DNA from: Pseudodesulfovibrio indicus
GTDB lineage: Bacteria > Desulfobacterota > Desulfovibrionia > Desulfovibrionales > Desulfovibrionaceae
Assembly (NCBI RefSeq): GCF_001563225.1
Contig: NZ_CP014206.1
Span: forward strand, 1,674,001-1,738,000
Direction: 5' to 3'
DNA: 64,000 nucleotides
Shown here in pieces: positions 1 to 64,000 of the stretch (its first letter is position 1; the number at the start of each line of letters is the position of its first letter). Under the pieces are notes generated by a model. The model was given only the letters and a program-made list of their open reading frames with translations. It was not told the DNA's origin and made no database searches. Made by a program: the position numbers and the translations under genes.

Positions 1-3000
1 GGGGCGTCGTTCACGCCGTTGACGGTCACGGTCACGGTGTGGGTGGTGCCGTCCTCGGACTGGACGGTGAAGTCGCTGGTGTACTTCTCGCCGGTGCCCA
101 TGCCCTGGACCGAGGCGTTGCTCACCTCGTAGTGCCAGGTTCCGGATGCGTCCATGGTGAACTTGCCGCCGTGGGAGTCGACCAAGGGTTCGGTGATGGC
201 CTTGAATACGTTGTCGGCGTTGTCCACGTCGCTGGCGGTCAGGGTGCCGTCGGCGGTGAGCATGCTGTTCACGACCTGGAAGTCCTCGGTCATGGTGCCG
301 GTGTCCACGCCGCCGATCTCGGCGGCGTCGTTGGTGCCGATGATCTGGATGCTCAGGGTGGCGGTGTCGTTGGCCAGCAGCGGATCGTTCACGGTGTAGT
401 GGAATTCGTCGTAGGCGATCTCATCCTGGGCCAGGGCCTGGGTGTCGCTGTCGTTGTCGTTCAGCACGTACTTGTAGGTGCCGTTGTTGTAGATGGTCAG
501 CTTGCCGTAGGTGCCGTTGATGGTGGTGCCGAACAGCGGCATGACCAGGGCGTTGCCGGAGGCTCCTTCGGCACCCGCGCCGGCGGAGATGACGTAAAGG
601 GAGGAGTGGGCGTTGTCGATGTCGGCGTCGTTGGTCAGGACGTTGCCGCCGGCGACGTTGTCGCCCGCCTCGTCCACGCCCGCCTCGACGATGGAGCCGT
701 ACTTCACGTCGTCCACGGCCACCGGGGCGTCGTCGCTGCCGTTGACGTGGATGACCAGCTTGGCGGAAGCGTATCCGCCGTTGTCGTCGGTGATGGTGTA
801 GGTAAAGGTGTCGGTCTTGACGTCGTCGACGTTGAGCTTCTGGACGTTCTCGGCGTTGTCGTTGAGTTCGTAGCGGTAGGTGCCGTCGGACTGGATGTAC
901 AGGACGCCGTATTCGCCCGCGATGGAGGTCTCGCCGGTTTCGGCCACGTCTTCGGAGTTGCCCGAAACGTCGTTGGAATCCACGTGGGTCACGGACAGGG
1001 TGTCGCCCTCCACGTCGGAGTCGTGGCCGACCACGCCGAGGATGCCGTCGATCACGTTGCCGTGGGCGTCGAATCCGTCGGTGTAGAAGCCCTCTTCCTT
1101 GGCGAGACCGGCGTCGTCGTTGGCGATGGGGGCATCGTTCACGCCGTTGACGGTCACGGTCACGGTGTGGGAGGTGCCGTCCTCGGACTGGACGGTGAAT
1201 TCGCTGGTGTAGGAGTCATCGTTCCCCATGCTCTGCACGGAGGCGTTGCTGACTTCGTAGTGCCAGTTGCCGGACGCGTCCATGGTGAACTTGCCGCCGT
1301 GGGTGTCGGTCACCGGCTCGGTGATGGCCCTGAACACGTTGTCGGTGTTGTCCACGTCGGTGGCGGTCAGGGTGCCGTCGGCGGTGAGCATGCCGTCCAG
1401 GGAGACGTTGAGGTCCTCCGTCATGGTGCCGGTATCCACGCCGCCGATCACGGCCGCGTCGTTGGAGCCGATGATCTGGATGCTCAGGGTGGCGGTGTCG
1501 TTGGCGAGCAGCGGATCGTTCACGGTGTAGTGGAATTCGTCGTAGGCGATCTCATCCTGGGCCAGGGCCTGGGTGTCGCTGTCGTTGTCGTTCAGCACGT
1601 ACTTGTAGGTGCCGTTGTTGTAGATGGTCAGCTTGCCGTAGGTGCCGGTGATGGTGGTGCCGAAGAGCGGCATGACCAGGGAGCTGCCGGGCGTCCCTTC
1701 CTCGCCCGCTCCGGCGGAAATGACGTAGAGGGAGGAGTGGGCGTTGTCGATGTCGGCGTCGTTGGTCAGGACGTTGCCGCCGGCGACGTTGTCGCCCGCC
1801 TCGTCCACGCCCGCCTCGACGATGGAGCCGTACTTCACGTCGTCCACGGCCACCGGCGCGTCGTCGCTGCCGTTGACGTGGATGGTCAGCTCCGCCGAAG
1901 CGGTGCCGCCCTGCTCGTCGGAGATGGTGTAGGTAAAGGTGTCGGTCTTGACGTCGTTGACGTTGAGCTTCTGGACGTTCTCGGCGTTGTCGTTGAGTTC
2001 GTAGCGGTAGGTGCCGTCGGACTGGATGTACAGGACGCCGTACTCGCCCGCGATGGAGGTCTCGCCGGTTTCGGCCACGTTTTCGGAGTTGGCCGGGACA
2101 TCGTTGGAGTCCACGTGGATGACGGTCAGGGTGTCGCTGTCCACGTCGGAGTCATGGCCGACCACGCCGAGGATACCGTCGATCACGTTGCCGTTGGCGT
2201 CGAATCCGTCGGTGTAGAAACCTTCTTCCTTGGCGAAGCCGACGTCGTTCGTCGCTTCGGGGGCGTCGTTGGAGCCGTGGACGGTGATGGTCAGCGTGGC
2301 GGTGTTGCTGTAGACGCCGTCCGCGTAGCCGTTGGTGACGGTGTAGGTGAAGATGTCCTGCGGATGATCATCCTCGTTGAGCTTCTGCACGGAGTCCCAT
2401 TCATTCTGGAGCTGGTAGTCGTAGGTGCCGTCGGCGTGAATGGTCAGGGTGCCGTATTGGCCGTTGATGGTCACCGAGGCGTCGGGGTCCATGTTGTCGT
2501 CGGTGTACAGGGAGCCGTTTTCCTCGGTGTTTTCGGAGGAAACGGAGGAGACGAACATCTCGGTGTCGTCCACGTCGGTGTCCTTCCCGGCGCCGTTGTC
2601 TTCGCCGAGGATGACGTTGCCGGAGACCAGACCGGTGTAGTCCTGGTCCTCCATGTTCTTGATACCGAACTCGACCACGGAGTTCTCGTCGGCGTATGCC
2701 ACGGGCGCGTCGTTGGCGCCGTTCACGGTGAAGGAGATGTTGGCGTAGCTGAAGGCCCCGGAGTCGTCCATGATGCCGTAGGTGAACTGGTCGACGTTGT
2801 CTTCGCTGTTGTAGTTCAACGCGTTGAGGGCGTCGTAGGCCTCGCCGTCATCGGCGGTGTAGAGCTGGTAGTCGTAGGAGCCGTCGGTGTGGATGGTCAG
2901 GGTGCCGAACTGGCCGTGCACGGAGACTTCGCCGTTCGGGTCCACCTGAGCCACGTCGTAGGTCTGTCCATCGGCGGGGACGAAACCGGAGTTGCCCTCG

Positions 3001-4334
3001 CCGGGCAGGTCGTAGTCCACGGTCTGGGTGGCGTGGGAGTAGACGCCGACCACGAACATGGACTGGCCGTCGGGGGAGTCGCCGCCGTCCACGTCGGTGT
3101 CGGCCACGCCGCCGGCGTCGTCGCCCGCGAGCACGTTGCCGTGGACCGTGGTGTTGGAGGCGTCGTGGTAGTCGTGCGCTTCCTCGTCATGGACGTCCAC
3201 CTGGGAACCGCCCTCACCGAGGTCCGGGTCGTAGACCGAGGCGTGGAGGCCGTAGCCTTCGGAGTCGCCGGTCTCGACGGCCTGGACGTTCATGTCGTCG
3301 TGAGCCACGGGCATGTCGTTGGTGCCGGTGACGGTGATGGTCAGGGTTGCGGAGTTGCTCTCGCCGCCCACGCCGTCGACGATGGTGTACTCGAAGACCT
3401 CGTCATAGGTGTCGCCCTCGTTGAGGACGTCGGCCCAATCCTGGTTCAGGGTGTATTCCCAGTGGCCGTCGGAGTCGATGATCAGCACGCCGTACTTGCC
3501 CATGATCACGGTGTCGTCGCCCTGGACTTCGACCGGCGGGGTGTCCACGCCGTCGTGGTTTTCGCCCACGTGGTCGATGGTGACCATACGCATCAGGGCC
3601 TGGGTGCCGTCGACGTCCACGTCGTTGTCCATGACGTTGCCCTCGATCACACCGGGGGTCTGCGGGGGGTTGGGATAGTAAATGAAGAATCCGCCGCCGG
3701 AGGCCAGGGGAAAGTATTCGCTCACGTGGCCGGGCAGGTCGCCGCCCTCGATCTGGGCCAGGGCGTCGAGGTAGGCCTGCTCGCCGTCCACGAACATGAC
3801 GTTGCGGCCGAGGTCGAAGTCGGCGTCGCCTTCTTCGGCGATGGCGGCGGTGTCGTCATTGGCGATGGGAGGAACATTGCCGAGGACGCCCGCAGCGGTC
3901 AGCGGGGTGTAGGCGGCGAAGGCGTCGCCCTGGCCGCCCAGTGCGGTCAGTCCGTCGAACATGGCGCCCGCGTCGTCGCTGTACTCGCCGGCGCCCGAGC
4001 CGCCGCCGTTGGCACCGGCTGCGGTCTCCAGGTCCTCGGCGGTCTGGTCCGCGCCCTCGAAGGCGAAGAGATATACGTCGCCGGCCACCACCTCGCCGCC
4101 GAGCATCACGAAGGACGGCAGCGAACCGCTGTCTGCCAGCTCCTGGTAGTTTTCCAGGATAACGGTCCCGCCGCCCTCGATGGCGATTTCGAGACTGCCG
4201 TCCTTACCTACGAATTCAGCTGAAGAGAGGTCGAAATCGAACTGGACCGGGATGTCGGGCGAAAGGGTGTAGCTCTGGATCTTGCCGGTGCCGGGGAGAG
4301 AGACGTGCAGGGAGCGGGTGGTAGGTTCAGCCAT
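1..4334 (-). CDS. Giant VCBS/cadherin-like repeat adhesin, N-terminal part (runs off left edge)
   Basis: The reverse strand is open from an ATG at 4334, with GGAGG just upstream, to the window edge: about 1444 codons and no stop. After ~130 residues without repeats, the protein is a chain of VCBS/Ig-like modules. Each has an 'NGxNDAPVA' linker, a 'GNVxxxDxDVD' Ca-binding stretch, and a 'GxYGxLTIxxDGxYxY' core strand pair. Two nearly identical 377-residue blocks follow one another (spacing 1131 bp, e.g. 601 versus 1732). No classical signal peptide is visible at the start, which fits RTX-type adhesins exported by type I secretion through a C-terminal signal outside the window. Likely role: large surface or biofilm adhesin. 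Family assignment is secure; substrate and secretion route are inferred. Confidence 0.9.
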   Translation of the reverse strand, partial: MAEPTTRSLHVSLPGTGKIQSYTLSPDIPVQFDFDLSSAEFVGKDGSLEIAIEGGGTVILENYQELADSGSLPSFVMLGGEVVAGDVYLFAFEGADQTAEDLETAAGANGGGSGAGEYSDDAGAMFDGLTALGGQGDAFAAYTPLTAAGVLGNVPPIANDDTAAIAEEGDADFDLGRNVMFVDGEQAYLDALAQIEGGDLPGHVSEYFPLASGGGFFIYYPNPPQTPGVIEGNVMDNDVDVDGTQALMRMVTIDHVGENHDGVDTPPVEVQGDDTVIMGKYGVLIIDSDGHWEYTLNQDWADVLNEGDTYDEVFEYTIVDGVGGESNSATLTITVTGTNDMPVAHDDMNVQAVETGDSEGYGLHASVYDPDLGEGGSQVDVHDEEAHDYHDASNTTVHGNVLAGDDAGGVADTDVDGGDSPDGQSMFVVGVYSHATQTVDYDLPGEGNSGFVPADGQTYDVAQVDPNGEVSVHGQFGTLTIHTDGSYDYQLYTADDGEAYDALNALNYNSEDNVDQFTYGIMDDSGAFSYANISFTVNGANDAPVAYADENSVVEFGIKNMEDQDYTGLVSGNVILGEDNGAGKDTDVDDTEMFVSSVSSENTEENGSLYTDDNMDPDASVTINGQYGTLTIHADGTYDYQLQNEWDSVQKLNEDDHPQDIFTYTVTNGYADGVYSNTATLTITVHGSNDAPEATNDVGFAKEEGFYTDGFDANGNVIDGILGVVGHDSDVDSDTLTVIHVDSNDVPANSENVAETGETSIAGEYGVLYIQSDGTYRYELNDNAENVQKLNVNDVKTDTFTYTISDEQGGTASAELTIHVNGSDDAPVAVDDVKYGSIVEAGVDEAGDNVAGGNVLTNDADIDNAHSSLYVISAGAGEEGTPGSSLVMPLFGTTITGTYGKLTIYNNGTYKYVLNDNDSDTQALAQDEIAYDEFHYTVNDPLLANDTATLSIQIIGSNDAAVIGGVDTGTMTEDLNVSLDGMLTADGTLTATDVDNTDNVFRAITEPVTDTHGGKFTMDASGNWHYEVSNASVQSMGNDDSYTSEFTVQSEDGTSHTVTVTVNGVNDAPIANDDAGLAKEEGFYTDGFDAHGNVIDGILGVVGHDSDVEGDTLSVTHVDSNDVSGNSEDVAETGETSIAGEYGVLYIQSDGTYRYELNDNAENVQKLNVDDVKTDTFTYTITDDNGGYASAKLVIHVNGSDDAPVAVDDVKYGSIVEAGVDEAGDNVAGGNVLTNDADIDNAHSSLYVISAGAGAEGASGNALVMPLFGTTINGTYGKLTIYNNGTYKYVLNDNDSDTQALAQDEIAYDEFHYTVNDPLLANDTATLSIQIIGTNDAAEIGGVDTGTMTEDFQVVNSMLTADGTLTASDVDNADNVFKAITEPLVDSHGGKFTMDASGTWHYEVSNASVQGMGTGEKYTSDFTVQSEDGTTHTVTVTVNGVNDA

Positions 4335-4856
4335 GGATTCCTCCGAATCGATAGTATAAAATTGGAAATGATTCCTGTTTAAGCTTTATCAGGCTTCAAT
4401 TTATATCTGTGGCAAGGTTTTTAGTCAAACATACAAAATATTATTAAACCAGCATGTTAAAGTGTGGAGAAGGCATTCGTGGGGCCGCATATGCAAGGAA
4501 ATTCTTTGACTCCTTGATTTGCCAAATGGGGAAAATTACACCTGTTTGAATTGTGTTTTCAACAGGACTCTGTTGAAAAAAAGTTTTGTTGGGAATGGTT
4601 ATCCCCAAGCCCTTTCCTTCGATTTGTAGCCATAACCACTTGAAATAATGTGATAAAAAATGATGCAAATCAGGGCGGCCATTTGCCGGGTTAATTTGCA
4701 AGGGCAGTATGCCCGGCTGGAGGCAAGGAAAAATGCTCTACCAAGGGAGGAGGGCTAAACGCTGCAATACCGGCAAGTTCCGTTGTGAAGGAACCGGGTG
4801 GAGGCGGGCTGGCGCAAAGCCTTCGTCAATAGCGGTTATTGATGTTGGTTATGGGA
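4335..4856. other. AT-rich intergenic region upstream of the adhesin gene
   Basis: This 522-bp stretch is clearly more AT-rich than its flanks. It must hold the adhesin promoter (minus strand) and the end of the cyclase operon. An 85-codon reverse ORF (4444-4701) has no recognisable family or good ribosome site and is not called. No clear terminator or operator was found. Confidence 0.4.
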
Positions 4857-6962
4857 TTATTTGCTGGTCATGGTCCAGACCCCGTCCCATTCCTGGGGAG
4901 GATCGGCCATGAGCGCGCGGCATTTGGCCGCATACCGGTCGGCGGCGGGATCTTGGTCCGCCAGGGCGGAGAATTGTTCGGCGGCTGCGGCGAAATCACC
5001 CGCATAGAAGCTCGCGAGTCCCAGACCAAAGGCGGCCAAGGCGTCCTTGCGGCGCTCCCGGTCCGCCTCCGTCATGGGCTCGAACACGGTGATCGCCTCC
5101 TTCTTGCCCACCACGCGCAGACAGGACAGTTCGCGGGCCGGGATGCGCCCGTCCAGCTCGTCCAGGGTGGACCGGGAGATCATGGTGTAGGTCCCGAACT
5201 GCTTGTTGATGGACTCCAGGCGGGCGGCCAGGTTCACGGCGTCGCCGAGCATGGTGTAGTCGAACCGCTCGCGGGAGCCGAGGTTGCCGACCACGGCCGG
5301 GCCGGTGTTCAGCCCTATGCGCATGTGGAACTCCGAGCCGGTGCGGTCGAGCAGCTTCGGCCGCATCTCGGCCAGTTTCTCCTGGCAGGCCAAGGCTGCG
5401 GACACGCCGAGCAGGGCATGGTCCGGCTGGTCCACGGGCGCGTTCCAGAAGGCGATGATGGCGTCGCCCTCGTACTTGTCCACGGTTCCGCCGAACCGGT
5501 GGATGATGTCGGTCATGGCGGTCAGGTAGTCGTTGAGCACCGAGGTCAATTGTTCCGGGGTGAGCTTCTCCGAGATGGAGGTGAACCCCTGGAGATCCGA
5601 GAAGAAGATGGTCAGCTCGCGGCGTTCCCCGCCGAGGGTCAGGCGGTCCGGATGCTGGAGGAGCTGGTCGATGACCTTTGGGCTGAGGTACTGCTTGAAG
5701 GCGGACTTGATGAACTGTTTCTGGCGGCCTTCGGTGGCGTATTTCCATGCCCCGGCCAGGAACAGGGAGACCAGGCAGGCCGCCAGGGGCGCGGCCATGG
5801 CCGCCCATATCCCTTGGACATAGGCCGCGGTGGAGAGCAGCGCCGGGCCCGCCAGGACCGCGCCCGAGGCCGCCACCGTGGTCCACAGCCCGGAAATGGC
5901 CGTGACGCTGATCCCGGCCAGGACGGAGAAGAGCAGGATCATCGCCGTGTCGAACCAGCCGGGGGCCATGCGCAGGAAATCCCCGGACAGCAGGTTGTCC
6001 AGGGCCGTGGCGTTGACCAGCACCCCGGGCGAGACCCCGCCCATGGGCGTGGGCCGCAGGTCGAGCAGTCCGGTGGCCGAAAATCCGAAAAAGACGTGTT
6101 TGCCCTTCAGGTCCGCCGGGTCCACCACCGGCTCGCCGCCCTCGGCCAGCCGCATGCCGCTCTCCATGAGCGCCGCCGCGCTGTAGGTGGCGAAGGTTCC
6201 CTTGGGCCGGTAATTGAGGACCACCCGCCCGTTTTCCGTGAGCGGAGCCACGGCGTCGCCCACGGCGAGTTGGTCCGGGGCGAGGGTTACGGGCTGCGGT
6301 CCGGCCGCCATGAGCCCGGCCAGCGGCAGGGACGGGACAACCCGGCCATGGAATCGGACGAGCAGGGGGAAGCGGCGGTACACGGTGTCCGCGTCGGGTG
6401 CGACGTTGACGTTGCCCACCGGGATCAGGCCGGCGGTCAGGTCCGGGATGGGAAAGGTGGCCACCCGGGATTCGACAAGGGGGGCATCGCCCGTGACCGG
6501 GAACGCCGGTTTCGGGACGTGGGGCGGCCAGTCCGGGGAGGAGCCGTCGGCGCGGGCGAAGTCCGCGGCCAGCACCGCGCACCCCAGGTCGGCCAGCGCC
6601 CCCCTGAGGGCGTCGTCGTCGCCCACGCCGTAGACCGACGGTTCGGTGAAGACCACGTCGAAGGAGAGGGAGGCGACCCCGGCCCGCTTGCAGAATTCCA
6701 CCAGCGGCACGTAGGCCTGCCTCGGCCACGGCCAGCCCAGGCCAAAGGACTCCTTGGCCCAGTCCAGGGACTTCTGGTCCAGCAGCACCAGCCGGACACC
6801 GTCCGATGCCGCGCCCGGCCGGGCAAGAGCCCTGGCCCGGAAGTCGTAGGTCAGGTTCTCCGGCGTGCGGAGCAGCCCGACACCGCCCGCCGCCAGGGCG
6901 AGACACCCGCCGACGAGCCCGATGACCGCGCCCGCCAGGATTTTCCGGAGGTTCCGGTTCAC
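4857..6962 (-). CDS. CHASE2-domain adenylate/guanylate cyclase (class III)
   Basis: 701 residues. An N-terminal membrane anchor (~9-30) is followed by a periplasmic CHASE2 sensor domain (~35-330), three closely spaced hydrophobic segments (~340-410), and a class III cyclase domain (~445-640). Cyclase signatures are visible: 'FFSDLQGFTS' with the first metal Asp near 456, 'KYEGDAIIAFW' with the second near 500, and 'MLGDAVNLAARLE' with the transition-state Asn/Arg. It would make cAMP (possibly cGMP) in response to a periplasmic signal. The start is a GTG directly after the TAG of the upstream protease gene (6963), with AAGGGG inside that gene's end as ribosome site, so the three genes 8347-4857 form one tightly coupled operon. 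Confidence 0.92.
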   Translation of the reverse strand: MNRNLRKILAGAVIGLVGGCLALAAGGVGLLRTPENLTYDFRARALARPGAASDGVRLVLLDQKSLDWAKESFGLGWPWPRQAYVPLVEFCKRAGVASLSFDVVFTEPSVYGVGDDDALRGALADLGCAVLAADFARADGSSPDWPPHVPKPAFPVTGDAPLVESRVATFPIPDLTAGLIPVGNVNVAPDADTVYRRFPLLVRFHGRVVPSLPLAGLMAAGPQPVTLAPDQLAVGDAVAPLTENGRVVLNYRPKGTFATYSAAALMESGMRLAEGGEPVVDPADLKGKHVFFGFSATGLLDLRPTPMGGVSPGVLVNATALDNLLSGDFLRMAPGWFDTAMILLFSVLAGISVTAISGLWTTVAASGAVLAGPALLSTAAYVQGIWAAMAAPLAACLVSLFLAGAWKYATEGRQKQFIKSAFKQYLSPKVIDQLLQHPDRLTLGGERRELTIFFSDLQGFTSISEKLTPEQLTSVLNDYLTAMTDIIHRFGGTVDKYEGDAIIAFWNAPVDQPDHALLGVSAALACQEKLAEMRPKLLDRTGSEFHMRIGLNTGPAVVGNLGSRERFDYTMLGDAVNLAARLESINKQFGTYTMISRSTLDELDGRIPARELSCLRVVGKKEAITVFEPMTEADRERRKDALAAFGLGLASFYAGDFAAAAEQFSALADQDPAADRYAAKCRALMADPPQEWDGVWTMTSK

Positions 6963-7859
6963 CTACAGCCCCTTGGTCATGCTCGCGAACCGGTCCTCGC
7001 GGGGCTTGACCGGTGCGGGCCGCCGGTACCGGCCGATGATCTCCAGGATGTTGTTGATCCGGTCCGTGGGCGAGGGGTGGGTCTTGGCAAAGCCCGTGCT
7101 CTTGGCCGTGAACCGGGTGCGCATGACGTTGAGCATGTCGATGATCGCGTTGGGGTTGTAGCCCAGCCGCTGCATGATGGCCACGGCGTCCCGGTCCGCT
7201 TCCTCCTCGAAGGAGCGCGAGTAGCCGGAGTCGATCATGGTCGTGGTGATGTCGTGGATGGAGTCGTCAAAGGTCTTGGTCAGCTCCTTGAGCTTGCCGC
7301 CGGACAGGGCGGCGGTGCCAACCAGGGCCAGGGAGGTGGCCCCTTCGGTGATCCGGGACTGCTTGATGGCCTGCAACCCGTGCTGGCGCTGGACGTGGCC
7401 GATCTCGTGGGCCAGGACCGAGGCCATGGCGTCCTCCGAGGTGCAGCAGCCGAGCAGCCCCTTGGTCACGAAGATGAACCCGCCCGGCGCGGACAGGGCG
7501 TTGATCTCAGGGCTGTCCAGGACCAGGAAATGATAGCCGCCGAAGGTTTCGGGGCGGTCCGAGGCCTGGGCCAGGGTGGTGCCCATGACGTTGATGTAGC
7601 GCTGGGAGTTGCGGTGGTTGCAGTAGGGATAGCGGGACAGGATCACGGCGGCCACGGAGCGGCCGATGTAGTATTCCTGCTCCGGGGTGATGTCCTCGAA
7701 CCCGGAGATGAGGGTCTTGCCGCTCTTGAACACCGAGGTGACCTCGTCCGGGATGACGTCGGTCAGGTCGTCCAGGAACCCGGCCAGGGCGCGAGTCCCG
7801 AACGGGGTGAGCAGCAGGGGCGAGGCTGCCAGCGCGGTCAGGAAGGCTCTGCGGTTCAT
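6963..7859 (-). CDS. M48-family metalloprotease, TPR-less, secreted
   Basis: 298 residues. A short N-terminal hydrophobic segment preceded by 'MNRRAF' looks like an export signal (RR motif, possibly Tat). The zinc motif 'AHEIGHVQRQHG' and the downstream 'EEEADRDAV' glutamate motif are those of peptidase family M48 (BepA/YfgC/LoiP-like periplasmic proteases). There is no C-terminal TPR domain, unlike BepA. The ATG overlaps the TGA of the SH3 gene (ATGA at 7859-7856), so the two are translationally coupled. Likely role: periplasmic protein quality control or processing. A 473-codon reading that extends this gene upstream to 8384 is in the wrong frame over the SH3 gene. Confidence 0.9.
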   Translation of the reverse strand: MNRRAFLTALAASPLLLTPFGTRALAGFLDDLTDVIPDEVTSVFKSGKTLISGFEDITPEQEYYIGRSVAAVILSRYPYCNHRNSQRYINVMGTTLAQASDRPETFGGYHFLVLDSPEINALSAPGGFIFVTKGLLGCCTSEDAMASVLAHEIGHVQRQHGLQAIKQSRITEGATSLALVGTAALSGGKLKELTKTFDDSIHDITTTMIDSGYSRSFEEEADRDAVAIMQRLGYNPNAIIDMLNVMRTRFTAKSTGFAKTHPSPTDRINNILEIIGRYRRPAPVKPREDRFASMTKGL

Positions 7860-8347
7860 TGCTCGCCCCCCTTGGCCAGCCGGCCCACCTGGATGAACTC
7901 CTGGACATACTGCTGCGGGACCACGATTTTCTCCATCTTGTCCACCTGCGAGTAGTCCAGCCTGGTCTCCTTCTTGTACTGCTCCTCGACCTGCTTGTTG
8001 AACCCCTTGCCCGCCAGGGCCAGCTCGTCGGAGTTGGCGGCCGCCTCCACGTCCTTGTCCGTGGGGTTGAGGATGATCTCCTGTTCGGTCAGGGCGGAGA
8101 CGTGCATCCACCCGGTCTTGCCGTCGCGGGAGGCCTTCACCTGCCGCCAGTCGCCGTTCTCGCCCTTGAACTCCACCTTGTCGCCGTAGGGCAGCTCGGC
8201 CACCACGCGGCTCAGGAAGCCGGGTTTGTCGCGGAGCTGGCCGGTGCGCACCTGGACGCTCATCAACTGGGCGGCCAGGGCCATGGTCGCGGCCACGGCC
8301 AGCAGCGCCAGCACGGACAGGGCCGTGTTCACGGTCCGTTGCATCAT
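7856..8347 (-). CDS. Secreted SH3-domain protein
   Basis: 163 residues from an ATG at 8347 preceded by GGAGGAGAACG. A hydrophobic signal segment (~5-25) ends in 'ALAAQ'. A bacterial SH3 domain follows (~28-90), with 'VRTGQLRDKPGFLSRVVAEL', 'YGDKVEF' and 'GWMHVSAL', the usual SH3_3/TgpA-type layout. The C-terminal ~70 residues are charged and probably helical. SH3 domains of this kind bind peptidoglycan or protein partners in the periplasm. The gene heads the SH3-M48-cyclase operon and may recruit or regulate the protease. The exact function is unknown. Confidence 0.82.
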   Translation of the reverse strand: MMQRTVNTALSVLALLAVAATMALAAQLMSVQVRTGQLRDKPGFLSRVVAELPYGDKVEFKGENGDWRQVKASRDGKTGWMHVSALTEQEIILNPTDKDVEAAANSDELALAGKGFNKQVEEQYKKETRLDYSQVDKMEKIVVPQQYVQEFIQVGRLAKGGEQ

Positions 8348-8587
8348 CGTTCTCCTCCATGAGGTTGCGGGGGACCCGTTCCATTTCATCCTCTATACTA
8401 TAAAGAGCCTGTTGTGAACAAGGTGCGGGCGCTGGGAGTCTCTCTCAACCTCCCGGAATGTCGTGATTCCTACCATCATGGAACCACCGCACGGAAAAGT
8501 GCCTGCTTCCGTTTCCCGCCGATCGTGCTATAAACCATTGATCTGAACAAGCGGGAGCGCCGGAACCGGGCTCCATGGGAGATGGTT

Positions 8588-9412
8588 ATGATGAATTTCA
8601 CAGTGGATGCGGACAAGTGTACGAAATGCGGCGAATGCGCCGCAGACTGCCTCTGGGGGGTCATCGAGATGGACGGGCTGCCCGTGGTCCGGCCCGGGAA
8701 CGAGGCCAACTGCATCGAGTGCCAGCACTGCCTGGCCGTGTGCAAGCCGGGCGCGCTCTCGATTTTCGGCAAGGACCCGGCGGACAGCCTGCCGCTCAAG
8801 GGCCACCTGCCCGACCCGGCGCACATGGAGACCCTGATCATGGGTCGCCGCTCCACCCGGCGCTACCGGAAGGAGGGCGTTGACCCGGCCCTCATCCGCC
8901 GCCTGCTGGAGGTCGCTTCCCACGCGCCCACGGCCGTGAACATGCGGCCCGCCACCCTGACCGTGGTCGACGACCCCGAGGCCATGGCCCGGCTGCGCGC
9001 CGGCATGACCGAGGCCGCCCTGGCCGCCGTCCGCGAAGGCCGCATCCCCGCCGGCTGGGAGCGCATAGGCGATTACATCAGGCGCTGCGAGACCGGCGAG
9101 GACATCCTGTTCCGCAACGCCCCGCACCTGCTGGTGGTGTCGGCTCCGGAGAACGGCCTCGCGCCCATGGCCGACTGCCACATCGTCTTGAGCTATTTCG
9201 AGCTCTTGGCCAACAGCCACGGCCTGGGCACTGTCTGGAACGGCATCGCCCGCGCCCTGCTGACGGTCATCGCGCCGGAGTTCCGCGCCCGGCTGGGCAT
9301 CCCGGACGACCACCTCGTGGCCTGCTGCATGTCCTTCGGCCTCCCGGCGGTGCGCTATCACCGCACGGTCCAGCGCCCCGGCGCGGTCATCCGCTCTGTC
9401 GGCTATCCCTAA
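8588..9412 (+). CDS. Nitroreductase with N-terminal 2[4Fe-4S] ferredoxin domain
   Basis: About 274 residues. The first ~60 hold two [4Fe-4S] motifs (CTKCGECAADC and CIECQHCLAVC). A nitroreductase fold follows, with 'MGRRSTRRYRKEGVDPALIRRLL', 'ASHAPTAVNMRP', 'AAPHLLV' and a C-terminal 'FGLPAVRYHRTVQRP'. The ferredoxin part feeds electrons to the FMN domain, as in anaerobic ferredoxin-linked nitroreductases. Three in-frame ATGs (8582, 8588, 8591) compete. GGGAG at 8577-8581 best suits 8588 or 8591. Substrate unknown. It stands alone just left of tRNA-Ala. Confidence 0.9.
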   Translation: MMNFTVDADKCTKCGECAADCLWGVIEMDGLPVVRPGNEANCIECQHCLAVCKPGALSIFGKDPADSLPLKGHLPDPAHMETLIMGRRSTRRYRKEGVDPALIRRLLEVASHAPTAVNMRPATLTVVDDPEAMARLRAGMTEAALAAVREGRIPAGWERIGDYIRRCETGEDILFRNAPHLLVVSAPENGLAPMADCHIVLSYFELLANSHGLGTVWNGIARALLTVIAPEFRARLGIPDDHLVACCMSFGLPAVRYHRTVQRPGAVIRSVGYP

Positions 9413-9479
9413 GCCCGGCCAGGAGAACCCGCCCGCCGAAGGCCATCCGTGACCCGGTGAATTTTGTGTGTTTTTCCTG

Positions 9480-9485
9480 TTGACA
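9480..9485 (+). promoter_or_regulatory. -35 element for tRNA-Ala
   Basis: A consensus TTGACA lies 42 bp before the tRNA. No good -10 hexamer follows at 17 bp (the bases there read ACAAGT), so only the -35 is called. Confidence 0.4.
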
Positions 9486-9526
9486 AAAACCGCCCCCTTG
9501 GGACAAGTTGTCCTTCCCAACGACGT

Positions 9527-9602
<76 letters not shown>

Positions 9603-9612
9603 CTAGAAAGTT

Positions 9613-9646
9613 AAGGGTTTCAAGTAAATACTTGAAACCCTTTTTT
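9613..9646 (+). terminator. Rho-independent terminator after tRNA-Ala
   Basis: A 14-bp stem AAGGGTTTCAAGTA/TACTTGAAACCCTT with a 2-nt gap is followed by a T run. It was brought in by the island: the tails of copies 2, 3 and 5 carry a different hairpin. It may also serve the integrase end from the other strand. Confidence 0.85.
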
Positions 9647-9673
9647 CGTGCCTGATGGCTGATTTCAGGAATA

Positions 9674-9691
9674 TGTCCGCTATGTGTCCGC
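9674..9691. repeat. Paired TGTCCGC repeats, possible integrase arm sites
   Basis: TGTCCGC occurs twice, 11 bp apart, at the 3' end of the integrase gene. The same pair with the same spacing recurs at 47494-47511, near the second att copy. Such repeats beside att cores are typical of arm-type recombinase sites; this role is inferred. Confidence 0.4.
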
Positions 9692-10867
9692 CGCTTCCGA
9701 CGTACTACTTTCGGTGCCAGTCGCGGCATACCGATGTGCCAGACGGTCCTGAGGACCGTCTTCCAGCACGCCTTCAAGGTGGCTGTACCGGTCCGTCATA
9801 CGCAGGGTCTTGTGGCCGATCATTACGCTGGTTTCCTTGAGCGTGCAGCCTGCCTTCAGCATATTCGTGCAATAGGTGTGGCGGTGATCGTGGAAGTGAA
9901 GGTCATCGAAATCGTGGTCGATGCACAGTCCCTTCCAGGCCGTCTTGAGCGACTTGAATGGCGTTCCGTCCATGTTGCCGACCACGAAGTCCCCCTTGGC
10001 CCTCACGGCGCGTTTTTCCCGGTACCGCGTCAGGTGCTCCAACCGAGCCGCGAGAGCTTCATGGGTACGGGGCATGATCCTGTGGGTTCGGGTCACCCCG
10101 TTTTTGGTTCGGTGGAACGTGATGTGGTTTTCCGCAAGATCCACATCGGCCCACTTGAGACTGAGGACTTCTTGTGTGCTGCATCCGTGCTCAACCGCAA
10201 GCAAGATCGCCAAGGGAAGGTAATGCTTCGCCCTGCGCTGACGGGCCGCCGCCAGCAGCTTCTCGATTTCGAAAGGCTTCTGGGCGTTTTTTCGCTCACT
10301 GGCTTTTTCAGACAGGTTAGGGATGTCTCGCGCAATGTCCTTTTCGACCAGGCCGTGCTTCGCGGCCATGGCGAACACCTGCTTGATTACGAACAAGCGC
10401 CGATTTGCCAGCACGTTGCAATTTTTGCCTTCTTCGCCCTTGGCCACCAGCTTCGCCTTGGTCTTTTCGGCGATGCCGATGCGGTAGTCCCGAATGGTGT
10501 CTTCGTCGAGATCATGGAGCAGGGTGTGCGCCCATTCCTTTAAGATGGGGGTCAGCAGGTAGCCGTACCCGGCATGGCTCGCCTGGGATATCTTTCCTTC
10601 CCCCAGCTTCCGGTCCCATTCGGCTTGGCACAGCAGGGCAGCCTGTCCAAAGGTGGGCAGAGCTTGCTGCTTGGGCTGCCGGGTTTCCTTGGTCGGCAAT
10701 CTGCCGCTGTCAATCAGGGTGCGTACCCGGTTGACTTCTTTTTGGGCCAGGTCTTTCCGTCTGTACGTCTTGTGGTATTCCTTCTTGCCCGTATCCGGGT
10801 CTTTGTAGTGGATGACGTACGCTTTTCCTTTTTTCAGCGAACGGGTCGCGATGGTGACAGTAGCCAT
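9680..10867 (-). CDS. Tyrosine-recombinase integrase of the island
   Basis: 395 residues: an N-terminal AP2-like arm-binding part (~1-60), a SAM-like core-binding domain (~75-180) and a C-terminal catalytic domain (~200-370). Catalytic residues H326 and R329 (FHDHRHTYCT), H352 (IGHKT) and Y361 (TDRYSH) are in place. At box I, where most family members have 'GLRxxE', the sequence is 'GCSTQE', with Ser230 at the Arg position. Some integrase subfamilies are known to vary there, so loss of activity cannot be assumed. The gene lies 78 bp from tRNA-Ala, pointing at it, and follows the excisionase-like gene by 3 bp. It is the only integrase in the island and presumably served all the cassettes. Confidence 0.93.
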   Translation of the reverse strand: MATVTIATRSLKKGKAYVIHYKDPDTGKKEYHKTYRRKDLAQKEVNRVRTLIDSGRLPTKETRQPKQQALPTFGQAALLCQAEWDRKLGEGKISQASHAGYGYLLTPILKEWAHTLLHDLDEDTIRDYRIGIAEKTKAKLVAKGEEGKNCNVLANRRLFVIKQVFAMAAKHGLVEKDIARDIPNLSEKASERKNAQKPFEIEKLLAAARQRRAKHYLPLAILLAVEHGCSTQEVLSLKWADVDLAENHITFHRTKNGVTRTHRIMPRTHEALAARLEHLTRYREKRAVRAKGDFVVGNMDGTPFKSLKTAWKGLCIDHDFDDLHFHDHRHTYCTNMLKAGCTLKETSVMIGHKTLRMTDRYSHLEGVLEDGPQDRLAHRYAATGTESSTSEAADT

Positions 10868-10870
10868 AGG

Positions 10871-11074
10871 CTATTTCCCCTTCGGACTGTTCGCCGCCAA
10901 GCTTCTTCGGTTTTCAATGAACGTCAGCAGGTCCGCTTCCAAGACCAGCCGACGTGATCCTACCGCGATACTCGGTAACGCGCCAGCCCCGACCAAGCGC
11001 GAAATGGTTGCGCGGTGTACCCGCAGGAAACAGGCGACTTCCTTGATGGTCAAAATCTTCGGTGCATCAGACAT
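10871..11074 (-). CDS. AlpA/HTH_17-type excisionase-like DNA-binding protein
   Basis: 67 residues from the ATG at 11074. A winged helix-turn-helix with 'LTIKEVACFLRVHRATISRL' and 'GALPSIAVGSRRLV' matches the excisionase/HTH_17 family. Proteins of this type set the direction of integrase action or regulate it. It sits 3 bp upstream of the integrase gene and is surely co-transcribed with it. A longer reading up to 11212 lacks support. Confidence 0.85.
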   Translation of the reverse strand: MSDAPKILTIKEVACFLRVHRATISRLVGAGALPSIAVGSRRLVLEADLLTFIENRRSLAANSPKGK

Positions 11075-12084
11075 GGTGTGGTTTCCATAGGAACGGAACG
11101 TAAAGCCTCCTACCGCCGTAGCGTACCCGTTTCCACTTCCCCTTCGGTTGAGGTTGCTCATCAAAACTCGGCCAACAGTCCAGTTTGACACCGCCGAACT
11201 AACGAAAGTCAAATTCCGGAAGGGGGGTCGGATGCTTTTTTTGAAAAAAAGAAAATGGACTGAAAAGGAGGAAAACCCCTGGAGGTAGCCACCGGAATAA
11301 TCTGGCTGGTTGGGTTGGCCTAAGTCGGAAAAGCGGCCAGCAAGCCATGAGGCATGTCAGGGAGGGATCCGGCAATCCGGGGGCGGTCTCTCGGGAGCAG
11401 ATGAGGAATATATACCGAAAGATATCCCAGAGTCCTCCCCAACCACTTCCCAGCCGTTCTCAGTGGCCGTCTTTCCTTGTGCCTAATGCCTAGCCTGAAT
11501 AAATCGGATGCCTTTGGGCCTAGTTTGTACAAAACGGTTCCGATTGATCAAAACGAGCCGGGAATTCAATTCCGCTCATGTCTGGCCAAAAGGATGCGTT
11601 TTACGAAAAACGGCCGTTTTTTCATTGTCCGATCCGGGGATCTGGAAGTGTTGTCAGCAAGCCCAAGAAAAGGATTCAAGGATTGTCATCAACTGTTCGG
11701 ACGCCTCCGAGCTAATCGGTATCGACAAAACCGGAAGTCGTTGGCGCGCAACGCGAGACAATCTTTCCCCCCGCCGAAAAGGGTGCTTCCAACCATTTCG
11801 CCCCACCAGCCCCTCTGGAGAAACCTGTCACAAATCCGCAGGACAGCGGATTTGGAGGACGGCTTTGCCGTCGCCCCGAAGGGGCAGCCCCCATGGACGG
11901 GGGCTGTCAAGCGGAAAATACGGTTTTTTCGGTGCATTCCACCGACCGTACCATGCATTCGGCCGACATTCGGTTGCATTCCATCGACATTGCCGTGTTT
12001 CGGCCGAAATGGCCGAAAAACCCGTGATACGCTCCTCGCAAATTACGACAGGGCCGTCCGCTCAGTGGCCCGAAGGAGATGAAT
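11075..12084. other. 1-kb gene-poor stretch left of the RHS gene
   Basis: No credible gene. It holds the left copy of the ~190-bp direct repeat (11617-11807), the palindrome AAAAACGGCCGTTTTT just before it, and a Ser/Pro-rich set of overlapping open frames (11477-12098) that show no family and are not called. The RHS ribosome site AAGGAG is at 12073. Confidence 0.5.
11617..11807. repeat. Left copy of ~190-bp direct repeat flanking the RHS cassette
   Basis: The stretch starting 'TTTTTTCATTGTCCGAT' and ending 'CCATTTCGCCCCACC' recurs with scattered differences at 13944-14133 in the same orientation. It brackets exactly the RHS toxin and its partner gene. Confidence 0.85.
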
Positions 12085-13359
12085 ATGAGCGTATTTGAAA
12101 TGAGGTTGAAGCATGACCCAAGCGGTCGAATCGTAGAGAAAACGGAAATCGTGGCCGGTCGGCCCGTTGTCTGGAAGTATGCCTACGACAAGGCCGGGAG
12201 GCTTTCCGAGGCGCACCTGGACAACCGGCTTGTCTGCCAGTGTTACTACGACCGTGACGGCCGCCGCCAGCGGGACTACTTCCCGGCCACCGTGGGGTCC
12301 AGCTACCGCGACTATCGGTACAACCTGGACAACCGGTTGATGAGCGCGGGCAACAACGGGTTCACGCACGACGAAAACGGATTCCGGTCCATCTGGTCGA
12401 ACGGCGGTACCTACCACCTGTACGAGTACGCGCCGGACTACCGACTGCTCAAAATGGAAGTGGAGAACCAGAACCGCGTCTACGCCTTTCGCCACGACGA
12501 GCAGGGCCGACGGGCCGCCAAGTATTTCAACGGCCAACTCGTCGAGGCCTACCAGTGGCTCGATTTCATCCGTCTCGGCGCATTCCACGACGGGCGCATG
12601 GGCTACGAGTTCGGCTACGGTGACGGCGAACGCCTTCCCTCGGCCATGCGGCGCGAGGACGGGGCCGTGTTCACCCTGCTCTACGACCAGGTCGGTTCCC
12701 TGCGTGTGGTTGCCGACATGGATGGCGACGTGATAAAGGAAATCCTGTACGATCCCTTCGGCGGCATCATTGAGGACACCAACCCCGGTTTCCGCGTCCC
12801 CATCGGCTTTGCGGGCGGCCTGCACGACCGGGATTTGGGCTTCGTCCGCTTCGGCTGGAGGGACTACGACACTTTCACCGGCAGGTGGACCGCGCCCGAT
12901 CCGATTGGGGACAGGGGCGGTGATCCGGACTGGTATGGCTATTGTTTGGATGATCCGGTCAATATGGCTGATCCCAAAGGGTTAGCGGCTCGTGATTGGT
13001 GGGATATAGTCTCCAACTACAAGCGTGCCAATGAGATTGCAGATGAAGAAGTCGCCAAGCGGGGTGTAGGAAATCACAATAACGAAGGCGATGCCATGAG
13101 GCATGCTGAGTGGAGCAAACGTATGGCCGAGGAACTTGGTGGCGGCACAAGTTGGCTGTTCGGCGTAGGTCATGAGATTGACGGGTTGATAAACAGCGAC
13201 CAGCCATGGGGTGAAGCCATGATGGATTTGCACAACAACGCTGAGGGGCGTGCTGCAGCACGGGAAAAACGACCCGTCGATAGAAGCAAGCTCCAAAAGG
13301 CACCCAAAAAAGGGTTTCAAGTCAACCCTTATAGCTCAAAAAGGTATTGGTCCAGATAA
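12085..13359 (+). CDS. Mini-RHS/YD-repeat protein with C-terminal DUF6973-like toxin domain
   Basis: 424 residues from the ATG at 12085 (AAGGAG 6 bp upstream; an ATG at 12079 is too close). Residues ~1-300 are RHS/YD repeats ('YDKAGRLSEAHLDNR', 'DNRLMSAGNNG') ending in the core-associated block 'GFVRFGWRDYDTFTGRWTAPDP...NMADPKGL', the conserved boundary before a variable tip. The last ~120 residues form the tip, with 'GDAMRHAEWSKRM', 'GHEIDGL' and 'MDLHNNAEGRAAAREK'. These match the His/Asp pattern of DUF6973 toxin-type domains. There is no PAAR, VgrG or signal sequence, so this is an orphan core-plus-tip cassette. The next gene overlaps by TAATG and is the likely immunity gene. Confidence 0.85.
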   Translation: MSVFEMRLKHDPSGRIVEKTEIVAGRPVVWKYAYDKAGRLSEAHLDNRLVCQCYYDRDGRRQRDYFPATVGSSYRDYRYNLDNRLMSAGNNGFTHDENGFRSIWSNGGTYHLYEYAPDYRLLKMEVENQNRVYAFRHDEQGRRAAKYFNGQLVEAYQWLDFIRLGAFHDGRMGYEFGYGDGERLPSAMRREDGAVFTLLYDQVGSLRVVADMDGDVIKEILYDPFGGIIEDTNPGFRVPIGFAGGLHDRDLGFVRFGWRDYDTFTGRWTAPDPIGDRGGDPDWYGYCLDDPVNMADPKGLAARDWWDIVSNYKRANEIADEEVAKRGVGNHNNEGDAMRHAEWSKRMAEELGGGTSWLFGVGHEIDGLINSDQPWGEAMMDLHNNAEGRAAAREKRPVDRSKLQKAPKKGFQVNPYSSKRYWSR

Positions 13360-13751
13360 TGAAAAAATGGATTCCTTGTTCAGTCCTCTTGGTGTGTGCC
13401 ATTGTTTTTGGTTCTTGGCTTCATTCGTTTTTCCCGCCGGATATCGGGGTGGTCATCCTTGAGAACGACTGTGGGCAGGACATCGTTGAAGCAACTATAC
13501 GGATTCGGGAAATCGAACTCGTTTTTCCGAAAATTCCTGATGGGGATTTTTGTGCAGCCCGCTATGAAATCCCCGGAGATTCGCATTACGAGGTTCTGGT
13601 TACTCTTGAGTCTGGAAAAACGATGAGTCTTGAGTCCGGATATATGACAAATGGTGCGGATACCTTCGATGTGATGACGGTTCAGAAGAACCAGGTCGTT
13701 CATCGGTTATCGCAACCGTCAGGACTTCTTGTTCCCAAAGAGACGCCCTGA
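13359..13751 (+). CDS. Small membrane-anchored protein, probable immunity partner of the RHS tip
   Basis: 130 residues. The ATG shares the A of the RHS stop codon (TAATG), so translation is coupled. A single N-terminal hydrophobic segment (~5-25) acts as anchor or signal, followed by a ~100-residue domain rich in beta strands. No family recognised. Position directly after a toxin tip is the standard place for an immunity gene; this is the only basis for the call. Confidence 0.55.
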   Translation: MKKWIPCSVLLVCAIVFGSWLHSFFPPDIGVVILENDCGQDIVEATIRIREIELVFPKIPDGDFCAARYEIPGDSHYEVLVTLESGKTMSLESGYMTNGADTFDVMTVQKNQVVHRLSQPSGLLVPKETP

Positions 13752-13781
13752 CTCGTCAGGGAAAAAGCATGCCGAAGCAAT

Positions 13782-13812
13782 GCCCCGGAGTCGCGAACTC
13801 CGGGGCTTTTTT
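13782..13812 (+). terminator. Rho-independent terminator of the RHS operon
   Basis: Stem GCCCCGGAGT/ACTCCGGGGC with a 5-nt loop and a run of six T, 30 bp after the partner gene. Confidence 0.9.
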
Positions 13813-13943
13813 GGGTCATTGGACATTCCGTCCCCGCAAATCGGTCGAATTTGGTCAAACCGGACCGAAATACGGCTTTCGGACCGGTTTAGGCAAACGC
13901 ATCCAGTTCGTGAAAAATGGTCGTTTTTGATCAAAAACGACCA

Positions 13944-14133
13944 TTTTTTCATTGTCCGATTCAGGGATCTGAAAGTGTTGTCAGAAAGCCCAAGAAAAGG
14001 ATTCAAAGATTGTCATCAACTGTTCGGACGCCCCGAGCTAATCGGTATCGGCAAAACCGGAAGTCGTTGGCGTACAACGCGAGACAATCTTTTCCCCCGC
14101 CGAAAAAATCGCTCCCAACCATTTCGCCCCACC
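13944..14133. repeat. Right copy of ~190-bp direct repeat flanking the RHS cassette
   Basis: Same orientation as 11617-11807, with scattered substitutions and one or two small indels. It suggests that the 2.3-kb RHS unit was duplicated, or can be lost, by homologous recombination. Confidence 0.85.
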
Positions 14134-14287
14134 TCCGGACGATCAGATTTGCCGTGCGCGGCCAAAAAGATGAAAAAGGAGGAAAAAGAGAAGGTTGTAC
14201 CAGAAAATCTGCAGAAAACGCTGGGCTCTCTCGCGGAGACGCGCGACAATGCAGATTGGTTCAACGAGACAGACAAGGAGCGAACGG

Positions 14288-14566
14288 ATGGAAATAGTTT
14301 TGGTGACTTTGGGGGTAGTGTTTTGCGTAGGCCTCATTGCCTTGGCCGCCTTCTTCGGCGGTGGGGGTAGCGACCAAACCAAGATGATCAGGCTCCGGGA
14401 TGAGGAGGGGCCTGTGGAGCTCTTCAACGACGTCACGGACCCTGCCAGATCGTACTTGATCCACAATGTTTATCATGACGATTCGATCGGAGATGATAGC
14501 AGCTTCGACTGGGACGATTCCCCTCTCGGCGACGACATGTCCTCTTCGTCGATGTGGGACGACTAG
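14288..14566 (+). CDS. Small single-span membrane protein with acidic tail, unknown function
   Basis: 92 residues from the ATG at 14288 (AAGGAG upstream). One N-terminal transmembrane helix (~3-22), then a polar segment, then a very acidic Asp/Ser-rich tail ('DDSSFDWDDSPLGDDMSS'). No family recognised. A 123-codon reading from 14195 is not supported by a ribosome site. A GC-rich hairpin (14583-14605) follows. Confidence 0.6.
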   Translation: MEIVLVTLGVVFCVGLIALAAFFGGGGSDQTKMIRLRDEEGPVELFNDVTDPARSYLIHNVYHDDSIGDDSSFDWDDSPLGDDMSSSSMWDD

Positions 14567-14696
14567 CTTTTGGAAAGGATCAGCCGCCCCCCTGGCGGGG
14601 GCGGCAAAGGATCCGCCCTGTCGGGCGAAGAAAAGGAAAAAGGAAATAAAAGGATCAAATGAAAAAAGCTTGCAGACGCAGGAAATTGGGAAGGAT

Positions 14697-15032
14697 ATGA
14701 CCAATTCTGAAAAGTACGAAATAGTTGGAAACCTGATCGAGAGCCCTACGCAATACGACATGGTGAGGGCACTCCTTGTATACTCCGCCCCGGGCGGTTC
14801 GGTGAGCCGTATCAAAGATGGAATCCAGATCGAAGACCTAGCCCAGGCGAGGATCGACGGCAGGGATATGGGCATCTCTCCAGAGCATGTCGAGAACATC
14901 TACATGACGGTAGCCGAGTTCTGCAAATTGTTGATCGATCTTGTGGATGCGGGTGGGATGAAAGGCTTTTGGCCGGGGAAAATCAAAATTAGCTTCCATA
15001 TCCGGGGATGGACGGATCTTCCCGTGGAATGA
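14697..15032 (+). CDS. Hypothetical protein, 111 aa
   Basis: Starts at the ATG at 14697 ('MTNSEKYEIV'); GGAAGGAT upstream. The protein looks mainly helical, with no signal or membrane segment and no recognised motif. It is followed after 20 bp by a strong terminator, so it ends a transcript that may start at 14288. Confidence 0.6.
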   Translation: MTNSEKYEIVGNLIESPTQYDMVRALLVYSAPGGSVSRIKDGIQIEDLAQARIDGRDMGISPEHVENIYMTVAEFCKLLIDLVDAGGMKGFWPGKIKISFHIRGWTDLPVE

Positions 15033-15052
15033 GACCGGACCGGGCGAGAGAA

Positions 15053-15079
15053 ACAGCGGCTTCACGCCGCTGTTTTTTT
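15053..15079 (+). terminator. Rho-independent terminator
   Basis: Stem ACAGCGGC/GCCGCTGT, loop TTCAC, then seven T. It lies between the converging genes 14697-15032 and 15096-15623. Confidence 0.9.
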
Positions 15080-15095
15080 GTGATGCCCCGTGGCG

Positions 15096-15623
15096 TCACT
15101 TCACCTTGGAAATGAGATCACGCAATTTGTCCCGGCCGAACTGATCTTGAAAAAACCGCAGGACCGACACACCGACCATGTCGCAGTTGGGCAGCAGTTG
15201 AACGCCATGTATTTCGATCATCGCCTGGACGCCATAACATTCGTCGAGGACAGACACAGGCGTGGCCGTCGGCCAGACTATTCCTGCAGCTTGGGTGCAG
15301 AATGTCTGCTTGTTGGCGAACGTCACCTTCACACCAGCAGAAATCATGGTATTCAAGGGCAACCTTGTTTCGATTGTCCGGGGAATGGTGAAAGGCGGCG
15401 GTGCCTGATCAAGCGCAAAGTTTTCGTATTGGCCGCTGAACACCATGTCATGCATCCCCACATGGAGCACGCCGTCCATTTTACCGGCCCATTCCTTGGT
15501 CTTCCTGATCGGGCCGGGATAGGCTTCGGGGCGGGCGTCATGCCCCGAGATGAACGTGCTGATTTTTACCGGGAGCAAAGGACCATCTTTATCCGGGCTG
15601 GAAAGGAACTGCGGTATTGCCAT
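15096..15623 (-). CDS. Hypothetical protein, 175 aa
   Basis: ATG at 15623 with GGAGAATATTC upstream (the longer reading to 15650 lacks one). Soluble, Pro-rich N-terminal half with two Cys later on. No known family recognised. It forms part of an unrecognised minus-strand block 15096-17147 in the element. Confidence 0.6.
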   Translation of the reverse strand: MAIPQFLSSPDKDGPLLPVKISTFISGHDARPEAYPGPIRKTKEWAGKMDGVLHVGMHDMVFSGQYENFALDQAPPPFTIPRTIETRLPLNTMISAGVKVTFANKQTFCTQAAGIVWPTATPVSVLDECYGVQAMIEIHGVQLLPNCDMVGVSVLRFFQDQFGRDKLRDLISKVK

Positions 15624-15806
15624 GAATATTCTCCTTTTTCCTCCCAACATACCGCGTCGGTATTTTCCCGCGCAAGAGCCCCTAGGTATTTGGGTCTTCC
15701 AATGAATAGGGGGAAACGCCTGCGGTGCAGGCGGTTCCTTCCGTCAGATGCCCGGAGCGGTACCGGGCCGCAGCAAGAAGATTGTTTCCGAAAGTGATTA
15801 TGATCA

Positions 15807-15833
15807 GAAAAAAGCGGCCCGCAATGGGGCCGC
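15807..15833 (-). terminator. Terminator of the 16792-15866 gene
   Basis: Read on the minus strand: AAGCGGCCCC-ATTGC-GGGCCGCTT followed by T, about 32 bp after the stop codon at 15866. Confidence 0.75.
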
Positions 15834-15865
15834 TTCCAGGCAGTTGGGGGGTTGTTCGCCAGCGG

Positions 15866-16792
15866 CTAATCGCCGGCCTCATGCCGTTGGTCAGCCTCGG
15901 TTCCACCCGTTTGGGACTCGGACTGCTGTTCGTGGATGACATGCAACTCGTGGTGCTCCCCGTTGGACGTCGGCTTTATACGAAGTCGGAGGTGATTGCA
16001 GGTCGGCTGCGTGTCGAGCTCAAAATGGGGCCTGTTGTCTATGACCATCCCCCTGACCTTAACTGGGGTCCCGCAAAACAGGCAGTGAGTCGATATCCTG
16101 CAGCACCCGTTATTCGGAATTCGTTTCGAATGGGCGGTTTTTTCGGGCAGGTTCTCGGTCCCGTAAAGCTCGATTCCGAGCCTTGCTACCGTCGCGGGCG
16201 TTCGTATCGGGCTCCGGCGCCGTTGAGCGGGAGGCGTCTCTGAAGCCAGCCGCAGGTTGTCGATGTGCGCGATATTTCCGATCAAGGCCCGTGGAGTCCT
16301 GCCGTACTCCTTGGGGTCGATCAAGCAGAATCCAGCCACATCGCACGTCAGGACTCCAGGCAGCCGCGGGTCATACCCCGGGAGGTTTGTCAGATCAGCC
16401 GTGCCGAATTCCAGTATCCGGCAAAGCTTGTCGATCAATCGCGTGATATCCTGCCCGTCCCAGTGTAGATCCCGCTGCCGGATCGGGCCGGGGATCAAAC
16501 CGAGTCCCTTGTAGCCGTTGACCCGATGCGCCCACTCGTCCATGGGCATCCCCGGCGTAGCGATCCTCAGGAATCCCGCGTCCCGATTGATCTGCCCCGC
16601 AATTTCTTCAGGAGCCCGGAACAGGGCTGGCCATGAGCAAATGATTTCGACCTGAAAGGCGTCACTCGTGTCGATTTCGCCGTTCTCTCGGCACCCGATC
16701 CGTTTGGCCCATTTCATCCTTTCCCTCCCCTTGTCGCTATCAGAAGGCAAGCCGACTGTCCCTATAACGTTCACGTTGTCCCCCTTCGTCAT
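15866..16792 (-). CDS. Hypothetical protein, 308 aa, with C-terminal CxxC
   Basis: ATG at 16792 with AAGGAGACAAC before it. A longer reading to 17113 overlaps the upstream gene in another frame and has no support. Soluble; a 'CLFCGTPV' motif near residue 243 could bind metal with nearby His/Cys. The C terminus is charged (Gln/Glu/His-rich). No family recognised. It overlaps the end of the gene upstream (16740-17147), so the two are co-expressed. Confidence 0.6.
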   Translation of the reverse strand: MTKGDNVNVIGTVGLPSDSDKGRERMKWAKRIGCRENGEIDTSDAFQVEIICSWPALFRAPEEIAGQINRDAGFLRIATPGMPMDEWAHRVNGYKGLGLIPGPIRQRDLHWDGQDITRLIDKLCRILEFGTADLTNLPGYDPRLPGVLTCDVAGFCLIDPKEYGRTPRALIGNIAHIDNLRLASETPPAQRRRSPIRTPATVARLGIELYGTENLPEKTAHSKRIPNNGCCRISTHCLFCGTPVKVRGMVIDNRPHFELDTQPTCNHLRLRIKPTSNGEHHELHVIHEQQSESQTGGTEADQRHEAGD

Positions 16793-17147
16793 GTTGTCTC
16801 CTTCGTGCTTGAAGCTGATGGTCATCAAGTTGGTCGCCGGTGAAGATGTCATACACACAGCTCTTGGCCTGTTCTTGGCGGAATCGTTTGAACAGGCGGA
16901 GGGCGTCAGCGGAAGCGGTCTCGGCTGGGGACCATTCATTTTGGTCAAACATGACGAAGCGCAAAGTCCCGCCGTCCGGCAGGAATTCCAGGGCGATCCG
17001 CCCGTCGCGTTCAAGATAGATGCGGGTGTCCCAAAAGACGTCTGCGAAGCGGTCGCCATGCGCGATACACGCCGTGACGAATCCATGCAGCTTTTTGGGA
17101 TCGAGCCGGACATCGGTCCGGCGGAGTGGTTCGCATTCAGAAGCCAT
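16740..17147 (-). CDS. Hypothetical protein, 135 aa
   Basis: Starts at the third of three nearby ATGs (17147, 'MASECEPLRR'), where GGAGG at the right spacing decides. The ATGs at 17153 and 17162 lack spacing. Mixed alpha/beta, no membrane segment, and a basic Gln/Arg-rich C terminus that overlaps the start of the 308-aa gene by 53 bp. No family recognised. Confidence 0.55.
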   Translation of the reverse strand: MASECEPLRRTDVRLDPKKLHGFVTACIAHGDRFADVFWDTRIYLERDGRIALEFLPDGGTLRFVMFDQNEWSPAETASADALRLFKRFRQEQAKSCVYDIFTGDQLDDHQLQARRRQHDEGGQRERYRDSRLAF

Positions 17148-17449
17148 TGCCATCCCCTCCATGCTTTGGGTTTTACTGGACCTAAATTGGTCAGCGGAAC
17201 CTAAAAGCATAGCGCGAAACGCCGGGGCGTCAATAGAAAAAATAAGCGATTAAAAGAAGATAACCTCTTTCCTGTTGATTCGGGGTGTTAAAGGGAAGAG
17301 GGGCGGGCGTATGACGGGCGAGGAAGAGAGGGGGTGAACCGGGTGCGGCGGAAACCTGAAGCTTGTAAGAGAGACCATACCTCGAACGGGCTTGGTTTTT
17401 GCCTGTTGGAGCGGCCACCAAGGGCTTGTGCCACAGCCGACAAATGAAG
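17148..17449. other. 302-bp intergenic stretch
   Basis: Lies between two minus-strand genes. It should carry the promoter of the 17147-15866 pair and the end of the immA transcript. No clear hairpin or promoter hexamers found. Confidence 0.3.
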
Positions 17450-18334
17450 TTACCTGAAGCGCGGCGTCCAGCTATCAATCAGGGCGTCTTCTTCCTCCTC
17501 GTCTTCACCATCCGCAGCGGTGTCCATACAGGTGACGATGGTCAGGGTCTTTCCGTAGGCCCCCAGCCCGATGACCTCCTCGATTACTTCACGGGAACGG
17601 GTACCAGTGAGCCATAATCTGAGGTCTGTCTCGTCCACCAATTCATTCTCGTTGAAACGGTCATGCTCGGCATTAAAGTTCGCAGTGAGCGTGTTGCGGG
17701 GAAGCTGGTCGCCCCGACGAAGCCAGATGATATCACTGTAGTCCTTCATGGCCGATGACAGGCAGGCGAAGTCCACGGTTTGCCCAGTGCTGACGATGAC
17801 AGCTGAAGCCGCCTCGGTGAGTTCGGCATAGCGGATGGCCGTGGCGGTCAGGGATGTCTCGCAAAGCCCTGCAAGGGCCTTGACCCCGGCAAGGCCATCC
17901 ACATGCTGATTCAAGGCCCTGAGGAAAAGCCTTGAGGGCATGAGAAGTCCGCTGGCAAAGCTGTCGGCTTGTTTTTCATAGATGTCGGTGGAGAAAAAAC
18001 CGGCTTTTGAAGAGTGAAATCCTCCCTCGTCAAAGGGGATTTGGTCTATGTGTCCCTCCAAGAAATAGTGCCCTAGTTCATGGGCAATGCTGAACCGTTG
18101 GAATCCGATATTGGCGATGGCCGTGCTGTAGAAAATGCCAAAGTTGTTTCCAGACCGTAAGAGCATGGCGGAAACACCGGGACCGGTGTCCCCGCTGGGC
18201 TCTACGATAATATTTCTTCCCTTCATTGTTGCGATGGCATGGAGGTCGATGGGCAAAGACGTCATGCCGTCTTCCTCAGCCTGACGCTCTCCCCATTGCT
18301 TGGCCATTTCAAGGTCGAAATACCGATTTTTCAA
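17450..18334 (-). CDS. ImmA/IrrE-family metallopeptidase
   Basis: 294 residues. The start is a TTG at 18334, one base after the stop of the XRE gene, with AAAGGAG correctly spaced; the ATG-initiated reading further up lies inside the XRE gene in another frame. The zinc motif 'AHELGHYF' (near residue 120) and downstream 'EKQADSFASGLLMP' are those of ImmA/IrrE (peptidase M78). Members cleave a partner XRE repressor in response to a signal, as in ICEBs1. Pairing with the upstream XRE gene fits this. The C terminus is acidic ('DGEDEEEED'). Confidence 0.9.
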   Translation of the reverse strand: MKNRYFDLEMAKQWGERQAEEDGMTSLPIDLHAIATMKGRNIIVEPSGDTGPGVSAMLLRSGNNFGIFYSTAIANIGFQRFSIAHELGHYFLEGHIDQIPFDEGGFHSSKAGFFSTDIYEKQADSFASGLLMPSRLFLRALNQHVDGLAGVKALAGLCETSLTATAIRYAELTEAASAVIVSTGQTVDFACLSSAMKDYSDIIWLRRGDQLPRNTLTANFNAEHDRFNENELVDETDLRLWLTGTRSREVIEEVIGLGAYGKTLTIVTCMDTAADGEDEEEEDALIDSWTPRFR

Positions 18335-18335
18335 T

Positions 18336-18701
18336 TTACTCTCCTTTCTTTTCACCTCGCTTGGCGAGCATTTCAAGAAATTCGGCGGCAAGCGCCCGGT
18401 CGTTATCCGTGAGTTTGGCCGCGTGGCGGAAAAGCGGGTCGGCTTCGGTGGCAGCTGCGGGGTCGTCGGCGCGGCCGAGCAGATAGTCTGTGGTGACCTC
18501 AAGCGCCTCCGAGAGTTTTCGCAAGTTGTCGAAGGAGGGCTTGCGCTTGCCCCCCTCAAAATGGGCGATGGAACTGGGTGGCAAACCGGTTTTGGCGGCC
18601 AGGTCAGCCTGGCTCAGGCCGCGCATCTCTCTGGCGGCACGCAGGCGGTCCTTGAAGATGTCCGAAGGCGCTGGGCCTTGGGCAGGTGTAATCTTTTTCA
18701 T
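18336..18701 (-). CDS. XRE-family transcriptional regulator paired with ImmA
   Basis: 121 residues with an N-terminal Cro/C1 helix-turn-helix ('LRAAREMRGLSQADLAAKTG' then 'SIAHFEGGKRKPS'). The C-terminal ~45 residues are a helical tail. It heads a two-gene operon with the ImmA protease and is divergent from the ubiquitin-like operon, so it probably represses itself and may also control that operon. Its own promoter carries TCGACATT boxes (18709 and 18750) as possible operators. Confidence 0.9.
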   Translation of the reverse strand: MKKITPAQGPAPSDIFKDRLRAAREMRGLSQADLAAKTGLPPSSIAHFEGGKRKPSFDNLRKLSEALEVTTDYLLGRADDPAAATEADPLFRHAAKLTDNDRALAAEFLEMLAKRGEKKGE

Positions 18702-18827
18702 GGCGATTTCGACATTCTCCTCTTGACGACTTCGTAATAAATGGTTAACTCGACATTAATAGCATGGCGGATGCGGCATGACAAGAGCCTAGATACAAGC
18801 CATGTAAAACTTATGAGGTTGTAAAAG
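18702..18827. promoter_or_regulatory. Divergent control region of xre-immA and the Ubl operon
   Basis: On the minus strand, TTGTCA (18784-18779) and TATTAA (18761-18756) are separated by exactly 17 bp, a good sigma-70 promoter for xre-immA. Two direct TCGACATT boxes at 18709-18716 and 18750-18757 are candidate operators; the second overlaps the -10. A plus-strand TTGACG at 18723 could be the -35 of the Ubl operon, but no clear -10 follows. That XRE controls both sides is inferred. Confidence 0.6.
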
Positions 18828-19556
18828 ATGAGTAATGACAAACGATTGAATGGTATTATCGGAGATGCTGAAGATCGTGTCAAGGACGGAGAGAAACATC
18901 ACCATCCGCATGGCTCGTTCGAAATCTTGATCAAGGGCGAAAGCCAGGACGAGATATCCGTTACTTTTGGAGAGCCGGATCCCTCCGGAAGGCAGATTCT
19001 CTCCAAAGCCGGCTTTGTCCCTGAAGAGGATCATGCTCTCATCCAACTGCTGCTCCCCGGCTCCAGGTTGATCGGCATGAACGACAAGGTCGATCTCCGG
19101 AACAAGGGGAGACACGTTTTCCGGGTGTTCGGCGGTGGAGAGATTTTTCTCTTCACCGTGGACGACACGGGCTACCAGTGGGGCGCTTCCAAGATCAACG
19201 AAGCGGACTTGCGCGATGCGGCAGTCGTACCTGAGGAAAAGGTCCTTGTTTTGGAGCGTGACGGCGAGGAAGCGGAAGTGCCCGCAGGCGGGGACATCGA
19301 GTTGTCGCATACCGGGGTGGAGCACCTCCGCACCCGCCATGGGATGATTACGGTTACGTTGGATGGCGACGAGAAGCGCATTCACCCCGGAATGTACACC
19401 ACTGAAAAACTCATCCAGGTCCTTGGAGTGGAGGCCGGCTATCTTCTCAATGTCGTGGAGGACGGTGAACTGATCCCGCTCCAGCCCAATGAAAAGCTGC
19501 GGGTGAAGGATGGGATGATTTTCATCAGCCAGGTCCCGAGCGGAGGGTCTTCCTAA
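18828..19556 (+). CDS. Multi-ubiquitin-domain protein (bacterial ubiquitin-like modifier)
   Basis: 242 residues. After a charged, His-rich N terminus come three beta-grasp (ubiquitin-like) repeats at about 28-97, 98-167 and 168-238, each with the strand-turn-helix pattern and a late 'hydrophobic-V-hydrophobic' strand. The layout matches the prokaryotic multi-ubiquitin family. The C terminus reads '...QVPSGGSS': a Gly-Gly followed by two residues, as in ubiquitin-like precursors that need trimming. The JAMM protease two genes on is the obvious processing enzyme. First gene of a four-gene operon with overlapping starts and stops (TAATG to the E2-like gene). Such operons are associated with anti-phage defence; the target is unknown. 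Confidence 0.85.
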   Translation: MSNDKRLNGIIGDAEDRVKDGEKHHHPHGSFEILIKGESQDEISVTFGEPDPSGRQILSKAGFVPEEDHALIQLLLPGSRLIGMNDKVDLRNKGRHVFRVFGGGEIFLFTVDDTGYQWGASKINEADLRDAAVVPEEKVLVLERDGEEAEVPAGGDIELSHTGVEHLRTRHGMITVTLDGDEKRIHPGMYTTEKLIQVLGVEAGYLLNVVEDGELIPLQPNEKLRVKDGMIFISQVPSGGSS

Positions 19557-19885
19557 TGGATGCGAATAAGGAATTCGAGTCGATCAAGACCTTGTGCGGC
19601 GCTGCGGAACTCCATCAGGAGTGTGGCAAGCCGGTGGTGCTGCTGCCCGGCTTCCGATTCAAGTCCGGTGGTAAAGACTTGAGCATGGATCTTCTGCTTC
19701 ATCCGTCGGCCCATACCGGTTACGTCACCCGGCTGTTCTTTCGGGAAAAGGTCGCCGGGAAGGGAAGGAACTGGACGCAGCATCAGGTCTTGGGGAGCAA
19801 TTGGTGGGCGCCTTCGTGGCAGGGAGTGAAGGCCGAGCAAGCCTGGCCCGCCATTTTGTGCGCGCACTTGCGGGGGGTGGCATGA
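19556..19885 (+). CDS. E2-like (UBC family) protein of the Ubl operon
   Basis: 109 residues. The start overlaps the modifier stop (TAATG) and its own stop overlaps the JAMM start (ATGA). The fold hints are 'VVLLPGFRF', 'DLLLHPSAHTGYV' (compare the HPN-x-G of E2 enzymes) and a Trp-rich end 'NWTQHQVLGSNWWAPSWQG', typical of the prokaryotic E2 'family E' found next to multi-ubiquitin genes. Cysteines are C14, C23 and C102; none sits just after the HP motif, where classical E2s have their catalytic Cys (Thr58 is there). It is either a non-canonical E2 or a structural adaptor. Assignment rests on context as much as on sequence. Confidence 0.7.
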   Translation: MDANKEFESIKTLCGAAELHQECGKPVVLLPGFRFKSGGKDLSMDLLLHPSAHTGYVTRLFFREKVAGKGRNWTQHQVLGSNWWAPSWQGVKAEQAWPAILCAHLRGVA

Positions 19886-20385
19886 AGATAATCTTCAAGT
19901 GCACTTCCGAACTCCTGGGGCGTATCCACATGGACCTCCGCCGTCCGCATGCATTCGCGCATGAGCGTGTGGGGTTCATTGCAGCAGGGCTTACCGCAGC
20001 GGGGGATGATGTGCTCATTCTCTCCCGCGATTATCGGCCGGTCGAAGATGCGGATTATCTCCGGGATCACACCGTCGGGGCCATGATGGGACCCGAGGCT
20101 ATCCGCAAGGCGTTGCAATGGGCTTTGTGCTCGCGTGTCGCGCTTTTTCATGTGCACACCCATGGTGGCCGGGGCCTTCCGGGATTCAGCGGGGTCGATG
20201 TGCGTGAAAACGCCAAGTTCGTCCCCGACTTTTTCAAGGTCGCCCCGCAATGTGTACACGGTGCCGTCGTGCTCAGCGCCGACGCCGCCAGAGGCCAGGT
20301 CTGGCTTGGTCGGCGGGAACAATACCGCCATATCGACGAGTTTTCGATGGTTGGCATTCCGATGAGGAAATGGAGAACAACATGA
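19882..20385 (+). CDS. JAB/MPN (JAMM) metalloprotease, deubiquitinase-like
   Basis: 167 residues from the ATG that overlaps the E2 stop. The complete JAMM zinc motif is visible: E28 in 'HERVGF', then H90-x-H92-x10-S103-x2-D106. Enzymes of this kind trim ubiquitin-like precursors to expose the C-terminal glycine, or remove the modifier from targets. Here the expected cut is after Gly-Gly of the modifier's 'GGSS' end. The longer reading from 19801 overlaps the E2 gene and is not used. It overlaps the E1 start by ATGA. Confidence 0.88.
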   Translation: MKIIFKCTSELLGRIHMDLRRPHAFAHERVGFIAAGLTAAGDDVLILSRDYRPVEDADYLRDHTVGAMMGPEAIRKALQWALCSRVALFHVHTHGGRGLPGFSGVDVRENAKFVPDFFKVAPQCVHGAVVLSADAARGQVWLGRREQYRHIDEFSMVGIPMRKWRTT

Positions 20386-21284
20386 ATCGACTTGATCGCC
20401 AGAGTTTTTTAGGCCCCGATAGCGATACCCTGCTCCACGAATGCACCGTCGGTCTCGTCGGTCTTGGCGGGGGAGGCTCCCACGTCGTTCAGCAGTTGGC
20501 GCATCTGGGGGTGGGGGGATATGTCCTCGTGGACCCGGATCGAATAGATTTTTCAAACACCAACCGCCTCGTGGGCGGGACTTTGGCCGACGTCGAAGCT
20601 CAGGCCCTGAAGGTGTCGATCGCCGAGCGAGTCATCCGTGGGGTGCAGCCGGAGGCTCGAATCATCTCGGTGGCGGATACCTGGCTCGAAGCGACGGATG
20701 ACCTCAAACGTTGCGATGTCATTGTTGGTGCCGTTGACTCATACAAGGAGCGGGACCAACTCGAAGGGTTCGCGCGCCGCCACCTGATTCCCTATGTCGA
20801 TATGGGGATGGACGTTACCGATCTCGGCAATAATGGCTTTTTGATCAGCGGCCAGGTCATCTCGTCCCTGCCCGGTGGGCCATGCCTGCGCTGCTGCGGA
20901 CTCGTGACCGATGCCAGGCTCGAAATGGAAGCGCAGGCCTACGGCGTGGCAGGGGGGCGTCCCCAGGTGGTATGGTCGAACGGGGTGCTCGCGTCCACGG
21001 CCGCAGGACTGGTTGTCCAACTCATTACTCCGTGGTTTCCGAGCTCTCCAGAATTCGTCTATCTGGAATATGACGGCAACAAGGGCATTGTCCGCCCACA
21101 CGGTCAGATGGGATTGCTCAAGGGGCGCAAGTGTCCTCACCACCCTGCTGAAGAAACGGGTGACCCGCTGTTCGACATACGCAAGCACCTTGCTCGGCTG
21201 GAATCCAGAAGCAAGGTGGCCGAAGTCGAGCGAGTTCCCTTGTGGCGACGACTTATCAGTTTTTTCCGTAATGATTGCTCCTAG
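20382..21284 (+). CDS. ThiF/E1-family ubiquitin-activating-like enzyme
   Basis: 300 residues from the ATG at 20382 (GGAG 7 bp upstream). Rossmann nucleotide loop 'VGLVGLGGGGSH' (24-34), D51 in 'VLVDPDRID', 'NTNR' (59-62) and 'VGAVDS' (115-120) are the ATP/Mg and adenylation residues of ThiF/MoeB/E1. Cysteines C168, C171, C172 ('CLRCCG') and C251 ('CPHH') could form the structural zinc site; one may take the thioester. It would adenylate the processed C terminus of the multi-ubiquitin protein and pass it on. Last gene of the operon; 225 bp of non-coding DNA follow before a convergent gene. Confidence 0.92.
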   Translation: MNRLDRQSFLGPDSDTLLHECTVGLVGLGGGGSHVVQQLAHLGVGGYVLVDPDRIDFSNTNRLVGGTLADVEAQALKVSIAERVIRGVQPEARIISVADTWLEATDDLKRCDVIVGAVDSYKERDQLEGFARRHLIPYVDMGMDVTDLGNNGFLISGQVISSLPGGPCLRCCGLVTDARLEMEAQAYGVAGGRPQVVWSNGVLASTAAGLVVQLITPWFPSSPEFVYLEYDGNKGIVRPHGQMGLLKGRKCPHHPAEETGDPLFDIRKHLARLESRSKVAEVERVPLWRRLISFFRNDCS

Positions 21285-21509
21285 TTGTCATCGCAACATA
21301 AGTGCCGTGTCGCGGCGTCGGAACCCGCAGCCCATTAAGCCTTGGTTCCTCCTCGCCTCCGATTTTGCGAAAGGTGAGGAGACGGGCAACGGCAAGCTCT
21401 TATGTCTTTCGATTGGTGTAGTCACTTTTCTGTTCCCGGCAGGCACGCAAGATTTTCCGGAATGAAAGCCGAAGCCCACCATGAGGGCAATGGCCGGGAT
21501 ACTCCTATT

Positions 21510-23777
21510 TCATCGCGTTGCACCATGGCATTGGGTGTTTGCGGCATCGATGATGTAGTGCAGCCGGTTGAGTATGTTTACTTCGCTGTTCCCCGGGTCA
21601 AAATCGACGAAAAGCAGGTTGGTGGAAGGATAGTGTTGCTTGATTGCGCGTTCTATTCCCTTGGCTACTATGTGGTTCGCTATGCAGCCAAAAGGTTGAA
21701 CGCTGATAATGTTGGAGATGCCTAATGTGGCGAAATACGAAATGTCGGCTGGAATCAACCAGCCTTCGCCATATTGGTTGACGAGACTGGTTATATCCGA
21801 AGCAAGAGCCGCTTTTCGAGCAAGCGTCATTGCTGGTTCAGCTAGACGAAACCGGGCCAAGGCCGCTTTGTATCTGTAGTTCCATCGGGCGATCATCATT
21901 TCAAATGGCCCTTCTAGAATATCAAGAGGAAGGAACCGGGCCAAGTGCTGCTCTCTGTTAATCTTTGTGTTGACAAAATATTGCAGGAAAAAATCGGAAA
22001 GGGCTGGAATGGAAACTTCGACGCCCTGGGCGATAAGCCAGTCCACAATATGCATCTGGCTGAATGAATTGTATTTGAGGTAGATCTCACCGACGACTCC
22101 CACTCGCGGCCGGGGGGCTTCGTTCGCAATGGTCCCGTTGAAGGCGTCAACGGCTTCGGCGAGCAGCGGCAGCAGGGAACTCGGCTCGCTTTCAAGGCAG
22201 ACTGCTCCGGCCATCAGGTACTTGTCGCGGAGCCCTAGCGCTTCGCCAGCGCGGCGTTCGCGGACCGCGCAACGATGATACATGCAGGCGATGGCGTCCG
22301 CATAAAGCAGACCATGGAGGGCCTGGCGGAAAAATCGGCGAGAGTTCAACTTGATCGTGGATTCGTCACTCATCCGGGAGCCTTTCGTGGAGATGGCATA
22401 AACCGGGACTCCGTCATATCCTGCCTTGGCCAATGCGCGCCTGATTGTCGGTACATAGCTTGACGCCCGGCATTGCCCCCCGGTCTGCGTCATGGCCACG
22501 GCCGTGTTGCCCGGGTCATAATCACCCCGCGCAAAAGCCTTGATGATGTCCCCAACCGTTATGATTGCCGGGTAGCAGGTGTCGTTGTTGGTGTACCTGA
22601 GGCCGTATTCGACGGAAATGGTATCCGGCGGGGGCAGGGTATGCAGGTTGTACCCCAACGGCTTGAGCGCCGAAGGAATCAACGGAGAGTAGTACTCGGA
22701 GAAAAAAGGCGTGATGAGAGTGCTTGGTTTTTCGATTTTTACGAGACAGCTTTTGGTGGACGTGCCGGTTGGTGAAGAGGCTTGGGCCGGGTGCCAGCGG
22801 AGCGTTTCAATGAGGGACCGGAGCCGCAGACGTATGGAGCCCGTGTTGGAAACGTCATCGACCTTGATCAACGTGAAAATTTTCCCGGACGAATTCAAGA
22901 CATCGCTGATGGCGTCTGCGATGAAGGCGTCGGGGCCGCATCCGAACGAGCTCAACATTACAAGTTGGATGTAGGGGGACTCTTGGTCCGCCACCCATTG
23001 CGCCGACTTCATCACGCGATTGGGGTAGGCCCATTGGGAGAGGGCCCCCCACTCGCTCCAGCACGGTTTGCACAACCCCGACACGACGTCGGCCGGGATG
23101 ACGTCGGCTCCCAATTCGGAGAGGATATTCGAGGTGCCATGCTCGATCAGCGGGTCGGCATGATAGGGGCGGCCTGCGAGGACGATGAGAGGGCGTTGAT
23201 GGCCATGCTCCCGGTCGAGAACCTTTCGTCCCTGGCGGACGAGTCCCTCCCGGCAGTTCGACTGGGCGGCGAGCGCCGCGTCGAAGGCTTGCCTGAACCG
23301 GGATCGCGGCACACCGAGGCTTCGCGTATAGAGTTGGCATGCCTTGCGAAGGAGGGCCTCGTCGCGGAATGAAACCGCTGGGGAGTCGAGAGGGGGAACC
23401 CCCCGCTGCCCGAGTTTCATTGATCCCTTCAAAACCTCTCCGTAGGCGGAGACGATGGGGCAGTTGAAACTGTTGACGGCTGCGGCGTCCTCAAGGTCGT
23501 TGTGCACCACATGAGGGTAAAATATCCTGTCGACCCGTTCCTCCAGCAGGGTGGCAACGTGGCCGTGGGCGATTTTCGCGGGGAAGCAGATGTTGTCGGA
23601 CATGACCGAACATATGCCTTTTTCATAGAGGGCCTGGTCGGAGGGAGCTGAAAGCACGACCTCGAATCCACATTTCGCCAACAGGGTTTTCCAGAACGGG
23701 AACGTCTCGAACATTCCCAGTATGCGGGGAACGCCGATTCGGATGCTCTCTTGCGGATATCTTGTCTCCCGGCTCAT
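21510..23777 (-). CDS. DUF2229/2-hydroxyacyl-CoA dehydratase-like protein (C-terminal half of activase-related system)
   Basis: 755 residues from the ATG at 23777, which overlaps the TGA of the upstream activase (ATGA). N-terminal DUF2229-type domain: 'IRIGVPRILGMFETFPFWKT', 'MSDNICFPAKIAHGHVATLL' and 'YPHVVHNDLEDAAAVNSFNC'. The next part resembles the 2-hydroxyglutaryl-CoA dehydratase subunit D fold ('TNNDTCYPAIITVGD', 'MTQTGGQCRASSYV'), with Cys residues suited to an Fe-S cluster. In many anaerobes this half and the activase half are one polypeptide of ~1400 residues; here they are two coupled genes. Substrate unknown. Confidence 0.85.
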   Translation of the reverse strand: MSRETRYPQESIRIGVPRILGMFETFPFWKTLLAKCGFEVVLSAPSDQALYEKGICSVMSDNICFPAKIAHGHVATLLEERVDRIFYPHVVHNDLEDAAAVNSFNCPIVSAYGEVLKGSMKLGQRGVPPLDSPAVSFRDEALLRKACQLYTRSLGVPRSRFRQAFDAALAAQSNCREGLVRQGRKVLDREHGHQRPLIVLAGRPYHADPLIEHGTSNILSELGADVIPADVVSGLCKPCWSEWGALSQWAYPNRVMKSAQWVADQESPYIQLVMLSSFGCGPDAFIADAISDVLNSSGKIFTLIKVDDVSNTGSIRLRLRSLIETLRWHPAQASSPTGTSTKSCLVKIEKPSTLITPFFSEYYSPLIPSALKPLGYNLHTLPPPDTISVEYGLRYTNNDTCYPAIITVGDIIKAFARGDYDPGNTAVAMTQTGGQCRASSYVPTIRRALAKAGYDGVPVYAISTKGSRMSDESTIKLNSRRFFRQALHGLLYADAIACMYHRCAVRERRAGEALGLRDKYLMAGAVCLESEPSSLLPLLAEAVDAFNGTIANEAPRPRVGVVGEIYLKYNSFSQMHIVDWLIAQGVEVSIPALSDFFLQYFVNTKINREQHLARFLPLDILEGPFEMMIARWNYRYKAALARFRLAEPAMTLARKAALASDITSLVNQYGEGWLIPADISYFATLGISNIISVQPFGCIANHIVAKGIERAIKQHYPSTNLLFVDFDPGNSEVNILNRLHYIIDAANTQCHGATR

Positions 23778-25846
23778 CGGAATACGCTCCTGTTTCTCAG
23801 TGCGAAGATGTTCACCCCTGCCGCCCCTTTTTCTCCATGGTTGGTGAAAATGCGTTCGCACTTGTTGCCGATAAAATACTTGTGGCCGTCATTGAAACGG
23901 AATTCCGTGACCACGCATTGGTTGGTGCATCCGTTGCAATGGAGTGTTCGCGTCCGCCGCTCCTCCTGCATGCACAGCTGGTCAAGGTCCATCGGGATTT
24001 CGCTTTTATTCCGCTCATGGTGTTCCCTGGCCAGCAGCGCCGCGCCGCAGGCCCCCATCAGTTCCGGGCGGTTGGGCGAGGAAACGGTCTGCCCGGTCAA
24101 CAACTCCAGGGCCCGGACTACCGCACGGTTGCGGAACGTGCCTCCCTGGACGACGATGTGCTCCCCAAGCTCTTTCGGGTCCCGAAGCTTCAGGACCTTG
24201 TAGAGCGCATTTTTGATTACCGCATAGGCCAACCCGGCGGCGATGTCTTCGATGGCCGCCTTTTCGCGTTGGGCCTGCTTGATTCGGGAGTTCATGAAGA
24301 CCGTGCAACGGGTGCCCAAGTCGCAGGGAGCGCGTGACATGCAGGCCCTGTTGGAAAATTCTTCGGCGCTCAAACCAAGCGTCTGCGCAAAGCCTTCGAT
24401 GAACGAGCCGCAGCCCGAAGAGCATGCCTCGTTTATTTCGATGCGCTGGATGCTGCTTTCATTGACGAAGATGGCTTTCATGTCCTGCCCACCGATGTCG
24501 AGGATGAAGGAAACATCGGGATCCAGCAGCATCGCGCCGCGCCAGTGGGCGAACGTCTCGACCATGCCGAGGCGCAGGTTGAATGCCGCGCGGATCAGGT
24601 CCTCTCCGTAGCCGGTCGCCGCCATAGCTCCGATCCGCGGCAGGGGAATTTCCGCGCATGCCGAGCGCAACTCCCGCAAAACCACGCCGGCGGCATCGAC
24701 CGGGTTGCCGCGATTCGGGCGGTATGCCCCAAACACCATTCTCCCAGCAGTGTCGAGCGCCAGAAGCTTGGTCGTGGTGGAGCCGGAATCGATTCCAAGA
24801 AACAACGGCGGGATCGCCTCCCGCAAAGAGGCCGACGGGATGTCGGCGATGGAGCGTTGCGATTCCCAGGCAAGGAACTCCCTTTCGTCATTGAAGAGGG
24901 CCGGGAGGCGTTTGCGTTGTGGCGGGGCGATGTTGAGGGCAGCGGGGCTGCACATTTTTTCGCACCATCTTTGCAACGTCTCGACGCCATCGGATTTACC
25001 GCTCGCCAAGGCCGCTCCCCATGCCGGCGGAAACTGGCTGGATTCAGGCACCAGGATTTCGGACTCAGTCAACTTCAGGATGCGGAGCAGGGCCTTGCGT
25101 AGATTTATGAGGAATGAGAATGGTCCGCCACTGAGGAGAATCGGCGGTCGAACAGACACTCCACGGGCCAGAGTCGCCAGGTTCTGCAATATGACGGCAT
25201 GCAGGATGGAGGCGCAAATGTCAGGCAGATCGACCTTCCGGCTCAACAGGTTCTGGATATCCGTTTTGGCGAACACGCCGCAGCGGGATGCTATGGGGTG
25301 GATGCGGCGGGCCTCCCCAGCCAGGATGTCCAAACGCTCCGGGGAGATACCGAGCAACTCGGCCATCTGGTCGATGAAAGCCCCGGTGCCGCCAGCGCAA
25401 CTGCCGTTCATGCGAATGTCAGGAGGCCGTCCTTTCGAGAAGAACACCATTTTGCTGTCTTCTCCACCGATGTCGATCAGTGTCGAGGCTTGGGGAAAGA
25501 ATCTGCGGACGACATCTATGGAAGCATTGACTTCCTGGACAAAGGGGATGCCACACGATTCAGCAATGCCCATGCCTGCGGAGCCCGTGACGGCAATCCG
25601 GGCGGGGACGTTGCCTGTTTTTGCCGTAACCTCTTCGAAAATTTTCAAAAGGGCACCAATGATATCGGAACCATGCCGACGGTAGTGCTGTGCGCACAGC
25701 TCTCCGTTGGCATCCAGGATGACCAACTTCGCTGTCGTACTGCCAACATCCAGACCGGCCAGATGGACCTGGGAGGTCTTTCTCTCTCGCTTCTCTGTCA
25801 GCGTATCTCGGGCTATGTTGCTGATACTATGAGAAATTTGAGTCAT
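23774..25846 (-). CDS. Tandem BadF/BadG-type acyl-CoA dehydratase activase ATPase
   Basis: 690 residues with two ASKHA ATPase modules. Module 1 starts at ~29 ('AGLDVGSTTAKLVILD') and has 'IDIGGEDSKMV' and 'NGSCAGGTGAFIDQMA'. Module 2 starts at ~345 ('LGIDSGSTTTKLLALD') and has 'ILDIGGQDMKAI' and 'NEACSSGCGSFIEGFA'. The Cys residues in the last motif of each module ligate the bridging [4Fe-4S] cluster in characterised activators. A Cys-rich tail ('CNGCTNQC') follows. These ATPases drive low-potential electron transfer into radical dehydratases or reductases. Coupled to the next gene by ATGA. Its place in an island with organohalide genes is notable, but it is not the usual RACE type that reactivates corrinoids. 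Confidence 0.9.
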   Translation of the reverse strand: MTQISHSISNIARDTLTEKRERKTSQVHLAGLDVGSTTAKLVILDANGELCAQHYRRHGSDIIGALLKIFEEVTAKTGNVPARIAVTGSAGMGIAESCGIPFVQEVNASIDVVRRFFPQASTLIDIGGEDSKMVFFSKGRPPDIRMNGSCAGGTGAFIDQMAELLGISPERLDILAGEARRIHPIASRCGVFAKTDIQNLLSRKVDLPDICASILHAVILQNLATLARGVSVRPPILLSGGPFSFLINLRKALLRILKLTESEILVPESSQFPPAWGAALASGKSDGVETLQRWCEKMCSPAALNIAPPQRKRLPALFNDEREFLAWESQRSIADIPSASLREAIPPLFLGIDSGSTTTKLLALDTAGRMVFGAYRPNRGNPVDAAGVVLRELRSACAEIPLPRIGAMAATGYGEDLIRAAFNLRLGMVETFAHWRGAMLLDPDVSFILDIGGQDMKAIFVNESSIQRIEINEACSSGCGSFIEGFAQTLGLSAEEFSNRACMSRAPCDLGTRCTVFMNSRIKQAQREKAAIEDIAAGLAYAVIKNALYKVLKLRDPKELGEHIVVQGGTFRNRAVVRALELLTGQTVSSPNRPELMGACGAALLAREHHERNKSEIPMDLDQLCMQEERRTRTLHCNGCTNQCVVTEFRFNDGHKYFIGNKCERIFTNHGEKGAAGVNIFALRNRSVFR

Positions 25847-26053
25847 TTTATTGAGCCTTTTTTCGATTTTCTTATTGTCGCTCGTTTATTTCAGGAGGAG
25901 GTTCGCCTCTATCGCAAGCCTCTTGCGAACCTGCTCCACATGACGGTTTAAAGTGAGCTCACCAAAAAAACGGCTGTCGGCAGTGATGGTCCCTCACATG
26001 TTGATAACTGGACGTAGTGTTCCAGCAGGTTGTTCTCTCACCCCTTCACATTA

Positions 26054-26329
26054 TTACGGCTGGCTTTCCTTAAGTAGCTTCATGAACTCGTGAAAGCAGG
26101 GGAACAAGGGAGCGAACAGCGGGTTGTTTTTTTGCTGCAGCAACTCGTTGCCGAAGAGTTTCAGGCCGAGTCCCAAAGCCTCCGCAGAGCCGGGAGCAAT
26201 GTCCTTGCGCAGGCGTATCCTGTCTATGATCATGAGGATATCGTCATAGCTGTTCACCTCGAACGAAAGCGGAGCGCTTCCCGTGCTCTCCATCGGCTCC
26301 ACCGTTATGCGGTACTGGTGTCTTTTCAT
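26054..26329 (-). CDS. DUF3861-domain protein
   Basis: 91 residues from the ATG at 26329 (AAGGAAcccggtc upstream; a longer frame to 26506 has no support). 'MKRHQYRITVEPME' with 'LSFEVNSYDDILMIIDRI' is the pattern of DUF3861, a small cytoplasmic family of unknown function. It lies 143 bp after the outer-membrane efflux gene and may be the last gene of that operon. Confidence 0.75.
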   Translation of the reverse strand: MKRHQYRITVEPMESTGSAPLSFEVNSYDDILMIIDRIRLRKDIAPGSAEALGLGLKLFGNELLQQKNNPLFAPLFPCFHEFMKLLKESQP

Positions 26330-26472
26330 GACCGGGTTCCTTTTGTTGGCGTTGTGGTCCGAACTGCATTTGCCAAGCCGAGCTGGGGGCGGGTCCAACC
26401 AGGCGGCGCATGACAGCCCCCCCGGCGTCCGCTTTCGCCGCAACCCTTTTGCGGGCTTGCCGCGCAAACAAT

Positions 26473-27915
26473 CTAGGGAGCGTTGGGAGGCAGCCTCTCT
26501 CCCCATCCCCCGCCGAGGGCTTTGAACAGGCCTACCGTGGTGTTCAGTCTCGCCAGCGTCGCGGATATCCGCGCATCCTGCACCGTCAGCAGGGTCCGCT
26601 GGGCGTCCAGCAGGCTGAGAAAGTCCGTCGAGCCTTCCCGGTACTGCACATGGACGATGCGGTCGGCTTCGCGGGCGTCGCGCACGGATGCGCCCCGGTC
26701 GGCTTCCTCCTGAGCCAGGAAGCCGTTGGCGGCGATGGCGGTGTCGATTTCAAGGAAGGCGGAAAGAACGGTCTGCTGGTATCGGGCGATCAGTTCTTCC
26801 TTGCGGGCCACGGCAGCGTCGTGTTGCGCCGTTAGCCGCCCTCCCTGAAAGATGGGGGTGACGAACGACGCCGCAACCGAATAGAGGGTGCTGGTCGGCC
26901 TGAATAGGGAGTGGAGTTCGTCGCTTTGCCATCCGCCTTGGGCGACGAGATTGACTACGGGGAGGAATGCGGCTCTGGCCGCCCCGATGTTTGCGTTCGC
27001 CGCCTTGAGAGAGGCTTCGGCCTTGAGAATATCCGGTCTTCGGAGGAGCAGGCTGGAAGGCAGCCCCGGAACGACCGCCGGAGGCGTCAGTTTCGTGATC
27101 GAATCCTCGGCGATCAGGCTGTCGAGTCCCTCGGGGGTGGTTGCGGTCCCCAGAAGGTCGTTCAGGGCGTTCCTGGCGGCGGACATTTGCCGCTCCAGCT
27201 CCTTCGTGCGGGCCTTCATGGACTCCACGTCGCTGCGCTGCCGGGCGAGATCGAGTGCCGAGGCGGCGCCGGCCCGCTGCTGCTTTTCAATATAATCAAG
27301 GGTCTGTTGCGCCGTGGACAGAATATCCCTTTGCACGGCGAGCCGTTCCCTCAGGGCGAGCAGTTGGAAATAGGTGACGGCGATATTCGATTCGAGGCTG
27401 AGGCCGACGGACCGCCAGTCGTCGAGCGTCGCCTCGGCCATGAACGCGGCGGCGTCCGCCTGGGAGCGCAGCCTTCCCCATATGTCCAACTCGTAGGAAG
27501 CCTGGAATCCGCCCGAGAAGGTGTCCGCCACATTGATCGTGTCGGTGTGCTGTCCCGTGGGCTTCACATGCGCCCCTTTGCGGGAGCCGGACCCCGTCGC
27601 GCCAAGCCAGGGGAAGAGGGGAGAACGGGCCACCCTGGACTGGGCCACGGCCTGGGCGAGCCGCCAGCCCGATGCCGAGAGGTTCAGGTTTCTGGCGACG
27701 CCTTCCTGCTGCAGGAGCGGCAGCGCCTTGGACCGGAACCCTTCCCACCAGCCGGCGTTGTCCGAAAACACGGTGGCCAGGGGCTCTTGGGGCCAGGATT
27801 CCGGAATGGATTCCGGCAACGCGTTGCCGGGCTGCTCATATTTGGGAACAAGCGAGCATGCCTGCAAGCACGCCGTGGCGGACAGAACGATTAAAATCCA
27901 ATGAACCGTTTTCAT
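26473..27915 (-). CDS. NodT/OprM-type outer-membrane efflux lipoprotein
   Basis: 480 residues. A lipoprotein signal with lipobox 'LQAC' (Cys ~20) opens the protein. Two repeated outer-membrane-efflux (OEP) domains follow, with long coiled helices ('LAQAVAQSRVARSPLFPWLG', 'ANANIGAARAAFLPVVNLVA' and 'LLDAQRTLLTVQDARISATL'), as in TolC-like channels of the NodT family. It would form the outer-membrane duct for the MFS pump encoded upstream. It is the third gene of the operon 30713-26473. Confidence 0.93.
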   Translation of the reverse strand: MKTVHWILIVLSATACLQACSLVPKYEQPGNALPESIPESWPQEPLATVFSDNAGWWEGFRSKALPLLQQEGVARNLNLSASGWRLAQAVAQSRVARSPLFPWLGATGSGSRKGAHVKPTGQHTDTINVADTFSGGFQASYELDIWGRLRSQADAAAFMAEATLDDWRSVGLSLESNIAVTYFQLLALRERLAVQRDILSTAQQTLDYIEKQQRAGAASALDLARQRSDVESMKARTKELERQMSAARNALNDLLGTATTPEGLDSLIAEDSITKLTPPAVVPGLPSSLLLRRPDILKAEASLKAANANIGAARAAFLPVVNLVAQGGWQSDELHSLFRPTSTLYSVAASFVTPIFQGGRLTAQHDAAVARKEELIARYQQTVLSAFLEIDTAIAANGFLAQEEADRGASVRDAREADRIVHVQYREGSTDFLSLLDAQRTLLTVQDARISATLARLNTTVGLFKALGGGWGERLPPNAP

Positions 27916-28062
27916 CTCATTCTCCGGGGGAATTGTTACGGTCCGAAGCCATGCTCCTCGGCGGCCTGGTCTGTGGACGGATTACGGGACCGGCAAAGGC
28001 GGGGCCGCCCGAAAGGGAGCGCGGCATGATCATTCCCGAAATCCTGTTGCGGGGAAAAACAG

Positions 28063-29658
28063 TCATATTCCCTCCCTCCGCGCCGCGGCCGAGGCGGAAC
28101 GATGCTGTTGCGAGAGCCAGAATTTGTAGACGAGCAGTAGGGGAACGGCGACAATGAAAACAATCACTATGGCGAGAAACGCTTCGTTATAGGACAGCAC
28201 GTTGCTCTGTAACAGCAGGCTTTTTTTCAGGAATGCGATGGACGCCTTTGCCGCGTCCCCCGCCTCCATGCCCTTGCTCCGCAAAACGACCTGCAGGCGT
28301 TGCAGCCTCTCGGCCAGGAGAACCCCTCCGGTCTCGAGGTGGGCGGAAAGTACGGCGCTGTTGAGCGCGTTCTGATGGTCCAGATAGCGCTGGAGCAGGG
28401 CCACGCCGAAAAGGCCACCGAATTGGCGAAGGGTGGTGAAAAGGGCCACCCCCTGCGCTATCCGTCTGCCTCGAAGCCCGCCCATCGTGTAGATGGTCAG
28501 GGAGAGAAACAGGAACCCGAGCCCGGTTCCCCGAACGATCAGCGGGAAAAGCATGTCCGCGCTGCCGCTTTCGCTGGTTGAGCCGGAAAGGAGCCACATC
28601 CCGACGGCAAGCAGCAGAATTCCCAATGGGACCGTCGCCAGCGGGGATATCCGCGAAAAAGTGAGGAGCAGGGCGGTCAATGACAGGACGGCCACGAAGG
28701 CCACGCCGCTCGGCGCGATCAGCGTGCCTGCCTCGAGGGGGGTGAGCCCCAATACGTTGAGCGTGAAATTCGGTATGAGCCAGGTGCTGCCGAACAACGC
28801 CACGCCCGCCACGAAGCTGACCACGACCCCGAAACAAAAGTCTCGATTCCCGAACACGGAAAGGTCGACCAGCGCACGGCTTCGGGAGAAGACGCTCCAA
28901 CGCGCGGTGCAGATCAGCAGGGTCGAGAGGCCGCCTATCGTCATGACGGCGATGTGCCGGGATTCAAACCAGTTCCACCGGCTTCCCTCCTCGGCTATGT
29001 ACGTGAGGCAGACGGCCGCTCCCGCGAAAAGGAGGAAACCGACGATGTCGTCCCGTTTGGGACCAGAGGCGGACATGATGGATGCAGGAACGGCGGCCAG
29101 CAGGATGGCGGACGCCAAGCCGAGGGCCGAGGCGGCAAGAAAGATGCCCTGCCAGCTGAGCACGTCGACCATCCAGCCCTGAAGCGTGGAGGCGAAGGTG
29201 GCCGGCGCCACGACCGCCCCCAGTGCGAACACCAGCTGCGCCCCGGCCTGCCCCTTTCCGTCGAACACGTTGAAAAGCAGGGTCTGGCCGCTGACGATCA
29301 GGATGCCGCCGGACACTCCCTGTATCAGCCGGATGAGGATGAGCGGAGGCAGGTCGGCGGTGGCGAGCATGGCGAGGCTGAATACGGTCATGACGAAGCT
29401 GGCGGCCTGCATGACGCGTATCGGCTTGAATCGGGCGAACAGCGCCGGCACCATCATGAACCCGCACAATTTGACGGCGGTGTAGCCGATATCCAGCCAG
29501 GCGAATTCGTCGGTCGTCGTGTACAGGTCGCCTAGCATGTCGATCCGGCCGAAAGAAAGCGCCGTGCCGGTCAGGGCCTCCGCCAGCACCGCCAGGAATA
29601 CCCCCGCGATCAGCAGGAGCTGCGAGACGGCGCGTTCACGCATCGCGGTTTGCTCCAT
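28063..29658 (-). CDS. DHA2-family MFS multidrug transporter, EmrB-like
   Basis: 531 residues with 14 predicted membrane helices; 'DLYTTTDEFAWLDIGYTAVK' at the N terminus is the region of MFS motif D1 in the 14-helix drug/H+ antiporters. Starts at an ATG with AGGA at 8 bp, directly after the emrA-like gene. It would be the inner-membrane pump of a tripartite system with the HlyD-like adaptor and NodT channel. Substrate unknown; linkage to organohalide genes suggests an aromatic or halogenated toxic compound (inference). Confidence 0.92.
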   Translation of the reverse strand: MEQTAMRERAVSQLLLIAGVFLAVLAEALTGTALSFGRIDMLGDLYTTTDEFAWLDIGYTAVKLCGFMMVPALFARFKPIRVMQAASFVMTVFSLAMLATADLPPLILIRLIQGVSGGILIVSGQTLLFNVFDGKGQAGAQLVFALGAVVAPATFASTLQGWMVDVLSWQGIFLAASALGLASAILLAAVPASIMSASGPKRDDIVGFLLFAGAAVCLTYIAEEGSRWNWFESRHIAVMTIGGLSTLLICTARWSVFSRSRALVDLSVFGNRDFCFGVVVSFVAGVALFGSTWLIPNFTLNVLGLTPLEAGTLIAPSGVAFVAVLSLTALLLTFSRISPLATVPLGILLLAVGMWLLSGSTSESGSADMLFPLIVRGTGLGFLFLSLTIYTMGGLRGRRIAQGVALFTTLRQFGGLFGVALLQRYLDHQNALNSAVLSAHLETGGVLLAERLQRLQVVLRSKGMEAGDAAKASIAFLKKSLLLQSNVLSYNEAFLAIVIVFIVAVPLLLVYKFWLSQQHRSASAAARREGI

Positions 29659-29667
29659 GGCGAAATC

Positions 29668-30713
29668 CTAACCTTGGCCGGGCTGTCTTTCCGGATCCGG
29701 CAAAACGGTCACGCGGGCGGAAAGGCCGGGCACCAGCAAACCCTTCAACGGGTTTTCCCTCAGGGTGATCTTGACGGGAACCCGTTGCACCACGCGGACG
29801 AAATTGCCGGTGGCGCTGTCGGGGGGATCAGGCTGAAGGCGGCCCCGGAGCCCGGCGCGAAACTGTCCACAATCCCTGCCAAGGCCGAGCCCGGATACCC
29901 ATCCACGGTAATGTGCACGGCTTGCCCCACACGGATTCGTTTTATTTGGGTTTCCTTGAAATTCGCCACGATCCACACATCCTGTACCGGTACAAGGTCG
30001 AGAAGAGCGGTGCCGGGCGTCACGTACCGCCCGATCAGGGCCTTTCGATTGCCGACAACTCCGTCAACCGGAGCACGGACCAAACAATGATCAAGATCCA
30101 ACTGGGCAAGGGAACAGGATGCCTGGGCGAGGGCGAGGCCTGCACGGGCGGACGACAGCTGGGCGGCCAGTACGTCAAGCTTCCTGACCTGGACGTCGAG
30201 ATTCGCCTGGGTCCCGGCAAGAGCCGCTTCGGACTGGCTTTTGTCACGTTGGGAATCCTCATATCGTTGCTCCGTGGTGGCTTTCTCTCCGTGAAGCCGC
30301 TTTTGCCGGGCATATTCCTGAAGAGCTCGTTTCTGGGTGGCCAGGGCCGAGGCGACCTGTGCTTTTGCCTGTCGAATAACGGCGTGTTGCAGGGCCGTGG
30401 CCGCCTCCGCATTGGAGACGGAGGATTCGGCCGCCAGGACATTCGCTTTGGCTTGAGCCGCTTTTGCCGCGTAATCGCGTTCATCGATGGTAAAGAGTAA
30501 ATCTCCTGCTTTGACCGGCGTGTTGTCGCCTACCGGGACGGATTTTATGTACCCGGCCACTTTGGGAGCGATGGCGGTGATGTCGGCATGGATATAGGCG
30601 TTATCGGTGCTGACGTCGGTATGTGCCGAACTCCATGCTGCGGCCCCCCAAACGACGAAGGCACTCAATGTAAGCGCGAGCGTATAGGTAAGAATACGTT
30701 TCATTCGTTTCAC
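29668..30713 (-). pseudogene. EmrA/HlyD-type membrane-fusion protein, frameshifted
   Basis: The reading from the GTG at 30713 (AAGGA 7 bp upstream; ATG at 30704 also possible) has an N-terminal membrane helix, the 'VSTDNAYIHADITAIAPKVA' biotinyl-lipoyl part, two coiled-coil helices and a return lipoyl part ('VRAPVDGVVGNRKALIGRYV'). At 29821 the frame is lost: six C instead of seven stand between the 'SLIPP' and 'SATGNFVRVVQRVPV' codons, and the true C terminus continues in another frame to 29668 ('...LVPGLSARVTVLPDP'). One base restores a full EmrA-like protein of ~348 residues. Either a sequencing error in a homopolymer, a phase-variable tract, or a real loss of the pump. Confidence 0.85.
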
Positions 30714-30728
30714 GTTGTTATCCTTCTT

Positions 30729-30746
30729 TGGTATTTGTGAGTACCA
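30729..30746. promoter_or_regulatory. TetR operator 1, palindrome TGGTAttt..gagTACCA
   Basis: TGGTATTTGTGAGTACCA lies just upstream of the emrA-like start. Its arms TGGTA/TACCA are inverted repeats. A second copy follows at 30758. Two such sites between a TetR gene and the efflux operon it faces are classical autoregulatory operators. Confidence 0.8.
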
Positions 30747-30757
30747 TTTGACGAATA

Positions 30758-30775
30758 TGGTATTCTCCAGTACCA
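30758..30775. promoter_or_regulatory. TetR operator 2, palindrome TGGTAttc..cagTACCA
   Basis: TGGTATTCTCCAGTACCA, same arms as operator 1 and 29 bp away centre to centre, placing both on nearly one face of the helix. Covers the divergent promoters of the efflux operon and tetR. Confidence 0.8.
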
Positions 30776-30814
30776 AGTCAAGAAAAAAACGCGATGCACC
30801 GACCAGGAAGACCC

Positions 30815-31450
30815 ATGGACAAGACAGATTTCACAAGCAGAAAAAAGGGAAGGCTGTCCGCGGAACAGCGGTATGAATTGCTGCTCAAGGCAGCGGCGGA
30901 CGAATTCTTGGAAAAGGGTTATGAAGCCACCAATCTTGACGACATCATCAGTCGGGCAGGCGGTTCACGGCGAAGTATCTACACTCAATTCGGCGGCAAG
31001 GAAGGACTCTTTCAAGCCTGGGTTATGCAAGTCGCGGCTCAGATTCTTGCGCCCCTGCGGCGGGAACCCGACAACAATGGGAACCTGAAAGAGAATTTGC
31101 TTTGCTTCGCAAACAGACTGCTTGCAGCCCTCTTCAGTTCACCCGCGCTGGACTTGTCCAGGCTTGCGCTAACCGATGGAGTACGTTTTCCGGAACTCGC
31201 CAAAGCGTACTTTGCGTCCGGGCCAGGCGCTGCGGCATCAAGCTTGGCCGTATTGTTTGATCTCGCGCTGGAGAGTGGAGAGATAGTCAGTCTGGATAGC
31301 CGGTTGGCGGCAAGCCTTTTTGTTGGCATGCTGCGCGATAACCTTTACATGCAGGTGCTTTTGCGGCTTCGCGAACCGCCCGAGCAGGAAGAAAGGGAAG
31401 AGCTTGTTCGCAGTGCTGTGGAGATATTTCTGAACGGTATCGCAAAGTAA
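30815..31450 (+). CDS. TetR-family regulator of the efflux operon
   Basis: 211 residues from the ATG at 30815 (AGGAAGACCC upstream; the ATG at 30794 is less likely). The N-terminal helix-turn-helix 'KGYEATNLDDIISRAGGSRR' and 'SIYTQFGGKEGLFQAW' are typical. The C-terminal ligand domain resembles AefR-type regulators ('LDLSRLALTDGVRFPELAKA'). It probably represses the divergent emrA-emrB-nodT operon and itself through the two palindromes at 30729 and 30758. Confidence 0.92.
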   Translation: MDKTDFTSRKKGRLSAEQRYELLLKAAADEFLEKGYEATNLDDIISRAGGSRRSIYTQFGGKEGLFQAWVMQVAAQILAPLRREPDNNGNLKENLLCFANRLLAALFSSPALDLSRLALTDGVRFPELAKAYFASGPGAAASSLAVLFDLALESGEIVSLDSRLAASLFVGMLRDNLYMQVLLRLREPPEQEEREELVRSAVEIFLNGIAK

Positions 31451-31585
31451 ATATAAAAATTGTTGCCGTGTCCCGGTCTTGGTCACCTCTCCACCGCGAA
31501 TAGCTGACGAGAGCTTATCCGTAAGTCGTAGTGGTGGGTGGAACTCGCAGGTATGATGATCGTTTGGCCAAAACTATCAATTAGA

Positions 31586-32293
31586 TCAGTCTTTTTTTAT
31601 CAAAGCCAGCGATAAATAGTGCGGAATTTTGGGTGCGGCCGCAATGTTTGTAAGAATGGATTCTCCGTCCATGCCCAGGCGGGATACGAGAACGGTTTTG
31701 TCCGCCATCCGCGAATGTTCCAGCATGGCGCGGATCTTTTCAAAGTTTTTGTAGGTCTTGAGGATAACGGCATTGTCGGCCACATCAAGTTGTTTCGCCA
31801 GCCTCTCCGGGGCCGCCGTGCCCGAGGTGATGAGCAGAGACTGCCTGGACTCGGCCAGGACCCAACCGATGTGCGCGGCTGCCGCATTGAAAGAGGTGAT
31901 GCCGGGAACAACCTTGAGCTGGGTATCTGGGGCTAGCGAGAGGAGGGCCCTCTGAAGATAACCATAGGTGGAGTAAGTCAGCGGATCCCCCAAGGTTAGA
32001 AAGGCTCCGCTCAGTCCCCGGTGCAGTTCATGGGCCACGGTTTCGGCGTTTTTCCTCCATGCGTCTTCCAGGGCTTCTGGGTTTTTGGTCATAGGGAAGC
32101 CCAACTGCTCTATCCGCGCTTCCGGCTTGAGGTGAGGGCGAGCAATGGACAAGGCGGTGGAATACTCATTTTGGGTAGAGGCCGCAGCAAAGATCACGTC
32201 CACTTCGTTCAAAATACGGATCGCTTTGAGAGTCAGCAACTCCGGGTCGCCAGGCCCAACCCCGACTCCATACAGGATGCCTTTCTTGTTCAT
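31586..32293 (-). CDS. cobI/cbiL: Precorrin-2/cobalt-factor-2 C20-methyltransferase
   Basis: 235 residues from the ATG at 32293 (AGGATAACGAC upstream). 'GILYGVGVGPGDPELLTLKA' is the N-terminal signature of the SAM-dependent tetrapyrrole methylases. 'GDPLTYSTYGYLQRAL' and 'VPGITSFNAAAAHIGWVL' identify the C20 branch. It methylates C-20 in corrin ring synthesis; in an anaerobe the cobalt-containing (CbiL) substrate is more likely. Last gene of the organohalide operon, where extra corrinoid synthesis makes sense because RdhA needs a corrinoid. Confidence 0.92.
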   Translation of the reverse strand: MNKKGILYGVGVGPGDPELLTLKAIRILNEVDVIFAAASTQNEYSTALSIARPHLKPEARIEQLGFPMTKNPEALEDAWRKNAETVAHELHRGLSGAFLTLGDPLTYSTYGYLQRALLSLAPDTQLKVVPGITSFNAAAAHIGWVLAESRQSLLITSGTAAPERLAKQLDVADNAVILKTYKNFEKIRAMLEHSRMADKTVLVSRLGMDGESILTNIAAAPKIPHYLSLALIKKD

Positions 32294-32467
32294 GTCGTTA
32301 TCCTGCCATGTCGTTGGAAATTCATCCCGTCTGGAAAGAGGGAAGTGTCGACCCAAAGAGACTCGGAGCGCGCAGGGCGCCATGTCCACGTAATCATACC
32401 GAACCGTTTACCCAGTCGCCCAGCAGAAATCCCCGTTCCATCATCCCTCGCTTAAGTACTGTTGGGG

Positions 32468-33532
32468 CTAACGTCCCTCGGATACGCCTGCGCCAGCATA
32501 GGTTGCCATCCTGTTGTACATGTCTGTCGCGCTACGCACCAAATACATGGCGCAGGCCGCTCCCGTGCCTTCACCCAGGCGAAAACCGAGATCAAACAGC
32601 GGGGCGAGTCCCAGTTTGTTTAGCGCTTTCTTATGCCCTGGCTCGGCGGATACATGGCTGATCACGCAGTAGTCCCGCACCGAGGGACAGATTTTCCAGG
32701 CGGCGGTATATGCGGCAGTCGAAATAAATCCATCCACACAGACCAACTGGTGATTCCGTGCTCCACCCAAAATGAGCCCTGCTAAAGTCGCAATCTCGAA
32801 ACCACCCAAGGCGGCAAGCATGTTTATGGGGTCACCGGACTCCAGTGCATCGTGATTGGAGGCCAGTCCCCTGGCCACTACCTCCGCTTTGGAGGCAACC
32901 TCCTGTTTGTTCAATCCCGTGCCTGGGCCTGCGACCTCTACAGGGTCAAGTCCCAGATAGGCGCAATAGAGGGCGGTGGAAGGAGTGGTGTTGCCAATCC
33001 CCATATCTCCAGTACCGAGCACCTTGACACCTTCCCTGGCAGCCTTGTCGGCCAGAGAGAGGCCCAGCAGGAGAGCCTGCATGCACTGCTCGAGAGACAT
33101 TGCGGGGCCCTCGGCCAAATTGGCTGTCCCTGGAGCCACCTTTGCCTGGATTAGTTGCGGATGTTCAGCGAAAGTGCCGCCACGGACGCCGGCATCCACC
33201 ACACGGAGTTGGACTCCGGCCGTGGCAGCCATAACATTGATGCCAGCACCTCCAGTCAGGAAATTTAATACCATTTGGCGAGTTACTTCCTGGGGAAAGA
33301 GGCTGACGTTTTCGTCGCACACCCCGTGATCGCCCGCCACGGTGTAAATGCGCATGGGATCGGCTTCAGGGGGAGCCTCCTGGATCAGATACAGTTGCAG
33401 GGCCAAGTCCTCCAGGCGGCCAAGGCTTCCCCGAGGCTTGGTGAGATTGTCGATGTGAGCTTGACCGATCGGGGCCATATGCCGGTTCACCGGCCGGATT
33501 AAGCCGATAGTGGTTTCGAAGCGTTCCTGCAT
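32468..33532 (-). CDS. cobT: Nicotinate-nucleotide-dimethylbenzimidazole phosphoribosyltransferase
   Basis: 354 residues, the usual CobT length. Signatures: 'LTKPRGSLGRLEDLA', 'VAGDHGVCDENVSLFPQEVT', 'NFLTGGAGINVMA' and 'GTGDMGIGNTTPSTAL'. A Glu near the C terminus ('FRLGEGTGAA') is the catalytic base region. CobT activates the lower-ligand base for cobamide assembly. The lower ligand matters in reductive dehalogenases, so a dedicated cobT next to rdhA may tune the cobamide made. Confidence 0.95.
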   Translation of the reverse strand: MQERFETTIGLIRPVNRHMAPIGQAHIDNLTKPRGSLGRLEDLALQLYLIQEAPPEADPMRIYTVAGDHGVCDENVSLFPQEVTRQMVLNFLTGGAGINVMAATAGVQLRVVDAGVRGGTFAEHPQLIQAKVAPGTANLAEGPAMSLEQCMQALLLGLSLADKAAREGVKVLGTGDMGIGNTTPSTALYCAYLGLDPVEVAGPGTGLNKQEVASKAEVVARGLASNHDALESGDPINMLAALGGFEIATLAGLILGGARNHQLVCVDGFISTAAYTAAWKICPSVRDYCVISHVSAEPGHKKALNKLGLAPLFDLGFRLGEGTGAACAMYLVRSATDMYNRMATYAGAGVSEGR

Positions 33533-33619
33533 GGGTGCTCTCGCATTGGTTTGGAGAATTTTCAGAAAAGCAATGTCCGCAGACAGGGCAATGGACCGGT
33601 TTGCATGGAGGGGATTGCC

Positions 33620-34435
33620 CTAGCGTCTGGTTCGGAACAAACGAACGGACGCGGCATGATACGGACAAGTATCAACGCACTTGAAACATTTTATGCATTC
33701 CATTGTGTTTATTGTTTTCGTCACCGCGATTTCACTGGGGCAAACCTTTTCACATTTGCCGCAAGCCTTACAGGTGTCCGGGGCCACCGATGGGACAACA
33801 GATCGATTTCCGAGGGCGACGACTCCCCTGAAGAGGCCAACAGGGCAAAGGCACTTCCACCCGGATTTGAACAGGAGCCCCAAGCCCAAGGGAACAACGA
33901 GCAAGACGAGTTCGCTGCGCAAGGTATAGTGTGTGGCCAGCTCGACAAGACTTCGGGAGATGATGCCGATTGGACACCACAAACAAAAAAACGGATAATG
34001 GAAAATAGCGATTCCCACTGCTCCACCGAGCACCAGGGCTATCCCGTCCTTGGCTTCAAGCCGCGTCTTGCTCACGATCTTTTGCCTGGCGGCGCGCCAT
34101 TTCGGCCCAACCCTTCTTTTAAGGGAATTTGGCAGGAACGCCGCGATAAATCCGAGGGACTTGGACTTCGCATGGGTGGCCGGACAAAACCATGAGCAGT
34201 AAGCTCTTCCCCAAAGAAGCACCAAAGTGCAAACAATCAGGAAGCCGGGTAAAAGCTTCCAGGCGATGGAGTGCGAGGACAGCGAGTTCTCGATAAATCC
34301 GACAGGGCAGAAGAGCCGGATATAACTGACAGGCAAATAGTTGCAGCCGGAAAGGGGATATCCGAAGAAGGCCGCGGCAAAGATGCCGAGCAAAATGGCT
34401 GTCCCGACAAACGAGCGGATTTTGGAGTAGCGCAT
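33620..34435 (-). CDS. NapH-like membrane iron-sulfur protein
   Basis: 271 residues from the ATG at 34435, four bases after the stop of the preceding gene. About five membrane helices with cysteine loops facing the cytoplasm ('CPVGFIE', 'GRAYCSWFCPATHA', 'CLWCPIGI', 'KCLCPVGLF'). Two C-terminal [4Fe-4S] motifs follow ('CKACGKCEKVCP', 'CIKCFKCVDTCP'). This is the NapH/MauN polyferredoxin layout: a quinol-oxidising membrane module passing electrons outward to its NapG-like partner. In this operon it probably feeds the dehalogenase. Confidence 0.88.
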   Translation of the reverse strand: MRYSKIRSFVGTAILLGIFAAAFFGYPLSGCNYLPVSYIRLFCPVGFIENSLSSHSIAWKLLPGFLIVCTLVLLWGRAYCSWFCPATHAKSKSLGFIAAFLPNSLKRRVGPKWRAARQKIVSKTRLEAKDGIALVLGGAVGIAIFHYPFFCLWCPIGIISRSLVELATHYTLRSELVLLVVPLGLGLLFKSGWKCLCPVGLFRGVVALGNRSVVPSVAPDTCKACGKCEKVCPSEIAVTKTINTMECIKCFKCVDTCPYHAASVRLFRTRR

Positions 34436-34439
34436 GACT

Positions 34440-35069
34440 TTACTTCGATGGATGTGGGAGAAGGTCGATACAGGGTACGATGCAATAGTGGGCACATAGT
34501 CCGCAACCGACACATTTGTCCTTGTCGATCCAAGGTTTATACGGGGAGTCCTTCATTTTTATTTTTAAAGGGATGTCCTGTTCCCGTTCGTAACTTCCAC
34601 CATCTGGATTCGGGAAATGGACAGCACCTTCAATGGGGCACCAGCGGAAGCAAACCATGCAATTTACGCATTCTTTTTCACGTACGTGCGCATATCCCAG
34701 AGCTTGGGTAAGGGGAGTCTGTGGACTCAAAGCCCGGGTAGGGCAAACCTGAACACAATCAAGGCATGTTGTTTTCCATGCTATGCATCCCCCGAAAGAA
34801 GGGTCGATATAGGGGGTGTCCATGTTGGTCATATCGCGGGTAAGCCCCACCAGCCTGATAGCTTTAGTCGGGCAGACTTCTTGGCAAGCTCCACACCGGA
34901 TGCACTTCGAAGTAAATTCCTCCGGGCGGATTGCTCCTGGGGGTCTGACATAATCCGCCCGGGCCGAGACCACCGAGACAGCCCCGACAATAGAGAAGGC
35001 GAGTGACGCTTCGAGCGAATATTTCAAAAAATTTCTTCGACTACATGCAAATTTTTTCCCTTCGGACAT
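34440..35069 (-). CDS. NapG-like periplasmic ferredoxin with Tat signal
   Basis: 209 residues from the ATG at 35069; a longer reading to 35285 is unsupported. Twin-arginine signal 'CSRRNFLKYS' with a hydrophobic stretch after it. Four [4Fe-4S] clusters by cysteine motif: 'CIRCGACQEVCP', 'CLDCVQVCP' (with an upstream Cys), 'CVNCMVCFRWCP' and 'CVGCGLCAHYC'. This is the NapG family. Exported folded to the periplasm, it would take electrons from the NapH-like membrane protein and hand them to RdhA. Such NapGH pairing in an rdh operon is uncommon and replaces the usual uncertain electron donor. Confidence 0.88.
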   Translation of the reverse strand: MSEGKKFACSRRNFLKYSLEASLAFSIVGAVSVVSARADYVRPPGAIRPEEFTSKCIRCGACQEVCPTKAIRLVGLTRDMTNMDTPYIDPSFGGCIAWKTTCLDCVQVCPTRALSPQTPLTQALGYAHVREKECVNCMVCFRWCPIEGAVHFPNPDGGSYEREQDIPLKIKMKDSPYKPWIDKDKCVGCGLCAHYCIVPCIDLLPHPSK

Positions 35070-35353
35070 CGGGAATTTCCTCCCTTCCTTGAGAGAAGGG
35101 TTTTTACTGTTGGGTTCAGTTACCATCGCGGCATTGATCAGAGTTTTTTCTCGAAGCGATGGAGTGGCCCTGCCCTGCGAAAACGCCAGGAGATACCACA
35201 AGGCATACCTGTCGGGCTGTTCGCCATTTGAAACGAGTTTATTTCCTTCGACAACTTCCCCGCCAGGGCCGGATAGCTCTGGCAATGGGGCTCATCGAAT
35301 ACCCGTAAACTCAAAAGAACAGGGCGCAAGCCTCCTAAGGGGAGCAGCTTGAA

Positions 35354-35584
35354 CTACTCTGTCCGCGTTTGCCGGGGGAGACGGTTGCGCTGCCACAGCC
35401 AGATAGGGATGGCTAAGCAGGCCCACGCCAGCGCTATAAGGCCAAACATATTTCCAGCATATGGTTCATGTTCATTGTAGCTTCCAATGATCAGCGAGAC
35501 GCAAAAGAGCAGTATCGCGGACCAAGCAAACCAGACGCTAATTGGCGTAATGTTTTTTTTTGTGATTTCAATGGAGATTTTCAT
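35354..35584 (-). CDS. rdhB: RdhB-like membrane anchor of the reductive dehalogenase
   Basis: 76 residues with two hydrophobic helices (~16-36 and ~44-64) separated by a short loop containing 'NEHEPYAGN', and a basic C terminus. Small two- or three-helix proteins directly after rdhA are the RdhB anchors that tie RdhA to the outer face of the membrane. The EPY motif in the loop is typical of B subunits. 17 bp after rdhA. Confidence 0.82.
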   Translation of the reverse strand: MKISIEITKKNITPISVWFAWSAILLFCVSLIIGSYNEHEPYAGNMFGLIALAWACLAIPIWLWQRNRLPRQTRTE

Positions 35585-35601
35585 GGTATATTCCCCAGAG
35601 G

Positions 35602-37056
35602 TTATAATTTGGATTTGGCAAACTTGTCTTTCTCAATGCCATATGGGGTAATGTCGACATCGCGCAGGACCTCGTTGGCATCTCGCCTCTCCCCATAATG
35701 AAAAGCATCGTCTAGCGTGAGCCAAAGGCCATCGGCAACAGGGATGTTTTTGATGGTCCACTCCGTCAGCTTGTGCGTCCAGAAATCTCCTTTAGTGAAA
35801 GGACATACGGCAACGCAATTGCCGCAATTGTTTCCATTTTCCATCCAGAAGGACAAACATTTTCTATGGTCGTTATACCACTTGTACACACCGACCATAC
35901 TCATTGGCGTCGGTCCTTCCCACGTCCTGTCCGCCATTGAAATGGCCTTTGAGGGGCACTCGCGTGCGCATTTTTTGCAGTAATTGCAGAATTCATACAC
36001 ACCCAGGTCGATAGGCTTGTCCGGTACAAGCGGCATGTTGGTCAGGACCTTATCCAGACGCACATTCGGACCGAATTCAGGAGTAATGAGAAGCCCACTG
36101 CGGCCGTCTTGGCCCAGTCCGGCCTCTATGGCGAAAGGAACCGACGGACCGACACCATTCTTGCATGGGATAGCCCAGTAGCCTTGGGCGCGAATATAAT
36201 TGGCAAGTGTCACCGACGAGAACCCCATTCGCGAATAACCCAACCCCGATGCCGCCATGTTGAGTATCGACGGAGACGTCTGCCCTAAAAGTCTCGCTTG
36301 TTCATACCCCATTACAACAGCATGCGAGACATCGCTGGGTATAATCAGTCTGTCAGCCAACTCCTTGGGCTGATCCACATCTTCAAAGGTAATTTTTTTG
36401 GTGATCGGCTGGTCGGGAACCATTGGATTCCTTTGCACTTCAGAATAAATCCACTTTTTGTTGAAGCGGCAGATACCGACCAGATCAGCTCCGGACAGTC
36501 GGGCCATTTGTTTGACGAGACGAGTCAACTTGGCAGGGTCCGTCATGGTTGGGGGAGGAAAATGGTGGTTGAAATGCTCGTCGACAAAGTCTATTTCGCC
36601 GGTCCAACTGAGAGCGCCCTTGTTCTCCTCGCCCTCGCCAAAGGCTCCGGTTATTACATTCATGCTGTTTGCTCCCCACATGAAGGCCATCATGGTACGG
36701 GCGTCTTCGGGGTCCATTTCCGGAATTTCATAACCAGTTTGGCCTGACTTCCAGTATGTGACTCCCTTCTGAAACATTTTCATGACACAGTTCTGGTTGG
36801 TTTCACGGGAGAGCAAATTGTAGGCTAAATTTTTTTGGTTGAACCGTTCATAGCGTTTTTCGTCCACTTGGATGGGGCTGTCGATAGTATTCAGCTTGGA
36901 CCTAATGTCCGGCTCGTCGTTCCCGTCGGACGCAAACGCCTTTTCCCGGTTAGCCAACATGGTAAAACCAGAAACGCCAAATCCCGCGCCAAGGCCGCCA
37001 AGCATTTTGACAAAGTCTCTCCTCTTCACATCACCATGCCGAGTGTTGTCGCTCAT
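35602..37056 (-). CDS. rdhA: Reductive dehalogenase catalytic subunit
   Basis: 484 residues, the normal length of respiratory RdhA. Twin-arginine signal 'VKRRDFVKML' and a hydrophobic stretch to ~35. The corrinoid-binding core shows 'GYSRMGFSSVTLANYIRAQG', 'PFAIEAGLGQDGRSGLLITP' and 'FGPNVRLDKVLTNMPL'. Two [4Fe-4S] sites: C357-x2-C360-x2-C363-x3-C367-P, then C400...C411-x2-C414-x3-C418-P. It reduces an organohalide at the periplasmic face with a cobamide as cofactor. No vitamin B12 'DxHxxG' motif, as expected for this family. The substrate (bromo- or chloro-aromatic, or alkene) cannot be told from sequence. First gene of a six-gene operon. Confidence 0.95.
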   Translation of the reverse strand: MSDNTRHGDVKRRDFVKMLGGLGAGFGVSGFTMLANREKAFASDGNDEPDIRSKLNTIDSPIQVDEKRYERFNQKNLAYNLLSRETNQNCVMKMFQKGVTYWKSGQTGYEIPEMDPEDARTMMAFMWGANSMNVITGAFGEGEENKGALSWTGEIDFVDEHFNHHFPPPTMTDPAKLTRLVKQMARLSGADLVGICRFNKKWIYSEVQRNPMVPDQPITKKITFEDVDQPKELADRLIIPSDVSHAVVMGYEQARLLGQTSPSILNMAASGLGYSRMGFSSVTLANYIRAQGYWAIPCKNGVGPSVPFAIEAGLGQDGRSGLLITPEFGPNVRLDKVLTNMPLVPDKPIDLGVYEFCNYCKKCARECPSKAISMADRTWEGPTPMSMVGVYKWYNDHRKCLSFWMENGNNCGNCVAVCPFTKGDFWTHKLTEWTIKNIPVADGLWLTLDDAFHYGERRDANEVLRDVDITPYGIEKDKFAKSKL

Positions 37057-37411
37057 CGATTTTATCCTCTGCGCTTGTAATTGGAATGAGTTGGTTCACA
37101 ATCTCCAAGTTACTTAAACACAAAGCATGCCACGAAATGAATATAATAAATTCAGGATGTTAAATATTAATTTTCTGAAGTTTGACACCATGGTGTAAAT
37201 TTGTTCACGCAATAGAGTGATTAGCCCCTTTTCACACCATTTCGTCATTGCAAAAATGGACGGAGAGTGTTTTCGAGCCCGAGGCCAATTCTTCTTATGG
37301 GTAGTGCTGTTTGATTTTTGAAACGCTTCAGCTTATTTTTGATGAAATAAGCAAGGCTTGGGTTGTCTGCATTATAGAGTGGACCCAAACATGCCATCAG
37401 TGGAGAGTCGA
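37057..37411. promoter_or_regulatory. Divergent control region of rdhA and the sigma-54 activator
   Basis: 355 bp, AT-rich. On the minus strand TGGCATGCTTTGTGT (37132-37118) is a partial match to a -24/-12 sigma-54 promoter: the -24 TGGCA is perfect, the -12 deviates from TTGC. Upstream of it lies the perfect palindrome ACACCATGGTGT (37185-37196) and a half copy TTCACACCAT (37231-37240), at typical enhancer distance. They are candidate binding sites for the divergent activator. Confidence 0.5.
37185..37196. promoter_or_regulatory. Palindrome ACACCATGGTGT, candidate activator site
   Basis: Perfect 12-bp inverted repeat about 60 bp upstream of the possible sigma-54 promoter; half-site CACACCAT recurs 46 bp further. 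Function inferred from position. Confidence 0.5.
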
Positions 37412-38941
37412 ATGAACCAGCTAGCTTTTTTCCAAGAAGCAATCTTTCAACTCACTTCCAGCCAAAATCCGGAAGTCGGCATCGGGCATCTCTTCAGATT
37501 GTTACAGCAGAAAATTCCTTTAGATACAGTGCTGTTGCAGATATATGATCCCGGGCTCAGCACCATGCGCATCCTCAGGGTGCGAACTCAGTCCGATATC
37601 TTCAAAATGGATAAGGTCGTCCCCCTTCACGCGAATGAACTTGGGGATTGGAAGACTTGGCTGCGTGAAGGCAGTGTGCGCCGCATTGACCAGGCGTCGA
37701 AAGATCTGTTCATGGTCAGGCTGCTTGAAACTCTCGGCATGAAAATCGGCGCCAGCGATAAATCATGCCTCATTGTTCAACTGCATGCCGAACAAACGGT
37801 GACAGGGAACATTTGCCTCATGGCTGACGGCTTGTCCCGTTATACGGATGGGCATGTGGAGATTGTTAAAATGCTGGCGAACCCCATAGCGATAGTTACG
37901 CATCTTTACCTATCACTTCAGAAACAGATAAAAATGACAAAATCCGTTATTGAGGAGAATCGATTCCTGAGCAATGAACTCCGCAGCGTTGCGGGAGAAG
38001 ATATTATTGGCGCTGATTCTGGATTAAAAGATGTTATTCAGATGGTCGAGCACCTTGCTAATGTGGATACGCCGATACTTATAACGGGCGAAACCGGTGT
38101 TGGAAAGGAGCTTATTGCCAACCTTATTCAGAAAACATCATCCCGTCGACAAGGGCCTTTCGTTAAAGTGAATTGCGGGGCGATCCCCGATTCTCTTATT
38201 GACAGTGAACTATTCGGTCATGAAAGAGGAGCGTTTACCGGTGCCGTAGCCCGCAAGATCGGACGATTTGAGCGTGCAGATGGGGGAACAATTTTTTTGG
38301 ATGAAATAGGGGAACTCCCGCTCCAGGCGCAGACAAGGTTGCTCCGTGTCCTTCAAAATCAGAATGTTGAGCGGGTTGGTGGCGTGGAGTCCATTCCTAT
38401 AGATACCCGTGTCATTGCAGCGACACACCGGGATCTGCCAAAGATGATTCAGGCAGAAACCTTTCGGGAAGATCTGTATTTCCGACTTAATGTCTTTCCG
38501 ATCAACGTGCCGCCTCTCCGCTACCACAAGCAAGATATCCCGGCGCTCGTGCATCATTTCATACACAAGAAGGCGAACACTATGAACCTCCCCGTAGTCC
38601 CGAGCCTTGCTCCGGGGGCGGTAGACCCGCTCTTGGCGTATGATTGGCCGGGGAATGTACGGGAACTTGAAAACATCATTGAACGCGCGATTATTCTTTA
38701 CCGTGCCACCCCCATCCGGTTCGATTTTCTCCTCCCCTCCATGTCCTCTTGCGTTTGCACAACAATCGACGAGATCAAGCCTCTCGATGTCGTTGTGCGG
38801 CAGCACATCTTGAGCGTTTTGAAAGTGGCACGCGGGAAAATCAGCGGTCCAGGAGGCGCAGCCGAGCTTTTAGGCGTTCATCCGAATACTCTGCGAAAAC
38901 GCATGGACAAGATTGGTATTTGTTACAAGAAAAGGCGCTGA
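37412..38941 (+). CDS. Sigma-54-dependent activator (GAF-AAA+-Fis)
   Basis: 509 residues from the ATG at 37412 (GGAGAG 6 bp upstream; ATG at 37391 also in frame). GAF-like sensor domain (~10-160), then AAA+ with Walker A 'GETGVGKEL', the sigma-54 contact loop 'GAFTGA', Walker B '[14 protein letters not shown]', and a C-terminal Fis helix-turn-helix '[17 protein letters not shown]'. NorR-like architecture: a small molecule sensed by GAF triggers open-complex formation. Divergent from rdhA, it almost certainly controls the organohalide operon; the ligand may be the halogenated substrate. Confidence 0.93.
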
Positions 38942-39239
38942 GCAATAGTTATTCCGAGAAAACCCGGGCCCTTCCTTGTCTGGTGCGCATAGCTTTTACG
39001 TGTGGAAAATGTGGAGGTTGCCCGGAGAACATCAATAATCATTTGCAGGAAGAATCGAAATTTTTTCTCAATTGAGCAAATATCGATTTTCTCCGTATCG
39101 TTATCCTATACATGAATTAAGGAAGAAATGGTTAATGTTCAATAGGGATGATTTCAGACAATGGTTGCTTATGTACGGAGCCTGTGTTCAATTTACCGCC
39201 CATTTTTGAAAGATTAATGAGGTCCAGTGGAGCCCAACT
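38942..39239. other. AT-rich spacer between the organohalide block and the PARIS pair
   Basis: 298 bp without a gene. Base composition changes sharply here: from ~39 kb to ~51.6 kb the DNA is much more AT-rich than the rest of the window, marking separately acquired DNA. Confidence 0.45.
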
Positions 39240-40175
39240 TTATAACGTGTTACGCGCAGAACTGATTTCCCGTAGTTTTTCGTTAGCCATATCTAAAAAT
39301 TGTTTCAGTTCCTTGGGAGTATCTGCGAAGATAGACCATTTTCGTATTACAGTATCAAAACTTGGCGGATCAATTGTGCCCTCGTTGTCATGCTTAAAAA
39401 TGCCTTGTTTTTTGCAAAGGTCTGATTTGAGTATTTGGAAGAATTGAGCGATGAAGATATGAAAGAGCTTACCTCGTCCCCACCGGCATTCATCAATTTC
39501 TTCCAGTTCATCCAGGCATTCCTCAATAGAATCTGCTATTGCCGGAGCTACCTGGACTGTTTGTTTCGGGGGAGATTGAATGGGGCTGTGAAAACAAATG
39601 GTTCCATGTTGGATTTTAAGACTGCTTTTTATCAGTGAGTCTCGAACGGTGAATTTTTTAATATCCTCGTTGTGTTCGAACAGTCGCATGGCCTTAAGCC
39701 AAGCATTCCATTCGCGAGCAGCTTCACAAAATTTAGCAAGCATATCTTTGTATAAACGTATCGCCTTGGCTGTTGCTTTAGATGGCAGTTGGGATTTGTT
39801 TAGCACTCTCGAAATAACATCTGGTGAGATGTATAAGTTTTCTATCGAATAGCAGGGGGTGACGAAGAGGAGGTCGTGTTTTGTTGCCGGGGCAATAAAG
39901 TCATGGTCTACGAAAAATAGGAGTAGCCTTTTATTGTTTACAGAATTTACGGCAAGACGTTCTAAAGCTTTTAAGACACCATCGCGATTTCCACATGAAT
40001 ACGTAGATATTTCTTTGTACCCTGTAGAGAAAATAACTCTAACATCGTAGTATAGATCGTCATTTTTCCCTTCATAAAAGCAATGTAAAGTTTGATTGTC
40101 TTTTTTGTCTATGAATTGCCGAAGCGCTTTCCCGTAATCGGTTTCACGCAACATATTTTTTTTAGTGTCCCTCAC
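39240..40175 (-). CDS. ariB: DUF4435 protein, AriB of a PARIS-type defence system
   Basis: 311 residues from a GTG at 40175 (an ATG at 40154 is an alternative). 'CFYEGKNDDLYY' (E35; E28 from the ATG) and 'LLFFVDHDF' form the acidic Toprim-like active site. 'YSIENLYISPDVISRVL' is the third conserved block of DUF4435. In PARIS, AriB is a Toprim nuclease held by the AriA ATPase and released on sensing a phage anti-restriction protein; it then cleaves host tRNA. The adjacent AAA ATPase 5 bp upstream is the expected partner. Confidence 0.85.
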   Translation of the reverse strand: MRDTKKNMLRETDYGKALRQFIDKKDNQTLHCFYEGKNDDLYYDVRVIFSTGYKEISTYSCGNRDGVLKALERLAVNSVNNKRLLLFFVDHDFIAPATKHDLLFVTPCYSIENLYISPDVISRVLNKSQLPSKATAKAIRLYKDMLAKFCEAAREWNAWLKAMRLFEHNEDIKKFTVRDSLIKSSLKIQHGTICFHSPIQSPPKQTVQVAPAIADSIEECLDELEEIDECRWGRGKLFHIFIAQFFQILKSDLCKKQGIFKHDNEGTIDPPSFDTVIRKWSIFADTPKELKQFLDMANEKLREISSARNTL

Positions 40176-40180
40176 AATAG

Positions 40181-41533
40181 TTACTTGGCAAATGAAGATA
40201 TATTGTTGGTATACTCAACAAGAGAATTGTCAAAAATAAACGGTGAGTGGGTCGCGGCGATAATAAGCGAGCAGCTGTCCGTCATAATTATGTCTTCTAG
40301 ATACCTACTCTGCCATTCGATTGAAAGTGAAAGATCAGGTTCGTCGAAAAGAAGTATATTGTTGCTTCTGTGTCCCAACAGCAGTTCAGAGAAAAGATAT
40401 AATATTTGTTTTTCTCCTGACGATAAATCCACAAGGTGAATTCTGTCTCCATCCTTATGTTTGACATAGAATTCTAATTCCTTGTCGTCATAAATGGCTT
40501 CCTTTTCAAATAGGTAGGAACTGCATATGGATGCATACTTTTTCATCTTTATATGTCCATCTATGCTATTTTTGTAGGCATCCATTAATGCATTAAGCAA
40601 TTCTAATAGGTTGGAGTCGTTTTGACTTTCGTATAGATCGCCCGTTTTTACTTTGTTCAGGATTGTTGTTTTTACTTCATCGCTAACGCCTCTGCCAACT
40701 CGTTCTAGAAGATATTTCACGTTGGCTTGTAGCAACTCCGGTTTTTCTTCACTTGGTGCTGATTGGGAAGTGAGGTTGTTGATCATCCTACTTGCAACAT
40801 TGGATAGTCCCTCTACGGCATGAGATTTCATCATCCCTAAGCAGTCGTCTATGTATTTCTGGACTTTCCCCATGCCCGTTGTCTTTTCTTCATCAAGTTC
40901 CTTTTCCATTATCATTCTGGGAGTGCTGTCGAACCTTGTTCCCCAAGGCTCAATAATTCGGGAGGTCGGCAGAGGGAGGAGGCTTTCGTTTAACTCCCGA
41001 ATTACCTTTTTTCCTGCTTTACTTCGATAGATGTCCGTTGATCCTATGGTGGAGTAATATTCATCAACAAATACGCTTAGCCATGAGGAATATTTATCTA
41101 TTAGTTTTTTATATTTAGTCGTGGCTTTAAATTCTTTTGCTGTCCTGTACATTAAATATGAGCGTGTTCTGGTATAGTCCTTAGCACTCATCCTTTCTTT
41201 GAGGGCATGCAACAAATCGAGCCTTTGGGTGTGGTCAACTGGTTTATCTATAAGATCCGATTGCCTGGTCTCAAAGATTGTTCCATCTTTAAACGTGATT
41301 ACTGCTTTGTTAAATCGAAATTTTAGTAGTTCTTTTCGGTCTCCACTTATTAAAGCACGAATGAGCCGAACAACGGTAGTTTTCCCAGAGCCATTTTCCC
41401 CGACAAAAATATGAATTCCATCCTCCATGGGGAGTTCGTAACTCTTGGTCCCGAAGAGACCGTCTATGCTTATTGAAGCAACCGGGTTTTTGTCCTTCAT
41501 AGCTCGGAGTGAGGTTGCTAAAGATTCTTCCAT
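40181..41533 (-). CDS. ariA: AAA/ABC-type ATPase, AriA of a PARIS-type system
   Basis: 450 residues. Walker A 'FVGENGSGKTTVVRLI' (residues 43-58), a long helical insertion (~150-340), then signature 'DLSSGEKQIL' and Walker B 'NILLFDEPDLSL' followed by the His of 'AATHSPFIFD'. This SMC/ABC-like layout is that of AriA and of OLD/GajA-type ATPases. Here the Toprim part is a separate DUF4435 protein, which fits the two-gene PARIS form. The stop at 40181 is 5 bp before the DUF4435 start. ATG at 41533; a second in-frame ATG 11 codons on is possible. Confidence 0.87.
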   Translation of the reverse strand: MEESLATSLRAMKDKNPVASISIDGLFGTKSYELPMEDGIHIFVGENGSGKTTVVRLIRALISGDRKELLKFRFNKAVITFKDGTIFETRQSDLIDKPVDHTQRLDLLHALKERMSAKDYTRTRSYLMYRTAKEFKATTKYKKLIDKYSSWLSVFVDEYYSTIGSTDIYRSKAGKKVIRELNESLLPLPTSRIIEPWGTRFDSTPRMIMEKELDEEKTTGMGKVQKYIDDCLGMMKSHAVEGLSNVASRMINNLTSQSAPSEEKPELLQANVKYLLERVGRGVSDEVKTTILNKVKTGDLYESQNDSNLLELLNALMDAYKNSIDGHIKMKKYASICSSYLFEKEAIYDDKELEFYVKHKDGDRIHLVDLSSGEKQILYLFSELLLGHRSNNILLFDEPDLSLSIEWQSRYLEDIIMTDSCSLIIAATHSPFIFDNSLVEYTNNISSFAK

Positions 41534-41716
41534 CGTCTTCTCGATTGTTCGATTGTGGGGATACTAGACATCTGATAACAGAGTATGTCAGCGTATTCAA
41601 ACTGGGGAATTCCCCCTTTAGGGCGGTATGGGATCCGTTGAATGGACGGAGGTTTGACCAAATATGTCTATGGGTGCTTCGTTTCTTTTCGTATACGGAA
41701 CCAATTAAGGAAGTCT

Positions 41717-42052
41717 ATGTCTGGATCAAGTGGTATGCGATCAGGGCTTTTTGCCCTTGTTGGTGGGGGCGACGGCGATTGCTATGACTATTATGAAAGT
41801 ACAATACTCAACTCGCCCGATCCGGATGTCCTTGAGAATATATCAGAATCTGAGATTTTAGATATAGAGTTTGATGGTAATACTGTTTATGCGGTTGATG
41901 ACGATGGTGCTTACGCAGGATCAATCACAACCGGAAGTCTTGCTGTACTTATTGGCTGTATTGAAATGGGCGTAGATTTCATTGCGATTGTCGAAGATCT
42001 CGATGGCGGGAGGTGCGTAGTAACTGTGCAGCCAGAAAGCGATTATGAGTAA
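41717..42052 (+). CDS. Small Gly-rich-start protein A of the deazaguanine cluster
   Basis: 111 residues from the ATG at 41717 (AAGGAAGTCT upstream). N terminus 'MSGSSGMRSGLFALVGGGDG', then a ~90-residue domain with 'LNSPDPDVL', 'VYAVDDDGAYAGSITTGSLA', 'CIEMGVDFIAIVEDLDGGRC'. It is clearly paralogous to 43888-44232: both share the MSG start and Cys22, Cys81/85 and Cys100/104 in register. It overlaps the SagB-like gene (TAATG). No known family recognised. Possible modified substrate or carrier of the neighbouring enzymes. Confidence 0.7.
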   Translation: MSGSSGMRSGLFALVGGGDGDCYDYYESTILNSPDPDVLENISESEILDIEFDGNTVYAVDDDGAYAGSITTGSLAVLIGCIEMGVDFIAIVEDLDGGRCVVTVQPESDYE

Positions 42053-42729
42053 TGCCTAATCTCGATAGCCCTCGACCAAGACATAGCCAGCGAGCCTTTG
42101 GTAAGCAAAAGTTTAACGTTGTTAAAAAGAGATATCTCCCTCGCCCTAATGTTAGTTGTGGGGAAAGTTTTTGGAGTGTGGTTGAGAATAGGCGAACACG
42201 TCGCGAGTTTGAATCAATTTCAATTGATTTTCTCGCAAGTCTTTTGTGGTATTCTGCTCACCCCCGGAAGGTTCGAAAGGACGAGCAAGGATTCGAAACC
42301 CAATTCCGCCCACCCCCGTCTGCCGGTGGGCTGCACCCGATAGAGATATTAGTTGTGAGGCCAGACGATTCTGGCTGGCTCCCTTATGTCTACGATCCCA
42401 AAGCTCATTGCCTTTGCCAGATTGGAGTTGACGATGCGAAGGTTAGCTCATTCGTGTATGACGTGGAAGATGTGATACCGATTCAGAATGGAACCATTTT
42501 ATGGCTCGCAGCCAACTTTGAGAAAACAAGGGCGAAGTATCACAATGCTGATAGCTTAGTATGGCGGGATGCGGGAGTGTTGATTGGACACATGGCGCTT
42601 GTCGCAGAAGCTCTCTCTCTTTCCTATTGTCCTTTAGGAATTACTGGTGAGCCTATGGTCTCAGAGTTGTTGTCATCAACTGGGCTAGTTGGAGTTGGAG
42701 GGGCCGTTATCGGCGAGCAGGTGCCTTAA
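42052..42729 (+). CDS. SagB-type nitroreductase-fold oxidoreductase
   Basis: 225 residues; its ATG shares a base with the stop of protein A. 'FWSVVENRRTRREFESISID' and 'PPPSAGGLHPIEILVVR' are typical of SagB/ThcOx FMN oxidoreductases, which oxidise heterocycles on modified peptides. The C terminus 'SLSYCPLGITGEPMVSELL' completes the fold. Coupling to a small Gly/Cys-containing protein suggests that this protein, or a partner, is the substrate. Confidence 0.8.
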   Translation: MPNLDSPRPRHSQRAFGKQKFNVVKKRYLPRPNVSCGESFWSVVENRRTRREFESISIDFLASLLWYSAHPRKVRKDEQGFETQFRPPPSAGGLHPIEILVVRPDDSGWLPYVYDPKAHCLCQIGVDDAKVSSFVYDVEDVIPIQNGTILWLAANFEKTRAKYHNADSLVWRDAGVLIGHMALVAEALSLSYCPLGITGEPMVSELLSSTGLVGVGGAVIGEQVP

Positions 42730-42732
42730 TTC

Positions 42733-43092
42733 CTATTTCTTTCCTGAATAGATGGCTCCAGACGATGGGGTCTCTTTGACGACGACTTTTGACAAGCCGG
42801 GCAGGTTGTCTTTCAGCTTGTCCCATATCCATATGGCGATATTCTCACTCGTGGGATTGTCCAGCCCCGGGATGTCATTTAGATAATTATGATCCAAAGT
42901 TCCAATTACCGGTGCAGCGATTGCTTTGAGGTCTGAGAAGTCTACGACCCATCCTGTGGCATCAGAAATGTCTCCTGATACATGGATATCAACCCCAAAT
43001 GAGTGGCCATGTAGTCTTGAGCATTTGTGACCATCTGGGACGTTTGGGAGCTTGTGGGCCGCATCAAACGTCATTGTGACGTAGATATCCAT
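42733..43092 (-). CDS. queD: 6-carboxytetrahydropterin synthase homologue
   Basis: 119 residues from the ATG at 43092 (AGGTGTATC upstream; the reading to 43113 overlaps queE). Zinc ligands H in 'FDAAHKL' and 'LHGHSF'; the catalytic Cys in 'GHKCSRLHGHS' and the Asp-His of 'LDHNYLND' are present. 'PTSENIAIWIWDKL' is also conserved. QueD makes 6-carboxy-5,6,7,8-tetrahydropterin from dihydroneopterin triphosphate, the second step to 7-deazaguanines. Convergent with the SagB-like gene (3 bp apart) and coupled to queE. Confidence 0.93.
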   Translation of the reverse strand: MDIYVTMTFDAAHKLPNVPDGHKCSRLHGHSFGVDIHVSGDISDATGWVVDFSDLKAIAAPVIGTLDHNYLNDIPGLDNPTSENIAIWIWDKLKDNLPGLSKVVVKETPSSGAIYSGKK

Positions 43093-43099
43093 GATACAC

Positions 43100-43735
43100 C
43101 TATCGTATACCAATGTATTTGTGAGTTTGAATGCTGAGTTTCCAAAGCGGATTCCGTAAGCAGAAGTCGATCACTTCTCGAGTTGATTCTTTGGCGGTTA
43201 GCCCGTCCTTCGGTTGCAAATAATAATGATCAAAGCTGTATTGCTCAAAATGGTGAATTGATATACCGGGTTGTGGCCATACGAGTTTGAGTTCATTGCC
43301 AGACGTCACAACAAGTCTTGTCCCTGCCTTTGGACTTACCGTGATCCAGTCAATTCCATTGGGTATGTCTGTTGTTCCATTTGTTTCTATGGCTGTTTCA
43401 TATCCATTTGCTTTTGCTTCCAAAATCATTTTGTTGGTCAATTGGAGGGCTGGCTCTCCTCCAGTGAAGACAATATAGGGTTTTGGAGTGAGGCAGGATC
43501 CGACCATGGAATTGATTGTAGCGATTACTTCTTCTTCTGCAGTATAATATCCACCGCCTGGGCCATCAGTCCCAAGAAAATCAGTATCGCAAAATTTACA
43601 AATTGCTGTTTGGCGATCTTTTTCTTTGCCGGACCAGAGATTACAGTTGGAGAATCTGCATAACACGGCAGGGCGTCCTGAGTGGTGTCCTTCTCCCTGG
43701 AGAGTGTAGAATATTTCTTTAATGAAGAAGCTCAA
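43100..43735 (-). CDS. queE: 7-carboxy-7-deazaguanine synthase homologue (radical SAM)
   Basis: 211 residues. Begins at a TTG at 43735 (weak ribosome site), giving 'MSFFIKEIFYTLQGEGHHSG'. The radical-SAM cysteines are spaced C-x14-C-x2-C ('CNLWSGKEK...CKFCDTDF'), the long variant known in QueE. 'VFTGGEPALQL' and 'IETNGTTDIP' are the SAM-binding strands. QueE turns QueD's product into 7-carboxy-7-deazaguanine (CDG), the substrate of QueC. A FolE-type GTP cyclohydrolase is not present here and would have to come from the host. Confidence 0.92.
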   Translation of the reverse strand: MSFFIKEIFYTLQGEGHHSGRPAVLCRFSNCNLWSGKEKDRQTAICKFCDTDFLGTDGPGGGYYTAEEEVIATINSMVGSCLTPKPYIVFTGGEPALQLTNKMILEAKANGYETAIETNGTTDIPNGIDWITVSPKAGTRLVVTSGNELKLVWPQPGISIHHFEQYSFDHYYLQPKDGLTAKESTREVIDFCLRNPLWKLSIQTHKYIGIR

Positions 43736-43887
43736 AAGTTGTTAATCTCACTTCGCGTTAGCCTTGATGATTGAGAACCCATTTTACATGGTTACAGCGA
43801 GACATCCAACTAAAAAACTGATATCCGTTGTCGTAATTTAAGGGAGTTCACGGTTTTCATGCGAAAAAAACGATAAGGAGTCATGTT

Positions 43888-44232
43888 ATGTCAGGAACCG
43901 GTGGCGGCAATGGCGGCGGAAGCGGGGGCGGTGGGGGTGCCCATAGAGAGTGCCCAGATTTTTTTGAAGAGACAGTATTGAATTCTCCAAACCATATTGT
44001 ATTAGCCAATCTTGAAGAAGGTGATTTGCTTTCGGTGTATTTGAACGATGAGGGGGGACACTCTACAGTGCTCGCTGTTGACGGTGATGGAAATTCCGCA
44101 GGGTCGATAACTATTGGTTCCTTGGCCCAATTGATTGAGTGTCTTGAAGACGGGTACGATTATGTGGCTGTAGTCGTAAGCGTGGACGGGGGGCATTGTC
44201 GGGTTCAAATAAGGTTGGAAAGCGATTTATGA
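43888..44232 (+). CDS. Small Gly-rich-start protein B of the deazaguanine cluster
   Basis: 114 residues; AAGGAG upstream decides the ATG at 43888 over an out-of-frame ATG at 43883. N terminus 'MSGTGGGNGGGSGGGGGAHR' is a flexible Gly tract, followed by the same domain as protein A ('LNSPNHIVL', 'VLAVDGDGNSAGSITIGSLA', 'CLEDGYDYVAVV', 'GGHC'). Three cysteines align with protein A. It is coupled by ATGA to the PfkB-NDT fusion and then to the QueC-like gene. If QueC-like enzymes of defence loci attach a deazaguanine to protein N termini, this Gly-rich N terminus would be the natural acceptor (hypothesis). Confidence 0.7.
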   Translation: MSGTGGGNGGGSGGGGGAHRECPDFFEETVLNSPNHIVLANLEEGDLLSVYLNDEGGHSTVLAVDGDGNSAGSITIGSLAQLIECLEDGYDYVAVVVSVDGGHCRVQIRLESDL

Positions 44233-45446
44233 TCACAATATTTGGTGGTGTTTACACTGAAAGGTGTCTTGTGCCTCCTTGGCATCAGATTTATGGGTCA
44301 GGTGGTAGGGCTGCCGCAGCGTTATCTAAACTTTCGGATAACGTGAGGCTTTGTACATATCTTGCCGCTAAAGATATGATCGCTTTTAAGTCCGTGGCCG
44401 CAGTGTACCGTTTTCACTTTGAAGTCGTCGAAGTTGATACTGGTATAGCGTTTGATTATTTTCATGGCTTATCTGTCCCGCACATAGCACCTGCTCCATC
44501 CAAGATAGTTCAGCAGCCTCCAATTATTGGTGAGGCTGAATGTGCTTTGCGATTTGGCTTTATGGAGGGTGATGCCATCGTCAAAGGGGGCAGAGTGGTT
44601 TATGATCCGCAGTCTGCTTCATCTCCGCAGCCCTATCGGGACAACGGATCCGAGGCTGATGTTTTGGCCTATGTGTTAAACAAGCATGAAGGTAGTTTGT
44701 TTTGTGGGAGTCGCAATCCCACAGAAATTTGCAAATATTTACATAAAGAGCACCAGGCTGATGTGGTTGTGTTGAAGATGGGCCCGCGAGGAGCCCTGAT
44801 TAGTGATGGTGGGAAGCTTATGCTGGTTCCCTGTCTTGAAACGGACAATGTCTGGCCGTTGGGATCCGGGGATGTCTTTGCGGCCATCTTTTCTCATTAT
44901 TGGGCCGAAAAAAACGAATCTGCCGAGATTGCCGCGATGCAAGCATCAAAGGCTACAGCATATTATTGTAATACCTCTACGTTGCCGATTCCTTTTGATA
45001 TCGACAAGTTTATTGATTCGGATTGTATCCCGGAGAGCTATGTGAGCAGAGAGGGTGAGGCCCCATTACAGGTTTACTTGGCAGGGCCTTTTTTTAATGT
45101 CGCCGAAAGATGGTTGATCGAAGAAGTGCGAAACGAGCTGCAGAGGAGTGGATTGAAGGTGTTCTCACCCTTGCACGATGTGGGACCGGGGAAAGCTGAC
45201 GACGTTGCTGTAAAAGACCTTAAAGGGGTGGATGATAGCCAGTTAATGTTTGCAATACTAAATGGTCTTGATCCTGGAACTGTCTATGAGATTGGCTATG
45301 CAAGGGCCAAAGGGATTCCGGTGATTGTGCTCAGTCAGAACGAAAAGGAAGAAGATTTAAAAATGATTGAAGGCTCAGGCTGTTTTGTTGAAAATGATCT
45401 AGTTAAGGCAATATACAAAACGATGTGGGTTGCAAATAAGTTATGA
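44229..45446 (+). CDS. PfkB-type kinase fused to nucleoside 2-deoxyribosyltransferase
   Basis: 405 residues from the ATG at 44229 overlapping protein B's stop. Residues 1-265 are a shortened PfkB/ribokinase fold: 'FGGVYTERC', 'YGSGGRAAAALSKL', 'VVVLKMGPRGALIS' and the catalytic 'PLGSGDVFAAIF' (Asp215). Residues 280-405 are a nucleoside 2-deoxyribosyltransferase: 'LQVYLAGPFFNVAERWLIEE', 'DPGTVYEIGYARAKGIPVIV' with the catalytic Glu in 'VYEIG'. Joined, they could phosphorylate a (deoxy)nucleoside or sugar and exchange or cleave its base, which suits work on modified purine nucleosides. Stop overlaps the queC start. Confidence 0.85.
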   Translation: MITIFGGVYTERCLVPPWHQIYGSGGRAAAALSKLSDNVRLCTYLAAKDMIAFKSVAAVYRFHFEVVEVDTGIAFDYFHGLSVPHIAPAPSKIVQQPPIIGEAECALRFGFMEGDAIVKGGRVVYDPQSASSPQPYRDNGSEADVLAYVLNKHEGSLFCGSRNPTEICKYLHKEHQADVVVLKMGPRGALISDGGKLMLVPCLETDNVWPLGSGDVFAAIFSHYWAEKNESAEIAAMQASKATAYYCNTSTLPIPFDIDKFIDSDCIPESYVSREGEAPLQVYLAGPFFNVAERWLIEEVRNELQRSGLKVFSPLHDVGPGKADDVAVKDLKGVDDSQLMFAILNGLDPGTVYEIGYARAKGIPVIVLSQNEKEEDLKMIEGSGCFVENDLVKAIYKTMWVANKL

Positions 45447-46039
45447 GTCTGGGATTGCTGCTATCTGGTGGGATGGATTCGATTTCCATCGCATACTGGA
45501 AAAAGCCGGATGTTGCGTTGACACTTGATTATGGTCAGCGAAGTGCTTCGACGGAGGTTAGGACTGCTGCAAAGATCTGCAAAGAACTGTCCATTTCACA
45601 TGAGGTGATTAAGGTAGATTGCAGCAAACTTGGATCGGGAGATTTGGCAGGAACCCCTCAGGATTTAAATGCACCGTCTAGTGAATGGTGGCCTTACCGT
45701 AATCAAATGTTGATCACTTTGGCTGCCATGCGTGGTATCGCTCTTGGTGTCGATGAGTTGATGATTGGGTCGGTTAAATCAGATGACAGCCATGTCGATG
45801 GACGACCAGAGTTTATTGAAGCCATGGATCGAGTTATGGGAATGCAGGAGGGGGGGATGCGTATAGTCGCTCCCGCGATTGGGATGACAACCCCAGAGCT
45901 TGTCAAGGTTTCGGGCATCACCCCAGACATATTGTGCTGGGCCCATTCTTGCCACACCGGGAATCATGCTTGTGGGGTTTGTAGAGGGTGCAACAAACAC
46001 CGGGAAACGATGATCGCCATTGGCTACGGAAACTACTGA
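45443..46039 (+). CDS. QueC-like 7-cyano-7-deazaguanine synthase family protein
   Basis: 198 residues, some 25-35 shorter than housekeeping QueC. PP-loop ATPase motif 'LLLSGGMDSISIAYW' opens the protein; 'TLDYGQRSASTEV' and 'WWPYRNQMLITLAA' follow as in QueC. The zinc cysteines are at the C terminus ('HSCHTGNHACGVCRGCNKHR'). QueC adenylates CDG and converts it to preQ0. Homologues in the Qat and type IV CBASS defence systems are thought to use the activated CDG to modify a protein instead. Here it is the last gene of the protein B - kinase/NDT - QueC operon, with queD and queE next door to supply CDG. Confidence 0.88.
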   Translation: MSLGLLLSGGMDSISIAYWKKPDVALTLDYGQRSASTEVRTAAKICKELSISHEVIKVDCSKLGSGDLAGTPQDLNAPSSEWWPYRNQMLITLAAMRGIALGVDELMIGSVKSDDSHVDGRPEFIEAMDRVMGMQEGGMRIVAPAIGMTTPELVKVSGITPDILCWAHSCHTGNHACGVCRGCNKHRETMIAIGYGNY

Positions 46040-46048
46040 TAAGAATTC

Positions 46049-46819
46049 TTATTGGGTTACGACTGTAAGTGGTTGGAGCCTTGATATTGCTTTTGTGTTT
46101 AGGCGTTTCATATTTTCCCATATTATTGCGTCCAGCAACGATGGCTTTACATTGATTGCTTTGGCAAAGTTTATGAACAGGCATTCCATTTCCAGGTAGT
46201 GTTTTGGGATTTGGTGGGCTGAGCTAAAGAATCCTGCCAATATTCCTGCTCGATGAATATGGATGTCTAAAATGGCGACCGCATCACTTCCGAGCCAGTT
46301 CCTCACGATCCACGAGGCCGTTTTAAGGCCAACCCCTCTTACACCCAGAAGCCATGATCGCAGCTTGGCTGGGCTTTCTTGAGGCGACTCTTCTTGACTG
46401 AGTTTGGTGAGAGCATCATAGAGGTACTCTGCCTTCTGTCTTGCAAAACGGTAGCGTACTTTTTTCCCATTAATTGGAAGCGGAGAAGAAAGTACTCCGT
46501 AGATTTCTTCTTTAGAAAATACGTCTGCATTTAATAAGCCCGTTCGTTTGAGCCTTGAAAAAGCAGCAATGCCGACCTCAGCTGGAATTCCGTGCCCACC
46601 AAGTAGGCACGCGGCGACTTCTTCTTTGAATGTAGAGCCCAACCTGTACCCTTTTTGATCTAGGTCGGCCTTGAACCACACTTGTGAAGCCCAAAAGGCT
46701 GGTGTGAACAGTTCATCGCATCGTCCCCACAATATGCCAGAAGCCACAGTTCGTTTAGGGGAAGGCAGATCAAGTTCCAACACCTTGCCATCTATGACCT
46801 TGTACACCGTTTGGCTCAT
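46049..46819 (-). CDS. OGG-like helix-hairpin-helix DNA glycosylase
   Basis: 256 residues. The HhH-GPD motif 'LLGVRGVGLKTASWIVRNWL' carries a Lys at the catalytic position, and 'AVAILDIHIHRAG' the catalytic Asp, as in bifunctional 8-oxoguanine glycosylases. The N-terminal half differs from housekeeping OGG/MutY and there is no C-terminal FeS cluster. It could excise a modified guanine, which fits a deazaguanine locus. OGG-like genes are also companions of QueC in type IV CBASS. Convergent with the QueC-like gene (9 bp apart), coupled to the upstream DUF6471 gene by ATGA. Confidence 0.85.
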   Translation of the reverse strand: MSQTVYKVIDGKVLELDLPSPKRTVASGILWGRCDELFTPAFWASQVWFKADLDQKGYRLGSTFKEEVAACLLGGHGIPAEVGIAAFSRLKRTGLLNADVFSKEEIYGVLSSPLPINGKKVRYRFARQKAEYLYDALTKLSQEESPQESPAKLRSWLLGVRGVGLKTASWIVRNWLGSDAVAILDIHIHRAGILAGFFSSAHQIPKHYLEMECLFINFAKAINVKPSLLDAIIWENMKRLNTKAISRLQPLTVVTQ

Positions 46820-47076
46820 ATCTCATCTCCTGCCCTTTTAGGCTGCATTGACGGTTGCGTGAGCACGAGCACGTCGATTTGTAAGACTTCACAGCATTGA
46901 AGCACCCATGCGAAAGAGAATGTGCCTCGGTGCATTTTGCCTCTTATTCCGCTGATGGTCTCTGAATAGCCTGCCTCAGTTAGCATCCCCGCCAGCGCTT
47001 TGTGGCTAACCCCTCGGCGCGCCAATTCTGATTTTACAATACGCAAGGCTTCTATTTCCATTGGCCGTTTTCCCAT
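46816..47076 (-). CDS. DUF6471 helix-turn-helix protein
   Basis: 86 residues: 'MEIEALRIVKSELARRGVSH' followed by 'KALAGMLTEAGYSETISGIR' and 'GKMHRGTFSFAWVLQCCEVL'. This is the DUF6471 family, XRE-like in fold and found with defence and mobile genes. It probably regulates the locus or supports the glycosylase. ATG at 47076 (an ATG five codons later is possible). A very AT-rich promoter-like stretch precedes it (47100-47165). Confidence 0.8.
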   Translation of the reverse strand: MGKRPMEIEALRIVKSELARRGVSHKALAGMLTEAGYSETISGIRGKMHRGTFSFAWVLQCCEVLQIDVLVLTQPSMQPKRAGDEI

Positions 47077-47493
47077 AGTTCTGACTAGAATCTCACAGAG
47101 AATAAGTTTTGTATATACAAAATTTTTTCTATAAATAAAATTAAAATTTCATATATAAAACTTATGAGTGGTCGCAGTGTTTTCGATGCGATAGGTGATA
47201 TATCTAATTGTTTAAGGGACTTGCCTGAAGGGGCGTGGAGAGAGGCACGTATCTTCGTGCCGTTCTAAAGTCATCAGCGCCCCTGTTCGTTTTGAAGGAG
47301 CGCACAGAAGTGGGGCTAAGAAAGACCCACAATTGAAAGCGGGTGCAGAGATGCTTGAGGAAAGGGGTAGGCCTGGGACCCTGTAAGTGCAACTGCACGT
47401 CTTTTCCGTAATTACCTAACTCCCATTGAGAGACCCCCCGGCTCTGCCGGGGTGGCCATAGGAGTTTGGCTTGAGGTAGCGGAACGCTTCACG

Positions 47494-47511
47494 TGTCCGC
47501 TATGTGTCCGC
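47494..47511. repeat. Second copy of paired TGTCCGC repeats
   Basis: TGTCCGC-TATG-TGTCCGC, identical in sequence and spacing to the pair at 9674-9691 at the integrase end. Either an arm-type recombinase site of the right end or the scar of a second integrase. Confidence 0.45.
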
Positions 47512-47652
47512 TCTTTCTCCGACGCCATGCGAGAACAACGACATTCCGCGCTTTCCGCACACCATGCTACAGCGCGCTTTGAAGAGACTTGGCGGCAAAT
47601 AAGTCCCGTTTAATTAGTTGGTTGGTGTGTTAATTGGGTTAAGTGCCAACAA

Positions 47653-47699
47653 GAATGGCATTCAAGAGGTCGTGGGTTCGATTCCCTCCAGCTCCACCA
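47653..47699 (+). repeat. att copy 2 (tRNA-Ala 3' end)
   Basis: 47 bp, from the anticodon arm to CCA, one change from the tRNA (TTCGATT for TTCAATT). Marks the right end of the 38-kb element. The upstream half of the tRNA is missing, so it is not a functional gene. Confidence 0.93.
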
Positions 47700-47708
47700 A
47701 TGAATTTA

Positions 47709-47742
47709 AAGGCTTAGAAGGTTTTCCTTCTAAGCCTTTTTT
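47709..47742 (+). terminator. Terminator following att copy 2
   Basis: Stem AAGGCTTAGAAGG/CCTTCTAAGCCTT with TTTT loop and T run. The same hairpin follows copies 3 and 5 and is probably the original tRNA-Ala terminator. Confidence 0.9.
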
Positions 47743-47913
47743 CGTGGAATATACAAAAGAATATACAAATGATATCGGGTGGATGGTGATTTGTTTTGGG
47801 GATGGGGAATTAGGTATGGTGTCCCCCTAATTCCAAGAATTGAAGTGCATCATTTTGAATGAAGCGTTTTTTTGGGTGTGGCGAGCGAGAACTGTGAATT
47901 TTGAGGAAGCAAA

Positions 47914-48987
47914 ATGGATACAGAGAATAAACAAAAAAATAATATGTTAGACGTAACAATGAAAGCTCTTTGTTCTGAGGTGAATACTAAAAGTTTGGCA
48001 AAGGAGAGCGGCTTCGATGAGTGTGAAATCATTAAATGGAAAGACAAAGCTAAGGATGCTCTCTCGAAAATTTTTATGCCACCAATGAAAATACAACCGT
48101 TTGATTCAATTATTGAAAAAAACCTATTGCGTAGTTGTTCTGTCGTTTACGACAACGGCGTGGCGCTTTTGGATGATGCAAGTTTTTTGTACGACAATAT
48201 GAGGTACGCTCGGGCTGTCTCACTTGCCATATTAGCTGAAGAAGAATTTTCCAAGGCGTTGATTCTAAAGATTGCAGTTTTAAATAAGCGTTGGGATGCT
48301 GAATTGTATTCCCCATTGAGATCACATGGGTACAAACAAGCTATTTCTCGTGGTGTGGGAGAGGTTGCAGTTGATCTTGTGAGACACATGCGTCAAGCAA
48401 TGCGTTCATTTCTACCTATTCAACCTTTTCCACTTAATGAGAGAGTGGAACAAGTTAAAAGTGATGTGTCTAAGAAGTATATTAGCAATGGGACGCTCGA
48501 TAAGCTCAAGCAAGATGCTCAGTTTGTTTTTATTGGTAAGACAGGAGTCGCAAATAGAACTCCTTCATCTATTTCAGCAAAAGAGGCGGCAGATGCAATA
48601 AATGAAACAATTCGTTTCAAGGCATGGGTAGATGCATTGTTCGGTAATATTGACGATGATCATCCTTTGCTTAGGGCCGAGACTTTATTGGTGCAACAGC
48701 CAGGAGTGACTACAATCAAATATAAGGCAGGGTTGGATTTCCGTATGTCTATTTTTGAGTCTCAAGATTTTCCTGTGAGGCGTGAAGAAAACCCGTATGA
48801 GATACTTACTAGCTGGAAAGGGTGGGAGCCTGAGTCGTTCGATAAAGAGCAAAAAAAATTATTTTGCTTATTCCTTGAAAAGTACGACGGGATCAAACAG
48901 ATGGAAAAACAACTTCTTGATCTGGGCTTAAAGTCTTCGAAGATTCTTGATGCCTGCAAGAAAATTATATCTGAGTATAACTCTTAG
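47914..48987 (+). CDS. AbiV-family abortive-infection protein
   Basis: 357 residues, cargo of the first small cassette. The middle part 'GVALLDDASFLYDNMRYARA' and 'VSLAILAEEEFSKALILKIA' is the conserved helical block of the AbiV family (first known from lactococcal abortive infection). It has an unusual N-terminal ~55-residue extension and a C-terminal ~150-residue domain that are not recognised. The gene stands alone between att copies 2 and 3. Confidence 0.8.
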   Translation: MDTENKQKNNMLDVTMKALCSEVNTKSLAKESGFDECEIIKWKDKAKDALSKIFMPPMKIQPFDSIIEKNLLRSCSVVYDNGVALLDDASFLYDNMRYARAVSLAILAEEEFSKALILKIAVLNKRWDAELYSPLRSHGYKQAISRGVGEVAVDLVRHMRQAMRSFLPIQPFPLNERVEQVKSDVSKKYISNGTLDKLKQDAQFVFIGKTGVANRTPSSISAKEAADAINETIRFKAWVDALFGNIDDDHPLLRAETLLVQQPGVTTIKYKAGLDFRMSIFESQDFPVRREENPYEILTSWKGWEPESFDKEQKKLFCLFLEKYDGIKQMEKQLLDLGLKSSKILDACKKIISEYNS

Positions 48988-49340
48988 GACACTGGAATTA
49001 GGGGAACACCATACCAATATAATGAATAACCCACCACACCATCCTAGAAGATCCATCTGAGTTGATCCTGAGTCCGATTATGGCTATCTGAGTGAGGACT
49101 CCTTCACCATCCCAACGAGATGAGATCAGCAATGCCTTACATCGGATGTACTCAAAAGCTTTTAACTGAGATCAAGCCAGCACAAATTCTAGAGCCTACC
49201 AGCCAACGTGGGCTACAAGGCTGGCATGGGAACATCTTCAGATTCTTCCGTAGAAAATCCGTTTTGTTGGTCAACGATGAAACTCGGTTTGCCGTATTTA
49301 TGTCCGGATTGGTCAGGAAGGTCTTCATTGATTTCGGCCA

Positions 49341-49367
49341 TGTGTTCAATTCTATCCAGCTCCACCA
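49341..49367 (+). repeat. att copy 3, decayed
   Basis: Only the last 27 bp of the tRNA are recognisable, with changes (TTCAATTCTATCCAGCTCCA then CCA). The conserved hairpin follows at once, which supports common descent with copies 2 and 5. Confidence 0.75.
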
Positions 49368-49376
49368 TGAATATTA

Positions 49377-49410
49377 AAGGCTTAGAAGGTTTTCCTTCTA
49401 AGCCTTTTTT
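49377..49410 (+). terminator. Terminator following att copy 3
   Basis: Same AAGGCTTAGAAGG hairpin plus T run as at 47709 and 51886. Confidence 0.88.
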
Positions 49411-49694
49411 CATGGGATATACAAAAAAGATACGGATGATATCGGGTGGGTATTCGGGGCACTCGGCTGGGTATCCCAATCTGTTCATCAAACAAGCACT
49501 GTCCAGTGGTCTAACAAAATGGACTCATTACGCTTGTCTGATCCGCCTGAACCGGTTCTCAATTAAACCCGCCATTACTCTTTACATAACATATGCAACT
49601 CACTAGGCTCGTTTACTAAACTAGGAATTGCGACGCCGCCAGTGGTCAACGTCGTTACTTTCCCTCATGCTGAATTGTCCTTAAGGATCTCCGT

Positions 49695-50483
49695 ATGTAC
49701 GATAAAACAGCACTTATTGATCATCTCTTGACTCTTGTCGACCTTCAGCCGTCCGGAGCCCTGTTGGATGTCGGATGTGGCGATGGCCAGATGCTGTTTG
49801 CCGCGAGTAACGTGTTTGGAAGTTCATCGTTCTTCGGCATTGATATGATGCCTGCTCCGATACAAAGGGCTGAATCGTTGTCTCGTGGAGAGAGTCGGCT
49901 AAGCTTCGTTATTCATGATGTCGATGAAGGGCTGCCTTGTCCAGACGGCGCGTTTGACTACATTCTGTGTTGCAACGTGTTGGAGTGCATTAAGAGGAAG
50001 GAATATCTTCTACGCGAGATGCATAGGGTGCTCAACGCTGCGGGAAAGGTCGTTATTTCGCACTTTGATTACGACACCATCGTCTTCAACGTAACAAATC
50101 GGGATGGTTACAGAAAGATATTGCACGCCTACAGTGATTGGAAGCAGCCTTGGATGGGAGAATGTGATCCCTGGACCGGGAGGAAGCTGTGGGGAATTCT
50201 CAACAGAGTTCCTGGGCTGTTTGTCGGGGAGATGAAGTCCTTCGTGTTGCACGAAACCGAATACCGGGAAGGGGCAAAGGGCTACTCCTTCGTGAAGGAA
50301 GAGTTAAGAGACCTCGTCAAGCATGGAGCCATTGCGCCCCAAGAATATGAAGCCTTTTCCGCCGATGTGGAGAACGCCGTCAGGAACAACGAATTTTTCT
50401 TCAGTATTAATCTGTATACCTTTGTGGGCCGTAAAGTGGAGTCACGCGCTTGCGGCTCGGAGTCAACGACAACGTCCCGGTAA
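49695..50483 (+). CDS. SAM-dependent class I methyltransferase
   Basis: 262 residues, cargo of the second small cassette. SAM-binding motif I 'ALLDVGCGDGQMLFAAS' (residues ~17-33), acidic 'FFGIDMM', motif 'DYILCCNVLECIKRKEYLLR' and 'GKVVISHFDYD' follow the usual order of Rossmann methyltransferases. Substrate unknown; the later part resembles small-molecule rather than DNA enzymes (no DPPY or NPPY). Confidence 0.82.
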   Translation: MYDKTALIDHLLTLVDLQPSGALLDVGCGDGQMLFAASNVFGSSSFFGIDMMPAPIQRAESLSRGESRLSFVIHDVDEGLPCPDGAFDYILCCNVLECIKRKEYLLREMHRVLNAAGKVVISHFDYDTIVFNVTNRDGYRKILHAYSDWKQPWMGECDPWTGRKLWGILNRVPGLFVGEMKSFVLHETEYREGAKGYSFVKEELRDLVKHGAIAPQEYEAFSADVENAVRNNEFFFSINLYTFVGRKVESRACGSESTTTSR

Positions 50484-50541
50484 TATGGGGCCACTGTGAG
50501 ATGCCTACCGCTGAACAGGAGTACCCTCGCAAGGGTTTTAG

Positions 50542-50585
50542 TGGCATTCAAGAGGTCGTGGGTTCAATTCCCTCCAGCTCCACCA
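50542..50585 (+). repeat. att copy 4 (tRNA-Ala 3' end)
   Basis: 44 bp identical to the tRNA from TGGCATTC to CCA. Followed by a different tail from copies 2, 3 and 5, starting 'CTAAAATTTCC', so this boundary belongs to another element end, as at copy 1. Confidence 0.93.
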
Positions 50586-50601
50586 CTAAAATTTCCGAAG
50601 A

Positions 50602-50642
50602 AAAAGGACCGGTTAGCTTGATAGGCTATACGGTCCTTTTCC
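50602..50642 (+). terminator. Terminator following att copy 4
   Basis: Arms AAAGGACCG and CGGTCCTTT with a ~19-nt loop and a T-rich end. Unlike the AAGGCTTAGAAGG hairpin of the other copies. Confidence 0.65.
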
Positions 50643-50900
50643 TTTTGGTGGTGAACCATCTGGTCAACCGATTGTTGGCTAAAGTGCTTGAGATGACTGA
50701 TTAAAGGTGTGTATGGAATGTGTTTGAGGGTGTATGGGGTGAGATTGGTTTTTGCCAGTGCTTAGGGTTGGTGGTAAAAGTATGTTGTCCGTAGTATGTG
50801 AAATATACAAAAGAACTTACTAATGATATCCGAAAAATGTCGGCTAGATTCCTTGCGACTTAATAATTGGTATGGTTGTTATATTTTGAGTTTGTATTGT

Positions 50901-51593
50901 ATGAAAAAAATACTTTTGTTCTTTCTTCCAATTCCAATACTAGGGATGATTTTGGGTAGTAACGACCCAGTCGTGTCTCTTTTCTCTGGTACGTGCTTGG
51001 AGAAAGCTCTTTATTCATTGAGTAGTTCAAATTCGATCTTATTCAATCTGTCTTGCGGCTATACAATTTCGGTATTCTTTTGGTATTTGCTTGTGGAGAT
51101 TCCAGAATCAAATCAAAGAGGAATAATCAGAGACAATATGAGTCAGAGGTACATATCATTCAAGAAGAGTACAATATTCAATATGTTGTATGCTTCTGGT
51201 GACGTTGGGGTTGACTACGAATTGGTAGATGAGCTTCTAGACCATAAGAAATTCAGAGAATATTTTAGTGGGCAAAATAAACAAAGGTGGGATGATGTAC
51301 TAAATGGACTAGATGAAAATGAAAGACATATTAAAGATGTCCACAATGACTTGGAACTCTTATATAATGATGTGTCATATGTTCTCAACAATATAAGATT
51401 TGCCAATAAAAAATCACACTCATTGTTTGTTGATTTGCAAGAGAATATTTTCAGGCTGCTGAATTATAACGATTGTCACTACGATCACGTCAGAGCCCTA
51501 TCGAATTTTTTGTTTACGATGTTTGCATTATGGAGTTTAGTTGATGGAGATATGGATGAAGATGTTGTGCAGAAAATGATAGACCAGATTTAA
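50901..51593 (+). CDS. Two-helix membrane protein, unknown; cargo of third small cassette
   Basis: 230 residues from the ATG at 50901 ('MKKILLFFLPIPILGM'). Hydrophobic helices at ~3-20 and ~50-70, then a ~150-residue soluble helical, acidic region with long helices ('LNGLDENERHIKDVHNDLEL') and a weaker third hydrophobic stretch near 205. AT-rich, codon use unlike the chromosome. No family recognised. Since it alone fills an att-bounded cassette beside an AbiV cassette, a membrane-acting defence effector is one possibility. Confidence 0.6.
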   Translation: MKKILLFFLPIPILGMILGSNDPVVSLFSGTCLEKALYSLSSSNSILFNLSCGYTISVFFWYLLVEIPESNQRGIIRDNMSQRYISFKKSTIFNMLYASGDVGVDYELVDELLDHKKFREYFSGQNKQRWDDVLNGLDENERHIKDVHNDLELLYNDVSYVLNNIRFANKKSHSLFVDLQENIFRLLNYNDCHYDHVRALSNFLFTMFALWSLVDGDMDEDVVQKMIDQI

Positions 51594-51831
51594 AGTGGCA
51601 ATAGGTAACACCACACGAGTTTAAGGAAGCCCTACTTTTTTAGGAAATAATGGCGAATTGAGTTTTTTGCAGGCAATCTAGTGCAAGTTGGTCTTCACCG
51701 TTCTCGATAAAAAAATGGTCAACCATTCGGTTAACCAAACGCATTCAAAACCCCTCCAACACCACTGATTTTCTGTTGACTTAAAAATGAAAAGTCGAAT
51801 TATTTCATATGTTATGCATGCAACCTTATGC

Positions 51832-51876
51832 ATGGCATTCAAGAGGTCGTGGGTTCAATTCTCTCCAGCTCCACCA
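51832..51876 (+). repeat. attR: att copy 5, right boundary of the island
   Basis: 45 bp, one change from the tRNA (TTCTCT for TTCCCT). To its right base composition and gene content return to the chromosomal type (purT). Confidence 0.92.
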
Positions 51877-51885
51877 ATGAATTTA

Positions 51886-51919
51886 AAGGCTTAGAAGGTT
51901 TTCCTTCTAAGCCTTTTTT
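51886..51919 (+). terminator. Terminator following attR, probably the original tRNA-Ala terminator
   Basis: AAGGCTTAGAAGG/CCTTCTAAGCCTT hairpin with T run, as at 47709 and 49377. Confidence 0.9.
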
Positions 51920-52136
51920 GTGGCGTAGACAGATGAAATGGGGTGACGAAAAACGATCCGCAGTACACACTGTACCGTCCGGCAGTGGGCTCACTTCGCT
52001 CACGAAGGCGGCCCGGTTCGGCAGGGGGCGGGTTCATCCGGAAATCGGAAAGAGTAATCCTTTCAATTCGGGGGGAAATTTGGCATAGAGCTTCCCTGCG
52101 CAACGCAGGATTTCAAGTACTTCAAAGGGATGTAAT

Positions 52137-53318
52137 ATGACTCTATTAGGGACAGCCAAGACCGCTTCGGCAAAGAAGATGATGCTGCTTGGCGGTGGCG
52201 AATTGGGTAAGGAAGTGGTGATCGAAGCGCAGCGTCTCGGCGTTGAGGTCATCGTGGTCGATCGCTATGACGACACTCCCGCCATGCAGGTGGCGCACCG
52301 TTCTTACACCATGTCCATGTTGGACGGCGAGGCGCTCCGCCGCGTCATTACGGAAGAGAAGCCGGACTATATCGTGCCCGAGATCGAGGCCATTGCCACG
52401 GCGACCCTGGTCGAGCTTGAAAAGGAGGGATTCAATGTCGTCCCCACCGCCAACGCGACCAAACTGACCATGGATCGCGAGGGCATCCGGCGTCTTGCCG
52501 CCGAGGAGATCGGCCTGACCACGTCGACGTACCGCTTTGCCGATACGGAAGCGGACTACCGGGCGGCAGTGGCCGAAATCGGTATCCCCTGCGTGGTCAA
52601 GCCCGTCATGAGCTCTTCCGGCAAGGGGCAGTCCACCGTGAAGAGCGAGGCGGATATCCAAAAGGCCTGGGAGTATTCCCAGTCCGGCGGTCGTACCGGT
52701 GAAGGGCGCGTCATTATCGAAAAGTTTGTCCCCTTCGATTACGAAATTACCCTGCTGACCGTGCGTCACGTTGATGGAACATCCTTTTGCGAGCCGATCG
52801 GGCACCGGCAGGAAAACGGGGATTACCGTGAATCCTGGCAGCCGCAACCCATGAGTGAGGCGGCCCTTGCAAAGGCTCGGGAATATGCGCGCAAGATCAC
52901 GGACGCCCTGGGCGGGCGCGGTCTTTTCGGGGTGGAGCTGTTCGTCAAGGATGACGATGTCATCTTCAGCGAAGTTTCCCCTCGCCCCCACGATACGGGC
53001 CTGGTGACCGTCATCTCGCAGGATTTGAGTGAATTCGCCCTGCATGTGAGGGCCGTCCTGGGCTTGCCGATTCCGGCCATCCGTCAATACGGAGCCGCGG
53101 CTTCGAGCGTGATTCTGTCCAACGGCACCTCGGACAAGCCCGCCTTTGCCGGCGTGGACACCGCGCTTCGCGAACCGGATACGAAGATCCTGATTTTCGG
53201 AAAAGGCGAGTGCGCCGGAGTCCGCCGTCTCGGCGTCGCCCTGGCCCTTGCCGACGACGTCGAGGGTGCCGTGGACAAGGCGAAAAGAGTCTCTTCCGCC
53301 GTAACCATCTCGTATTAG
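52137..53318 (+). CDS. purT: Formate-dependent phosphoribosylglycinamide formyltransferase
   Basis: 393 residues, the standard length. ATP-grasp enzyme of purine synthesis: '[20 protein letters not shown]', '[15 protein letters not shown]', '[14 protein letters not shown]', '[14 protein letters not shown]', '[20 protein letters not shown]' and 'PHDTGLVTV'. It makes formyl-GAR from GAR, formate and ATP, a sensible choice in a formate-using anaerobe. ATG at 52137 with AGGGATGTAAT. First chromosomal gene after the island. Confidence 0.97.
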
Positions 53319-53541
53319 GGGCGCGTCGAGCCGGTGCCAAGGCGGGAGAGAGCTCGCCGGGCGGGGTGGGCGTTGGTCACCCTTCCATTCGACTCGATGA
53401 TTCCAGGGAAGGAAGCCGGGTGCGTCTGAACGCGCTCGGCTTTTTCTGTCTTATCTCCATTGCTTGGCCGGGGCCAGCCCTGCGTCGGAGGGCCTTGATG
53501 GCTGTAAGGGTCGACGAGGGCTGATCGGATGCCATGGGCCT

Positions 53542-55071
53542 TTACGGACGGGTGGAGCGCGGCTGGAGCATGGACAACAGCTTTCCCGCGCTGTCCGCAT
53601 CGGAGAACCGAACGACGCGGGACTGTGCTTGGAATGTGGACTCCAGCGTTGCCGACAGATCGGCGAAATTGTGAAGATCGTACTTGGTGTCGTCGATCAT
53701 CATGTACTGGTAGTCTTGATGTTCATAGGTGATGAAGAAGACATGCTCGGCGCATTCGCAGAGATCGAACATCCGCCTGATTCTTTTGTTGATCTTGTCG
53801 TTGATGCGTCGGATGTTTTCTTCCGGCGAGTGCACTCCCCCGGATTCGGCCACGTTCGCGAATTCATGCCAGTTATAGTGTGCGAGTACATATTGGTGAG
53901 TGGCGTCCAACGTGTAATAGGCGCAACTGCCGTCCAGGTATCTGTTGAGGTCCCTTTGCCCCCTGTCTTTGATCAGGCGCGCCAGGTCGGCATAGGAAGA
54001 GCTTTGGAACCTGATCCCTTTCTCCCCGTTTTGATCCAGATACTGCTCGGACTTGATGCACGGAGAGGACAGGGTGGCGTCGGCATGACTCAAATTGATC
54101 GTCGGATTGTTCAGAATGCTCACGATGGAGTGGGGAGGGAAAAATCCCCAGTCAAATGGCATGGATGGTTGATTGAATTTGAGGGCGGAAGATAGCTTTT
54201 GTATTGTGTGGCATCTAAAGCCGCCCGCGATGACGGCTATCCGCCCACCAAGAATCAAGCTCCTCAACCTGAGTTCGTCCTTTGTAATCCGATAGGTGTG
54301 AGGGGCCAGCTCCGCCGCCGAGTGCAGATGCTTTGCGCCATCCTTCAGGTTGCGCTGTTTGAGCAAGAGGTTTCCAAGCCTGTGGTGGTAGTGGGGGTTG
54401 TCCCCCTCGAGGGCTATCGCCTCCCGCAGTTCCTCCGTCGCCTCCAGAAGCTGTCCCATCCTTTCGCAGGACAAGCTGAAGCGGAAATGAAAATCCGCGT
54501 TGCGCGGATCGAGCGAAAGGGCCTTTTGCGCCGCTTCATGCGCTCCGGCGGCGTCACCGTTCTTCAAGAGTAGGCGTAAGACCAAACTGCGGTACTTGGG
54601 GTCGTCTCCGCGTAGGGTCTGCGCCCTGAGGCTTGCGGCCAGGGCTTTTTGAATATCCCCTGATCTTTCGTGTGCCAGGCTGAGATAGTACAAGGATTCG
54701 GGATGCTGTCCGCATTCGGAGATCGCTTCCTTGAGAATCCCGATGCATTCGTACAGCGCGCCTTCCCTGTAGAGGGCTCTTCTGAGGCGATTGAAGAAGA
54801 AGAAAAAGGCATAGTCTTCGTGAAGGGCGATGTCTTCCGGGGTTTCGTCAAGGAGTCTTTCAATATTCCCCAAGGGGTCGCGCTCGTTGGTGAGCTGGGA
54901 TTGGAGATCGGCCAAGGAAGGGTCATCCCGAAGGGTATCAATAACCTGCCTTGAGGCATTCAGCAGCGCCTTTTTGAATAATGCCTCTCCGGCCCTGTAG
55001 AGCAATTGCGCCTTTTTCGCGCTGAATGGCGTCGCCGGATGGACCGTCTCAAATCGTATGTCGGTGCTCAT
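53542..55071 (-). CDS. TPR protein with C-terminal DUF1796-like (putative cysteine peptidase fold) domain
   Basis: 509 residues from the ATG at 55071. Residues ~85-270 hold several TPR repeats ('PESLYYLSLAHERSGDIQKA', 'ADFHFRFSLSCERMGQLLEA' and 'PHYHHRLGNLLLKQRNLKDG'). The C-terminal ~230 residues contain 'SALKFNQPSMPFDWGFFPPH', 'YTLDATHQYVLAHYNWHEFA' and 'EENIRRINDKINKRIRRMFD', the pattern of DUF1796, a papain-like fold of unknown role. In this copy a Cys lies 10 residues before 'HTIQKLSS' region ('GGFRCHT') and a His in 'HYNWHEF'; these could be catalytic. TPR-DUF1796 proteins are often near glycan genes, as here. Confidence 0.7.
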   Translation of the reverse strand: MSTDIRFETVHPATPFSAKKAQLLYRAGEALFKKALLNASRQVIDTLRDDPSLADLQSQLTNERDPLGNIERLLDETPEDIALHEDYAFFFFFNRLRRALYREGALYECIGILKEAISECGQHPESLYYLSLAHERSGDIQKALAASLRAQTLRGDDPKYRSLVLRLLLKNGDAAGAHEAAQKALSLDPRNADFHFRFSLSCERMGQLLEATEELREAIALEGDNPHYHHRLGNLLLKQRNLKDGAKHLHSAAELAPHTYRITKDELRLRSLILGGRIAVIAGGFRCHTIQKLSSALKFNQPSMPFDWGFFPPHSIVSILNNPTINLSHADATLSSPCIKSEQYLDQNGEKGIRFQSSSYADLARLIKDRGQRDLNRYLDGSCAYYTLDATHQYVLAHYNWHEFANVAESGGVHSPEENIRRINDKINKRIRRMFDLCECAEHVFFITYEHQDYQYMMIDDTKYDLHNFADLSATLESTFQAQSRVVRFSDADSAGKLLSMLQPRSTRP

Positions 55072-55605
55072 TGCGTTGATCCGCCATGTACTCACATGCT
55101 GTTCGTTAGAAGAATGAGGCTGCGCTCTAGACAGCCTGCAGTTGCTCAGTGGATGGGCACGTATCGTCAACAGTGAATGGACGACATATGGATAACTGTT
55201 CAGATGTTGCTACCATGTAGCGAATATGGACTATTTTGCGCTAATGTTTCCGAATTATCACGATATATCGTTTTGTTCAATACTCATCATATTGTACCTG
55301 AGTCGGCCTCATGGCAAATCCGATCCTCCGACGCAGGGCAAGCCGCACCGATGATGCAGTGCCTGCAACTGACTGGATGAACTCCGGTCGGTAATGCGGG
55401 CTGGGCTCGAATGGTATCGGGGCGGTTGCGGTAATTCCCTTCAATGCCAATACTGGAAAGAAAGGCTTGGGAGGTTCTCCTCCCAAGCCGTCTGCTGCGG
55501 ATGGGAAAAGCATATACAATGGCAAGTCGGTGGATTAAAGAAAGCTTCGGAAGGACGCCGCTTGCTTGCGGAATCCGGCAATAGAATGGCTGATCAGGAG
55601 GAGCG
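55072..55605. other. Intergenic stretch with a hairpin like the att tail
   Basis: 534 bp. The notable element is GGCTTGGGAGG-TTCT-CCTCCCAAGCC (55464-55489), no T run. It resembles the att-tail hairpin in design but is not preceded by tRNA sequence. No gene. Confidence 0.4.
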
Positions 55606-55959
55606 ATGAGCACAAAGAACATTCCATTTCAACTCATTGACTGGTCGTCGGTTCCGAAAACCGAGCACAGGGGAGAGACGGGAATCGCGTATTGGCAGAC
55701 CATCCAATTCGACGGCCTGAGAATCCGGGTCGTCGAGTATTCGAAAGGATACAAAGCCGATCACTGGTGCGAAAAGGGACACATCGTCTATTGCCTGGAG
55801 GGCGAGGTGATCAATGAACAGCAAGGGGCAGCCCGTTCCGTCCTGAAGCCGGGAATGTCCTACGTTGTCTCGGACGAGTTGAGCTCCCACCGATCGGTGT
55901 CGGAAGGCGGCGTGAAACTGCTGATCATAGATGGCGATTTCTTGAAATTGAAACGCTGA
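55606..55959 (+). CDS. DHCW-motif cupin protein
   Basis: 117 residues with AGGAG before the ATG. 'YKADHWCEKGHIVYCLEGEV' carries the Asp-His-Trp-Cys signature of the small DHCW cupin family, and 'LKPGMSYVVSDELSSHRS' the second cupin motif. A metal-binding beta barrel, function unknown. Confidence 0.88.
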   Translation: MSTKNIPFQLIDWSSVPKTEHRGETGIAYWQTIQFDGLRIRVVEYSKGYKADHWCEKGHIVYCLEGEVINEQQGAARSVLKPGMSYVVSDELSSHRSVSEGGVKLLIIDGDFLKLKR

Positions 55960-56014
55960 GGCAACTGTCGGCAAAGCCCGTTCCATTGCCTCAAGCTCCG
56001 CCAACAAAAAGCAA

Positions 56015-56048
56015 AAGGCTTGGAAGTTCGCTTCCAAGCCTTTTTTTT
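56015..56048. terminator. Bidirectional terminator between cupin and GDP-mannose genes
   Basis: Stem AAGGCTTGGAAG/CTTCCAAGCCTT, loop TTCG, T run on the right and A run on the left. Serves both converging genes. Confidence 0.92.
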
Positions 56049-56071
56049 GCCTCGTGGTCGATTCGAGGGCG

Positions 56072-57505
56072 CTATTTCGTGGGGATGTCGCCCTGTCTTC
56101 CGTACATGTCGTCCAGGCGGACGATGTCGTCTTCGCCCAGATAGCTGCCGGTCTGGATCTCGATGAGCTCCAGGTCGATCTTGCCGGGGTTCTCCAACCG
56201 ATGGACATAGCCCAGCGGAATGTAGGTGGACTCGTCTTCCTTGAGCACGATCTCCTCGTCGCCGCGGGTGACTACGGCCGTTCCCTTGACCACGATCCAG
56301 TGCTCGGCGCGGTGGTAGTGCTTCTGGAGCGAGAGGATGGCGCCAGGCTTGACCGTGATGCGCTTGACCTGGAACCGCTTCTCGATGTTGATGGTCTCGT
56401 AAGCGCCCCAGGGGCGATAGACCTTCTTGTGCGAAAACGCTTCCAGCCGGTCCCCGCCCTTGAGGGTGTCCACGATCTTCTTCACGTCCTGGACGCGGTC
56501 CTTGGGCGAGACCATGACCGCGTCCGAGGTCTCGACCACCACGTGGTCCTTGAGGCCCACCACGGCCAGCAGCCGCCCGGTGGAGTGCAGGTAGGACCCG
56601 TGCACGTCGTGGGTGACCACGTCGCCGATGGTCACGTTGCCGCCGTCGTCCTTGTCCTTGATGTCCCACAGCGCGCCCCAGGAGCCCACGTCGCTCCAGC
56701 CCGCGTCCAGCGGGACCACGGCCCCGTTGCGGACGTGCTCCATGACCGCGTAGTCGATGGAGTCGCTCGGGCAGGCTTCGAAGCTCTCCCGGTCCAGGCG
56801 ATAGAAGTCGAGGTCGGCCCGCCCCTTGTCCACCGCCTCCCGGCAGGCCTCGGCCATGCGCGGATTGTGCTCTTCGAGCTCGGCCATGTAGTCTTCGGCC
56901 CTGAACAGGAACATGCCGCTGTTCCAGAGATGGTCTCCGGAGGCCAGATACTGCTCTGCGGTGGCCTTGTCCGGCTTTTCCACGAACCGGCTGATGCGGA
57001 AGGCCGGTTCCGCGCAGTCGATTTTCGTCCCCTGTTCGATATATCCGTACCCGGTCTCGGCATATTCGGGCTTGATCCCGAAGGTGACCAAGTTGCCGTC
57101 CTGGGCGATGGAGGCGCTGGTTCGCACCGTGTCGAGCAGGGTCGCGATGTTCTTGATGTGGTGGTCGGCGGGCAGGACCAGCAGCAACGCCTCGGGGTTC
57201 AGGGTCCTGGCCACCCGCGCGGCGATGTACACGGCGGGGGCAGTGTTCCTGCCTGTCGGTTCGAGGATGATCTTCGAGGCCGTGAGCCCGCTTTCGCGCA
57301 TCTGTTCGGCCACGATGAACCGGTGGTCCTCGTTGCACACGATGATCGGCGAGGCCAGCAGCTCGTCGCTGCTCAGCCGCAGGGCGGTCTCCTGAAACAG
57401 CGTCCGTTCGCCGACCAGCGGCAGGAACTGTTTGGGATAGAGCTGCCGGGAAAGGGGCCACAGCCTGGTGCCGGAACCACCTGCAAGGATCACTGGTATG
57501 ATCAT
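56072..57505 (-). CDS. algA/cpsB-like: Mannose-1-phosphate guanylyltransferase/mannose-6-phosphate isomerase
   Basis: 477 residues, normal for the bifunctional enzyme. Nucleotidyltransferase part: 'VILAGGSGTRLWPLSRQLYP' (residues 4-24), 'FVEKPD' and 'NSGMFLFRA'. C-terminal cupin isomerase: 'VKRITVKPGAILSLQKHYHR' then 'AEHWIVVKGTA' and 'YIPLGYVHRLENPGKIDLEL' with the zinc His and Glu. Makes GDP-mannose for extracellular polysaccharide or LPS. It lies divergently from the polyketide synthase with a 700-bp gap. Confidence 0.96.
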   Translation of the reverse strand: MIIPVILAGGSGTRLWPLSRQLYPKQFLPLVGERTLFQETALRLSSDELLASPIIVCNEDHRFIVAEQMRESGLTASKIILEPTGRNTAPAVYIAARVARTLNPEALLLVLPADHHIKNIATLLDTVRTSASIAQDGNLVTFGIKPEYAETGYGYIEQGTKIDCAEPAFRISRFVEKPDKATAEQYLASGDHLWNSGMFLFRAEDYMAELEEHNPRMAEACREAVDKGRADLDFYRLDRESFEACPSDSIDYAVMEHVRNGAVVPLDAGWSDVGSWGALWDIKDKDDGGNVTIGDVVTHDVHGSYLHSTGRLLAVVGLKDHVVVETSDAVMVSPKDRVQDVKKIVDTLKGGDRLEAFSHKKVYRPWGAYETINIEKRFQVKRITVKPGAILSLQKHYHRAEHWIVVKGTAVVTRGDEEIVLKEDESTYIPLGYVHRLENPGKIDLELIEIQTGSYLGEDDIVRLDDMYGRQGDIPTK

Positions 57506-58207
57506 GTTACACCTTGTTCCTGTAATCCTCTTTTATAGGGAGGAGGGTCATGCGCTGCCGGGCCGGTCGCCGGGGATCGCCCCGGGCGTCCGTGGCCCCG
57601 CAGGGAGGCTCGCCGGGATGCATCTCCGGGTATCCATGGGGCGGCTGTTGCTGGAATGTCCATACAACAGCTTGAGATGCATGGCGATTCTATTGTCTAG
57701 AGAAAAACTGTAAAGTATCTGCCGGACCTTGTAAAGGATTGCGGCTCCACGTGTTTCCCTTCACGCCCCGGTACGGCCGGTCAAGAACGAGGGGCGAGGA
57801 GCGCAGGCGCTTGCGAAGAACTGTTGACAGGTACGGGGAAGCGAGGGAAGTTACCATCGATCCTGTCCATAGCGGGAAGAAGCCCGCGCCGGGGTCGGAG
57901 GAGTCGGCGGAGGAGATTCCGGAGCCAAAGACGTCGCTCCCGCCGCCGTTGGACGCGGCGGTGACGATTCCTTGCCGATTATAAACCGATTGACGTTTGG
58001 TCCATAACGTGCGTGGGGGACGTGAGATGCAAAAAACGTTGTGATATCGGTTGTTACTCGATCCGGAATAGCTGCGGACGGGCAAGGAACAGGGAGCCAA
58101 AAAACACTTGTTGGACAGTACGATAAGTTGTATGTCACAGTTCGATTTTCATTGCGGCAATGATATATCTTCGTTTTCCAAATAAATAACATCCAGAACG
58201 CAGGTTT
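57506..58207. other. 702-bp intergenic region upstream of the polyketide synthase
   Basis: Divergent promoters for the GDP-mannose gene and the PKS must lie here. The last ~130 bp are AT-rich. A minus-strand 136-codon frame (57690-58100) is low-complexity and not called. No clear operator or riboswitch. Confidence 0.4.
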
Positions 58208-61200
58208 ATGTCTTCCATTTCATGCAACGTTGCCATTGTCGGGATTGGCGTCCGTCTTCCGGGTGGAGTTCGGAATTGTGAGGATTTCTGGAATCTTCTG
58301 ATCAACGGCGTGGACGGGGTGACCGAGATCCCGGCCAACCGCTGGTGCAGGGACCGGTTTCTTCACGGCTTGAGGTCCGCTCCCGGCAGGAGCATCACCT
58401 TCTCCGCCGGTGTCGTGGACGACATCGACTTCTTCGACTGCAAATTTTTCGGCATCTCCGAGCGGGAGGCCCAGTCCATGGACCCGCAGCAGCGGCTCGC
58501 CCTGGAAATCGCCTGGGAGATGTTCGAAAACGGAAACATAAAGCCTTCGTCCATCGCCGGTTCCAACACCGGCGTTTTCATGGGCGCAAGCTCCATGGAT
58601 GCGGCGTTGTCCGCCTCGGACGACCCGTGGAACCTCGGCCCGTTCTCCATGACCGGCAACTCCCTGTCCATCGTCTCGAACCGTCTCTCCTTCGTCTACG
58701 ACCTGCACGGCCCCAGCCTGACCCTGGACACGGCCTGTTCGTCCTCGCTGGTGGCGGTGTACGAGGCGTGCAAGTTTTTGGAGCAGGACGGCGGCGACAC
58801 CGCCATCGCGGGCGGCGTGAACAGCCTGTACAGCCCGTTCCCGTACATCGGTTTCTCCAAGGCGCAGATGCTCGCCGAGCACGGCCGGTGCAAGGTTTTC
58901 GATCAGGACGGCAACGGCTACGTGCGCTCCGAGGGCGGTGTGCTGTACCTGCTCAAGCGTCTTGACGACGCGGTGCGCGACGGCAACGTCATCCACGCGG
59001 TCATCAATGCCTCGGGCAGCAACTCCGACGGCATGACCGTTCCCGGCATGTCCTTCCCCAACATCGAGGGGCAGAAGAAGCTTCTGTCCGAGATCTACGG
59101 CGAGGGCAAGGTCGATCCGGATTCCGTGGCCTACATGGAGGCCCACGGCACCGGCACCGCGGCGGGCGACCCCACCGAGGTCGGCTCCATCGGGGCGGTG
59201 GTCGGCCAGAAGCGCGCCAAGCCGCTGCTCATCGGCTCGGCCAAGAGCTCGGTGGGCCACCTGGAGCCCGCCTCCGGCGTGACCGGCATGCTGCGCAGCA
59301 TCCTGATCATCAAGAACAAGGTCGTCCCGCCCAATATCCATTTAAAGAAGCCGCTGGACACCATCGATTTCAAGGGGCTGAACATCGAGCCCGTTGTCGG
59401 CGCAACCCCGCTGCCCGATACGGGCGGCCCGGTCCTGGTGGGCGTCAACTCCTTCGGTTTCGGCGGCACCAACGCCCACGCCCTGCTCAGGGAGTTCGGT
59501 CCCGGCGAGACGCAGTCGGTCCTGGAAGGGGAGGCGTGCCCGCCCCTGTTCCTGTCGGCCAAGAGCGAGGGCAGCCTTCGCGGGCTGGCGGGCGCCTATG
59601 CGGACGCCATCGAGGAGGGCGGGGACTACGCCGCTCTGGCCGGGGGCGCGGTCCTGGCGCGCGAGCTCATGGCTCACCGGCTGGTTGCCGAGGGCGCGGA
59701 CGGCGACGCCGTGGCCGAGTCGCTCCGGAAATTCGCCGAGGGCGAAAGCGACGCGGAGATCGTGTCCGGGGCGGCCGGTTCGGGCAGCCCGAAGCTGGCC
59801 TTCGCCTTCTCCGGCAACGGCGCGCAATGGGACGGCATGGGCGGCGCTTTCTACGCCACCAACGAAATTTTCCGCCAGACCGTGGACGAGATGGACGCCA
59901 TCATCTCGCCCCTGCTGGGCTGGTCCCTGGCCGAGCGGATGCAGCGCGAGGAAGGGCAGGAGGTCAACCTCACCGAGGTCTCCCAGCCCATGCTGCTGGC
60001 CTATCAGATAGGCATGCTCAAGGCATTGGAATCCAAGGGCATCGTCCCGGACATGGTGTACGGCCATTCCGTGGGCGAGGTCACCGCCGCCTATGCGGCG
60101 GGAGCGCTCGACCTGCGCCAGGCGTGCGAGGTCATCTACCACCGCAGCATCGTCCAGGCGAAGAGCCTGGGCACCGGCCGCATGGCCGTGGTCAAGTACT
60201 CCCTGGAGGACGCCCTGGCCCTGCCGGAGGTGGAAGGAGGGGAGATCGAGGTGGCCGCGTCCAACGCGCCTGAGTTCGTGACCCTGTCCGGTTCCGAGAA
60301 GGGGCTGCTGGCCGTCCAGGAGCGGATCAAGCGCGAGGGCGGCGTGTTCCGCATGCTCAAGCTCGACTATCCGTTCCACAGCCGCCACATGGAGCCGTTC
60401 AAGGACGACCTGCTTTCCCGTCTCGACGGGCTGGCTCCCTCCAAGGGGACCATCCCGTTCATCTCCGCGCACAACGGTGATGTCGTCGACGGCGACGGGC
60501 TCGATGCGCATTACTGGTGGATGAACATCCGCGACCGGGTGCATTTCCACGAGGCCACCCTCCGCGCCCTGGACATGGGGGCGGGGCTGTTTCTGGAAGT
60601 CGGCCCCAACGCCGTGCTCGGCCGTTTCCTGACCGGGACCGTCAAGGGCGCTGGCCGCCCGGCCAAGGTGCTCCCGACCATGCGGGCCAACAAGGACGGC
60701 GACAAGCATTTCAACACCGTCTGGAAACAGGCGTTCGTCCAAGGCGCGCCCGTGGACTTCACCCGGCACGTGTCCGAGGGGCGGACGTCCGTCAAGCTGC
60801 CGCTCTACAATTGGGACAAGGTGGACGTTTCCCTGCCGCCCACGATCAAGTCCACGGGACTGCTCAAACGGGCCATGGCTCATCCGCTGATCGGCTTCCG
60901 CAAGGACGGCGACCTCTACGCCTGGGAAAACACCCTTGATTCCGTGCTCGTGCCCATCCTGGGCGACCACGTCATCTACGGGGACGTGATCCTGCCCGGC
61001 GCGGCGATCATCGAGATGGCCCTGGCCGCCGCCACGGAGGTCTTTGACCAGGTGGGGCAGGAGGTCATCGACCTGGCCCTGATGCGCCCGCTGCCGGTGC
61101 CGGTATCCCCGGCCATGGACGTGCGCTGCACGGTTTCGCCCGAGGACGGCACCTTCCGGCTGGAGAGCAAGCCGCTGCTCAGCGAGGAGCAGTGGACCCT

Positions 61201-64000
61201 GAACGCCGCGGGACGCCTCGCCCTCAAGGTGGACGTGCCCCAGGTGCTGCCACCGGTGGACGTGACCAATCCCGACTCCTTCGGCGACAAGGTGGACGTG
61301 GGGCGGCTCTATGCCGAGGCCCGCGAGGCCGGGCTGGAGTTCGGCCCGCTCTTCAAGCCCCTGAAGAATGCCTGGATCGACGACGACCGGGCGCTGGCCA
61401 TGCTCGACGGCAAGCCGCGCATCGATCACGGCGGTGTGGTCTTCGACCCCTGTCTGCTGGACGGCTGCTTTCACACCCTGCTGGCCCTGATTCCGTCCGT
61501 GGCCGGGGGCGAGCTGCACGACGCATTTCTGCCCGCCTGGTTCGGGCGGGTGTCCATGTATCGGCCGGGCGCCATTTGCTACGCCCTGGCCACCTTGACC
61601 CGGCTGACCGACCATTCGGCCATGGCGGAGTTCAAGCTGCTCGACGAGCAGGGCGAGGTACTCGGTCACCTTCAGGAGTGCCGGTTCATCCGGCTGCGCG
61701 GGCGCGGCGAAGGGCTGCGCGGCCAGCGGGCGTTCTCCGTGGACCTGGTCCCCATCGAGCACCCCGGCCGTCTGTCCGGTTTGAATTTCCCGTCCACCGA
61801 AGAGCTGTTCGGCGAGGTGGAGAAGGATCTGGACGAGCTCGCCGAACAGTACCGGCGGCTGCAGTACTACGAGGAGCTGCGCCCGCTGTGCAAGGCGGCG
61901 GTGCTCTCCCATCTGTACGCCCTGCTCAAGGGCGTTCTCCCGCCCGGCTTCTCCTTCTCCATCGACGACCTGCGCCGCTTCGGCGTGCTGGACGAGAGCC
62001 TGTTCCACTTCGTGGTCTACCTGCTCCGCTTCCTGGAGAACATGGGTGCGGCCTGCTGCAAGGACGGCACCTGGGCCCTGTCTCCCGATTTCGAGCTTCC
62101 GGACGCCGAGACCGTCTGGCGGTCCATCGTCGACGACTATCCGGGCTACCTGCCGGAGACAGTGGTCCTGGGACGGCTGGGCATGCACCTGGTCAATCTG
62201 CTGCGCGGCAGGCGGAACGTGGAAGAGATCCTGTCCTACGAGCCGGGCGGCCTGCTGGAGGCGTTCTACACCCGCAGCCCCTCGGCGCGGTTCCAGAACA
62301 CCCAGGTGGCCAGACTCGTCGAGCGGCTGCGCCGGAGACTGCCCGCGGGCAGGCCGCTGCGCATCCTGGACGTGGGCGCCGGTTTCGGCGGTCCGCTCCA
62401 GGACATCCTGTCGTCCATGCCCAGCGAGCAGCTCAAATACACCTGCCTGGACAAGAGCGACGACGTGCTCCAGCGGCTCAAGGCCGCCAACAGCGACAAC
62501 CAGCATGTCAGCTTCGTGGAGGCGGACATCGAGATCGAGCTGCCGGAGAGCCTCTCCCCGGGTGATTATGACGTTGTCCTGGTCAGCCATGTGCTGCACG
62601 AGCTGGATGATTTGGGAACCGCGCTGGACAACTGCCGGAAACTGCTTGCTCCGAACGGCATGATCATCGTGGTCGAGCGCAACCCCGATCCGCTCATCGA
62701 CATTTTCCTCGGTGCGGACCCGAACTGGTGGAAGCATTCGCCGAGCCAGAACGAGCCGGTTTCGAGGCTCCTGCCCATGGACTCCTGGCGCGAGCTGTTC
62801 GAGCGCGCCGGATACGCGGATTTCCGCGTGGTCAGCGAGAAGAACACCGATTATCCCGAGAGCTACATCCTGCTGGCCAAGAACGCTCCCGATGAGCGCG
62901 AGGCCGGTGAGTCCCAGCCCGTCTGCGACGACAAGTGCCTGTGGGTCGTGGTCGAGGACGCCGTCCCCTCCGAGGCGGCCCGCGCCGTGCGCGACGGACT
63001 GCTGACGCGGTTCGAGGCCGCCGATCAGGAAGTTGTCGTCCTCCGCGGCGACTTGGGCGAGGCCGGAGGCGAGGTCTTCGACCTCGGCGACTCCGAGGCC
63101 TGGCGGATGCAGCTCAGGCCCCTGCGCAAGGGCCGCCGGTCCCTGAAGGTCGTCAACCTGGCGGGCATGGACACCCGCATCTGCCGGAGCGGCGAATTCA
63201 AGACCCGCATGACCACCCGCGCCATGAGCGTGATCATGTTCGGCCAGGCGTGCCGCGACATCAAGAACGTCCCCGAGCTGTGGGTCGTGTGCGGCGGGGC
63301 GATGGGCTGCGAGTCGCGCGGCCTGAACGCCGTCCCCGCCCAGGCCGCGGCCTGGGGCGCGGCCCGCGTGCTGGTCAACGAAATGCCGGACATGGGCCTC
63401 AAGCTCATCGACCTGCATTGCGACCTGCCCGACGACGGCATCCTCAACGACCTGGCCTTCGAGCTCATGGAGCCCGCCGTGGCCATGGAGATCGTGCTCA
63501 CCGGCAAGGAGCGGTTGATCCCCCGGCTGGTGCCGCTCGACCGCCTGCTCTTCGAGAACGACCCCCACGCCCACGACATTTCGCGTATCTCGCTGATGTT
63601 CGACCAGCCGGGCAAGCTGGACAACCTCTACTGGAAACAGGAGATGGACCTGGCGCCCGAGGCCGGGCAGGTGCTGATCAAGGTCAGGGCCACCGGTCTC
63701 AACTTCCGCGACGTCATGTTCTCCATGGGCATGCTCCCGGTGGAGGCGCTGGAGGACGGCCTGTCCGGACCGGTGCTGGGGCTCGAGTGCTCCGGCGAGG
63801 TCATGGGCGTCGGCGCGGGCGTGACCGAATTCCAGGTGGGCGACGAGGTCATGTGCATGGCCGGTCCCTGCTTCGACTCCCATACCTGCGTGGACGCCAA
63901 CTACGTCTTCGCCAAGCCCGACAACTTGTCCTTCGAGGAGGCGGCGACCATCCCGGTGGCCTTCTCCACCGCCTACTACTCCCTCAAGCTTCTCGGCAAC
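58208..64000 (+). CDS. Reducing type I polyketide synthase, KS-AT-DH-MT-ER..., partial (runs off right edge)
   Basis: 1931 codons without stop from the ATG at 58208. KS (~5-430): Cys177 in 'DTACSSSLVAVYEA', His313 in 'EAHGTGTAAGDPTE', His351 in 'SSVGHLEPASG'. AT (~530-830): Ser621 in 'YGHSVGEVTAAYA' and 'PFHSRHMEPF'. DH (~890-1170): His921 in 'LGDHVIYGDVILPGAAI', Asp1085 in 'LLDGCFHTLLAL'. C-methyltransferase (~1340-1550): 'ILDVGAGFGGPLQDIL' from 1386. A pseudo-reductase-like linker (~1570-1800). ER begins ~1810: 'VRATGLNFRDVMFSMGMLPV' and 'LGLECSGEVMGVGAG'. KR and ACP should follow beyond the edge. This is the order of highly reducing, iterative type I PKS, making a methyl-branched reduced chain. 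Confidence 0.93.
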   Translation, partial: MSSISCNVAIVGIGVRLPGGVRNCEDFWNLLINGVDGVTEIPANRWCRDRFLHGLRSAPGRSITFSAGVVDDIDFFDCKFFGISEREAQSMDPQQRLALEIAWEMFENGNIKPSSIAGSNTGVFMGASSMDAALSASDDPWNLGPFSMTGNSLSIVSNRLSFVYDLHGPSLTLDTACSSSLVAVYEACKFLEQDGGDTAIAGGVNSLYSPFPYIGFSKAQMLAEHGRCKVFDQDGNGYVRSEGGVLYLLKRLDDAVRDGNVIHAVINASGSNSDGMTVPGMSFPNIEGQKKLLSEIYGEGKVDPDSVAYMEAHGTGTAAGDPTEVGSIGAVVGQKRAKPLLIGSAKSSVGHLEPASGVTGMLRSILIIKNKVVPPNIHLKKPLDTIDFKGLNIEPVVGATPLPDTGGPVLVGVNSFGFGGTNAHALLREFGPGETQSVLEGEACPPLFLSAKSEGSLRGLAGAYADAIEEGGDYAALAGGAVLARELMAHRLVAEGADGDAVAESLRKFAEGESDAEIVSGAAGSGSPKLAFAFSGNGAQWDGMGGAFYATNEIFRQTVDEMDAIISPLLGWSLAERMQREEGQEVNLTEVSQPMLLAYQIGMLKALESKGIVPDMVYGHSVGEVTAAYAAGALDLRQACEVIYHRSIVQAKSLGTGRMAVVKYSLEDALALPEVEGGEIEVAASNAPEFVTLSGSEKGLLAVQERIKREGGVFRMLKLDYPFHSRHMEPFKDDLLSRLDGLAPSKGTIPFISAHNGDVVDGDGLDAHYWWMNIRDRVHFHEATLRALDMGAGLFLEVGPNAVLGRFLTGTVKGAGRPAKVLPTMRANKDGDKHFNTVWKQAFVQGAPVDFTRHVSEGRTSVKLPLYNWDKVDVSLPPTIKSTGLLKRAMAHPLIGFRKDGDLYAWENTLDSVLVPILGDHVIYGDVILPGAAIIEMALAAATEVFDQVGQEVIDLALMRPLPVPVSPAMDVRCTVSPEDGTFRLESKPLLSEEQWTLNAAGRLALKVDVPQVLPPVDVTNPDSFGDKVDVGRLYAEAREAGLEFGPLFKPLKNAWIDDDRALAMLDGKPRIDHGGVVFDPCLLDGCFHTLLALIPSVAGGELHDAFLPAWFGRVSMYRPGAICYALATLTRLTDHSAMAEFKLLDEQGEVLGHLQECRFIRLRGRGEGLRGQRAFSVDLVPIEHPGRLSGLNFPSTEELFGEVEKDLDELAEQYRRLQYYEELRPLCKAAVLSHLYALLKGVLPPGFSFSIDDLRRFGVLDESLFHFVVYLLRFLENMGAACCKDGTWALSPDFELPDAETVWRSIVDDYPGYLPETVVLGRLGMHLVNLLRGRRNVEEILSYEPGGLLEAFYTRSPSARFQNTQVARLVERLRRRLPAGRPLRILDVGAGFGGPLQDILSSMPSEQLKYTCLDKSDDVLQRLKAANSDNQHVSFVEADIEIELPESLSPGDYDVVLVSHVLHELDDLGTALDNCRKLLAPNGMIIVVERNPDPLIDIFLGADPNWWKHSPSQNEPVSRLLPMDSWRELFERAGYADFRVVSEKNTDYPESYILLAKNAPDEREAGESQPVCDDKCLWVVVEDAVPSEAARAVRDGLLTRFEAADQEVVVLRGDLGEAGGEVFDLGDSEAWRMQLRPLRKGRRSLKVVNLAGMDTRICRSGEFKTRMTTRAMSVIMFGQACRDIKNVPELWVVCGGAMGCESRGLNAVPAQAAAWGAARVLVNEMPDMGLKLIDLHCDLPDDGILNDLAFELMEPAVAMEIVLTGKERLIPRLVPLDRLLFENDPHAHDISRISLMFDQPGKLDNLYWKQEMDLAPEAGQVLIKVRATGLNFRDVMFSMGMLPVEALEDGLSGPVLGLECSGEVMGVGAGVTEFQVGDEVMCMAGPCFDSHTCVDANYVFAKPDNLSFEEAATIPVAFSTAYYSLKLLGN

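Follow-up and report, generated by a model that had tools for sequence, protein, structure and literature searches.

What does a QueC-like enzyme do when its gene follows those of a small glycine-rich protein and of a fusion between a PfkB kinase and a nucleoside 2-deoxyribosyltransferase (PfkB-NDT)? Such an arrangement lies in Pseudodesulfovibrio indicus, at positions 41717..47076 of the window (the whole stretch of 64,000 nucleotides that was analysed). A first-pass annotation had placed nine open reading frames there, and all nine are present at these positions (Table 1). The gene coupling that it described was seen for protein A and the SagB-like gene (TAATG) and for B/PfkB-NDT, PfkB-NDT/QueC and DUF6471/OGG (ATGA), but not for queE/queD, where the likely ATG of queD lies 7 bases past the queE stop. 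Shine-Dalgarno-like sequences precede the starts of A and B.

Table 1. Genes of the cluster, in window coordinates, with the features or profile matches that identify them.
Feature	Position	Strand	Evidence
Protein A (paralogue of B, predicted conjugation substrate)	41717..42052	+	N-terminus MSGSSG; B-family HMM match
SagB-like dehydrogenase, nitroreductase superfamily	42052..42729	+	PF00881 28.5 bits; TIGR03605 75.5 vs cut-off 78.4
queD, apparent local supply of 7-carboxy-7-deazaguanine (CDG)	42733..43092 (ORF opens 43113, likely ATG 43092)	-	TIGR03367 110.1 bits vs cut-off 89.25
queE, CDG synthase	43100..43735	-	TIGR04508 304.4 bits vs cut-off 240
Protein B (core; predicted substrate of the QueC-like enzyme)	43888..44232	+	Ser-Gly tail, Gly-rich linker, HIRAN-like domain
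PfkB kinase - nucleoside 2-deoxyribosyltransferase fusion (core)	44229..45446	+	PF00294 + PF05014
QueC4 (core; Cap9-like, predicted N-terminal deazaguanylase)	45443..46039	+	PF06508 94.1 bits vs cut-off 22
OGG-type HhH glycosylase	46049..46819	-	PF22175 61.3 bits (Ogg-HhH)
DUF6471 protein, possibly a regulator, local to the window	46816..47076	-	PF20075 63.9 bits

Near the QueC-like gene (here denoted QueC4) we found B in 80, PfkB-NDT in 84, SagB in 81 and OGG in 75 of 87 loci. For genomes, where 80 of 267 loci were examined, the counts describe the closest relatives, at 51-64% identity. These numbers indicate that the grouping with QueC4 is not due to chance. All five genes occur in 60 of the 67 well-flanked loci. 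The recurrent core is B, PfkB-NDT and QueC4, a smaller and tighter unit than the nine genes first proposed; in bacteria as well as in archaea the three are direct neighbours, Janthinobacterium and Sphingomonas being among the carriers, and SagB and OGG are frequent companions that were not found in some branches. queD, queE and DUF6471 were detected at one locus of 87, the window itself, with HMMs built from the window sequence only, so that distant forms may escape; at this count we ruled them out as core genes. An archaeal B, used as a protein query, retrieved two relatives, a nucleotide search of plasmids with the whole cluster yielded short pieces only, and QueC homologues in phage records reached only 26-31% identity, annotated as of queuosine/preQ0 type. 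No description of this gene set as a system was found in the openly licensed PubMed Central literature, judged by titles and the opening lines of abstracts.

The surroundings of the genes bear out the defence setting that had been suggested for them. AriA/AriB-like genes and AbiV flank the cluster in the window, and Tn7-like, dGTPase, TIR and restriction genes neighbour its relatives, as a plain listing with no background rate and with family labels taken from one tested member per family. Many copies of the core lie on mobile DNA or adjoin known defence genes, Tni genes are present at 9 loci, and the partners vary by locus between OGG glycosylase, D12 methyltransferase, restriction nuclease and dGTPase.

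The host genome has a single PF06508 match, QueC4, a protein of 198 residues. It scores 87.9 bits against the canonical QueC model TIGR00364, below the cut-off of 150.3, and the closest solved structure to its predicted fold is Cap9 (9nto_B). The canonical YPDC substrate motif is replaced by H-x-D-G, with H117 and D119 present in 89 of 89 rows and His117 standing where YPDC has the base-stacking Tyr. A tree set the QueC4 rows apart as one group, at a branch supported by 99/97; the lone partial Cap9 row sat on a long branch and was only loosely placed. Given the sub-threshold score, the changed YPDC and the separate clade, we rejected QueC4 as a canonical QueC (preQ0 synthase). Residues 170-185 of the window protein fit the zinc motif CH(x)5CxxCxGCxK of PF06508 Cluster 4, and by its sequence QueC4 fits the same QueC family as that cluster, as the main text of PMC13329287 describes it.

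Proteins A and B share 48% identity and the motif LNSP...AGSIT...GG.C; they are paralogues with a domain predicted to be HIRAN-like. B (114 residues) had no match at E <= 0.1 in Pfam, NCBIfam or PADLOC, and A had only a sub-threshold Pfam match in the same scan. In its predicted model B has a folded domain some 90 residues long (about residues 23-113) with a HIRAN fold, at a Foldseek E no better than 1.3e-3, and hhalign against five HIRAN sequences gave a probability of 31% (E 5e-4). The Pfam HIRAN family PF08797 did not match the window B at E <= 1 and was absent among 25 of 29 families listed for 60 B-family members. HIRAN is a DNA-end binding domain. A glycine-rich linker of variable sequence separates this domain from the N-terminus, which is Ser-Gly in 80 of 81 locus B genes (exposed residue Ser in 78 and Thr in 2 of 80); archaeal or archaeal-like copies expose Gly (3 of 5) or Cys (2 of 5). 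The first-pass annotation would have been refuted by A/B homologues widespread without QueC-like genes; among plasmids B instead stays with QueC4, all 11 B-positive records being also QueC4-positive. We infer, in agreement with the first-pass annotation, that the QueC-like enzyme modifies A and B, because B carries a conserved tail on a flexible linker and keeps company with QueC4, whose predicted structure has its nearest match in Cap9.

The companion enzymes have conserved residues too: D215 and E354 of the PfkB-NDT fusion are kept in 80 of 81, K166 and D185 of the OGG-type glycosylase in 76 of 76 rows, and Tyr163 of the SagB-like protein in 80 of 80, of which 45 also have the adjoining Lys. 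Among solved structures, the SagB-like protein is related to CyaGox, a SagB-type dehydrogenase and BmdC; CyaGox and BmdC are azoline oxidases.

The source of CDG was followed in the host and in other carriers. Apart from the window queE, no gene of the host scored above the QueE cut-off, and none of the 24 other genomes of the genus gave a QueE or QueC match, so that CDG here seems to be supplied by the island itself; queD and queE, which had been counted as system parts, look by sequence like a local provision of this kind. The window is in this respect a natural experiment. For 50 of the 80 examined loci, one genome each, we scored the CDG pathway; the 30 left out were 22 MAG, binned or uncultured entries, 7 Pseudomonas isolates and 1 second locus. 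A QueE match was present in 42 of the 50, though relatives of the carriers may have one too, and the pathway looks absent in five. Four of these (G001, G013, G018 and G045) have full-length core genes yet no canonical-strength QueC, no QueD and no QueE by TIGR04508, G001 showing a single TIGR03365 match of 23 bits; the fifth, G004, has a weak QueD-like match only. A Pseudohalocynthiibacter strain (L019) is among the carriers with no visible CDG pathway. Three further carriers (G017, G033 and G035) have QueC and no QueE match by TIGR04508. Vut_1, a queuosine-precursor-type transporter, adjoins the system in two of the five and was not found in the fetched loci of the other three. We know of no import of CDG itself.

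With moderate confidence we propose that the locus is likely an anti-phage system in which QueC4 is predicted to link CDG to the N-terminal amine of B through an amide bond. In most carriers the host pathway would provide the CDG, and here the island queD and queE would do so; in the two carriers noted above, which lack the pathway, the transporter gene adjoins the set. After removal of Met, QueC4 would adenylate CDG and acylate the N-terminal residue of B, as Cap9 does with CD-NTase, the acceptor being Ser or Thr in bacteria and Gly or Cys in archaeal copies. PfkB-NDT would then act on, or read, the protein-bound base, which in type IV CBASS is read by the base-exchange-type Cap10. The tagged HIRAN-like protein may sense phage DNA ends or replication intermediates and engage whichever DNA-acting partner the locus encodes. 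A HIRAN-like target would link the modification to DNA-end sensing.

An elaboration that we hold as tentative and, on balance, unlikely is that B builds a deoxynucleotide on its own N-terminus: QueC4 would add CDG to Ser, NDT a deoxyribose and PfkB a phosphate, giving a protein-linked mimic of dGMP that the HIRAN pocket would take for a DNA 3' end; this tagged state would be what OGG, dGTPase or a nuclease targets, or what frees them. In the common bacterial form this may include a SagB-like oxazoline oxidation on the Ser side chain. The recurrent enzymes would handle guanine, deoxyribose or its phosphate, with the kinase and NDT residues conserved as above. Where the B start was identified, SagB-positive loci carry Ser or Thr as the second residue, whereas three haloarchaeal loci without a SagB match have Gly or Cys. 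A strict rule (Ser tail with SagB, Gly tail without) was rejected, and the azole link is weak, because at least seven bacterial or viral loci with no SagB match near QueC4 also have Ser (L075, L089, L090, L102, L107, L128 and L129).

Other readings change what is attached, or dispense with attachment to protein. The same architecture might place a different acid with a 2-amino-4-oxopyrimidine edge, e.g. a pterin carboxylate, on the B tail, in keeping with the carriers in which the CDG pathway looks absent (5/50) and with His in place of the base-stacking Tyr; we consider this quite unlikely, since queD and queE come with the island, in a genus whose other genomes gave no QueE or QueC match, QueE is matched in most carriers, with the caveat on relatives given above, and Vut_1 adjoins the genes in two of the five. 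It is distinctly unlikely, in our estimate, that the product of QueC4, PfkB-NDT and their partners is a modified deoxynucleotide, incorporated into DNA or depleting a pool, with B as no more than a DNA-binding helper. Such a pathway would leave the conserved N-terminus of B and its company with QueC4 unexplained, and the island has no TGT/DpdA, the sole TGT match of the host lying elsewhere; what favours it are the conserved kinase and NDT residues, the work of OGG, D12 methyltransferase and dGTPase families on DNA or dGTP, and an Nmad3 gene adjoining an archaeal copy.

Purine salvage, put forward for PF06508 Cluster 4, draws on the adjacency of PfkB-NDT to QueC4 in about 89% of neighbourhoods (main text of PMC13329287). 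We give it little credence here, in view of the plasmid location, the Tn7-like genes, the defence genes alongside, and the link with a small HIRAN-like protein whose tail is conserved and of which that main text makes no mention. A peptide natural product, with A and B as RiPP-like precursors in which SagB makes azoles, has the slightest of chances: the relatives CyaGox and BmdC, the Gly/Ser-rich tails of A and B and, at 4 of 87 loci, a family of M78 peptidases are consistent with it, but B retains its predicted folded domain, and 7 of the 11 plasmid loci with B and QueC4 show no SagB.

The SagB-like protein resembles azoline dehydrogenases (SagB, CyaGox, BmdC) in its solved relatives and its invariant Tyr163, and differs from them in falling just under the TIGR03605 azoline dehydrogenase cut-off, in the partly kept Lys, and in having no known azole substrate here. 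With Dpd 7-deazaguanine DNA modification the cluster shares mobile queD/queE (elsewhere a Vut_1 transporter) next to a deazaguanine-using system, but the island lacks a TGT-family DpdA; no TGT-like Cap10 or DpdA was found in the window, and the single TGT match of the host lies at 2.52 Mb.

Protein deazaguanylation has been reported in type IV CBASS, where Cap9 conjugates deazaguanine to a protein N-terminus, and has been proposed for Qat. OGG-type genes can also accompany type IV CBASS. The present genes share with type IV CBASS a QueC-like enzyme of minimal length, whose nearest structure is Cap9, a target with a conserved flexible N-terminus and a second base-handling enzyme, TGT-like Cap10 in CBASS and NDT here. 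They differ in the target, a HIRAN-like small protein instead of a CD-NTase, in the added PfkB-NDT and SagB, and in the tail, which is Ser in bacteria here as against the MGGS of the CBASS target with its exposed Gly (Gly also in Qat). No CD-NTase was found among 14 window proteins (PADLOC) or annotated in eleven QueC4 plasmid regions, and no QatA KAP ATPase or QatD TatD nuclease matched among the island proteins scanned. With no CD-NTase, QatA, QatD or TGT-family gene in the island, the cluster matches none of Qat, type IV CBASS and Dpd, as first noted, and membership of Qat or type IV CBASS is ruled out by the missing defining genes. QatC, of about 400 residues with N- and C-terminal extensions, aligns to QueC4 over residues 149-375 only, and has Thr for the Tyr/Asp base readers where QueC4 keeps Asp. 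What the proposed system has in common with Qat is a defence operon in which a QueC-family enzyme is paired with a partner protein; in Qat this partner depends on an N-terminal Gly motif in its disordered tail (PMC13279940).

PF06508 Cluster 4, for which purine salvage or regulation has been proposed (Libby et al. 2026, PMC13329287), shares with QueC4, by the main text of that paper, the zinc motif, the YGQ motif and the PfkB-NDT neighbour; nitroreductase, OGG, glycosylase, small protein and HIRAN do not occur in that text. If our reading is true, a QueC cluster at present filed under purine salvage would gain a function. We infer that the locus would be a third defence system with N-terminal tagging and a new target domain; should a third system indeed use an unrelated target domain, N-terminal base tagging would be a general strategy of prokaryotic immunity.

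All nine ORFs that the first-pass annotation had reported within 41717-47076 are present. Proteins A and B, small proteins with a Ser-Gly N-terminus (B being HIRAN-like by predicted fold), are paralogues sharing 48% identity. Relatives of QueC4, the window's QueC-like protein, turned up in alignment searches at 267 loci of species-representative genomes and on 6 viral contigs. The 80 best genome loci, the 6 viral contigs and the window itself (n=87) were then scanned at the ORF level with iterated HMMs derived from the window's genes. With the genome loci being the best 80 of 267, the scan detected PfkB-NDT, a kinase-nucleoside 2-deoxyribosyltransferase fusion, near QueC4 in 84 loci, SagB in 81, B in 80 and OGG in 75. 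Recurrence, which the first-pass annotation had suggested checking for the whole set, therefore holds for B, PfkB-NDT, QueC4, SagB and OGG, whereas in the same scan of the best 80 of 267 genome loci and the other contigs queD, queE and DUF6471 were each found near QueC4 at 1/87 loci, the window itself.

Where flanking sequence reaches 4.5 kb or more on each side, B, PfkB-NDT, SagB and OGG occur together in 60 loci out of 67. The commonest order (40 loci) is B, PfkB-NDT, QueC4, SagB and a convergent OGG; the second (25 loci) is OGG followed by B, PfkB-NDT, QueC4 and SagB, both showing short gaps or overlaps when ORFs are counted from the first start. Judged by their record titles, the carriers range over Proteobacteria, Bacteroidota, Geobacter, Melainabacteria, Spartobacteria and Sphaerochaeta, and the genes are plasmid-borne in a cyanobacterium and haloarchaea. 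QueC4 at >=44% identity occurs in 24 plasmid records. In the 11 plasmid loci taken from these, OGG is present in 7 and SagB in 4, while B, PfkB-NDT and QueC4 are in all 11; the three genes kept throughout are therefore the core and the others vary. At three loci (L026, L029, L091) QueC4, B or PfkB-NDT is duplicated a few kb away, so the unit can occur in tandem.

D215 and E354 of PfkB-NDT are conserved in 80/81 aligned rows, and K166 and D185 of OGG in 76/76; we take these to be the catalytic residues. The SagB-like protein, with Tyr163 in 80/80 rows and a preceding Lys in 45/80, matched PDB sequences of CyaGox, a SagB-type dehydrogenase and BmdC (CyaGox and BmdC being azoline oxidases). The conserved residues and PDB relatives suggest that all three proteins are active enzymes; any substrates and order of action assigned to them would be putative.

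In the window, GC content is 41-47% over 38-52 kb, against 54-68% in most of the remainder, and the cluster is bracketed by defence-type genes, AriA/AriB-like on one side and AbiV-type on the other. The AriB-like/AriA-like pair, immediately upstream, is PARIS-like. Near-copies of a tRNA 3' end at 47672, 50558 and 51849 lie inside an 88-nt repeat family that looks like the product of successive insertions into one tRNA gene. No parent tRNA was found, although tRNA-Ala at 9527 has its 3' end in common with the repeats.

Features of the island and Vut_1 transporter genes near QueC4
Feature	Position	Strand	Note
AriB-like gene	39240-40175	minus	PADLOC 88.0 bits
AriA-like gene	40181-41533	minus	PADLOC 97.2 bits
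Cluster: protein A, SagB-like enzyme, queD, queE, protein B, PfkB-NDT, QueC4, OGG-type glycosylase, DUF6471 protein	41717-47076		
AbiV-type HEPN gene	47914-48987		downstream of cluster; PF18728, 47 bits
88-nt repeat with tRNA 3' end	47655-47742, 49323-49410, 50541-50628, 51832-51919		4 copies, 65-100% identity
Methyltransferase-like gene	49695-50483		between repeat copies; matches part of PADLOC mad2, 54.7 bits
Vut_1 (queuosine-precursor-type) transporter	L019:9203-9844, L044:1368-1955, L049:4628-5236, L074:1628-2308		near QueC4

Elsewhere, an annotated restriction endonuclease directly follows QueC4 in one Agrobacterium and one Rhizobium and lies one gene further in Methylocystis (both endonucleases tested have an Mrr domain). 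In Moraxella the gene after QueC4 encodes an anti-phage dGTPase. As raw counts among the 87 loci, with families named from one tested member each, a D12 methyltransferase family occurs in 35, adjoining OGG in most of those, a dGTPase family in 20, Tn7-like Tni genes in 9 (TniQ in 8) and a phage-integrase family in 6. Also observed were an M78 (IrrE/ImmA-like) peptidase family in 4/87 loci (L013:1333-2241, relatives in L057, L066 and L083), a family of ~480 aa adjoining the dGTPase in 6 loci, whose tested member (L032:3728-5176) had no Pfam or PADLOC match, and an Nmad3 (nucleotide modification associated domain) gene adjoining a haloarchaeal core (L103:8715-10007).

QueC4 is predicted to join CDG (7-carboxy-7-deazaguanine), the product of QueD and QueE, to the N-terminus of B. 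In the 3.97 Mb host genome, the island encodes the sole PF06508 match (QueC4) and the sole QueE above cut-off; a second QueD and one TGT lie outside it. Because 24 same-genus genomes gave no QueE match (TIGR04508, E <= 1e-6) and no QueC match (E <= 1e-10), the data fit arrival of the island with its own queD and queE in a background where the route is otherwise not seen, and a need for CDG. Window queE also retrieved Dpd clusters on plasmids (L124, L125), which include queE, queD, queC and a VUT transporter. Of 50 isolate genomes carrying QueC4, 43 also encode a further QueC of canonical strength (E < 1e-50), and QueE matches occur in 42; TGT was present in 10/10 genomes checked. Some of the 50 count against a need for CDG. 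Three (G017, G033, G035) have QueC with no QueE found by TIGR04508, G017 also lacking QueD. In four (G001, G013, G018, G045), QueC of canonical strength, QueD and, by TIGR04508, QueE all went undetected, G001 having a single TIGR03365 match of 23 bits, and in G004 the pathway amounts to a weak QueD-like match. A Vut_1 gene (PF02592, a family annotated for queuosine salvage) occurs in 4/87 loci, two of them outside the 50 and two in G013, directly behind SagB, and G004, which partially answers how carriers manage where the pathway is missing. In the fetched loci of G001, G018 and G045 no Vut_1 gene was seen; there, either the substrate is absent, or it is supplied from elsewhere, or another compound is the ligand.

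The QueC4 family with its PfkB-NDT and HTH neighbours is covered in PMC13329287, where purine salvage or regulation is proposed; the terms small protein, HIRAN, nitroreductase and OGG are absent from its main text, and our literature search for this gene set found no account of it as a system. The best-supported reading is a putative third defence system in which a QueC-family enzyme tags a protein N-terminus, the defence role being one that we infer solely from mobility and neighbouring genes. It would stand beside type IV CBASS (PMC11996544) and Qat (PMC13279940). The reaction type is already known; the novelty lies in the target and the partner enzymes, and perhaps in the final chemistry.
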